Virus record (IMG/VR): IMGVR_UViG_3300044970_001833
Coordinates: 1-36,177 of that record
Strand: one strand, 5' to 3'
From: a virus
Length of the DNA: 36,177 nt
Below, piece by piece: positions 1-36,177 of the stretch; position 1 is the stretch's first letter; the number at the start of each line of letters is the position of its first letter. The notes below the pieces were generated by a model. That model was not told where the DNA came from and ran no database searches. It saw only the letters and a list, made by a program, of their open reading frames with translations. The translations under genes and the position numbers were made by a program.

Positions 1-264
1 TGGCATTTCTTCGAAATGGATTATATCTGGATTAATTTTTTGAATTAGATCTAGTAAATCGAATTTATTAACACCTAGTGTAATTAATTTCTCTTTCAAC
101 AATTCTACTAGTTGATTTCTTTGAACTACTAATTTACCACCTGTAATGTCACTATATTCTACACAATATATTTCATGTTGATTGTTCAACAACTGAATTT
201 TTTTAAGTAGATATTGTGGAGCGCCGCCTGTAGATAAATGTGGAGCTATAAATAGTATTTTCAT
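1..264 (-). CDS. Glycosyltransferase, GT-B/GT4-like, N-terminal part (cut by window edge)
   Basis: Only the first 88 residues are in the window; the gene continues past base 1. The protein begins MKILFIAPHLSTGGAPQYLL. This is the typical first strand and glycine-rich loop (STGGAP) of GT-B glycosyltransferases of the GT1/GT4 kind. The visible part ends in PDIIHFEEMP, which matches the 'PDIIHxH/E' strand of the same N-terminal Rossmann domain. Such enzymes transfer a sugar from an activated nucleotide donor; in phages they can modify DNA or virion proteins, but the target cannot be read here. The gene starts 8 bases downstream of the 47-46 stop codon, on the same strand. TATAAATA, the T4 late-promoter sequence, lies at 274-281 just upstream. 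The family call is fairly safe; the substrate is unknown. Confidence 0.75.
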   Translation of the reverse strand, partial: MKILFIAPHLSTGGAPQYLLKKIQLLNNQHEIYCVEYSDITGGKLVVQRNQLVELLKEKLITLGVNKFDLLDLIQKINPDIIHFEEMP

Positions 265-272
265 ATATTCTC

Positions 273-3200
273 TTATTTATATACTACTTTACTAAGCCCA
301 TTATCTTTTTTTATTTCGATTTGTTCGTCTACCATGTCTCGCATTTGATCCAAATGACTAATTACCCAAATAAAATCAAATTGATGTTTCAAATAACTAA
401 ACAAAGCTCCCATCTGACCCAAATGATCACTATCTGCACATCCGAATCCTTCATCGATACAAATAATATTTGGTCTTGGTAGATTACTAATATTGATTAA
501 AGCTACTCTAATAGCCAAACCACTGACAAACTTCTCCATGCCACTAGCCATTTCTAATGGCCAACGTTTATCATCATAAACAATGTTAGTCATAATGTTC
601 TTGCCGTCTGTCTGAAGAGTGATAGAGAATTCAACAAGTTGTTGTAGAATATTATTTACCTCTTTTTCAATTTCAGGCAATGTTTTGGTGATGATTTCAT
701 ACGGAATGCCATCTCGACTAATAATATTAGTATACAACTTATAAGCCTCATATGAAGCTTCAAGTTCCTTAACTTTATTTAGTTGTTCTGTAGTATTTTT
801 ATATTGTAATTCTAACTTGCCTTTTTCAGTAGAAGAGGTAAACAATCTATTATTTACTGATTTAATCTCCGATTCAATATTTTTAACAATAGTTTTTACT
901 TCATTAACACTAACAAGTAGTTTAGAATTGTTTTCAATAATATCTTTGTTCTTATAAAAAGTATCAATATTTTGAATTACCCTGTTCAAATCATTTTGCA
1001 ATCGGATCTTGAAGTTTTCATCACGCAATATTGCCGTAGATAAAACTTCCTTGGTCTTTTCTAATTTAACTTTTTCAGCATCTACACGTTGACATTCCTT
1101 ATAACGAGATTCAATATCTCCAAACGAATCCAACTTAGATTTGATAACATTAAATTCTTCTACTAAGATTTTGCCCTTGTTTTTATCAAGTTCAAGTTCT
1201 TCCTTAGTTTTGATAGCATCTTTTACGAATACGTTATTTACGCAGTAAGTGCAATTAGGATCATACTTGTGTTCCTCTAACTTTTTTAACTTATCAATTT
1301 TATTCTTAACTACTACCTTAAGTTTTTCTATTTCAGAAGACTTTTTAGACTCGTTATCTTTACAGATTTTATATTGATCATAATCGCTTTCTATATTTTC
1401 ACAACTCTTCAAAGAAGAAGATAAATTTGAAAGTTGTGTTTCAATTGAAGAAAACTTAGTTTTCTTCTGGTTTATATCAGTTTCAAATGTATCGATCTTA
1501 GATCCCAATTGTATCTTTTCAGATTCCAATTCTATAATATCAAAATCAAAATTAGCTGTTTTAATGATATTATTAGACAACTCTAGAAGCTTATTATTCT
1601 GATCTTCTTTTTTGACCTCTAAATCTTTAATATCACAATTATACTGTGATATATTTTTATTATTTAGATCAATACTACCAGAAACATTTTGTAAATCTTC
1701 AATTAAACTATCTTTGCTGATGTTCTTAAGTAATGTATTTGTTTCTTTAAACTTATCGTTTGCAATAGTGTATAACTGATCAAATACAGTTAGACCCATA
1801 AATTGGCACAATAAGTCTTTACGTTCAGTTTGGCCCAAATCAATAAATGATCCAGATTTACTATTCTGAATACTCAGTACAGTAAGAATAAAATCTTCAT
1901 ATGTACCAACATAATCTCTGATAATATCGTTGGTACTACGGCGAGCTTCACCATTTAATGGGACTTCGTTGCCATTTTCAATTTTATAAAACTTGACATC
2001 TACTTTGACATTTCCTTTTTTATCAGCCTTACCTTCACGTTCAATGAAATAATCCATCCCGTTTACTTCAAAGTTAAACTTACAACGAAAACTCATTTTT
2101 TGAGTATTCAAAACGTGTACGGCTTTATACCCCTTACTAAACTTGTCAAACACACAAAAAGCAAGTGCGTCCATAATACTAGACTTACCACTTGCATTTG
2201 GTGCAAATAATCCAATAGTACCTTTTAATTTAGTAAAGTCAATTAAGTTTCCTTCACCATAACTAAACATATTATCAAATTCAAAAATCTTTGGCTTCCA
2301 ACGAATATTCTTTGGAGCTTTATCTTTTGGTATTTCCAAATTAATAGTTTTATTCAACTCTTTGACTTTATAAATCAAATCAGTTGAAACACTCTTTGAT
2401 AGAAGATTTTCTTCAATCAGTTTATTTTGATAGTCTACATCAAAGATATTATGGATATCAAATATTTGCCCAGATTTTAAAGTCAAATCTGTTGTGGGTT
2501 CATCAATTCGATTAAATGTGGTCTCAATGATATCACACTTATTCTTCACCTCATTGATGATTTCTTTTACCTGAGATGGAATAGATTCACAACAAAGTGT
2601 ACGAATGCGAACTTTTGATGGAATATTGCTGATGTCTGTGACTAATTTACCTTTATTGATTTCAATTGTATAAAAACCATAATCATTCTTAAGTTCATAG
2701 TGTTTATAAACTTTTCTCTTTAGATCCCACATCAAAAATCCGTGTCCTTTAAGATCTTCGCCGTGATTCTGTTGAATCATAGATCCAGCGTATACAATTA
2801 CAGGTTTACTTTCAGTTTCATCATATTCTTGTAGAATTTGATGTTTATGAATGTCACCCAACATTGCAATGTGATGTCCATCAAATAGTTCATTTGTAAT
2901 AGCACGATTACTTACAGTATATCCAACATCAGTAACAGCGTGGTTTACTGGACCGTGGAATAACGCAATGTGATGATTTGTTTCTACACGATGTTTAGAT
3001 GGAATATCCTTATATCGAATGTACTTATCGGGATCATCAAATACACTGAAGTTATTAAACAATATATTTTGATAACGATATACCTCGGTATCCTTTAGAT
3101 AATAAAGATTTGGGTGATTTAATGCCTGTACAATTGGAGTTAAACAATCCAATCTTGACTTGTTTGCCAACGTAGCATCGTGATTTCCAGCTGTTAAAAT

Positions 3201-3458
3201 TACGGGTACACGATCAGCACAACTTTTTAGAAAGTCGCTTCCAATTTTAACGCACTCGGGACTTAAATCTGATTTGTTGTGAAAAACATCGCCAGCAATA
3301 ACTAAGATTGCATTTAAAGTCTTAGCTTTGTCTAATGCATTATAAAACCTTTCAAATACAGATGTATACTCATCATGTCGTTTTGTCAAACGAATGTGAA
3401 TATCTGCAATATGCATCACACAATTGATTTTGTCGTCGGTATTTTTTAATACGATCAT
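273..3458 (-). CDS. Fused gp47-gp46 (SbcD-SbcC / Mre11-Rad50-like) recombination nuclease-ATPase
   Basis: One 1061-residue chain carries both halves of a complex that is normally two proteins. Residues 15-330 are an Mre11/SbcD metallophosphoesterase: DIH at 19-21, GDVFH at 56-60, GNHD at 91-94, FHG at 168-170 and GDIHKH at 201-206. Residues from about 385 are a Rad50/SbcC-type ATPase: Walker A APNASGKS at 419-426, long coiled coils with a CxxC zinc hook (C736, C739), signature SGMEKF near 971, Walker B IICIDEG near 1000, and an ISH switch histidine near 1034. In T4, gp46/gp47 resect double-strand ends for recombination-dependent replication. The ATG overlaps the primase stop in an ATGA, suggesting translational coupling. 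Met15 is an alternative start, directly before the first nuclease motif. No frameshift or stop separates the halves. Confidence 0.93.
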   Translation of the reverse strand: MIVLKNTDDKINCVMHIADIHIRLTKRHDEYTSVFERFYNALDKAKTLNAILVIAGDVFHNKSDLSPECVKIGSDFLKSCADRVPVILTAGNHDATLANKSRLDCLTPIVQALNHPNLYYLKDTEVYRYQNILFNNFSVFDDPDKYIRYKDIPSKHRVETNHHIALFHGPVNHAVTDVGYTVSNRAITNELFDGHHIAMLGDIHKHQILQEYDETESKPVIVYAGSMIQQNHGEDLKGHGFLMWDLKRKVYKHYELKNDYGFYTIEINKGKLVTDISNIPSKVRIRTLCCESIPSQVKEIINEVKNKCDIIETTFNRIDEPTTDLTLKSGQIFDIHNIFDVDYQNKLIEENLLSKSVSTDLIYKVKELNKTINLEIPKDKAPKNIRWKPKIFEFDNMFSYGEGNLIDFTKLKGTIGLFAPNASGKSSIMDALAFCVFDKFSKGYKAVHVLNTQKMSFRCKFNFEVNGMDYFIEREGKADKKGNVKVDVKFYKIENGNEVPLNGEARRSTNDIIRDYVGTYEDFILTVLSIQNSKSGSFIDLGQTERKDLLCQFMGLTVFDQLYTIANDKFKETNTLLKNISKDSLIEDLQNVSGSIDLNNKNISQYNCDIKDLEVKKEDQNNKLLELSNNIIKTANFDFDIIELESEKIQLGSKIDTFETDINQKKTKFSSIETQLSNLSSSLKSCENIESDYDQYKICKDNESKKSSEIEKLKVVVKNKIDKLKKLEEHKYDPNCTYCVNNVFVKDAIKTKEELELDKNKGKILVEEFNVIKSKLDSFGDIESRYKECQRVDAEKVKLEKTKEVLSTAILRDENFKIRLQNDLNRVIQNIDTFYKNKDIIENNSKLLVSVNEVKTIVKNIESEIKSVNNRLFTSSTEKGKLELQYKNTTEQLNKVKELEASYEAYKLYTNIISRDGIPYEIITKTLPEIEKEVNNILQQLVEFSITLQTDGKNIMTNIVYDDKRWPLEMASGMEKFVSGLAIRVALINISNLPRPNIICIDEGFGCADSDHLGQMGALFSYLKHQFDFIWVISHLDQMRDMVDEQIEIKKDNGLSKVVYK
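274..281 (-). promoter_or_regulatory. TATAAATA, possible T4-type late promoter
   Basis: On the minus strand this reads TATAAATA, identical to the T4 late promoter core read by a gp55-type sigma factor. It lies 9 bases upstream of the glycosyltransferase start and overlaps the 3' end of the 47-46 gene. In AT-rich DNA the octamer also occurs by chance, so only its position supports it. Confidence 0.3.
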
Positions 3459-4369
3459 AGTTTATTTGTTAATTTATATCTGTATAGTAGACTTTCATCC
3501 ATTATAACACTGCTGTTGATGGTTTGCCAAGTTTTTATATGTCCTATTTCATTCGGATCTTTTCCGTCCAGTAAAATTAGACGAGCTTCAATATCATTAG
3601 AAATTAAAAATTCACATATTTTCAAACTAGATCCCAAAGCATCATTATCCAACAAAACATTTACATATGGCGGTCTATATTCCATTAGTTTCATTTTTAA
3701 CTTCCGAGACATAGTTTTCCCAAATAAAGGCACAACATTATACTTTACAGAAAGTGCATCAAATGGTCCTTCAACGATTGTAATGGGTTTAGTAAAATCG
3801 GTAAACAGTTCAAATCCGATAATGTCTTTACTACCATCACACAATCTGTATTTGAGCTTACTGCTATAAAAATCTCTGCCACAATAAAAATTTAAATTTC
3901 CATCTTTATCATATGACGGCACTATTACTCTATTAGCAAATTGACCGGACGCACAATATCCTATATTGTAACGTACAATTTCGTGTATAGTTAAATTTCG
4001 TTTGAAACAATAATTAAGTGCGTGTTTATATATCAAATCGCCATTTGATTTGTATAATGGTTTAAATTCAATTGGTAAAGTTAGTGTCTTTTTCTCTTCG
4101 GGTACATAACTTACTCTGATTTTATTCTTACATAAAATCTGATAATATTCAGAAGACGCTTTTAGTTTCTTAAGAAGAGATGTAAAACTCTTGCCGCTAA
4201 ATCCACATACCCAACACTGGTAATATCCAGTTGTAGTATTAATGTTCAGTTTACGTTTGTGATGATTGCAGTTTGTACAAAACACAAGTATTTCAGCGCC
4301 ACCTTTTTGAATGTGTGGTTTTTGCTTAAACAACTTTGATAGTGTTTCTATAACCGAACTATTAATCAT
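3455..4369 (-). CDS. DNA primase, zinc-ribbon plus Toprim (DnaG/gp61-like)
   Basis: A 304-residue primase that would make RNA primers for lagging-strand synthesis. The N-terminus holds a zinc ribbon with Cys31, Cys34, Cys52 and Cys55. The middle has a DnaG-like stretch (RVIVPSYDKDGNLNFYCGRD, about 147-166). The Toprim fold follows with the catalytic glutamate in VEGPFDAL (E200) and the metal-binding acids LLDNDALG (D241, D243), then LLDGKDPNE near 266-274. The length fits phage primases (T4 gp61 is about 340 residues) and there is no helicase domain attached. The gene is 42 bases downstream of the resolvase gene and overlaps the 47-46 gene by 4 bases, so the three form a recombination and replication cassette. 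The domain assignment is firm; exact orthology to gp61 is inferred. Confidence 0.88.
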   Translation of the reverse strand: MINSSVIETLSKLFKQKPHIQKGGAEILVFCTNCNHHKRKLNINTTTGYYQCWVCGFSGKSFTSLLKKLKASSEYYQILCKNKIRVSYVPEEKKTLTLPIEFKPLYKSNGDLIYKHALNYCFKRNLTIHEIVRYNIGYCASGQFANRVIVPSYDKDGNLNFYCGRDFYSSKLKYRLCDGSKDIIGFELFTDFTKPITIVEGPFDALSVKYNVVPLFGKTMSRKLKMKLMEYRPPYVNVLLDNDALGSSLKICEFLISNDIEARLILLDGKDPNEIGHIKTWQTINSSVIMDESLLYRYKLTNKL

Positions 4370-4411
4370 TTCATCTTAGAATAACAGATGATTTAAATAA
4401 AATCAAGTCTT

Positions 4412-4921
4412 TTAATTCTTATACAAACCTGCAACTATAGCGTCATACATATCGCCATTACGTTCATCCCAATTACCTTTTTTATTTTTAGCAGTAAAAT
4501 TCAATACATCTGGGATTAACGATTCAAGTTCTTGTTTGACAAAATCTTTTGACTTGATTCCTTTGATTCTACATTTACCAAACAATTGTTTTCTCATGGT
4601 ATTAACCGATAACAAATTAACTTTCTTTTTAAAATGTTCTTCTATAATATATGCAAAAACAGCATTATGTCTGGCTAATGTAATAATAACTTGTTGACTA
4701 GTAAATCCTCCTGCAAATCCGCTTAATGCAGCTTCAAGATTAATTTCATCAAATCTTTCAATCTCTTTTGTCTTTTCGAGATACGAAATAACATGAAAAG
4801 TTTTTTCTTTTGTAGTTTCTAATTTTTTTGTATCTACGAAACCAGCAGAAAGAATCTTTCCATTTTCACAGAAAGACCAACCAGTTGTAGATGTTGATGA
4901 ATCTAATCCTAATATAACCAT
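4412..4921 (-). CDS. RuvC-like (RNase H-fold) Holliday junction resolvase
   Basis: A 169-residue protein with the RuvC/RNase H fold. The first strand is MVILGLDSSTSTTGWSF, placing the first catalytic aspartate at D7. A glutamate follows in EINLEAA (E63). The last acids are in NGDMYDAIVAGLY (D157, D160), at the C-terminal helix as in RuvC. Such enzymes cut branched recombination intermediates. T4 uses the unrelated endonuclease VII (gp49) for this role, and many other large phages use a RuvC-like enzyme, so this may be the packaging or recombination resolvase here. It sits between the last structural gene and the primase, all on one strand. The fold is well supported; the exact substrate is inferred from the family. 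Confidence 0.85.
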   Translation of the reverse strand: MVILGLDSSTSTTGWSFCENGKILSAGFVDTKKLETTKEKTFHVISYLEKTKEIERFDEINLEAALSGFAGGFTSQQVIITLARHNAVFAYIIEEHFKKKVNLLSVNTMRKQLFGKCRIKGIKSKDFVKQELESLIPDVLNFTAKNKKGNWDERNGDMYDAIVAGLYKN

Positions 4922-4933
4922 TTAAAATATATA

Positions 4934-5428
4934 TCAACGGGTAAATGATCCGTTGGTATATTTTTTGTCATTAAATCCTTTAACGTATCTGGATAATTCT
5001 AAACTTCTTTGTCCAGCTACGTCTTTAAACTGACTAGCTCCAAGTGAAGTTTGTAGTCTAAAACCAGGATCTTTAGTATATAGAGCATCTTGCAATGAAG
5101 CATTTCCATTCCAATTTGTAGAAATTTTATTTACTCCGGTTTTTAGAACAGGACCATTACTTGTTTTATCACTATAATTCAAAGCCTTGCTATTAAAGTT
5201 TTCTGTACCTGTATTAGCTCCTACGCCAAAACCAGGTTCAACTGTATATTCCACTGATTTTTGTGTAAATCCATATGGAGCGGTTACACCTTTAATCATA
5301 GTATTCTTTCCAGAATCATATGCGGAAAATGCTCCTCCTGCTGGAGCTTTGGAATAATAAAGATCTAAAATTCCTTTAAATAATGATGTACGATTTATTT
5401 TTGAAGTATCTGAAGCGATTGTTGCCAT
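4934..5428 (-). CDS. Uncharacterised protein, probably structural
   Basis: I do not recognise this 164-residue protein. It has no signal peptide or membrane segment and is rich in Gly, Ser, Asn and Thr, with stretches such as APAGGAFSAYDSGKN and PGFGVGANTGTENFN. This composition resembles its virion-protein neighbours rather than the enzymes downstream. It lies between the 887-residue propeller protein and the resolvase, with about 26 and 12 bases of spacing. TATTTATT (5444-5451) lies 15 bases upstream of the ATG. A minor virion or tail-completion role is plausible from position only. Confidence 0.6.
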   Translation of the reverse strand: MATIASDTSKINRTSLFKGILDLYYSKAPAGGAFSAYDSGKNTMIKGVTAPYGFTQKSVEYTVEPGFGVGANTGTENFNSKALNYSDKTSNGPVLKTGVNKISTNWNGNASLQDALYTKDPGFRLQTSLGASQFKDVAGQRSLELSRYVKGFNDKKYTNGSFTR

Positions 5429-5454
5429 AAATGTCTATTTTATAATAAATATAA

Positions 5455-8118
5455 TTAAGTGTCCCATTTAACTACAATATTAATAGGAATCTCGCCTGTA
5501 TTTTTAATTGGTTGAGCTAATTTAGCTATAGCAACCAATTCTGCGCCACTATATAATCCAACAGTTGTTATATATGGCGCCAAATAAGATCCAGTTGGAT
5601 CCAACGAACTGCTATAGTTGTATCCAAAGAACTCTTGTTTTACTAATTTTTTGTTTGATTTTCCTGTTTTATCATTTAAAAAAGAAACCATATCATCGTA
5701 ATTATTACGTCTAGAACGTGGGTTCAAATAATTCTGATAATTGTTTATTGTAAAATCTTGAATAAAATACTTCCAAATAGTTGTTGCATCTTGGTAATTA
5801 GCTGTACCGTCTCCGTTGATATCGAAGTTTAAAGTACTACACTTTGATTTCAATTCGTTTGTTAATCTATTTGCTTGATAATTCGTGTAAGAAGATGAGT
5901 AAAAATTGAAAATAGATTCTTCAATGTCTCCTGACACAAAATTATTCCACCATTTTTCCGAGTTATTAACAGTAATTCTGGTATTGATATATCTCAAAAT
6001 TATATCCAAGTTATCAAAATTAAATGTCTCAGTATTAATCACTCCATAGTCAAATAAAGAAGATGTTATTGCAGTTGGATTGGTTGAAACATTAAACTCG
6101 CCTGGCTCCACAGTACAGATATATTGCTTTTCGTGCAATGTTATCTGACTATTGTATTTCATATACAAATATGTATTATTTGGATCGGTAGGATCAAGTG
6201 TTAAGTTTTTTAATACGCTTCCTGTATTATTTATTATCAACTTATTATTATTATAAAATACATTACCAACGTTAAAATTGGTTTGTAAATCGGACATATC
6301 ATAAATGTATGATTTTCCGAATATCTTACTAGATGCATAGGAATATTCCCCTTGTTCGTCTACAAATATTATCAGATTATCACACGCGCCTGAAAATGCG
6401 CCTGAAATAGGTACCGATCCGTTACAACTTAGACAATCTTCCATCTGTAAATAAACAAAACTAGAAGTAATAAAACAATCTTCACTTTGATATGAAGATG
6501 TATAAATATAATTTAAATCATTAATGCTACCGGACTCAGTTATTAATGGAGCAGATAAATAAAAGTCGTTATTTAGTGGAATAGGAGCACCTACTACTAA
6601 ATTTGTATCTGATAGTGATACTGAATAACCGTAAGCTGTAAATGGCTTTCCTATTTCTTTTCGTTTTGATATAGGATCGGTTGTCATCTGATAAATCAAC
6701 GATGAACTAAATATTTTTCCATTTACAAGTGACTCTGTAACTTGATAAAGAAGCGTTTGTCCGCAATATGTAGATTCTCCAAAGTCATATTGATTAAACG
6801 TTTTATCGTAATAGTTTATAGAATTTGAAATAAATAATGAACTAAATGGAAAATATGGTTTTGGAGAACCTATCAATATTTTTTTATTAAAAACAGACAC
6901 TGAATATCCAAACAAATTATCTTTAAACGTTACATCGTCGCCATATAATTTTGTTATAAGTTGGAATCCACAATTAATGTCAGCTGGACATTGTTGATTA
7001 TTATATACGTAAACAGATCCACGTTGTCTCAAAACATTTGAACCAGAATATTCCCAATAAACTAAATCGTTGGGAGCACCTACAGCTAGAACTGTATCAT
7101 ATAATGATACAGAATATCCATATCTACTATTAATTTGACTTCCACTAGGAATTAATTCAAAGTTCGTATTTTGAATAGTGTAATATTGTGAACTTGTATT
7201 TTGAGATAATACTTGACTTAATTTCCAATCGTCTGAAGAACCTGAACTTAAAAGAAACAAATAAACATTCGATTGCGATAGTTGATTGCTTCCAACTACC
7301 AATGTGTCTTCATTCTTTTTGTCTAAAGAAATTGAATATCCAAATCCATATTGATGCGGATAGTTAGTAATACTACAACTTAATATTCTCTGAAAAGAAT
7401 ACGTACAATCGGCATCTGTATATTTGTATATATAAACTGCTCCTCGTCCATTATTATATTCTGGAGATCCAACTGCTAAATAGTTGTTAGTAATTGATAC
7501 AGAACTCCCAAATTTATCAGAAATTGATCCTGTAATAGTACAAAATGGAATATCACTTATATTATATTGATCAACTGGTATAGAATTTTCTGGGGAAGAA
7601 GGAGTAATTCCATCTGTATTATTAAAAGTATAGTTTGGATTAATCTTAAATATATCTACACATGCAAAGTTATTTGTATGTCCAAGATAATAACTAGATG
7701 ATACTCCTGTATCTCCTACTGCCAAGAAATATGTGGATAAATCAATAGACGATCCATAATTGGATTGATCTACTTTTAAATTGTCCGATTCTACAACGAT
7801 AAAATCACAATTTGATAAAGAATCATTTTTAGAACCACTTTCAATTATAAGAGAAGCTGTTAATGCGGCGCTGGAACTTTGTTCCGTATAATACGGAACT
7901 AATGCGCCATTTTGTGGGAAAATCTTTTTCTTTAATATTTTAGATATAGAATAGTTTGTTTTAAAATTATCCTTTTTAACTAAATAAACTTGACCTACTT
8001 TACTAAAACCCTCACATGTGTTATATACACCCGATGGTGGATTTCCAACAGCAACAAGATCTCCATTAGTAGTTACTACACTACCGTAATTTTGATTATA
8101 TATATTTTCCAAATTCAT
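5455..8118 (-). CDS. Tail adhesin candidate with seven-bladed FG-GAP (integrin-alpha-like) propeller and an EF-hand/dockerin-like loop
   Basis: An 887-residue structural protein. Seven FG-GAP-type repeats of the form (Y/F)G-x-S-(V/I)-x...LxVG(A/S/N)P begin near residues 11, 121, 203, 257, 333, 403 and 496; the clearest is YGYSVSLYDTVLAVGAPN. Seven such repeats form a beta-propeller in integrin alpha chains and bacterial adhesins. DINGDGTANYQD at 766-777 is a calcium-binding EF-hand loop of the kind found in dockerins. The last 40 residues (from PYITTVGLY, 848) match the C-terminus of the 369-residue protein two genes upstream, so this is probably a shared virion-attachment or assembly module. 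A receptor-binding role at the baseplate periphery is inferred. No enzyme motif is visible. Confidence 0.8.
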   Translation of the reverse strand: MNLENIYNQNYGSVVTTNGDLVAVGNPPSGVYNTCEGFSKVGQVYLVKKDNFKTNYSISKILKKKIFPQNGALVPYYTEQSSSAALTASLIIESGSKNDSLSNCDFIVVESDNLKVDQSNYGSSIDLSTYFLAVGDTGVSSSYYLGHTNNFACVDIFKINPNYTFNNTDGITPSSPENSIPVDQYNISDIPFCTITGSISDKFGSSVSITNNYLAVGSPEYNNGRGAVYIYKYTDADCTYSFQRILSCSITNYPHQYGFGYSISLDKKNEDTLVVGSNQLSQSNVYLFLLSSGSSDDWKLSQVLSQNTSSQYYTIQNTNFELIPSGSQINSRYGYSVSLYDTVLAVGAPNDLVYWEYSGSNVLRQRGSVYVYNNQQCPADINCGFQLITKLYGDDVTFKDNLFGYSVSVFNKKILIGSPKPYFPFSSLFISNSINYYDKTFNQYDFGESTYCGQTLLYQVTESLVNGKIFSSSLIYQMTTDPISKRKEIGKPFTAYGYSVSLSDTNLVVGAPIPLNNDFYLSAPLITESGSINDLNYIYTSSYQSEDCFITSSFVYLQMEDCLSCNGSVPISGAFSGACDNLIIFVDEQGEYSYASSKIFGKSYIYDMSDLQTNFNVGNVFYNNNKLIINNTGSVLKNLTLDPTDPNNTYLYMKYNSQITLHEKQYICTVEPGEFNVSTNPTAITSSLFDYGVINTETFNFDNLDIILRYINTRITVNNSEKWWNNFVSGDIEESIFNFYSSSYTNYQANRLTNELKSKCSTLNFDINGDGTANYQDATTIWKYFIQDFTINNYQNYLNPRSRRNNYDDMVSFLNDKTGKSNKKLVKQEFFGYNYSSSLDPTGSYLAPYITTVGLYSGAELVAIAKLAQPIKNTGEIPINIVVKWDT

Positions 8119-8129
8119 ACTTTATATAC

Positions 8130-8873
8130 TTATGTGGATATTGATCCATAATACAAATATTGTCCTAGTCCTGTTATGCCATAATTAACTACACTTTGTG
8201 TGTTAGTTGAATAAATTTCAAAATCACTGATAAAATATGAGCCGGACAAATACAAATTATTATTCCCATCATCTAAAATATCAGCAACTATATCGCCTGT
8301 CTGATTAGTAATTAATACACTGAATGGACTGATTCTATCTCCACTTTGAGTGACATTTAATGTATAACTTACAAATTTATCATCTAGATTCAAACTAGCT
8401 TTAGATATATCATAACTATCAAATCCAAAAATATTGTAGGCGTTGTTATAATTATTATAATACATTTTCTTAATAGTATTATAAACCTGTCCTTGATAAG
8501 TGCCGTCTAAATTAGTAGGATTAGTTTCAGCATTATAATGAATATTATCGACTGGATAAAATACTGATCCAGTTGGCAATTTTAAACCAAGTTGAAACTG
8601 TGGATTGTTTGGGTCGTTTATCGGAGAACAAGCTAAAAATCCATTATCATTAACAATCGATGCGTCACAAACTTGTGTATTAACTGTGGTAAAAGATCCT
8701 GTAGACAATGAATTAAAATTGTAATCACATTCTTGTACAGGAATAATCAATGGAAAGTTATAAGTTCCATCGCTAGCCAAAATCAAATCGGAAAAGATGT
8801 TATTAGCAATCTTTTCTTTTGCTACTGAAAATGTAGTGATTTGTATGTCTTGATTTTTAAGAAATTTAATCAT
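8130..8873 (-). CDS. Uncharacterised tail/baseplate-associated protein
   Basis: A 247-residue protein that I cannot assign to a family. It starts MIKFLKNQDIQITTFSVAKE and has a cluster of aromatic and asparagine residues in the middle (IKKMYYNNYNNAYNIFGFDS). The C-terminal half looks beta-rich (KASLNLDDKFVSYTLNVTQS, LYLSGSYFISDFEIYST). Its place between two proteins that share a C-terminal module suggests it belongs to the same fibre or baseplate assembly. The gene is 12 bases upstream of the propeller gene. TATTTATA lies 5 bases before its start codon (8879-8886), so it may head its own transcript. Confidence 0.65.
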   Translation of the reverse strand: MIKFLKNQDIQITTFSVAKEKIANNIFSDLILASDGTYNFPLIIPVQECDYNFNSLSTGSFTTVNTQVCDASIVNDNGFLACSPINDPNNPQFQLGLKLPTGSVFYPVDNIHYNAETNPTNLDGTYQGQVYNTIKKMYYNNYNNAYNIFGFDSYDISKASLNLDDKFVSYTLNVTQSGDRISPFSVLITNQTGDIVADILDDGNNNLYLSGSYFISDFEIYSTNTQSVVNYGITGLGQYLYYGSIST

Positions 8874-8908
8874 CCCAATATAAATAGGAAGATTTCAACG
8901 TATTTAGA

Positions 8909-10018
8909 TTAAAAATCAATACGACACTTAATTAACAATTCATTATCAAATGATTTTTGCGTAGGTCTACTTAATTTACCAACTGCAAGTAATTCATTAT
9001 TGGAATCATACAATCCAATTGTAGTAATATAAGTACGAGGATTACTAATCAATTCTGGATAGATAATAGTCCCCTTTGTTTGACCATCAGTGCCATCTGA
9101 CACAAATGTTGGATTGTTACTATAGTTGAACTCTTTATTTTTAACTCTTATGAAGTAATTCGTAGATGGTACAAATTCGGATTTACGAATTGACATGTAT
9201 TTATTCGATCTTCTAAGACTTAAATAAAATTTACGCAACCAATTTCTCCAGTAACTTTTCCAGTTAACTGAATACTGATTTGTGGTTCTAGCACTAGTAA
9301 TTTCGGGAGGATTTCCGGTAATACCAACTTTTGCATCTAACTTTAGTGCATTTAATATAACAACTCCGTTTGTTGGATAAAATAAACCAATTCCTTCGTA
9401 AACAGCCGAAACTGTTCCTCCTTTGGTATATGGAGTAGGGACGCCATTAATAACTGATCCCGAGATCAAATTATAAACGTTTTGTTGTGTATTAACTACT
9501 TGTGAATCGTCAATATATGAGAATTGACCTAAAGAGCCTGTAAAATTTAATTGAATTTGACCAGGATCAATTTGATCTTGGAATTTATCTGTTACGTAGT
9601 TTAGTACGAATATAGCCGAACTATCGGTTGGAGAATCTACACTGCCAGAGGCAAAACTAAAAAATGTGTCGCCTGGTTGAAGAAGTGTATTTTTATATTG
9701 ACTGTATATAATTTTGGTTTCATTGGTATATACATTTGCTACGGACTGACCTGGCCAATCAAAATAGCTACTTCCCGAATTATAATAATCTCCATAAGCA
9801 ATAGCAAAATATTGATCGGCTCCGCTATAAATATCTACATAGTACTGTCCATTTTTAACATCATATGGACTTGATCCTGTCATGACATTTGCTTGAGCAG
9901 ATGATGTTACGAAGGATGATTGTGCTACTGTTAAACTACCAGTACCAAACATACCCGATGATACTTGGTTAATTCTGCCTGCTACTATATCGTCTGGAGT
10001 AAATGGGGTGAATATCAT
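8909..10018 (-). CDS. Structural protein sharing a C-terminal module with the propeller protein
   Basis: A 369-residue, Ser/Gly/Thr-rich virion protein. It begins MIFTPFTPDDIVAGRINQVS. The N-terminal two thirds look beta-rich and contain no motif I recognise. From about residue 327 it carries PRTYITTIGLYDSNNELLAV and then GKLSRPTQKSFDNELLIK, closely similar to the end of the 887-residue protein (PYITTVGLYSGAELVAIAKL). Both tails are preceded by a similar KxEF-x-Y context. The gene lies 6 bases downstream of the 213-residue structural gene. A fibre or baseplate-peripheral role is inferred from the shared module and the neighbourhood. Confidence 0.72.
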   Translation of the reverse strand: MIFTPFTPDDIVAGRINQVSSGMFGTGSLTVAQSSFVTSSAQANVMTGSSPYDVKNGQYYVDIYSGADQYFAIAYGDYYNSGSSYFDWPGQSVANVYTNETKIIYSQYKNTLLQPGDTFFSFASGSVDSPTDSSAIFVLNYVTDKFQDQIDPGQIQLNFTGSLGQFSYIDDSQVVNTQQNVYNLISGSVINGVPTPYTKGGTVSAVYEGIGLFYPTNGVVILNALKLDAKVGITGNPPEITSARTTNQYSVNWKSYWRNWLRKFYLSLRRSNKYMSIRKSEFVPSTNYFIRVKNKEFNYSNNPTFVSDGTDGQTKGTIIYPELISNPRTYITTIGLYDSNNELLAVGKLSRPTQKSFDNELLIKCRIDF

Positions 10019-10024
10019 ATATTA

Positions 10025-10666
10025 TTAAGTTGTGGTAGGAACACTGACAGTTACGTTGATGGAAGAACTTCCGCCACTTTCATTACCGATAATAGTAATA
10101 TTAGTAGTAGTTGTCTTAGACAAAGAACTATTTGGGATAAATCTAAACTTATTACCTATGACAACCTGTGAAGCTTGTGACGCTAAATCTCCGGTAAATG
10201 CTGGAATGGTTGCTGAGGTAGAGTTCAAACTATTTGTTTCAGTAACTACTAAAGTACCTACGTTTTTATTAGATAATATTGCTGTATATCCCAATGTTAC
10301 GTTATAAACAGGAGTTGTACTAGGAATAATATCAATTGCCGCTGAATAAGTACGTGGTACAGAAATTAATGGAGGGGCGATGCTTATGGTTGGTACAGAT
10401 GTGACTCCATCATTTAGAGTGACCAACTTATATTTCATCGTCTGTGATTCATCTGTAATAGGTTCCATGATTGGAGTATTACGAATAGCGATATCGTAAT
10501 ATGCACTGCCCAATGGGTGATTTGGGTTAAACTGTGTGTAATCGATTTCGTCATCAGCTAAAGCGAATGCTGTAATGTTCAATCCGCCTGTTTTTGCTAA
10601 TACTTCACGACCTTTTTTCGTCAATATCGCGTTAACAGTGAGAACGTTATTATTAAGGTATGCCAT
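10025..10666 (-). CDS. Tail/baseplate structural protein with conserved LTKKGRE N-terminal domain
   Basis: A 213-residue protein. The N-terminus contains LTKKGREVLAKTGGLNITAF followed by ALADDEIDYTQFNPNHPLGS, a pattern I associate with structural proteins encoded next to baseplate genes in other large phages; the precise family is not certain. The C-terminal half (from about residue 100) has a beta-sandwich character, rich in Thr, Ser and Val with Ig-like alternation (VTLGYTAILSNKNVGTLVVT). It follows the 1499-residue gene by 47 bases and precedes the 369-residue gene by 6. It probably links the baseplate to peripheral fibres, an inference from position. Confidence 0.72.
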   Translation of the reverse strand: MAYLNNNVLTVNAILTKKGREVLAKTGGLNITAFALADDEIDYTQFNPNHPLGSAYYDIAIRNTPIMEPITDESQTMKYKLVTLNDGVTSVPTISIAPPLISVPRTYSAAIDIIPSTTPVYNVTLGYTAILSNKNVGTLVVTETNSLNSTSATIPAFTGDLASQASQVVIGNKFRFIPNSSLSKTTTTNITIIGNESGGSSSINVTVSVPTTT

Positions 10667-10713
10667 ATATTAAATAATTATCAAATCTTTTCGGTTTTTA
10701 ATCAAAAATTATA

Positions 10714-13700
10714 TTATAAATTCATAATATACATATTCATACTAGCACTGGTACACGTAGAACATGTAAGTGGTTGTTGTATAAATAAACTATTTGGCGA
10801 TCCAACCGATCCAGTTAGAATACCATATTTAGGGAAATTATCGCTTTCAATGTCAACTGACAAATATCCTGGTATTGATATAATAGGAGATGATCCATTT
10901 GGTAAACCTTGTCTGTTCACTGTGGTTGTATAATCGTTTTGACCTTTTGTATAAGTGTAGTATGATAATTTACCATTAGCCAATGTTTTTATACCATTGT
11001 TAATAACGTAATAAGATCCAGAAACGGCTTGTCTTTTTAGTCTACTACCAACTCGTACAAATTTACTTAAATGTCTTTGGGAATAACCACTACTCATGTC
11101 TCCGTAATAAATGTCTGTTAATGAACGACTACCTGTAATTTGATTATTTAAATCTCCCGATCCGGAACCAATAGTTTGTACGGATTTATAACTTGATGTG
11201 AATGTTACAATAGAACCTGTATTATTATGGGATTGATAATAATCATTTTCAGAATAATTTATAGTATTTCGTACAATGTATCCGTTTTTATTAACATTTA
11301 CGTATTTACCATATTTAGCAAATATAAAATCTCTATCATCCACTTTATCTTTGATTTCAAATCTTGAAAAATTATAAGTATCACGATCAGTATCAATTCC
11401 ATTAACAGATTCAATGTTTATAACCGTATTACTTGATGAATTGACTGTATCTATTAGCGAAGATAAGAATGACGGTCTGATTTCATATAACATTAAGCTA
11501 GATGTTGTATTTGGATCAAGAGGGGAAAATACGGCATCTTTATAATTAAACTTTACTCGTTCAAATATAGAAGGTTCCAATAAAAGTCCTCTCTTTAAAG
11601 TACCACGGGTCGGAGTCAATTTTTTAATAAAATCAAATATTGAAAAATCGATATAAAACTTATAGGTACTATAATATTCTTGTGGATAAATATATTTTTT
11701 ATTTGATTCCGCAAATTCTCGTTGTCTTAGTTTTAATTCCGGATAGTTTCTTGATGTGAGATATTTAGGATCTCCAATGATATCAGATATTCCTTCTTTT
11801 CCTAAAAAGTCTTCTATATTTTCGTTTAAATATCTATATGGAGAAATATAATATCCTACCAAGTTAGAATCGCTTCCGATTATATCTCTTGTATATGTGG
11901 AATATTCGTATGGTAACAAATTAGAACTTACGTCCTGTATTATTTTATTGATATTAGCATTGTCTTTATAATTTGGCCCAAATCGATTTGAGTTAATAGC
12001 TTGTTTAACATTAAATTTATCAAATTGATATGGGAAAATATCAGATAATATGGTATCACAAATGGGAGCTCCACATACCACTGGTGTTCTTTGAAAATTA
12101 TACGCATGGAATTCTGTGTTGTATCTATTATTTTGATTGGGAATAACAGATGGATTTCCATACAAATTTACAGGAGTATCAAAACTCCATAAATAATACA
12201 TATTTTCATACACCAAAGACTTTTCGGGTATTGAAATCGAACTCAAATTATAAGAGTGTTCTTGGAAATCAGCATCGCTCAATGCATATTTTTGAACTTT
12301 AATTTTATCTATATTTCCATTAAATTGAATAGAAGATGAAAAGTTTCCAACATAGTAACTTCCAGAAGAGAAATATTGATTTTGATCATACAATATCGTC
12401 TTGGTTTTTTTATCTGTGAAATTTAATAAACTTCCATAATATTGATTTACATATAATGTATATGTCTGAGGTATATACTTGTAAGCATTTGGATAAAAAG
12501 TTTCACAGATAGATTGAGTTACATTATAATTTCCATAATATCCAATGCTTGATGTCATTGAGGATGACGGTGACAACGCATCAAATCTTATTGAATCATT
12601 TGGTTCTTTTCTAACCATGAAAGTATAAAAATCGCCATTTAAATAAGGCATTTCAATACTTTCTATACTGGATGTAGCTGTTGTGGATCCTATAGGACTT
12701 AATTCAAAAATTAATTTTGCAGATTCTCTTTGTTTTGTTTTATACAAATAAACTTGCCAGTCTAAATTATCATTTCTTAGTTTCTTAATAAGTGGAATTT
12801 TATCTTTATAATTATATTTATTCCATTCATTTGATCTAAATGTGCATTCTACAGTAGAAATGCCTGTGAAATTTTCTATATAAGATCTTGTTAAATATAT
12901 TGTATCTCCGGTATAACTTCCTATATAACTTCCACTCAAACTATCTTGAGTAGCTAAATATTTGAATTCACTACTAGTAAAATTAAATTTAACAAATTGA
13001 TCGTCTTCATACTTAGTAGCATACACGATATCATCAAAATCGTAGTAAACATTTCTATTTATTAAAACATTTGGACTGCTATATTCAACTACATTAATCA
13101 AATCTGAAGATATTCCAAAAATTGAACGGATAAGATTAAACGATGTAGACGTTCCTTTAGTTTTATATATGTAACTTAAATTATTTGTTATTCTATTAAA
13201 TATAGATTTAGCATAATCAAAATATGAGGATGATAAACTTCCAGACATTTGCGTATTGTTAAACAACAATTGATTTACATCGCTTTTGTTAAACTTAAAA
13301 TCAGTAACATCCCAGTTAAAATTATTTAATAATTCTTCTATATAATTTTTAGGATAACTATTGTTATCGTCCCAATTAATTGGATAAGATTTCGGAAACT
13401 TCTTAACAAAAATTAAAATGTTGTCGAAGAAATGTCCAACCATTGCTGTAAACTTTATATAATCAGCATTGGATTCTTCGGTCTTAATATACTCTGGCAA
13501 TTGATAAAATAAAGAATTGTAATTACTTTTATCAAAACTTATGCCATCTTCTATTTTTTGATCTATACTAGATGTAGAATAAAATAGATAAGATTCATAT
13601 TCATCGAAGCTATCTAGTAATGAAATTTGTTCGTTTATAATCTTGGTAAAATCATTTGAATACGAAGCAGATATAGAAATGTTAGATGTTGCGGATGCTT

Positions 13701-15213
13701 GGTTCTTTATTTGACTCTTGGACGTTTCATACGAGTCATATTTAGAAATTTTACTTTTAGCTATCTTAGTTCTTAATTCAGCAGAAGAAAAATTAATAAA
13801 ATTGCTGAAATCATTATAGTTAATCAACAAATCATTTATTTTTTGTTGAGTTCTAGCTTTAGCTGCAAATAATGTATTATCATTTGTAGCGTTAAACTTG
13901 TCATTCGTTGGATTAACAGACGGTACTGCAACTGTAAAATTAACCCCATTCAAATAAACTTTTCGTGAAATTGGAGCAGTATATAAGTTAATTTTAAAAT
14001 ATAAAGGAGCCAATGAAATGTTAGAAATCCAACAAGTGTCTCTTATAGAATACTCAGATGGAAGTGGACTATCTAATTTAATTTGAACGTTAATACGATT
14101 ATCTACTACATTTAAATAACTTGTGTGAGTTAATATTTTTACTAAATTTCCATTATCAAAATTTAACGCGTTTTTATAAAATCCATAAAACTTTAGACTA
14201 TAGTCATTTAATAATTCTGTAATCTTTGGTTGCAACCAATATCTGTATGCGATTTCTACAAATACATTTACTGTTTCGGCGAGATCTGTGTCTGTTAAAG
14301 TTGTTCTTTGTAATATTGCGTCTTGACTTACTTTTGCCGCAATCAATGAAATAGCCGTCAGTATTTCGTCCTGGGAAAATTCAGTTTCATTATAAGTGTA
14401 AACAAAGTTTTTTATTTGTTCGGCAATTCCTGCAAATTTTATATTCTGACTAATTACAGAATCAGGATCATTAGATAGATTTATAACTTTATTATAGCCA
14501 ACGTAAACTGAATTTATAAATTCTTGCAATTCAGCCGAAGATTTAAACCCAAGTAGTTGTGCATATTTCAAATAATTAAAATTAGGAGAATTTGCGTTAA
14601 ATGATTCGTCTATAGGGTTTCTATCTACGATAGGAATAATTTGGTCTATTACTTGTAAGAAAACAAATTTTTTATCCGCAAATGCTGATATTTTTACTGA
14701 ATCTACTCTATTGGCTTCATTAAGAGTTGGATCAAATGCGTAAGACAATCTTAATTCGGTTCGACTTGGAGATATTTCTTTTATAAATAATCTATTAGAC
14801 GTATTACCAGCAATGTTTCTAATTGGATTATATAGAACATAATACAAACCAGAGCTTAATTCATCAAACTTAAGATCAAATTGACTGTGTAACAACAATT
14901 CATTGCCATATAAAGCATAATTTGTAAATGGATTTGCAACTTTATATGATCGTTGAACGTTGTTTATATCTTTATACGACGATTGTACGATGCTATAAGT
15001 TGTTTTCGGTATTACCCTATTAAAAAGAATTGGCTCTTGGTTACTATTATAAACGCTTAATTCTAATATATCATCATTCGTGTCCCCGAAAAAGTTCTCA
15101 GAGTTTAAAACTTGTTGTTCGTATAAAGATTGTAAGTCTTGTTGAAAATACGAAGCACTTGCTATACCATTAGCGAGATCAAGTTCATTAATTGTTAAAT
15201 AGTCGTAAGGCAT
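10714..15213 (-). CDS. Very large (1499-residue) baseplate or fibre structural protein with a LamG-like region
   Basis: The largest gene in the window. The central part (roughly residues 750-1000) has the look of a concanavalin A/LamG-like jelly roll: ECTFRSNEWNKYNYKD, then GDFYTFMVRKEPNDSIRFDA, then SSIQFNGNIDKIKVQKYALS with the typical 'G-x-I-D-x-(I/V)-x-x-(Y/F)' strand. Before it, a helical segment contains RITNNLSYIYKTKGTSTSFN and LIRSIFGIS. The gene follows gp6, the DNRLRE-like gene and a coiled-coil gene, with only 1 base between the last stop and this ATG. In T4 the large wedge protein gp7 (about 1030 residues) follows gp6, so this may be a functional counterpart, but I see no sequence proof. 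A structural role is secure. Confidence 0.78.
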   Translation of the reverse strand: MPYDYLTINELDLANGIASASYFQQDLQSLYEQQVLNSENFFGDTNDDILELSVYNSNQEPILFNRVIPKTTYSIVQSSYKDINNVQRSYKVANPFTNYALYGNELLLHSQFDLKFDELSSGLYYVLYNPIRNIAGNTSNRLFIKEISPSRTELRLSYAFDPTLNEANRVDSVKISAFADKKFVFLQVIDQIIPIVDRNPIDESFNANSPNFNYLKYAQLLGFKSSAELQEFINSVYVGYNKVINLSNDPDSVISQNIKFAGIAEQIKNFVYTYNETEFSQDEILTAISLIAAKVSQDAILQRTTLTDTDLAETVNVFVEIAYRYWLQPKITELLNDYSLKFYGFYKNALNFDNGNLVKILTHTSYLNVVDNRINVQIKLDSPLPSEYSIRDTCWISNISLAPLYFKINLYTAPISRKVYLNGVNFTVAVPSVNPTNDKFNATNDNTLFAAKARTQQKINDLLINYNDFSNFINFSSAELRTKIAKSKISKYDSYETSKSQIKNQASATSNISISASYSNDFTKIINEQISLLDSFDEYESYLFYSTSSIDQKIEDGISFDKSNYNSLFYQLPEYIKTEESNADYIKFTAMVGHFFDNILIFVKKFPKSYPINWDDNNSYPKNYIEELLNNFNWDVTDFKFNKSDVNQLLFNNTQMSGSLSSSYFDYAKSIFNRITNNLSYIYKTKGTSTSFNLIRSIFGISSDLINVVEYSSPNVLINRNVYYDFDDIVYATKYEDDQFVKFNFTSSEFKYLATQDSLSGSYIGSYTGDTIYLTRSYIENFTGISTVECTFRSNEWNKYNYKDKIPLIKKLRNDNLDWQVYLYKTKQRESAKLIFELSPIGSTTATSSIESIEMPYLNGDFYTFMVRKEPNDSIRFDALSPSSSMTSSIGYYGNYNVTQSICETFYPNAYKYIPQTYTLYVNQYYGSLLNFTDKKTKTILYDQNQYFSSGSYYVGNFSSSIQFNGNIDKIKVQKYALSDADFQEHSYNLSSISIPEKSLVYENMYYLWSFDTPVNLYGNPSVIPNQNNRYNTEFHAYNFQRTPVVCGAPICDTILSDIFPYQFDKFNVKQAINSNRFGPNYKDNANINKIIQDVSSNLLPYEYSTYTRDIIGSDSNLVGYYISPYRYLNENIEDFLGKEGISDIIGDPKYLTSRNYPELKLRQREFAESNKKYIYPQEYYSTYKFYIDFSIFDFIKKLTPTRGTLKRGLLLEPSIFERVKFNYKDAVFSPLDPNTTSSLMLYEIRPSFLSSLIDTVNSSSNTVINIESVNGIDTDRDTYNFSRFEIKDKVDDRDFIFAKYGKYVNVNKNGYIVRNTINYSENDYYQSHNNTGSIVTFTSSYKSVQTIGSGSGDLNNQITGSRSLTDIYYGDMSSGYSQRHLSKFVRVGSRLKRQAVSGSYYVINNGIKTLANGKLSYYTYTKGQNDYTTTVNRQGLPNGSSPIISIPGYLSVDIESDNFPKYGILTGSVGSPNSLFIQQPLTCSTCTSASMNMYIMNL

Positions 15214-15214
15214 A

Positions 15215-15688
15215 TTATACTAGTGGTAAAAACGGAAAGTCATCTGAAAAGTCTGATGGAACAGATCCCTGTCCCAATTGAATTCTAAGGCCGATTATTG
15301 TTCTCTTTTGTTCTGCGATTACTTGTTTATCATCATTGTTCTCATACTTCTCAACCAGTTCATTAACCGTCTGATTGAGAATTCTATTTTCTTCAAGTAG
15401 ATTATTATATTGATTCAAAACTTCATCCACATTGCGTTTTTCTTCTTGTTGAACAGTTTGAAGTTCAGTAAAATCTGCAGTATTTGCATCAAGAATTTTA
15501 TTCTCGTTGTATAAGAATGTTTTTAATGGAACTTTAACATAATTAACATTTCCATTAACAGACTGAGCCACAGAAAATACCAATTGGAAATTGCCAAAAG
15601 AATCTAAATTGTTAGTGAATGTTCCAAAATTTTTAAAGCTTGAAACTTCATCTGTAGCTACATCATAATTTAATTGTATATCCGCCAT
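15215..15688 (-). CDS. Small structural protein with C-terminal coiled coil
   Basis: A 157-residue protein. The first half is a compact domain (MADIQLNYDVATDEVSSFKN, then FGNFQLVFSVAQSVNGNVNYVKVPL). Residues about 75-135 form a predicted coiled coil with regular Leu/Val/Ile spacing (VQQEEKRNVDEVLNQYNNLL, LVEKYENNDDKQVIAEQ). The tail is short and ends FPFLPLV. It is tightly packed between the 555-residue fibre protein (1-base gap, stop followed by tATG) and the 1499-residue gene. It may bridge or chaperone those two proteins; the family is unknown to me. Confidence 0.72.
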   Translation of the reverse strand: MADIQLNYDVATDEVSSFKNFGTFTNNLDSFGNFQLVFSVAQSVNGNVNYVKVPLKTFLYNENKILDANTADFTELQTVQQEEKRNVDEVLNQYNNLLEENRILNQTVNELVEKYENNDDKQVIAEQKRTIIGLRIQLGQGSVPSDFSDDFPFLPLV

Positions 15689-15689
15689 A

Positions 15690-17357
15690 TTATCTTGTTA
15701 TCTTAAATATTTTTTGGGTATCTGTTATATCTATAGTTCCATCTTTATATTCCGATTTTATAAATATTTTCAAATATCTTTCTTGTGGCAATCCAGTTGT
15801 TTGTAATTTAAAATAATTACCTTGATTTGGATCACAACTCAACTTTGTATATTGATCAAATCCTACTAAAACTTCTTCTGATTCAGCGTCCTTAATCATA
15901 TAATATGAGCTAGTTGGAAGATACTGCGGCGTAACCATAGCTGGTTGTTGATAAGCTTTTTGGAAGTTTTTCAACGGATATCTATCTCTAGCAAATACAA
16001 ATATTTTTGGTAAACTTCCAGCTTTATAGGCTTCTTTCAAGTAATTCAATGTAATTAAATTTTGAATTGATCCTGAAACAGGTTTCAAACTTCCGGTATT
16101 AAATACACTGTCATCCCAGGCTATATCAATATATGGACTATAAATAGTATTTGTTTCTTTACTAAAAAACTGTAGTAGTCCATTGGTTGGTTGTAATGGA
16201 GGAGTTGAAATTTCCAAAGAACTCAACAACATAAGTCCTTGATTTGGAACGCATCCACATAACCATCCTCTAACGATTTTAGTTATATCCATAGTAACGT
16301 CACTTTGTTGTCCGTAACTAAATGACTGACTACAAATTAAACTTGCATTTACCAAAGATGGATATTTCGTTGAATTGCAAATCCATTTTGGCTTGTTTGT
16401 GTAAGAAGCTGGTACTTTATAATACCACGTTCCTCCTTGATTTTGAAAACTAGCACTTGCATAAGATGGATTTGTCAAATAGTCTACTTGTTGATAACTA
16501 TTTGATATCGAATTCCCATACCATAAACCATTTCCATCGTAATTTCTGTATAACCAACTAGATCCTAACTGAGATCCATCATCTGCATATCTTCCATTTC
16601 CATTATTCCAACTTTGACTTACTGGATAAGCATATATACTATAATTTAGTGGTAAATTTCTAGATCCACATGATTTTAAATTCAAAGTAAATTTAATATT
16701 AGAGCCGCTTATATTATTATCTGATACAGATTTACTTAACTCAGTTAAATCAAACTTTATCAATGTTCTTGAAAATTCAGGTCTATTCAGATATGTAGCT
16801 GTAGATGGTCTTTCAAATGATCCACTATAAATGCCTTTAAAATATCCAGCGAAATTTACTACATCGACATAGTATAAATTACTAGACGTATTGGTACTGA
16901 TGATTCCTTTAAAGCTAGAACTACTAAAACTTCCGCTAAATGAAGAAGTTACACATTGATCTGAAGTAAACTGTCCAACAAAAGATCCAGATGCAAATGT
17001 AGCTGATCCTGAAATGTAAAGTGGTTTTCGTGGAGGATTTGTTTTATTAGATAATCTTCCGGTAAAATTTGATATAAAAGATGTATTTGGTATTACAGAC
17101 GAAGTTAAAGAATATGCATACCAAGCACTTCCTGAATAAATAAATAATGAGGATGTTGTATAGGCTAACCATCCATTGTTTCCATAAGAGGAAGCAGTCT
17201 GTGGCGCATCGTGCCAAACTGGATCTGTGTAAACTACGGAATTACCAATGTTGGAAGCGTAGATTTCTAAAATTTCATCAATGCCAAAATTTTTATTGAC
17301 AAATTCAGGCGAATTGTTTATGTAGGTATCTTGAGATGGATAAATAAATGTGTGCAT
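15690..17357 (-). CDS. Fibre/baseplate structural protein with DNRLRE-like domain
   Basis: A 555-residue virion protein. It opens with PSQDTYINNSPEFVNKNFGI and then EILEIY, the pattern of DNRLRE-type beta-sandwich domains ('D-T-Y-I ... N-x-G ... L-x-V'). The rest of that fold resumes around residues 195-400 with EFSRTLIKFDLTELSKSV, a WNNGNGRYADDGS stretch and VTMDITKIVRGWL, all characteristic of the family. Between these parts an insert (about residues 95-190) has repeated GSF-x-G units (ASGSFVGQFTS, SSFSGSFSSSSFKG, YSGSFERPS), resembling the 57-nt repeat protein at 27133-28311. The C-terminus (from about 430) is a separate domain. It directly follows gp6 (1-base gap). A peripheral baseplate or fibre role is inferred. 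Confidence 0.78.
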   Translation of the reverse strand: MHTFIYPSQDTYINNSPEFVNKNFGIDEILEIYASNIGNSVVYTDPVWHDAPQTASSYGNNGWLAYTTSSLFIYSGSAWYAYSLTSSVIPNTSFISNFTGRLSNKTNPPRKPLYISGSATFASGSFVGQFTSDQCVTSSFSGSFSSSSFKGIISTNTSSNLYYVDVVNFAGYFKGIYSGSFERPSTATYLNRPEFSRTLIKFDLTELSKSVSDNNISGSNIKFTLNLKSCGSRNLPLNYSIYAYPVSQSWNNGNGRYADDGSQLGSSWLYRNYDGNGLWYGNSISNSYQQVDYLTNPSYASASFQNQGGTWYYKVPASYTNKPKWICNSTKYPSLVNASLICSQSFSYGQQSDVTMDITKIVRGWLCGCVPNQGLMLLSSLEISTPPLQPTNGLLQFFSKETNTIYSPYIDIAWDDSVFNTGSLKPVSGSIQNLITLNYLKEAYKAGSLPKIFVFARDRYPLKNFQKAYQQPAMVTPQYLPTSSYYMIKDAESEEVLVGFDQYTKLSCDPNQGNYFKLQTTGLPQERYLKIFIKSEYKDGTIDITDTQKIFKITR

Positions 17358-17358
17358 A

Positions 17359-19338
17359 TTATACTACAAGTCCTTTTATGTCAGAATCTGGAAACTTAAC
17401 TTCAAATACAGCAGGATCCTTTGGTGGATACACTATATTATTTTGTGTCGCGATACTAATATTGTATGCAACGGAAGAATAATTACCGTCATCAATAGTT
17501 AAGTTTTTTATAACAATGTCGCTCACGGATTGAACGCCTTCATTTTGCATTATCTCGAAATTTATTTGACTTAAATTTATTGGTTGGTTAAAACTCCATT
17601 TATCTATATCAAAAAATGATTTTACAGATTGTATACAGCTATTTAACACTTCAGATTTATTAAATCCTTTAAATACAGTTATTTTAAATTCAACTCCAAT
17701 GTTAATTATGTAACCATCGATGATATTAATCTTATCTGTCAGAATCTTATAGTTCTGAATATATGTGGTTAGATTTTGAAGAGTTGCTGGATTTACTTGT
17801 GTTAAATTTTTATTTGCATCATATCCAAGCAAATATAAATTATTAGTAAATGGGCTATTTGACTGTAAGAATTTCTTTCTGTCAAGAGGATTTAATGGAG
17901 CTAAATTTACAGTTGAATTGTTTTCTGTATTTAAAATACCACTAATCAATCCATTATATTGAACTTCTCTAGTTAAATTACTTTGTACAAACGCTTTAGC
18001 TATATTGCCTAATTGCGGTGGCAATGCATAAATTCTCAACAAGAAATCGTCTTCTGTAACCATACGATTTTGTGTGGAAAAATTCAACATTGCATTTTGT
18101 CTAATTTCTTCGTCAGATTCAGCATCGTCACCGCCTGTAGCAGCCTCTATATTATTTACTCTTAAAGAATTTTTTATAGTATTCAATAATATAACTTCGC
18201 TGTCAGTTAATGATGTAGTATCATTTAAATAAGAAATTCCTAAAATCTTGTTGATTTCCCCAGAGTTTACGTTTGAATTTAAACCTCCGCCTATAACATA
18301 CGTTATAGTCAATGTCGTATTAGATGGAGACATACCATACGACTTTTCTTTTAACACATTGGTATTATCCAATGAGATATTTAAATTTTTTAAATTAGAT
18401 AATGCTACCCCAACATTAGTTGGATTTGGTATAACAATAGTATTTTCAAAATTCTCAGTATTTGCGCCGAATTGTAAAGTAGTCTGATTATTCTCATTAA
18501 CAACCGTAACATATCTTTTCTCCGTTCTTAAATACTTTAGAATTTTTGGAGTTTCACTTCTATATGGAGATAAAGTTTGATTGTTTAGTGGCACGTTATC
18601 CACTTCAATTGGAATTGTGTCTTGAGCCAAATAATCTACTTCGTAGTAATTATTATTATTACTATCAACGACACTTATGATTTTAAGAACATTCGTTTCA
18701 TCTAATGTTATACTATAAAAAGGCACTTGATCTGTTACACTAACTTGTTTAGTAATTACCGTTCCAGAATAAGCTTTAGCTGCTTTCTTGATTAGATAAA
18801 ATTGAGGAGCACCTGTATTATCGCGACTATACACAGATATTTCTCTAGGCGAAAATTTAGTATCTTGACTGAAGTCTATACTTTCTTCTATTACGAAATT
18901 AACTCCTGGCGTACTAGATAGTTGTGAAAATGGTTGTAATATCAAACAATAACGTTCATCCGGAAGATATTGATTATCTCTGGTACGAATAGATGGTAAT
19001 AATTGGAATACGTCAACATCAGATGAAGATGCTGAAGACACTTTTGGTTTATAACCCAAATATTTAGCCGAATTTATAATATTTCTACGATCTTGAGCAA
19101 ATTGAATATAACTTTCAAAAAATTGCTGATCTGTATAGTAAGATAATACATCTCCAACATAAGCCGCTTGGTCTATAAAAATTTGACCTGGAGAACTTTC
19201 ACTAAAATCTTTATAACTTTGTGGATAGTATTGTTTTGTGAAATCAATTAGTTGTTGACGTAAAGACGTAAAATCTCTATTAAGATAATTTACATCTTTT
19301 GTATTCGCGTCAAATGTTTTGTTAATTAGCGTTGACAT
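17359..19338 (-). CDS. gp6: Baseplate wedge protein gp6 (Baseplate J family)
   Basis: A 659-residue protein matching T4 gp6, the ring-forming wedge component of the contractile-tail baseplate. The N-terminal region is diagnostic: DVNYLNRDFTSLRQQLIDFT, then SPGQIFIDQAAYVGDVLSYY, then NIINSAKYLGYKP. The central Baseplate J segment contains ATGGDDAESDEEIRQNAMLN and MVTEDDFLLRIYALPPQLGN. The C-terminal part ends in short beta elements. The length equals the T4 protein (660 residues). Its ATG overlaps the gp25 stop by 1 base (TAATG), as expected for partners that assemble together. Very confident. Confidence 0.95.
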   Translation of the reverse strand: MSTLINKTFDANTKDVNYLNRDFTSLRQQLIDFTKQYYPQSYKDFSESSPGQIFIDQAAYVGDVLSYYTDQQFFESYIQFAQDRRNIINSAKYLGYKPKVSSASSSDVDVFQLLPSIRTRDNQYLPDERYCLILQPFSQLSSTPGVNFVIEESIDFSQDTKFSPREISVYSRDNTGAPQFYLIKKAAKAYSGTVITKQVSVTDQVPFYSITLDETNVLKIISVVDSNNNNYYEVDYLAQDTIPIEVDNVPLNNQTLSPYRSETPKILKYLRTEKRYVTVVNENNQTTLQFGANTENFENTIVIPNPTNVGVALSNLKNLNISLDNTNVLKEKSYGMSPSNTTLTITYVIGGGLNSNVNSGEINKILGISYLNDTTSLTDSEVILLNTIKNSLRVNNIEAATGGDDAESDEEIRQNAMLNFSTQNRMVTEDDFLLRIYALPPQLGNIAKAFVQSNLTREVQYNGLISGILNTENNSTVNLAPLNPLDRKKFLQSNSPFTNNLYLLGYDANKNLTQVNPATLQNLTTYIQNYKILTDKINIIDGYIINIGVEFKITVFKGFNKSEVLNSCIQSVKSFFDIDKWSFNQPINLSQINFEIMQNEGVQSVSDIVIKNLTIDDGNYSSVAYNISIATQNNIVYPPKDPAVFEVKFPDSDIKGLVV

Positions 19339-19739
19339 TAGATTTTATTAGTTTCCAAGTTAAACTCGGTTTCACCCACAGTATTATTATATCTAAAGGT
19401 AATACTTATAAATATCGAATTTTTACTATTATTATCTGGTTGAATTGGAGATAGTTCCACTTTCAATATTGTTGTGCCAGGCATAAATTTGTCAACGTCA
19501 CGTTGAATTACATCAATAATGATATCATTTGATATATCATCTCCTATATTATTAAATAATAAATTGTATAATCCAGATCCAAATGTATTATTAAATCTTC
19601 TTTCTCCAGGAATAGTTAACAATAAATTTTGAATATTTGTACCAATCTGTGAGATCGTATCTTTATTTGTGCTAAAATAACCTTGATTACCAAGTTGTAT
19701 TGGTAATGATAAACCTATAGATTTGGTTGGAGTTGCCAT
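19338..19739 (-). CDS. gp25: Baseplate wedge protein gp25 (GPW/gp25 family)
   Basis: A 133-residue protein of the gp25/gpW lysozyme-like baseplate family, which in T4 and type VI secretion systems starts sheath assembly from the baseplate. Key stretches are LTIPGERRFNNTFGSGLYNL (family pattern 'GER-x(5)-G-x-G-L'), then an acidic helix DVIQRDVDKFMPG, and beta strands with ISITFRYN. The size matches T4 gp25 (132 residues). It sits directly upstream of gp6, overlapping by 1 base, and 5 bases downstream of the 156-residue gene. Very confident. Confidence 0.94.
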   Translation of the reverse strand: MATPTKSIGLSLPIQLGNQGYFSTNKDTISQIGTNIQNLLLTIPGERRFNNTFGSGLYNLLFNNIGDDISNDIIIDVIQRDVDKFMPGTTILKVELSPIQPDNNSKNSIFISITFRYNNTVGETEFNLETNKI

Positions 19740-19744
19740 TTATT

Positions 19745-20215
19745 TTACTTGTCACCACGTTTTTTGTTTACCGCTTTCATTAGTGATCTATAATCTCTAT
19801 TCATAGCACTATAAACACTTTTTACTGGTTCAGGAGCATTCGCTGGAGCTTTTGATTCCGCAATTACTTGTGTTGATCCACCGCCAAGTCCTCCCATCAT
19901 ACTAACCAAACCACCTTCTTGTGGTACTCCGCCTGTAGTTTGATTCAAAATATCATTCAACATTGGATTGTTTGTATATTTTACAAACTTTTTGACCGGT
20001 TTAACTTCCTCTTCGATAACTTGAACATCATCCATAGTTTCCAACTCTTTGAGAATTTGTTGTTCCAAGTCAGATTCAGATGACTTTTTCTTATTCTGAC
20101 CAACTTCTTTGGAAAATATTTCTGCCAATTGAAGTTTAATTTCAGAGTGTATTACATTACGTACTTCTTGTTGTACCGTTTTCTTGATGAATTCTTTTAA
20201 TACTTCTATTTTCAT
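19745..20215 (-). CDS. Uncharacterised baseplate-operon protein
   Basis: A 156-residue hydrophilic protein that I do not recognise. The N-terminal 60 residues are a probable amphipathic helix or coiled coil (MKIEVLKEFIKKTVQQEVRN, IHSEIKLQLAEIFSKE). A low-complexity Lys/Ser/Glu segment and a short glycine-rich run (MGGLGGGSTQV, near 108-118) follow. The C-terminus is basic and helical (YRSLMKAVNKKRGDK). It is encoded between the glycine-zipper protein and gp25, so a role in baseplate hub or wedge assembly is possible; T4 encodes several small chaperones and tail-completion proteins in such positions. Confidence 0.68.
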   Translation of the reverse strand: MKIEVLKEFIKKTVQQEVRNVIHSEIKLQLAEIFSKEVGQNKKKSSESDLEQQILKELETMDDVQVIEEEVKPVKKFVKYTNNPMLNDILNQTTGGVPQEGGLVSMMGGLGGGSTQVIAESKAPANAPEPVKSVYSAMNRDYRSLMKAVNKKRGDK

Positions 20216-20232
20216 ACTATTATATATAATTA

Positions 20233-21873
20233 TTAACCCAACGGAGATTTAGGTAAATTTAATAAATCTGTTGCACCTTTTGGATTTGATGGTCTTGGTA
20301 TTTTGACTGTCTTGATGCGTGGTGTACTAGGTGGTTTTGGTATATTTGGTTTAGGCATTCCTTTTTGTACACTCGCTAATTTAGCTGCAGCCGCCCCAAC
20401 TGCTCCTCCTGAAACGGCACCAATTACAGCTCCTTTTCCACCTCCCACTATTCCTCCGATTCCGGCCCCTAACCCACCACCTGCTAAAGCTCCTCCTGTT
20501 ACACCACCAACAGATAATCCAGCGCCAAGTGCAGTACCACTTAATCCACCTATTAATGCTCCTTTACCACCCCCAGCTAATGCTCCCACACCGGCTCCAA
20601 GTGCTCCGCCCAATAAACCACCTTTCAAGCCACTAGCCAATTTAGATGTGGATTCAACCATACCTGTTTTAGCATTTACAAATTTATCATTTCCAGCTAT
20701 AGATTCAGGACTAAACTTATCTGGAGACCAATCTTTACCTAGTCCATCTGGTTTGATTCCTTTTGGATTGAGTTTATCAACAACACTACCAGCTATTCCA
20801 CCAGCTACCAATCCAGCGCCTGCTCCTATTAATGCTCCTTTACCACCACCGGCTAATGCTCCAATACCAGCTCCTAAAGCTCCTCCTCCAATTGCACCTT
20901 TAACGCCCGATGAAAGATTACTAAGTACGCCTCCTGCAGATTCTTGAGCACCACCAATTGCACCTTGAGCTTGACCAGCTGCGCCTTGTACTTGATTAGT
21001 CAATCCACCGGCCGCACTTTTAAGTTGAGATGCTGCATTACTTGCTGCGCCTTGCGCTTGTGAGGCTGCTTGTTGTGCTGCATTTGCGTCTAGCCCCTTT
21101 ACTTCTTGAGATGGAAGTTTTATGTTGGGATTATCTACTACAGGAGCTTTATTTGCTACACCATTAATTGTTTGTGTAGGAGGTCCTGGCAAAGCTGGAT
21201 CAGGATCAGATAAAAAGCAATCTGGTACCAGTTTCTTATCAAGTTGACCCGAAGAAACTTTATTTTTAATTTCTTCAAATATATAATTTACGTCAGCTTT
21301 AACACTATTTAATGATCTATTATACGAAAATTCGTAATTGGATGCGTCTGTAACAGTTGGCCAGTTGAATGCTTGAACGTTAAAAAATCGTCTAAAACCA
21401 AGTTGTGTATTGGATAGTGTCGAAGATTTGATAGAATCATATTGTGCTAAACAAGAAAGTCTATCGCCTATGCTTTCATTGAATATTGGATATTTCTCCA
21501 AATCGACGAATACGTTTATTTTAGGAGTTCCTCCTGATTTTGGCGTATAAGTTTCTGTAAAATAATTTTGAAAAAACTGAAAAGTTCTATCGTATTTTTT
21601 ATAAGTTTTAATATACTTATTATCCCCAATTTGTGCATACCCATTATTCAATAATTCAGTAGGACTATAAAATTCATATAACGATTGATAAGACTCCGGC
21701 GTTATTTTATTATCGTTACTTACAGATGTGCCTTGTGAATTTATTTTAAAAACTGATCCTACGCCTGTTTTGTATTTGTTAAAATATGGAATTATTTCCA
21801 AAGAGTTTTTCGGAAAAACTCTACCTGTTGCTGGTTGTAAATTGCCAAATATGTCTACTACTTGTAATGCCAT
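20233..21873 (-). CDS. Baseplate-region protein with glycine-zipper repeats
   Basis: A 546-residue protein in two halves. Residues 1-225 form a globular domain (MALQVVDIFGNLQPATGRVF, then FQFFQNYFTETYTPKSGG) that I cannot assign. From about 260 an Ala/Gln-rich stretch leads into three glycine-zipper blocks of the form ALGAGIGALAGGGKGALIG, ALGAGVGALAGGGKGALIG and GLGAGIGGIVGGGKGAVIG. These are segments that in other proteins insert into or pack within membranes. The C-terminus is Pro/Lys-rich (GMPKPNIPKPPSTPRIKTVK). The gene starts 3 bases after the gp5-like stop. The zipper half could contact the host membrane during injection or act as a tape-like spacer; both are inferences. Confidence 0.72.
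   Translation of the reverse strand: MALQVVDIFGNLQPATGRVFPKNSLEIIPYFNKYKTGVGSVFKINSQGTSVSNDNKITPESYQSLYEFYSPTELLNNGYAQIGDNKYIKTYKKYDRTFQFFQNYFTETYTPKSGGTPKINVFVDLEKYPIFNESIGDRLSCLAQYDSIKSSTLSNTQLGFRRFFNVQAFNWPTVTDASNYEFSYNRSLNSVKADVNYIFEEIKNKVSSGQLDKKLVPDCFLSDPDPALPGPPTQTINGVANKAPVVDNPNIKLPSQEVKGLDANAAQQAASQAQGAASNAASQLKSAAGGLTNQVQGAAGQAQGAIGGAQESAGGVLSNLSSGVKGAIGGGALGAGIGALAGGGKGALIGAGAGLVAGGIAGSVVDKLNPKGIKPDGLGKDWSPDKFSPESIAGNDKFVNAKTGMVESTSKLASGLKGGLLGGALGAGVGALAGGGKGALIGGLSGTALGAGLSVGGVTGGALAGGGLGAGIGGIVGGGKGAVIGAVSGGAVGAAAAKLASVQKGMPKPNIPKPPSTPRIKTVKIPRPSNPKGATDLLNLPKSPLG
20426..20886. repeat. Glycine-zipper coding repeats (three copies)
   Basis: Three imperfect copies of a unit of about 55 bases lie at 20426-20478, 20556-20611 and 20827-20886. 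On the plus strand each runs 'aatgctcctttaccacc...gctccaag'. On the minus strand they encode the L-G-A-G-x-G-x-x-x-G-G-G-K-G-A-x-I-G zippers. The repeats are in frame and not separately mobile. They also create a long proline-rich antisense reading frame, which is an artefact. Confidence 0.8.
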
Positions 21874-21876
21874 ATA

Positions 21877-23583
21877 TTAATCCTCAAATTCAAATTCAAC
21901 TTGTACTGGACCTTCACGACGATTTCTACCTTTGAAATCACCCACAACTCCAGTTCCTGTAACAGTATTAATTTCTACTGGGTCTTTACATTCACCACCA
22001 CTACCAGTAGGTTTGACTCCATTGCTACCAGGAGCATATCCACCTCCAGTAACAAATACTCGTCTACTTAACGTTTTATGTAAATTATCTCTTAGTAATT
22101 TAAGCTTAATTTGTTGTACTGGTATTTGTGTTTGATCTGGATTTGCATCATTCGTATTTTCCGCATCAATTTTACCAGCATCTACGTGACCGTGTGGATG
22201 TGGATGAACGTGATGATACCAGTGTACGTGATCCAACAACCAATTGCAAAGATCATACATCCAATCTACAGTTGTTTGACCCAACAAAGCAGGTTCATTA
22301 GTTTCACCGTATTGACCCAAAAATATTTGCGGAGCATTTATAGTAGCAGTATTATTTGTAGTGATAACAACCTGATCATTAGCATCAACGGTATATTCAC
22401 TATCGGTAGTTACAGCATATCGTTTTTTACTAAAGTGTAGGGTCTCTGCAAATCTACTACTTAATATTAATCTATCAGAATTTATTACAATTTGATCACG
22501 ATCTAAAGTGGGAAACTTAAAAGATGTTGATCCTTTAGGATTAAATCGTGGTTGTTCTTCTGTAGGCTTATTTTCACTATTAATCCCGAATATACTTTTA
22601 TATACAGTTGTTTGCCAAGTACTTAAAGTATTTCCACTGGTAAACTGAATAGTACTACCATCGTTATTTATATCTTCATCAATCTGACCTCCGTAGTTTT
22701 TTTCCTTTTCGGTTATAGCAGGTATAGGAGGTAATTTAGGATGTAACTGTTGTGCGGTTTTTTGAGCAATATTACGTTGTCTATTGCGTATAGTTAGTTT
22801 AGGATTTCCATATCCACCATCAACTGAATCTTTAAATAGATTTCCATTCAAAGCATAAGATGGATAAGCACCTTTATCATTCGAACGATTATCATCATAC
22901 GCACTAAATCTTATAGATTGTCCAAACCTACTTTCTACTATGGTATCTCCTTCAAATTGACGTACACTACGTATGAATGGATTACATATAAAATAATTAC
23001 CAAAATACCCCGTTTGATTTTGATTTATAAATGCTGGATGACTTACATAGCTTTTTCGGCTCTTGGGTTGTAAGTATGCAATTGCACTTTTACCATCGTC
23101 ACTACTTGATTTTTCAGTTATAAACTCTCCATTTGTACCCAAAAAGTTTAAACGATTAAATGGTTTCGTGTAGTAATAGTTATCTCCTATTTTTATAACT
23201 AAAACTGTTTCGTTTAATAATGGAAACTGAGTAATAGTGTTCTCCAACGGAATAGCCCATGGTAGCTTATCATAAGCAGTTTGTTTTTCCTCACTTAAAA
23301 CACGAATTTTAGCTCTTCCAATATAACTAAAATCGGTATCTGTTGCCACTGGTATTTTATTATCGTAATTTACCGGTATCTGTTGGTATCTTACGGTCGG
23401 AGGAGGTTGTGAATTTTTATCTGTTGTAGTTTTTCCAAAAAATGGATGTTTGTCATCTAAAATAATATCAACTACAACCGCCAATTTCAAAAAATTAGCA
23501 TCTATATTACTAATAGATGTATTCATAACAGTTGAAGTAGAAGGATTTAACGATCTAACTATACTTGATACATTCGTACTCAT
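21877..23583 (-). CDS. gp5: gp5-like baseplate hub/central spike protein
   Basis: A 568-residue protein of the phage spike type. Residues about 30-150 look like the OB-fold hub domain (VVVDIILDDKHPFFG, YIGRAKIRVLSEEKQTAYDK, then PLLNETVLVIKIGDNYYYTK). The middle ends with repeated beta strands like a spike (TTNNTATINAPQIFLGQYGE, NEPALLGQTTVDWM), a signature of gp5/VgrG/gpV proteins. A striking histidine cluster follows (DHVHWYHHVHPHPHGHVDAG, about 448-467), like the metal-binding HxH of spike tips. I see no lysozyme domain of the kind present in T4 gp5. A strong ribosome-binding sequence (AAAGGAGAATAATG) precedes the ATG, which overlaps the upstream stop by 1 base. The hub/spike role is likely; exact orthology is not proven. 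Confidence 0.8.
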   Translation of the reverse strand: MSTNVSSIVRSLNPSTSTVMNTSISNIDANFLKLAVVVDIILDDKHPFFGKTTTDKNSQPPPTVRYQQIPVNYDNKIPVATDTDFSYIGRAKIRVLSEEKQTAYDKLPWAIPLENTITQFPLLNETVLVIKIGDNYYYTKPFNRLNFLGTNGEFITEKSSSDDGKSAIAYLQPKSRKSYVSHPAFINQNQTGYFGNYFICNPFIRSVRQFEGDTIVESRFGQSIRFSAYDDNRSNDKGAYPSYALNGNLFKDSVDGGYGNPKLTIRNRQRNIAQKTAQQLHPKLPPIPAITEKEKNYGGQIDEDINNDGSTIQFTSGNTLSTWQTTVYKSIFGINSENKPTEEQPRFNPKGSTSFKFPTLDRDQIVINSDRLILSSRFAETLHFSKKRYAVTTDSEYTVDANDQVVITTNNTATINAPQIFLGQYGETNEPALLGQTTVDWMYDLCNWLLDHVHWYHHVHPHPHGHVDAGKIDAENTNDANPDQTQIPVQQIKLKLLRDNLHKTLSRRVFVTGGGYAPGSNGVKPTGSGGECKDPVEINTVTGTGVVGDFKGRNRREGPVQVEFEFED

Positions 23584-23924
23584 TATTCTCCTTTGCTAAT
23601 TGTTATAACTTCTTCCATTAACTGTTTTCTTTCATCTTCACTGAGAACCATAGCATTGCCTTCTCCAGTAGATTCTCCTTTTGCGACCAATCGTTGTACC
23701 ACGGCTGCTAATTTAACTAACTGTTCGTCGTTTTTAATTCCCACATCATAGTAGTCTTTTATAAGAGGCACGATGATTACAGCGTCATTTACAGTTTTAA
23801 TTAAAGTACGTAATTCTGAGATCAAAATATCAATTTGATCTTTCTTATTCTCTGAATTTTTTACTATGTCTTTACAAAGACCAGAAAAATTCTTCCCTTT
23901 GTAAATTTCAAAATTTAAGTCCAT
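23583..23924 (-). CDS. Small helical protein heading the baseplate operon
   Basis: A 113-residue, mostly helical protein (DLNFEIYKGKNFSGLCKDIV, then KDQIDILISELRTLIKTVND, then LVKLAAVVQRLVAKGE). No catalytic motif is visible and I do not recognise the family. It is the first gene after a terminator, and TATTTATA lies 5 bases before the ATG (23930-23937), so it probably starts the long structural operon. Its stop codon overlaps the gp5-like ATG (TAATG), and its last codons supply that gene's ribosome-binding site. A chaperone or hub-assembly role would fit the position but is only inferred. Confidence 0.72.
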   Translation of the reverse strand: MDLNFEIYKGKNFSGLCKDIVKNSENKKDQIDILISELRTLIKTVNDAVIIVPLIKDYYDVGIKNDEQLVKLAAVVQRLVAKGESTGEGNAMVLSEDERKQLMEEVITISKGE

Positions 23925-23929
23925 ATACC

Positions 23930-23937
23930 TATAAATA
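23930..23937 (-). promoter_or_regulatory. TATTTATA start-proximal motif heading the structural operon
   Basis: Minus strand CTATTTATAGGTATATG: the octamer lies 5 bases upstream of the ATG at 23924 and just after the terminator at 23940-23965. The same octamer precedes several other unit-leading genes (see findings). It is a candidate late promoter or start-site element. Confidence 0.5.
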
Positions 23938-23939
23938 GA

Positions 23940-23965
23940 AAAACCACTCCGATTGGAGTGGTTTT
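23940..23965 (-). terminator. Rho-independent terminator after the gp55-like gene
   Basis: The hairpin ACCACTCC (43-50) / GGAGTGGT (55-62) with a 4-base loop lies 16 bases downstream of the sigma-factor stop codon. On the minus strand it is followed by a T-run (GGTTTTTCT). The flanking A and T runs extend the stem to about 11 pairs. It separates the sigma gene from the structural operon. Confidence 0.8.
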
Positions 23966-23981
23966 ATTAACAATTTAGATA

Positions 23982-24944
23982 TTATAATGTTCCTCTATTA
24001 CTATAATTTCTCATTACGAGGTTTTGATATGTTTTCATTTTGTTGATAACTTTTGTAATTTGTTGGGTTTTACAATTACTCAATTCTCTGATATACAGGT
24101 ACAAAGTTTTTTTGTTGAAATTTTCTATTCTTTCACAGTTTCTGAATAGTTCTATAACAGCGTATGCGATGTTTAAATCTTTTTGTTTATTGAAAATCTT
24201 AGTTATATTTGCTTCCCAATAATTTACAATCAACTTCATAAATTCTTGAGTCTGAATATCTTTATGATGTGCATCTTCTGTTTGTAAACAAACCGATGAT
24301 TCGCTTGGTGTTTCACTAATATCTACGTGTTGGTTGAATTTCTTATAATTGTTATTGTTGTGAAATATCAAATAATTTTTAGCTACAATACTGAAATAAC
24401 TAAATGCTTTTCCTTTTCCAGCTTGAAATTTATGAATATTTGTTACTAAATGTGAAACAGTTTCTTTCTGAATTTCCAATGGACTATTGTCAAAATACGT
24501 GAATTTAAATGTATTAAATATATTTTCTACTAATTTATCAAAACTAAACTTTATCTTTGTTTCATAAATTTCATTTCGTCTTACTTCATCTTCTTCATTG
24601 TTGTATTCAATAATAGCATCTTCAGTTTTTTTAGAAAAATATATCTTTTCTTTCTTATTTCTACCACGACGTTTTTTACGTTCTCCGTTAATGTCAAAAG
24701 CAGATTCTTCGTGTGAGTCAGAGGCGTTATCTGATATATGTTCTATTTGAATTGTTCTTGGAACTTCTATATTAGAAATAGTCTTGGGAGTTTTTTCTTT
24801 TTTTGTAATAACAATATCGATGGTAATTTTAGGTTTTTTTACCGATTTAACCTTCTTTACTACTTTCTTAATTTTTTTAACACTGTCTTTAGTAACAGCG
24901 ATCTTCTTTATTTTTTTAGAAGGTTTCGATTTTGTTTTTTTCAT
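23982..24944 (-). CDS. gp55: gp55-like late-transcription sigma factor with lysine-rich N-terminal extension
   Basis: About 320 residues from the chosen start; a start at 24971 would add 9 residues (MIMINLPLL). The C-terminal two thirds match the T4-type late sigma factor: EIYETKIKFSFDKLVENIFN, then VSHLVTNIHKFQAGKGKAFS followed by YFSIVAKNYLIFHNN. This is the 'K-x-x-x-A-F-x-Y-F' pattern of sigma region 2 in phage gp55 proteins. The first 100 or so residues are highly basic and low-complexity (KKTKSKPSKKIKKIAV, KKIKKVVKKVKSVKK), unlike the short T4 protein (185 residues). The start overlaps the upstream gene by 29 bases (56 with the longer start), and neither start has a clear ribosome-binding site. 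The protein would direct host RNA polymerase to late promoters. Confidence 0.82.
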   Translation of the reverse strand: MKKTKSKPSKKIKKIAVTKDSVKKIKKVVKKVKSVKKPKITIDIVITKKEKTPKTISNIEVPRTIQIEHISDNASDSHEESAFDINGERKKRRGRNKKEKIYFSKKTEDAIIEYNNEEDEVRRNEIYETKIKFSFDKLVENIFNTFKFTYFDNSPLEIQKETVSHLVTNIHKFQAGKGKAFSYFSIVAKNYLIFHNNNNYKKFNQHVDISETPSESSVCLQTEDAHHKDIQTQEFMKLIVNYWEANITKIFNKQKDLNIAYAVIELFRNCERIENFNKKTLYLYIRELSNCKTQQITKVINKMKTYQNLVMRNYSNRGTL

Positions 24945-25230
24945 TAATAGCGGTAGGTTTATCATTATCATCAGTTTGAATTCTTTTATTCGTTAGTTCG
25001 ATGATATTAAGCAGATCTGTAAATAAAAAGCCAACATCATCATCTTTAACAAAGATACCCCGATCATCAACAAATTTCAACTTATTATATGTATTTTTTA
25101 CAAGCAATTTGAATTCTAATAACCAAGACTCCAATTGGTCTATTTGTTCAAAAGACTTTTTAAGGGCCACTAATAAAAAAATATTCACTATTAGTGATGC
25201 CAATAATGCTATCAATATAACATATATCAT
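24916..25230 (-). CDS. Small single-pass membrane protein
   Basis: A 104-residue protein. Residues 1-24 are hydrophobic (MIYVILIALLASLIVNIFLL), a transmembrane anchor or uncleaved signal. The remainder is hydrophilic and partly helical (FEQIDQLESWLLEFKLLVKN) with a conserved-looking D-rich centre (FVDDRGIFVKDDDVGFLF). I do not recognise the family. Its ATG overlaps the stop of the 49-residue gene (TAATG), and its 3' end overlaps the sigma-factor start. The cluster membrane protein / small protein / sigma factor appears co-transcribed. Confidence 0.72.
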   Translation of the reverse strand: MIYVILIALLASLIVNIFLLVALKKSFEQIDQLESWLLEFKLLVKNTYNKLKFVDDRGIFVKDDDVGFLFTDLLNIIELTNKRIQTDDNDKPTAINEKNKIETF

Positions 25231-25379
25231 TAGTTTAATTCGTCAAAAGTTTCGTCTTCGTTACCTAAGTCAATGTATTCAGCTAAATACTCAATTGATT
25301 CTTCTACTAAGTCCCAATCAGATAAATCGAATCCTCTTTTTAGATTCTTATATAATTTAAAAATTTCTTCTTCGTCCAT
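25230..25379 (-). CDS. Small acidic protein (49 residues)
   Basis: A short reading frame between the two membrane-protein genes: it starts MDEEEIFKLYKNLKRGFDLS and ends IDLGNEDETFDELN. It is strongly acidic and helical. The stop codon overlaps the next gene's ATG by one base (TAATG), and there is no competing gene on either strand; the plus-strand frame here is an antisense shadow. The tight coupling supports it as real. The function is unknown. Confidence 0.65.
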   Translation of the reverse strand: MDEEEIFKLYKNLKRGFDLSDWDLVEESIEYLAEYIDLGNEDETFDELN

Positions 25380-25428
25380 ATACGTGTATTTACATATATA
25401 GTAGAATAAAGAAAAATTATTTTTTTAT

Positions 25429-26442
25429 TTAAAAACTGAACATTCCTCTTACACCCGTAGATTTTTTAGCAGGTTTCTCTATTATTTTCTCCACTATCTT
25501 TTCAACCTCAACAGGCTTCTCTACTATTTTTTCAATTTCTACTGGTTTTTCAATAATCTTTTCAACCTCAACAGGCTTCTCCACTATCTTTTCTATGATG
25601 ATTTGTTCGGGTTTATTTTGGGAAATATCTTTGTTTTCTTGAATACTTTCTGATTTTTCTTCATCGTAAACTCTATTGGAAGAAATGTTATATGCTAATA
25701 GTAGTATTACTGCCAATGGATCAAATACCGCAATTAATACAGCAATAAACCACTTAACAACATTTTGAATAGTTGTACTAAATTGATCCGCTACGAATTT
25801 AAAAGTGGTAATATCTTTTTTCTGACTATTATCAACTTTTAACTTGAAAATTTCTTCATCAATTTTTGAAACTTTGTCTCCATATATTTTAGACTTTTCG
25901 TTTTCAGATTCTAATTGTTTGTTTAAGTCGCCAATTTGATCATTAATTTGATTTTGTATATTCTGTAATTGAATAGGATTTCTAGCGATCAATGTATTCG
26001 TTAACACTTCGGTTAATCTAGATTCTTGAGAACTTCTCAATGCATAAATTTTTTCAATAGACTTTTTTACAGAGTCCATTTTTAACTTTTCTTCAATTTT
26101 TTGAGTTTCTAATGTAGAGATTTTATTTACGGACAATTCTGTTTCTAACGATGACTTTTGAAAAGCCGCTGTTAAAAATCCAAATATACCCAATGAAGTT
26201 ATACCCATCAAAGCAAATATAGCTACGATCATATAAGTCTTCATCAAAACATTGGATTTATTCCAATATCTAAATAACCAAGAAGTTGTTACAAGTTTAC
26301 CGAGTTCCAAAGAAGATGCCATTACCATAGCAGCAATAGTTGCGCCAGAGAATAATAGTCCTATACCATATACACTAAAGTAAGCTGCACATCCAGCTAT
26401 CAAAAGTGAAGTAAATAGTACCAAATGTTGAAATTTTATCAT
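25429..26442 (-). CDS. Membrane protein with periplasm- or cytoplasm-facing coiled coil and E-K-(I/V)-V-E-K-P repeats
   Basis: A 337-residue protein. There are hydrophobic segments at about 6-45 (probably two helices), 70-94 and 228-252. Between the last two lies a long coiled coil (about 96-215; ETQKIEEKLKMDSVKKSIEK and similar). The C-terminal tail (284-324) is a ten-residue repeat EKIVEKPVEV / EKIIEKPVEI, ending in KKSTGVRGMFSF. I know similar 'coil-containing membrane protein' genes from other T4-like phages but no established function. It lies alone between a terminator and the sigma cluster. TATTTATA is 3 bases from the ATG (26446-26453). A role in membrane remodelling, lysis timing or superinfection exclusion is possible but not shown. 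Confidence 0.78.
   Translation of the reverse strand: MIKFQHLVLFTSLLIAGCAAYFSVYGIGLLFSGATIAAMVMASSLELGKLVTTSWLFRYWNKSNVLMKTYMIVAIFALMGITSLGIFGFLTAAFQKSSLETELSVNKISTLETQKIEEKLKMDSVKKSIEKIYALRSSQESRLTEVLTNTLIARNPIQLQNIQNQINDQIGDLNKQLESENEKSKIYGDKVSKIDEEIFKLKVDNSQKKDITTFKFVADQFSTTIQNVVKWFIAVLIAVFDPLAVILLLAYNISSNRVYDEEKSESIQENKDISQNKPEQIIIEKIVEKPVEVEKIIEKPVEIEKIVEKPVEVEKIVEKIIEKPAKKSTGVRGMFSF
25471..25593. repeat. 30-nt tandem repeat encoding E-K-x-x-E-K-P-V-E-x
   Basis: About four imperfect 30-base units ('ttttcaacctcaacaggctt' and variants on the plus strand) encode the repetitive C-terminal tail of the membrane protein. The two near-identical 'caacctcaacaggcttctc' blocks differ from the interposed 'caatttctactggtttttc' block mainly by synonymous changes. 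Confidence 0.8.
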
Positions 26443-26445
26443 ATA

Positions 26446-26453
26446 TATAAATA
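26446..26453 (-). promoter_or_regulatory. TATTTATA start-proximal motif
   Basis: Minus strand GATATTTATATATATG: the octamer ends 3 bases before the ATG of the membrane/coiled-coil gene and directly follows the hsp20 terminator. It is part of the recurrent pattern described in the findings. Confidence 0.45.
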
Positions 26454-26463
26454 TCTGTAAAAT

Positions 26464-26492
26464 AAAAACCCCGTTAATTTAATAACGGGGTT
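26464..26492 (-). terminator. Rho-independent terminator after hsp20
   Basis: The 10-bp stem AACCCCGTTA (67-76) / TAACGGGGTT (83-92) has a 6-base AT loop. On the minus strand it is followed by TTTTTATTTT. It lies 25 bases after the hsp20 stop codon. Confidence 0.88.
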
Positions 26493-26516
26493 AATATAAC
26501 CTTGATTGAATATTAA

Positions 26517-26999
26517 TTAATCAATCTTTACTTTCTTACTTGTCGGTACAGTTGGTTTCAACTTATTAAGAGTGACTGTCAACAAACCATTTTCAAATTT
26601 AGCCAATGGTTCGTCTTTATCAATGATATCGCCTAATGTAAAACTACGTTTGAAACTACTATGTTTTAATTCTCTACGAATGTATCTGCGATCTTGTAGA
26701 TCTGTATCTTCAAGTTTTCGAATCTTTTGACCGCTAATAGTAAGTACATTTTCTTGTACATCAACTGATACTTCTTCTTTAGACAGACCTGGAATTTCTG
26801 CTAAAATTTCTACACGATCATTGTAATCAATCACATCTACACGGGGATAACTTTGTTTTTCAAAGAATCCTATACCTAGTTCTTTTGTGATTTCTGGGAA
26901 TTGTGAAGTGAATACTTCATCAAACAACTTATCGAATGGAGTTAAAAACTCATCACGATTTAAATGGCGAAACGCCGGATTGTATCTAATTACTGACAT
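26517..26999 (-). CDS. hsp20: Small heat shock protein Hsp20 (alpha-crystallin family)
   Basis: A 160-residue chaperone. The alpha-crystallin domain covers about 45-145: YPRVDVIDYNDRVEILAEIP, then GLSKEEVSVDVQENVLTISG, then the A-x-x-x-x-G-L-L motif as FENGLLTVTLNK near 138-149. The C-terminal KKVKID is in the position of the oligomerisation I-x-I tail. Hsp20 binds unfolding proteins; in T4-like cyanophages and other aquatic T4-like phages it is a common accessory gene, possibly aiding capsid or tail folding. It is transcribed alone: there is a 133-base leader region upstream and a strong terminator downstream. Unlike most neighbours it has a good ribosome-binding site (AGAAAGGAAAATATATG). 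Very confident. Confidence 0.94.
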   Translation of the reverse strand: MSVIRYNPAFRHLNRDEFLTPFDKLFDEVFTSQFPEITKELGIGFFEKQSYPRVDVIDYNDRVEILAEIPGLSKEEVSVDVQENVLTISGQKIRKLEDTDLQDRRYIRRELKHSSFKRSFTLGDIIDKDEPLAKFENGLLTVTLNKLKPTVPTSKKVKID

Positions 27000-27132
27000 A
27001 TATTTTCCTTTCTTTTAATAATTCTATTGAACTTATTAACCTAATAGCCTCACTCGAGCACTATAGTGAATAACACATCTGTGCCATTCAAGAATATATA
27101 TAAATTAGTTTTTGAAAAATGCCAAGAAAATT
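27000..27132 (-). promoter_or_regulatory. Upstream region of hsp20 with a CACTATAGTG palindrome
   Basis: A 133-base gap, long for this genome, separates the 57-nt-repeat fibre gene from hsp20. It holds a perfect 10-base palindrome, CACTATAGTG, at 27059-27068, about 60 bases upstream of the ATG. A TTGAAT hexamer upstream could be a weak -35 element with TATAGT as -10, but the spacing (20) is long. The SD AAAGGA is at the start-proximal end. A dedicated hsp20 promoter or operator is likely; the exact start is not determined. Confidence 0.4.
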
Positions 27133-28311
27133 TCAGAAATAATACGATGCTTTCAAACCAGATACTTGATATCCGTTTCCATCATATCCTCCGCCTAAAA
27201 CGTTTACACCACATATAAATGATATTGTATTAGTAGAACTGATAACCGATGGTACCAATCCAGTGTGTTCCCATCTACATAAACAACTATCATTATCAAC
27301 AGTTCCTTGCCATTGTTGTAATACATTTCCTATACCTGTACTTGGTAATATATTGGGACTTGAAGTACCAGCATTGTATTGTTCACTAACTGAAGTTCCC
27401 GCGATTATTCCTGTATTGAAATTAATTTTACCTTCTAAGCTCAGTCCGTTATCGGTTCTTGCATTTGAACTAAGAAATATTTCAAAGTCGTACCAAGTTG
27501 CGGAACTAGGTTTAGTTACCGAAACGGTTATATCAGTTGGAGGTGTGCCTGTGGTTTGAGACGGTCTGGTATATACATTGAATAGTCTAGCGGGTCCACT
27601 AACATAACTAGAACTTATAGCGTAACTAGCCGTACCATTGAATGATACTTTTTTTCCCGTGCCGTTGAAGTTTGTAATATTATCTATACCTCTAAAAGAT
27701 CCTGTAACTAAAGATCCATTAGCTCCAATAACCTTTCCGTAATGACTACCACTAAAGCTTCCAGAAGCTATAGCATTTTTACTAAAAAGTTTACCATAAT
27801 TACTCCCACTAAAGCTGCCGCTAGCTACAGTATTTTTGCTTAATATTCTACCCCAGTAACTTCCACTGAAACTGCCACTAGCAATCGTATTTACACTCAC
27901 AATTGAACCTCTAAAACTGCCTGTAGCCTTTGTATTTTTACTTACTATACTTCCCCAATAACTTCCGCTAAAACTACCTGTAGCATTAGTGTTTTTACTT
28001 ATTAAACTACCCCAGTGACTTCCGCTAAAACTGCCTGTAGCTTTAGTATTTTTGCTTATAACTTTTCCCCAATAACTACCACTAAAACTACCGCTTGATT
28101 TTCCCTTAAAACTTCCAGTAAAACTACCTGAATATGATCCTGTAAGTTTTCCCATGGAAACTTTTAAATCATTAACAGTACTGCGTCTCGACCAAAGTAA
28201 AGAACCTGATTCCACTGTCAACAATATATCGCCTCCGTCTAAATTTGAATATCTAACTAGTTGACTTACTTTAATTGGAGTTACACTGACGTTGTTGCAT
28301 GGTAAAGGCAT
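27133..28311 (-). CDS. Fibre-like structural protein with 19-residue GSFSGS repeats
   Basis: A 392-residue protein. Residues 1-70 resemble the N-termini of the next two upstream genes (pattern I/V-S-Q-L...D-x-L-L...K/R-x-T-x-x-D/N-L). Residues 74 to about 208 are seven tandem units of GSFSGSYWGKVISKNTKAT type, 19 residues each, with the fourth unit shortened to 15 by loss of the YWG-x positions. These likely fold as a triple beta-helix or similar shaft. The C-terminal domain (about 235-392; TWYDFEIFLSSNARTDNGLS, then QWQGTVDNDSCLCRWEHTGL) is globular and could be the receptor-binding tip. It lies 12 bases after the 114-residue paralogue. The tail-fibre role is inferred from architecture. Confidence 0.76.
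   Translation of the reverse strand: MPLPCNNVSVTPIKVSQLVRYSNLDGGDILLTVESGSLLWSRRSTVNDLKVSMGKLTGSYSGSFTGSFKGKSSGSFSGSYWGKVISKNTKATGSFSGSHWGSLISKNTNATGSFSGSYWGSIVSKNTKATGSFRGSIVSVNTIASGSFSGSYWGRILSKNTVASGSFSGSNYGKLFSKNAIASGSFSGSHYGKVIGANGSLVTGSFRGIDNITNFNGTGKKVSFNGTASYAISSSYVSGPARLFNVYTRPSQTTGTPPTDITVSVTKPSSATWYDFEIFLSSNARTDNGLSLEGKINFNTGIIAGTSVSEQYNAGTSSPNILPSTGIGNVLQQWQGTVDNDSCLCRWEHTGLVPSVISSTNTISFICGVNVLGGGYDGNGYQVSGLKASYYF
27688..28092. repeat. 57-nt tandem coding repeat (seven units)
   Basis: Seven in-frame units encode G-S-F-S-G-S-(Y/H/N)-(W/Y)-G-x-(V/I/L)-x-(S/G)-x-N. Six are about 57-60 nt and one is 45 nt, having lost 12 nt. Units differ mainly at third codon positions and in the x positions, which indicates old duplications under protein-level constraint. 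Confidence 0.85.
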
Positions 28312-28323
28312 ATATAATAAATA

Positions 28324-28668
28324 TTAAACGTTTGGATACAATGGTATTTTGTAAGGATTTCCGTTCAAAAATATTGGTAGAAAATTATCATTTAAAAATG
28401 TACCAGCGCTAGGAGATATTACCACGGTAGATCCTGTGAATCCAGAAGTTATATCCAAACTACCTGTAAATGAACCTTTGTAAGAAGCGTTAACGGTACC
28501 AAAATATGTTATTAAATTTCCAAATGTAGCTTTTTTAGAATAATATACGTTATTGATACTATCATACTGAGAAATCATCAATACATCATTGGAACTAATA
28601 GCAGAAGAAGCTAATTGACTTATTCTAAGCGTTTTTACATTTAAAGTGTTACAGGGACTTATTGCCAT
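28324..28668 (-). CDS. Short fibre-like structural protein, paralogue of neighbouring fibre N-termini
   Basis: A 114-residue protein. Its N-terminus (TLNVKTLRISQLASSAISSN, then DVLMISQYDSINNVYYSKKA) parallels the first 60 residues of the 392- and 503-residue proteins on either side. A short GSF-type segment follows (NASYKGSFTGSLDITSGFTG). It ends in a small domain, IFLNGNPYKIPLYPNV. It lacks a shaft and a tip, so it may be a minimal fibre, a connector or a decayed fibre gene. The frame is intact and it is spaced normally between its neighbours (12 and 24 bases). Confidence 0.7.
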   Translation of the reverse strand: MAISPCNTLNVKTLRISQLASSAISSNDVLMISQYDSINNVYYSKKATFGNLITYFGTVNASYKGSFTGSLDITSGFTGSTVVISPSAGTFLNDNFLPIFLNGNPYKIPLYPNV

Positions 28669-28692
28669 ATATTATAAGTATACAATAATGTG

Positions 28693-30204
28693 TTATTTCC
28701 AAACTCTAATTTTAAATTTCCATTTACTCTTGTCAATTGCAGGCCATGTACCACCTGTTTTAGCCGGAATGTATAAATCATTTGGGAAACCTGTATTGCC
28801 GGCAACAGATACAGCCGCATAAGTTGAATTGGTCCATGTTGAAAATATATTTGCATCTAGTTGATTTGATTCTACGACATTTAAATCAACTTCATCACCG
28901 GCTACGTATCCTACCCCAGCATCACTACTATCACAGTATAAAGTAGCTCTTATTGATGATGGAGATGCACCGAATCCGTGTGTGATAGCATAACAATAAG
29001 TACCAACTCCTCCTTCGTTTGTTCCACCTACAAAGTCAGCTACTGTGCCGGTACTAGTATTTACTACAGGTGCAAGTGAACTCACATAACTCGCGGTAAC
29101 AGCATGACTACCTGTGCCCCAAAAACTTACATCTATAGTTCCTTGTTTTTTGAATCCACCAGGACCACCATAAAAACTACTAGTTATTGAATTAGCTGTT
29201 AATCTATTATTTACATTAATACTTTTATTGTAAATATATAAATCGGATCCAGCTGAATACGTGAATCCAGGAGCATTTTTAATTACGTATGCACTGTTCC
29301 ACATTGTCATATCATACTGAGATGGAGATCCGCTTCTGCTAATAGGATTGGTCCATCCAACATCATAATTAGTATTAGTATTTTTAGCTAATATTTGATA
29401 TTGATTACCTCCTATTGGCACACCATTTATTGCTGATCCACCAGCAGCTGCATAAGCCGCTGTTAGTGCTTGTATAGCATATGAGCTTGTTCCGTAAAAA
29501 TATGCTGTAGGTACATTCCCGTTTGGATTTGCACTGGTACCATTTTCTAATACTTTGTCACCATTTTGGCTATATACATCTCCTCTTATCGAACCTGTTA
29601 TATTACCTCTGAAACCTATACTAGCGCTTATTCTCGTTCCTTTTATAGTTGATTCGGATGAATTTCCTATAGACGTACCATCTATAGTACCACCATTAAC
29701 ATCAATATTAGAAAATGTACTTGTTCCTACAGATGTTATATTACCACTGAATCCAGTTGTAGCCGTTATAGTTGTGCCAGTTATAGTTGTAGCAGATGCA
29801 GCTCCTATAATAGTGCCATCTATAGCGCCTCCATTAACATCAATACTACTAAATGTACTTGTTCCAGTAGATGTTATGTTGCCAGTTACATTTCCAGAAA
29901 AACCAGAGGTTGCAATAATAGTATTACCCGTCAGTGTATTTCTAACCGCAACTGTATAAAAATTACATGAATAATTATTTTCATTATAAAAACTACCTGT
30001 GAATTTATTAGTTGGACTAGTGAAATTTACAGTTGCATTGAATGGACTGAAATTATTAGAACTAAGTATCGATCCGCTTAAAGATGCATAACTTATTCGT
30101 TTGGTAACTCCATTTGACTGTAAAAGTAATTCATCTTGTCCACTTACAGTCGAAGTTATAGGCAGTGACGAAATTAATCTTCCGTTATTAGATAAGACTG
30201 GCAT
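28693..30204 (-). CDS. Tail-fibre-like protein with 'IDVNGGxIDGT' repeats
   Basis: A 503-residue virion protein. The N-terminus (NGRLISSLPITSTVSGQDEL, then LLQSNGVTKRISYASLSGSI) is the shared attachment-type domain. Residues about 90-200 hold two to three copies of a unit of about 46 residues including GTSTFSSIDVNGGAIDGTII and GTSTFSNIDVNGGTIDGTSI. This 'DVNGG-x-IDGT' motif is familiar from fibre and neck-fibre proteins of T4-like phages of aquatic bacteria. The C-terminal domain (about 375-503) contains GTYCYAITHGFGASPSSIRA and GYVAGDEVDLNVVESNQLDA, possibly the tip. TATTTATA precedes the start by 7 bases (30212-30219). The fibre role is likely. Confidence 0.78.
   Translation of the reverse strand: MPVLSNNGRLISSLPITSTVSGQDELLLQSNGVTKRISYASLSGSILSSNNFSPFNATVNFTSPTNKFTGSFYNENNYSCNFYTVAVRNTLTGNTIIATSGFSGNVTGNITSTGTSTFSSIDVNGGAIDGTIIGAASATTITGTTITATTGFSGNITSVGTSTFSNIDVNGGTIDGTSIGNSSESTIKGTRISASIGFRGNITGSIRGDVYSQNGDKVLENGTSANPNGNVPTAYFYGTSSYAIQALTAAYAAAGGSAINGVPIGGNQYQILAKNTNTNYDVGWTNPISRSGSPSQYDMTMWNSAYVIKNAPGFTYSAGSDLYIYNKSINVNNRLTANSITSSFYGGPGGFKKQGTIDVSFWGTGSHAVTASYVSSLAPVVNTSTGTVADFVGGTNEGGVGTYCYAITHGFGASPSSIRATLYCDSSDAGVGYVAGDEVDLNVVESNQLDANIFSTWTNSTYAAVSVAGNTGFPNDLYIPAKTGGTWPAIDKSKWKFKIRVWK
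29600..29925. repeat. Coding repeats for the IDVNGG fibre segments
   Basis: In-frame imperfect duplication of about 135-140 nt: the plus-strand strings 'accattaacatcaat' and 'aatgtacttgttcc' occur twice, at about 29692-29730 and 29830-29866. A third, more degenerate half-unit lies nearer the C-terminal side. Confidence 0.65.
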
Positions 30205-30222
30205 AATATTATATAAATATAA

Positions 30223-30939
30223 TTATTGCAGAGTTTTTAGTTTTTTTAATACAAATTTAACTAATCCACTTCTCACAATATCTTCTTCTTCGAATCTAAA
30301 TACATATACACCATTATTTCTACTTTCTTCGTCGTCAAATACATTCATCATTGGTACAAATCCACTTTTACCATTAATATCGCTTTGATCTGGATCACCG
30401 CAAATAAACAATTTACTAAATTCACCTACACGTGTAATTAACGTAGTAAGTTCTTTCTTAGTCATGTTTTGTGCTTCATCCGCTACAATACATTTAGCAT
30501 TCCAACTCAAACCACGTAAAAAGTTTATTGGAAATCCATGGATACGTTCTTCTTTTTTCAACTTATCAATATCGTGTTTTGGTACCAATTCTTCTAACTT
30601 ATCAATAAGTGGTTGAATATATGGACTCATTTTTTCATCCATTTCCCCAGGCAAAAATCCTAACTTACTATCGCTACTTTCAACTATACTTCTAACATAT
30701 ACTATTTCACTTACTCTTTTTTGATTCAATAAATTCAGACCGGCTAAAACAGATGTATAAGTTTTTGATGTACCGGCTGGTCCAGCAATAAAGACACACT
30801 TTGTATTCTTATTTTGTAATAATTCTAATAATTCTTTTTGTTTTGGTGTTAATTCACGTTTATCGATCTTGATATCATCTCTGATCTTTGCGTTTTGATG
30901 AACTTTTGGGCTTGTGTCTTTCTTGTTGTTTTTGCTCAT
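30223..30939 (-). CDS. phoH: PhoH family ATPase
   Basis: A 238-residue PhoH-like P-loop protein. Walker A is GPAGTSKT at 53-60, with serine where the usual motif has the glycine before Lys. Other family blocks are IVYVRSIVESSDSKLGFLPG (79-98), then GEMDEKMSPYIQPLIDKL (98-115), Walker B with IVADEAQNM (151-159), and FICGDPDQSDI near 183-193. PhoH genes are widespread in phages of aquatic bacteria; RNA helicase-like or phosphate-starvation-related roles are proposed but the function is unsettled. The start overlaps the upstream gene by 65 bases; the family core begins around residue 29, so the extra N-terminus could be shorter, but no other Met is available before the P-loop. Confident family call. 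Confidence 0.92.
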   Translation of the reverse strand: MSKNNKKDTSPKVHQNAKIRDDIKIDKRELTPKQKELLELLQNKNTKCVFIAGPAGTSKTYTSVLAGLNLLNQKRVSEIVYVRSIVESSDSKLGFLPGEMDEKMSPYIQPLIDKLEELVPKHDIDKLKKEERIHGFPINFLRGLSWNAKCIVADEAQNMTKKELTTLITRVGEFSKLFICGDPDQSDINGKSGFVPMMNVFDDEESRNNGVYVFRFEEEDIVRSGLVKFVLKKLKTLQ

Positions 30940-31234
30940 GTTGTTCTATTTGTTTTTTTAATTTTACTAAACGGGAACAAAATTCATATTGCTCCGTATT
31001 CACATAATATTCAAAGACATTATCAATATTATCCTTGAATTCCGATTGGGTTAATATAACAATAAAATCTGAATTTTTAAAAGAAAATACCTCGACAGTA
31101 GGATAATCATTGTCCAACGCATATTGTACCGATGATACAATTTGTTCCATTAACTTATCTTTGTATGTTTGAATAAATGATTCCATTTCATCATACTCAA
31201 ACGGTAAAGACATTACACTAAATGATTTATCCAT
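30875..31234 (-). CDS. Uncharacterised protein overlapping phoH
   Basis: A 119-residue protein I do not recognise. The first 90 residues look like a compact alpha/beta domain (FIQTYKDKLMEQIVSSVQYA, then DYPTVEVFSFKNSDFIVILT). The C-terminus is a charged helix (KLKKQIEQHEQKQQERHKPK) that runs into phoH in another frame for 65 bases. The start codon follows a terminator, and TATTTATT lies 6 bases before the ATG (31241-31248). It is probably co-transcribed with phoH. Confidence 0.68.
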   Translation of the reverse strand: MDKSFSVMSLPFEYDEMESFIQTYKDKLMEQIVSSVQYALDNDYPTVEVFSFKNSDFIVILTQSEFKDNIDNVFEYYVNTEQYEFCSRLVKLKKQIEQHEQKQQERHKPKSSSKRKDQR

Positions 31235-31254
31235 TCATTCAATAAATAGAAAAA

Positions 31255-31291
31255 TAAAAACAAAAAAGGCGTTACCATTACGTAACGCCTT
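31255..31291 (-). terminator. Rho-independent terminator between small-gene unit and phoH unit
   Basis: Stem GGCGTTAC (31268-31275) / GTAACGCC (31282-31289) with a 6-base loop. On the minus strand it is followed by TTTTTTGTTTTT. It lies 25 bases downstream of the 75-residue gene and just before the TATTTATT motif of the next unit. Confidence 0.88.
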
Positions 31292-31314
31292 TATTTCGAG
31301 TGATTTATTTATAG

Positions 31315-31542
31315 TTAACCAACTTTATCTTTTTTCTTTTTTGGAGTCTTTTTTGCAACAACTTCTTTTTCAGGAGTTTGAGTAACGTCATTGCCAGTTA
31401 ATGAAGTTAACCTAACTCTAGCTGCTGATTTCCATGACCGTTTTGTGGATTCGTTTGCAAATTCAAAAGATTTTCCTTTTGTCAATAAAGAGGAAATCTC
31501 CGATTCGGAACTTGCATTTTTAATTTGTTCTTTTAATCCCAT
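31315..31542 (-). CDS. Small basic uncharacterised protein
   Basis: A 75-residue protein. The N-terminal 50 residues look like a small helical domain (MGLKEQIKNASSESEISSLL, then SFEFANESTKRSWKSAARVR). The tail is lysine-rich (VVAKKTPKKKKDKVG), as in nucleic-acid-binding proteins. It follows the 64-residue gene by 2 bases, with AAAGGTAGG upstream as a possible ribosome-binding site. It ends just before a strong terminator. The function is unknown. Confidence 0.65.
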   Translation of the reverse strand: MGLKEQIKNASSESEISSLLTKGKSFEFANESTKRSWKSAARVRLTSLTGNDVTQTPEKEVVAKKTPKKKKDKVG

Positions 31543-31544
31543 AA

Positions 31545-31739
31545 TTACCTACCTTTCGTTTCGAGAATTTCTAGTTTACTTCCATCTGGCCAACGTGTAA
31601 TGATATTCTTCCAATGATCATATTCCACTTTAGCTTCTTCTTTATTCGAATATTCTAAATCGGATACTCTTAGACCATTACGAATAACAACGTATTTACT
31701 CTGTCTCTCCATTGATATGTTATTTTTGACTACTGACAT
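31545..31739 (-). CDS. Small conserved-looking phage protein
   Basis: A 64-residue protein. The sequence KYVVIRNGLRVSDLEYSNKE followed by a tryptophan-containing helix and ITRWPDGSKLEI has the look of small alpha/beta proteins common in T4-like phages ('V-x-R-N-G-x-R-V...W-P-D-G'). The family function is unknown to me. It is the first gene of a minus-strand unit divergent from the collagen-like gene, with a 150-base gap between them. Two in-frame Mets (1 and 10) are possible starts. Confidence 0.65.
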   Translation of the reverse strand: MSVVKNNISMERQSKYVVIRNGLRVSDLEYSNKEEAKVEYDHWKNIITRWPDGSKLEILETKGR

Positions 31740-31889
31740 ACTATATTATTACTTTTTAAGTGTTTAACTGTTGGTATATATAATTAGAAATACAAGATTA
31801 CCAGTCTCATATTCACTCAAGTATATATACAGAAGCTGAAGATGTCAATATTATTTTAAAGTTCTAGATCAAATCTATATTTATTTAAT
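31740..31889. promoter_or_regulatory. Divergent intergenic region
   Basis: 150 AT-rich bases between divergent genes, so promoters for both directions should lie here. On the plus strand TATTTATT at 31878-31885 lies 4 bases before the ATG of the 901-residue gene. 'TTGGTATATATAATTAG' (from 31773) could supply a -10-like TATAAT. No clear -35 and no strong dyad are seen. Confidence 0.4.
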
Positions 31890-34595
31890 ATGGACCAAAA
31901 TTTAAATCATAAAGAAGCTGTAATAAAAGACATTTTAAGAGAATTTATATATACAGAATTTAATTCTAAGAAGTCTTTGACCGAATCATATTTAGGAGTT
32001 AGTAAAAAATCAAAATTCTATAAATTATATCAAGAGGGTATCAATCAGGGTATAGAATTACAAACAGAGGTTTTATACGAAATAATAAAACAAGATTCTA
32101 AATTAAGCGAAGATATATTTCAAAGAGCAACCGCTGGTTTCAAAAATATATTTAAAGCTGGAGACGCTAAAACTAAATTAGATACCTATTTTCAGACGTT
32201 TAAACAACAAACCGAACCTTACGTTACAACATCTCCTCCGCCTGCGCTTTCAGGTATGCCAGCTAATGTTTCCGCTGCACTTCAAAATTATCGAGGAGTT
32301 GGTCCTGGTCCAAGTCAATATGCACCAGATCCAGAAACAAGTGCCGATAAATTCGGAGGTACCGCAAATACACAAAATACTAAACAAGGCATTCCTGGTT
32401 TAGGTGTACTATTTGGCAAAAGATTTGCAAATTTAAGACCAAATCCTAAACTACAATGGTCAGCAGGCACTCCAGAAGAAATTGCTGCAAAACAATCTAA
32501 AGTAGAACAATTGTTGAATAAACTACGTGCTAAATTGCCACAATCATTCAATGATGCTTTAGATGAAATTGGTATTTTTGCAAGAGAACATCCTTATATA
32601 ACCAATATACTTATTGGCGCACTCGTTAGTTTGCTCGTTGTTAAACTTGGTCCATTAGCATTGATTCCAAAGATATCAACATTTATATTGGGCACCGCAT
32701 TAAGAACCATAGTGGGCATACTAAAAGGAGAAGAACCTGTACGTGCCGGTGTTAAAGGTGCAACCGTTACTGCTGCAGCAATTGGAATTAGCGATCTGTT
32801 CACAAAATACATTCCAAAAATAATGGAATGGTTGATGTATAAATTTCAAGGACCAGCTGGAGCAATGGGACCACAAGGCCCAGCAGGCGGAATGGGTCCA
32901 GCAGGTCCACAAGGCCCAGCAGGAGCAGCTGGTGAACCTGGAGTACCAGGAGAGAGTGGACCTGGACCTGCGGGACCACAAGGCCCAGCTGGGCCACAAG
33001 GTCCAGCAGGACCTGCTGGAACATCATTTGGTGGTGGCACTGGAGGAGTTACTACAACCACTGTACCATCAATAACAAGCGATACAATTCAATCAAAAAT
33101 AAATGCATTGAATAATTTACCAGATTGGACTTCTTTAAAAGCTGGCCAGTTAACCCAAGACGTTGTAAAACTTCTTAATGGTCAATATGTACAACCTAAA
33201 GAAGCATTAGAAATGTGGATAAATTCCATAAAAGACGTAGGTGAAGCAAAACAATTAATAAATGCTCCTGGCATAAGACAACAACTTATGCGAAAAGGAC
33301 TATTGAGTATGTTTAGCAAGAAATTCGGTATACAAGAAGCTTTGGAACTAGATGTGATTAAAGCTGAATTATTAGCCGAAGCAAATCCTCTTCAATATGC
33401 GTTTGGTACTAGAGGCGCAAATATGGGTGCTGAAAGAATGGATTATAAATCAGTCGAAAGTGCTTATAATAAGTTCTTAACAAATGCTGGTATATTACTC
33501 AAACTTAAAAATCCAACAAGAGCAGACGTTGAGAAAAAAATATTAGAAACTGATAAAAACGTTTATGACTACTTGATGAAAGTTAAAGATTGGTTGTATC
33601 CACGTAAATCAGATAAAGAAGCACTTCCAGATAAAGTACCAGCTCCACAACCAACTCCAACTCCTCCTGGCCCAACTCCAATTGTACCAGAACCAGTTAC
33701 TCCTACCCCACAACCTGGTCCAACACCAGTTCCACAACCACCACAACCTGGACTAGTTACTCCTCCAAAACCAGGACAACCAGGCGATGATAATCTATTT
33801 GGTCCAGAAGATTGTGACAAGATTAGAAAAATTGCTCGTAAACAAGTATTCGCGTTGCGTTTACAAGGATTCGTAATTCCTCAAGGTGGAGATTATACGA
33901 AACCAAAATTAACAGGTCCAGACAAGGTAAATGTTGTTTATTATATCAAAAATTCATCAAATGTAAGTGCTAGATACACAATTTTGATGAATGGAAAACC
34001 GATGGCATTTAGAATCGGTAATAAAAATCTCATATCAAAAACATATGTAGATTCATTCAAAGGAAAATTGAAAGAAGCTGTAGTTAATCTATCTGTTGAG
34101 TCAATGAAAAAAGAATTTACTTCTCACTTTGTAATGGCTCTTACAAATGGAATAATGAAAGATCCTACTTTTAATCCTAAAAAATATAAGTTCCAAAGTC
34201 AAGCTTCGTATCAAGTTCTATTTGATAAAGTTAATGAGTGTATTCAAGGCGACGATCAATTGAGTGGCGAAATTTCTAGTATGTTACAAACCCATACTAG
34301 ATTTATATCTAAATTCATCGATGATCCAATGAACGAAAAATATAAACCTAAATTTATATTCGCTGTAACTACAGCTAGAACGTTCATTCTTGAAGAAGAC
34401 GGCAGTCAAATAACTCCTAACAAACCAGAAGAACAACCAAAAGGTTCCAAGAAACCTAAATCTATCAAACCAGAACCAACGAGTACTTCTGAACCACAAG
34501 TAAAAGGTTTTGGTATTCAGTCCAAAGGAGACACTAAAGGCGCAGCAGAATCGATAACAAAACTTGGTAATTTATTAAAAAATATAAACAAATAA
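31890..34595 (+). CDS. Membrane-associated structural protein with collagen-like domain
   Basis: A 901-residue protein and the only large plus-strand gene. Residues 1-150 are a helical N-terminal region with a disordered linker. A hydrophobic segment follows at about 238-260 ([20 protein letters not shown]), with a second at about 264-276. Residues 321-377 are 18 G-x-y triplets of collagen type, rich in GPA and GPQ, with one two-residue (GP) break. A helical region runs to about 580 (residues 455-480 [20 protein letters not shown]). A proline-rich linker covers about 585-632 ([17 protein letters not shown]). The C-terminal domain (about 640-830) is globular. The tail is charged. The function is unknown; a virion or membrane-anchored trimeric protein is suggested by the collagen and anchor. 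Confidence 0.76.
32850..33020. repeat. Collagen-like G-x-y coding repeat
   Basis: 171 bases encode 18 G-x-y triplets plus a GP break ([11 protein letters not shown]). Frequent 'ccacaaggcccagc' blocks make the DNA itself repetitive and locally GC-rich against the AT-rich background. Confidence 0.9.
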
Positions 34596-34619
34596 TAATC
34601 GATTATAAAAACTAAAAAA

Positions 34620-34664
34620 ATAACGACACTCATATGTATATAAAAATACTATGAGTGACGTTAT
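34620..34664. promoter_or_regulatory. Inverted repeat enclosing the start codon of the 93-residue gene
   Basis: Left arm 34620-34634 (ataacgacactcata) and right arm 34650-34664 (tatgagtgacgttat) pair at 14 of 15 positions across a 15-base AT loop. The ATG at 34651 lies inside the right arm, so in mRNA the start codon would be base-paired. There is no T-run after it, so a terminator is unlikely. It may be a translational control hairpin or a protein-binding dyad. Confidence 0.6.
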
Positions 34665-34932
34665 TAAGTTTACAGAACAAGAAATGCAATCGATAGCTAA
34701 ATTGCAAAACGATTATCAACAACACATCTTTACTTTGGGTCAAGTTGATTTGGAGAAAACCGATTTGGAACAACAAATTAAAGAATTGACACTTCGTAGA
34801 ACCGAAGTATTTGAAAATTGGAAGAAAACTCAACAAGAAGAAGATAATTTACTAAACTCGTTGAGTCAAAAATATGGAGATGGAAGTCTGAATTTAAAAG
34901 ACGGTACGTTTAAACCAGTACCTAAACAATAA
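34651..34932 (+). CDS. Small coiled-coil protein
   Basis: A 93-residue protein. It starts MSDVIKFTEQEMQSIAKLQN and continues as a coiled coil through about residue 72 (LEKTDLEQQIKELTLRRTEV, ENWKKTQQEEDNLLNSLSQK), ending in KYGDGSLNLKDGTFKPVPKQ. Proteins of this shape ('YG-x-G-x-L-x-x-x-x-G-x-F-x-P' at the end) are common small genes in T4-like phages; the function is not established. It lies 55 bases after the collagen-like gene and ends at a bidirectional terminator. The start is inside a long inverted repeat. Confidence 0.75.
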   Translation: MSDVIKFTEQEMQSIAKLQNDYQQHIFTLGQVDLEKTDLEQQIKELTLRRTEVFENWKKTQQEEDNLLNSLSQKYGDGSLNLKDGTFKPVPKQ

Positions 34933-34934
34933 AT

Positions 34935-34966
34935 AAAAAACCCGGTCGAAAGACCGGGTTTTGTTT
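34935..34966. terminator. Bidirectional Rho-independent terminator
   Basis: Stem AACCCGGTC / GACCGGGTT (34939-34947 and 34952-34960) with a GAAA tetraloop. It is followed by TTGTTTT on the plus strand and by TTTTTATTT on the minus strand. It sits between convergent genes ending at 34932 (+) and 34966 (-), serving both. Confidence 0.92.
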
Positions 34967-35151
34967 TACTTAGTTGGATCTCCAATTGAAGCTTCTTCTA
35001 CAATCGCTTTAATTTCAGATTCAATTTCTTTCATGCGATCTTTGTAGCCAGCAGCTACATCCTTGAAGTCTTTCTTAACGTGTAAGAGATCTTCTGTTAG
35101 TTGATATACTTTCTTTTCGGCTTCGGCCTTTGTTAGTTTAATATTACTCAT
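34966..35151 (-). CDS. Small coiled-coil protein
   Basis: A 61-residue, wholly helical protein (SNIKLTKAEAEKKVYQLTED, then LLHVKKDFKDVAAGYKDRMK and EIESEIKAIVEEASIG). It has heptad-like spacing of hydrophobic residues. Its ATG overlaps the stop of the ADP-ribosyltransferase-like gene by 4 bases (ATGA), so the two are translationally coupled. It ends at the bidirectional terminator. It could be a partner of the upstream protein; the function is unknown. Confidence 0.7.
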   Translation of the reverse strand: MSNIKLTKAEAEKKVYQLTEDLLHVKKDFKDVAAGYKDRMKEIESEIKAIVEEASIGDPTK

Positions 35152-35558
35152 AACTGTTTTAAGTCTATAATTTTGGTTACTGCTTCTATCGGTATATAAC
35201 TAGTAACATAATTGCCTGGATCTACATTTTTTAAATCGGGTAACTTACTTTTATCTATTACTACTACTATACCCTCACCTTTGTCTCTGTAATTGACCAA
35301 CGCAAACCTAGCTGCCAATTTAAAATCACTCGCTAGATAACTACCCACAATGTTTCGGGTATTTCCTTTACCTTTTGACGTAACTTTACCAGTACTCTTC
35401 AAAATATTATACTCTTTCTCAGACATCCCTCTATAAAGTTTAGTACTATCCGTAGGAATTTTATCTAACTCATCGGCGATATCTTGTAATTTTCCAGTTG
35501 GTTCCCATACTAGATAATCATATATGCTAGATTCGTATAATAAACTATATCTTTTCAT
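35148..35558 (-). CDS. Small ADP-ribosyltransferase-fold-like protein (tentative)
   Basis: A 136-residue protein. Several features recall mono-ADP-ribosyltransferases: LYRGMSEKEYNILKSTG at 41-57 ('Y-R-G' with R43 as NAD-binding arginine), then GSYLASDFKLAARFALVNYR at 72-91 ('S/T-x-D...A-x-x-x-A', as in the ART central strand and helix), IVVVIDKSKLPDL at 97-109, and a late glutamate in YIPIEAVTKI (E125). T4 itself injects and makes ARTs (Alt, ModA, ModB) that modify host RNA polymerase and ribosomal proteins. The match is by pattern only and the protein is small, so another fold is possible. TATTTATA lies 5 bases before the ATG (35564-35571). Confidence 0.5.
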   Translation of the reverse strand: MKRYSLLYESSIYDYLVWEPTGKLQDIADELDKIPTDSTKLYRGMSEKEYNILKSTGKVTSKGKGNTRNIVGSYLASDFKLAARFALVNYRDKGEGIVVVIDKSKLPDLKNVDPGNYVTSYIPIEAVTKIIDLKQL

Positions 35559-35563
35559 TGCTG

Positions 35564-35571
35564 TATAAATA
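35564..35571. promoter_or_regulatory. TATTTATA / TATAAATA between divergent genes
   Basis: Read leftward it is TATTTATA, 5 bases before the ATG at 35558. Read rightward it is TATAAATA, the T4 late core, 12 bases before the ATG at 35584. One octamer could therefore serve either gene; the two starts are only 25 bases apart. Confidence 0.45.
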
Positions 35572-35583
35572 TACTTATAGTTA

Positions 35584-35799
35584 ATGGAAGAGATTAATTT
35601 TCACCAAGTTAGTATAAACAATCACGATATAACAGTTTGGGCTAATAGATTTGTTGTACTAAGACATCCAGAAAAATGTGATCTATACGAGGATGATTGT
35701 TGTAGAGAACGAATCACGAAGTATTTAATTGAAGAAGGTTACATCAATGATAGTGGAGTGTTGATTATTGATAGCTACATTGATTTTGAACCAGAATAA
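35584..35799 (+). CDS. Small uncharacterised protein
   Basis: A 71-residue protein that I do not recognise (MEEINFHQVSINNHDITVWA, then FVVLRHPEKCDLYEDDCCRE, ending IDSYIDFEPE). It has three cysteines, a CC pair among them, and is acidic. It is the only reading frame in this gap on the plus strand and is divergent from the ART-like gene. Its stop codon is 2 bases from the 3' end of the convergent tmRNA. No terminator is visible between them. Confidence 0.6.
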   Translation: MEEINFHQVSINNHDITVWANRFVVLRHPEKCDLYEDDCCRERITKYLIEEGYINDSGVLIIDSYIDFEPE

Positions 35800-35801
35800 A
35801 A

Positions 35802-36177
35802 TGGTGGACGCGGGCGGAGTTGAACCGCCGTCTTTAACAGATAACTTACATCAGACTACACGCTTATATATTTTGAATTGTTAGGAAGTAATAATAAAAA
35901 ATATCTAAAAATATTACCCTTAAGATTTACTAATATCTCGACCATTTACGCAAATCAAATATTTGGTCCAGTCCAATAATTTACACTCAACACAACTATC
36001 AGACTTTATTGTATTGAATGTGCAACAACTTAGGCTGCAAGGGCTACTACTTCATCGTAAGAGAAGTCATAGCTAACTACGTTATCTTCAGCAGTTAATG
36101 TTTCGATAGGTGTATTAAAGAGGCCAACTATCATCCTCTACGTGCCTAACATACGTGTACTATTAAATCGATACCAG
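35802..36177 (-). ncRNA. ssrA: Transfer-messenger RNA (tmRNA), 3' end complete, about 10 nt of the 5' end outside the window
   Basis: tmRNA rescues ribosomes stalled on broken mRNA and tags the partial protein for proteolysis. The 3' end reads GGCGGTTCAACTCCGCC (a perfect T-arm with the tRNA-like TTCAA loop), then CGCGTCC-A-CCA, with encoded CCA. AAGCGTGTAG upstream matches the conserved AAGCAUGUAG near the end of E. coli tmRNA. At the other end CTGGTATCGAT is the D-loop-like start (E. coli CUGGAUUCGAC). A pseudoknot like PK1 follows: GAGG/CCTC and GATAG/CTATC interleaved. After 12 bases comes resume codon GCT (36090-36092) and an open frame of 20 codons ending in ALAA-TAA. The acceptor implies that the missing 5' end is close to GGRCGCG. 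It lies 2 bases from the convergent 71-residue gene. Confidence 0.95.
36030..36092 (-). other. tmRNA proteolysis-tag reading frame
   Basis: From GCT (36092) to the single TAA (36030-36032) the frame encodes AEDNVVSYDFSYDEVVALAA. The last residues, ALAA, are the classic degron end read by ClpXP-type proteases. The start is chosen from the PK1-to-resume distance (12 bases, against 11 in E. coli) and from TTAACT just before GCT, resembling the E. coli TAGTC element. An earlier in-frame start is less likely. Confidence 0.85.

Follow-up and report, generated by a model that had tools for sequence, protein, structure and literature searches.

A one-piece tmRNA gene of uncultured phages with a long tag and an apparently exchangeable tRNA-like domain

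Our analyses revealed that the viral contig studied here (IMG/VR record IMGVR_UViG_3300044970_001833; its full 36,177 nt are referred to as the window) ends inside a one-piece tmRNA (ssrA) gene, whose first 9 nt lie outside the contig end. We consider it likely that the gene encodes a working phage tmRNA that uses host factors; its transcription, charging, use of SmpB, tagging, and the degradation of tagged products are what we infer from the sequences of the window and its relatives.

Results

The Window Ends in a Nearly Complete tmRNA Gene

A cmscan search against Rfam matched positions 35802 to 36177 (minus strand) to the tmRNA model RF00023 with 97.5 bits (E value 4.6e-37), the gathering score being 47. 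The match spans model positions 10 to 374, the 5′ end of the gene being cut, and is the sole gathering-level RNA match in the whole 36,177-base record. ARAGORN called no tmRNA in the window, which is the expected outcome for a gene without its 5′ acceptor strand. The numbering of the mature RNA, 1 to 385, was taken from the complete relative L002, such that a window coordinate equals 36187 minus the RNA number; the window thus holds nucleotides 10 to 385 of the 385 found in the complete copies of L002 to L005.

The original prediction of a nearly complete tmRNA with an encoded CCA, T arm, PK1 pseudoknot, and tag frame was borne out in every part. All elements lie on the minus strand, and the pairing values given with them come from an alignment of 54 relatives (A1, described below). 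The CCA 3′ end is encoded at 35802 to 35804 and ends all 54 rows of A1, from which L013, a copy lacking it, was left out. The 3′ acceptor strand CGCGUCC (35806 to 35812) has its partner GGGCGCG outside the window, as seen in L002 to L005, and includes U70 of the G3·U70 pair, an alanine identity element. The adjoining T arm (35813 to 35829; helix 16) has the canonical form of 5 bp and a 7-nt UUCRA-type loop, here UUCAACU; it is matched by RF00023, and all five of its pairs are changed on both sides across relatives. Helix 2 (helices 2 to 4 of the covariation test) is formed by a 5′ side at 36140 to 36167 and a 3′ side at 35833 to 35863. The pseudoknot PK1 (36105 to 36138; helices 5 and 6) is 100% paired with one compensatory pair, and is nearly invariant in the phage family. 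The tag frame (36030 to 36092) starts with the resume codon GCU, encodes the 20-residue peptide AEDNVVSYDFSYDEVVALAA ending in ALAA, and stops at a UAA in the H5 loop; it was identified by translation, by ARAGORN on L002, L004, and L005, and by its pN/pS ratio. The H5 terminal hairpin with this stop codon (36022 to 36038; helix 9) is paired in 95% of cells. It is followed by PK2 (35971 to 36020; helices 10 and 11, ∼98% paired, 12 pairs changed on both sides), PK3 (35924 to 35968; helices 12 and 13, 81% and 99% paired), and PK4 (35868 to 35919; helices 14 and 15, 96% and 93% paired). Relatives match the one-piece model colinearly over positions 1 to 374, and the mRNA-like domain is present in full; hence the gene is of neither the permuted two-piece form nor the form reduced to a tRNA-like domain, as in DS6A.

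Complete Relatives Supply the Missing 5′ End

Using the tail fibre-like gene at 31890 to 34595 as an anchor, we retrieved eight relative loci, seven of which contain a complete tmRNA with RF00023 scores of up to 124.1 bits; the eighth, L009, has no tmRNA in the stretch examined. The missing 5′ strand had been predicted to read GGRCGCG and to pair with CGCGTCC, and the lack of such a strand had been named as grounds for abandoning the idea. L002 to L005 begin with GGGCGCG, which pairs 7/7 with the CGCGUCC of the window and places G3 opposite U70. RF00023 scored above its cut-off in 33 of 36 relative records, the remainder being L009 (no match) and two records cut through the gene. Second tmRNA copies were considered and rejected, as the weak second RF00023 matches that were compared sit on tRNA genes.

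The Fold Is Backed by Covariation

Alignment A1 holds 54 distinct copies with an AEDN-type tag, chosen from 56 by omitting L013 (no CCA) and L043 (cut). Its rows were picked by a tag rule (start A[EK][DE]NV, end A.AA), and conservation of the tag ends is thus partly by construction; the tested structure was drawn from L004 and relatives, which favors it over slid versions. Standard pairs occupy 93.5% of 5768 cells, and sliding the partners lowers pairing to 41 to 49%. Changes on both sides are seen in 54 of 107 pairs, versus a shuffled mean of 31.1 and 14 to 24 with slid partners, and the covariation score is 0.308 compared to 0.168 in shuffles. None of 500 shuffles reached the observed values on any of five measures, a control that overstates significance because the sequences are related; with related rows and a structure taken from the family, these figures are strong support and not probabilities. 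Covariation is present in the acceptor, T arm, H2, PK2, PK3, and PK4, and helix 2 and the four pseudoknots are supported by it over the 54 distinct relatives. The H5 coding hairpin, with 75 to 90% of cells paired in helices 7 and 8, is weakly supported. Acceptor pairs 1 to 3, including G3·U70, are invariant (54/54), and pairs 4 to 7 vary with compensation.

Over a wider set of 127 copies, which includes contig duplicates and one MAG contig, a script taking the best-pairing acceptor site per copy found a perfect 7-bp acceptor stem in 118, with 13 different stem pairs. The nine others comprise the mixed copies L019 and L022 (see below), a cut copy, and copies with an unresolved 3′ end. An encoded CCA is missing in several copies, for example L013, L105, and L106.

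Phage Genes and tRNAs Surround the tmRNA

The original prediction placed the gene in a phage cluster next to T4-like late genes. The phage setting stood: virion genes share the contig with the tmRNA, both in the window and in a 132-kb contig, G010, of which L011 (tmRNA at 129,653 to 130,037) is part. The window encodes two baseplate wedge subunits on the minus strand, at 17359 to 19338 (phrog_219) and at 19338 to 19739 (phrog_261 and phrog_43), the second of which we take to be gp25-like, and, on the plus strand, the tail fibre-like protein used as the anchor (31890 to 34595; phrog_5073 and others), which has a collagen-like stretch. "Late genes" describes these baseplate and tail fibre genes but not the whole contig, which also carries replication genes (SbcC-like, primase, and RuvC-like) as well as Hsp20 and PhoH genes; the last two, an Hsp20-like small heat shock protein (26517 to 26999) and a PhoH-like protein (30223 to 30939), are phage-encoded. 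Many window ORFs gave no PHROG match, including both that touch the tmRNA: a 136-aa ORF adjoining it (35148 to 35558, minus strand; no Pfam match either) and a 71-aa ORF convergent with it (35584 to 35799, plus strand).

In G010, 12 of the 20 large proteins scanned, out of 87 ORFs of at least 150 aa, have PHROG matches; named genes include those for the terminase large subunit, portal, major head protein, a UvsX-like recombinase, a DnaB-like helicase, and ribonucleotide reductase. Neither the PHROG-named proteins of the window nor the 20 large G010 proteins included an identified tail sheath. The PHROG gene names of the window and G010 would fit a T4-like myovirus.

The region to the right of the tmRNA, where host genes such as smpB would have spoken against a phage gene, was reached through the relatives. 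L002 and L007 stop within tens of bases of the tmRNA; relatives extending further show a tRNA array on the same strand, ∼30 to 1,500 bases off the tmRNA 5′ side, followed by further phage contig. The array starts with Gly(gcc) and Ala(tgc) in, for example, L003 to L006, L008, and L010, and is interspersed with unknown ORFs and a methyltransferase-domain protein. A search for SmpB (PF01668) was negative in all 85 phage records (9 + 28 + 48, the last batch being 48 of 69 listed loci) and positive in 10 of 14 control genomes. All the records are contigs and may be incomplete, so this absence is no proof; presumably, host SmpB is used.

Two sequence elements were seen near genes. TATTTATA, which we take to be a late-promoter-like element in the orientation opposite to the T4 consensus, lies within the 60 nt that precede 5 of 28 window ORFs, versus a mean of 0.28 in random windows. 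The motif [GA][AT]TCTTT[GAT]A, which to us resembles a boxA element, lies 6 to 9 nt upstream of the mature tmRNA 5′ end (for example, in L004, L030, and L104); it is present in 32 of 54 distinct tmRNA upstream regions, versus 2 of 212 phage tRNA upstream regions and 147 of 20,000 random 30-mers.

Isolate Phages Give Distant Matches

A blastn search of 50,697 phage records gave no match to the window tmRNA; blastn also gave none for L104 and L092 and, for L090, only a 31-nt match at the 3′ end. No isolate with a close tmRNA was found in these searches. For two structural proteins, the best isolate matches were phages of Microcystis, Flavobacterium, and Rhodothermus at 30 to 40% identity; the product of 17359 to 19338, for instance, is 40% identical to that of Microcystis phage Mel-JY01 and 36% to that of Flavobacterium phage immuto. 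Phages of Pseudomonas, Agrobacterium, and Stenotrophomonas match 13 to 15% of one structural protein, and two other phage proteins had no isolate match. Shine-Dalgarno-like cores precede 5 of 28 window ORFs versus 1.8 in shuffles (p 0.013), a value that does not decide the host.

The Tag Is Long, Constrained, and Apparently Phage-Specific

The 51 of 54 A1 rows with 20-codon tags (L051, L099, and L128 were dropped for length) comprise 23 distinct DNA sequences and 17 peptides. In this set, pN/pS is 0.35 in the tag frame (19 codons; 0.33 over 20), compared to 0.86 and 0.97 in the shifted frames, and all 20 third codon positions vary, versus 13 first and 8 second positions. The tag is constrained as a reading frame, a part of which is by construction, through the row rule on the tag ends, or structural, as the region is folded.

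The AEDN tag pattern ending in A-x-AA was found in 60 viral stretches and, as an exact pattern on contigs of at least 3,000 bases, in none of 84,980 species genomes; two pattern searches combined place the tag family in 64 viral contigs. Residues 5 to 10, V[VI]SY[DN]F, which were free in the search pattern, are kept in all 29 newly found loci. As far as this exact-pattern search of the genome collection shows, the tag is phage-specific. The PK1 sequence was found in at least 119 viral stretches versus five genome contigs: three of Pelagicoccus, one of Lentisphaeria, and one Nitrospinota MAG contig. The Pelagicoccus and Lentisphaeria tags, GTHEEMPLAA and AKPSFAMAA, are quite unlike the phage tag. 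A host origin of the tag is not supported, with no match to its exact pattern in the genomes searched and only the PK1 sequence shared by Pelagicoccus and Lentisphaeria. The Nitrospinota MAG contig (L088; DUZG01000043.1) has the same size (16916) and tmRNA sequence as the viral contig L112 and is thus probably a phage contig mis-binned with the MAG.

By rule, a tag was recognized in 117 of the 127 copies, a set gathered by one PK1 pattern. These contain 37 distinct phage tag peptides, 36 of them 19 to 45 aa long and one of 9 aa. ARAGORN differs from the rule for some copies: it gives L091 and L101 tags of 16 aa, L104 and L105 tags of 23 and 25 aa, and L100, L114, and L116, to which the rule assigned none, a tag of 11 aa. 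In a host sample of 35 loci, mainly from the phylum of Pelagicoccus, ARAGORN called 30 tags, 29 of 9 to 10 aa and one of 20 aa; the loci without a call are L178 (a tmRNA locus of the Pelagicoccus phylum), the MAG phage contig, and three weak tRNA-like matches. The commonest tag length given in the cited account of the tmRNA database is 10 aa (PMC11915505). The phage tags are longer than the host tags, a comparison that is suggestive only, as the sampled phylum may not be that of the phage host.

Two further groups of phage tmRNAs stand apart by their tags. One has tags of 33 to 45 aa with the core LLAEAEYIFNNA (L094, L096, L104, L105, L106, L110, L129, L133, L147, and others) and the other 31-aa tags such as ANNIVDMAPSLDEADAILAKFGWAEEAAVAA (L092, L098, L115, L122, and L130). 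By eye, the tags of both groups look helix-forming.

The tRNA-Like Domain Appears to Be Exchanged as a Two-Ended Cassette

The copies in A1 have nearly the same middle joined to ends of two types. Type A ends, which the window has, combine stems such as GGGCGCG, a D loop with GG, and a canonical T arm. In type B ends, the stem is GGGGAUG/CAUCUCC, the D loop reads, for example, UAGAUUCGA, and the T stem has 6 bp, mostly with the loop UGCGACU. Among the 54 rows, 37 are A/A, 15 B/B, and 2 mixed (L019 and L022). When L027 (type B) is compared to L011 (type A), identity is 99.5% over 600 nt upstream and 98.3% in the middle (287 nt), versus 52% for the 42 nt of the 5′ end and 65.5% for the 58 nt of the 3′ end; downstream, 1,772 of 6,000 nt match at 99.2% identity. 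L037 (type B) and L011 show the reverse pattern, with 98.1% identity over 5,499 nt downstream and little upstream match. These comparisons indicate that the phage genomes are mosaics, near-identical only in long stretches, and flank identities of 41 to 55% in several of six globally aligned pairs reflect insertions or replacement beside the gene.

Mapped onto a tree built from the middle part, the type of the 5′ end switches six times or more; this is a parsimony figure only, as the tree is weakly resolved, with 24 weak inner branches out of 48, and is drawn from a recombining region. Since an acceptor stem needs both halves matched, the recurrence of paired replacement suggests that a working tRNA-like domain is under selection. 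What appears to be new is that this domain, forms with an altered elbow among them, would be exchanged as a matched two-ended cassette between locally near-identical phages. A host switch as the cause of the swap was judged less likely, as phages that are 98 to 99% identical over long adjacent stretches differ in their ends. The mixed copies (L019, 849 to 1235; L022, 1410 to 1796) join a type A 5′ half to a type B 3′ half with 5/7 acceptor pairs; they could be real recombinants or assembly chimeras across the nearly identical middle.

A D loop without GG goes together with a changed T arm. Sixty of 87 distinct phage copies have a GG D loop and a canonical T arm. Of the 18 that lack GG, 17 have a visible T arm, which is canonical in none (0/17), with a 6-bp stem (GCGGGG, ACGGGG, or AGGAAG) and a 7-nt loop or, once, an 8-nt loop, and many of the 17 are closely related, so that independent origins are fewer. 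Six have GG with a noncanonical call: L106 and L142, where a canonical arm is visible, are parsing failures, and the other four have 8-nt loops. The last three have no clear acceptor partner. ARAGORN made no call on any type B copy run, and the records with type B forms score ∼100 to 110 bits to RF00023; surveys using ARAGORN only may therefore under-count phage tmRNAs.

Another change at the 3′ end was seen in L084 (contig G012, ∼19757 to 20396), where a stretch of ∼640 bases, which holds an ORF of 190 aa without a Pfam match, lies at the tmRNA 3′ end, the T arm is exchanged, and the CCA is not encoded. This looks like a mobile insertion.

Discussion

The working phage tmRNA that we favor would probably be cotranscribed with the neighboring tRNAs of the phage and matured in the manner of a tRNA. 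It would receive alanine, via G3·U70, from the alanyl-tRNA synthetase of the host, and host SmpB and EF-Tu would bring it to ribosomes stalled on broken mRNA, as expected from the destruction of host mRNA during infection. Translation would restart at GCU and append the 20 residues of the tag, with ALAA at its end, and the UAA in the H5 loop would release the ribosome, leaving host proteases that read such C termini to clear the tagged fragment. Its roles would be ribosome recycling and phage-specified tagging.

Several other accounts of the gene were weighed. The phage might have picked up a host ssrA gene, whole or in part, by chance, for example in a prophage integrated at ssrA, or the contig might be a mis-binned host one. 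The ssrA gene is described as a common integration site in the cited sections of two papers (PMC11915505, PMC9004378), and the PK1 sequence also occurs in three Pelagicoccus genomes and one Lentisphaeria genome. Yet the relatives have full-length copies next to tRNAs and phage genes, the tag is common to 64 viral contigs with its pattern absent from the genome collection, and the Pelagicoccus and Lentisphaeria tags are quite different; we regard accidental carriage as highly improbable. It is still harder to credit that the gene is a decaying remnant without function. The mismatched halves of L019 and L022 and the copies without an encoded CCA (L013, L105, L106, and others) would be in keeping with decay, but pairing in 93.5% of 5768 cells, 54 compensatory pairs, and 118/127 perfect acceptor stems are not, and the mismatched contigs could be assembly chimeras. 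The RNA could instead act as a decoy of the DS6A kind, tying up SmpB, EF-Tu, or AlaRS and so blocking host trans-translation. Inhibitory tmRNA-like RNAs are known in phages from the parts of the literature cited (PMC4131195, PMC11915505), and in a phage that presumably relies on host SmpB the phage copy would compete with the host tmRNA. However, a decoy would not need the pseudoknots, resume codon, tag frame, and stop, all of which are kept, the tag frame under constraint, and we consider a decoy very unlikely.

Two readings concern what the tag and the ends are for. Re-targeting might be the main job of the RNA, the long phage-specific tag directing protein fragments, of the host or the phage, to a particular protease or adaptor, a task that goes past ordinary rescue. 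The tag lengths point this way (19 to 45 aa in 36 of 37 phage tags versus 9 to 10 aa in 29 of 30 host-sample tags, with 10 aa commonest in the database according to the cited account, PMC11915505), as does the retention of V[VI]SY[DN]F in 29/29 new loci. Against it, the coding region is also folded (H5), which may constrain its sequence, and the loci are related; the phage set came from one PK1 pattern, with 10 of 127 copies lacking a tag by rule; ARAGORN gives shorter tags for some copies; and the host sample is essentially one phylum. We hold this reading as possible but rather unlikely. A bolder and, in our view, doubtful proposal is that of a tmRNA lineage of the phages' own, its tag a phage-made address and its tRNA-like domain a swappable two-ended cassette that locally near-identical phages would trade, at times for rebuilt elbows (GG missing from the D loop, together with a T stem of 6 bp or a T loop of 8 nt), so as to stay active as host factors or defense nucleases reading the standard elbow change.

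A phage tmRNA is in itself a known kind of gene; the large uncultured lineage with long tags is apparently new. Similar to bacterial one-piece tmRNA (ssrA), the window RNA has the G3·U70 acceptor, T arm, helix 2, four pseudoknots, a resume codon, the tag end ALAA, and a stop codon in the H5 loop. Unlike it, the window RNA has a 20-aa phage tag and an AT-rich body and belongs to phage contigs without a detected smpB; some relatives also differ in their 6-bp T stem or 8-nt T loop, mostly without the D-loop GG. In the sections cited here, a 2014 list of phage tmRNAs names ten phages (PMC4131195), and a 2022 study counted tmRNA in 402 of 18,146 phage genomes and proposed the same two roles (PMC9004378), such that the rarity assumed in the original prediction holds only loosely. 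The tmRNAs of mycobacteriophages (Bxz1, Cali, Wildcat, and others) and of Bacillus phage G are likewise full and in tailed phages, as described in the cited part of that list (PMC4131195), but have no detectable DNA similarity to the window tmRNA in blastn against the 50,697 phage records. Melnitz and related marine myophages are, in the cited sections, T4-like aquatic phages, as the window phage may be, and the same roles were proposed for them, but their tmRNA is two-piece and permuted with a glutamine riboswitch (PMC9004378), whereas that of the window is one-piece. Huge phages share a phage translation toolkit and, in the passages cited, carry tmRNA together with SmpB (PMC7162821), which was not found in the window group. 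The DS6A tmRNA is also phage-borne but, in the accounts cited, consists of a tRNA-like domain only (PMC4131195, PMC11915505), whereas that of the window is complete. Our searches of open-access PMC papers turned up no account of phage tmRNAs with exchanged tRNA-like domains or altered elbows.

A distant relative, the uncultured 484-kb phage LR756508.1 (38% identity to the window baseplate gene; SmpB not found), carries a full tmRNA at 92434 to 92880 (L077) and also a 112-nt form with the tRNA-like domain only, at 414804 to 414915 on the plus strand (locus L079, 1501 to 1612). The short form has a G3·U70 acceptor, scores 58.2 bits to RF00023, and folds at −41.9 kcal/mol (z −2.7), a value equaled or bettered by 3 of 200 shuffles; its exact sequence is absent from the viral contig collection. 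It resembles the inhibitory DS6A form, here alongside a complete tmRNA.

With these findings, the benefit that a phage draws from a tmRNA of its own becomes a question that can be tested. The large uncultured family has one conserved phage-specific tag that can be sought in the proteomes of infected communities, and the swaps of its tRNA-like domain would be a natural experiment on the part of a tmRNA that has to suit the host and on the degree of change that the elbow tolerates.
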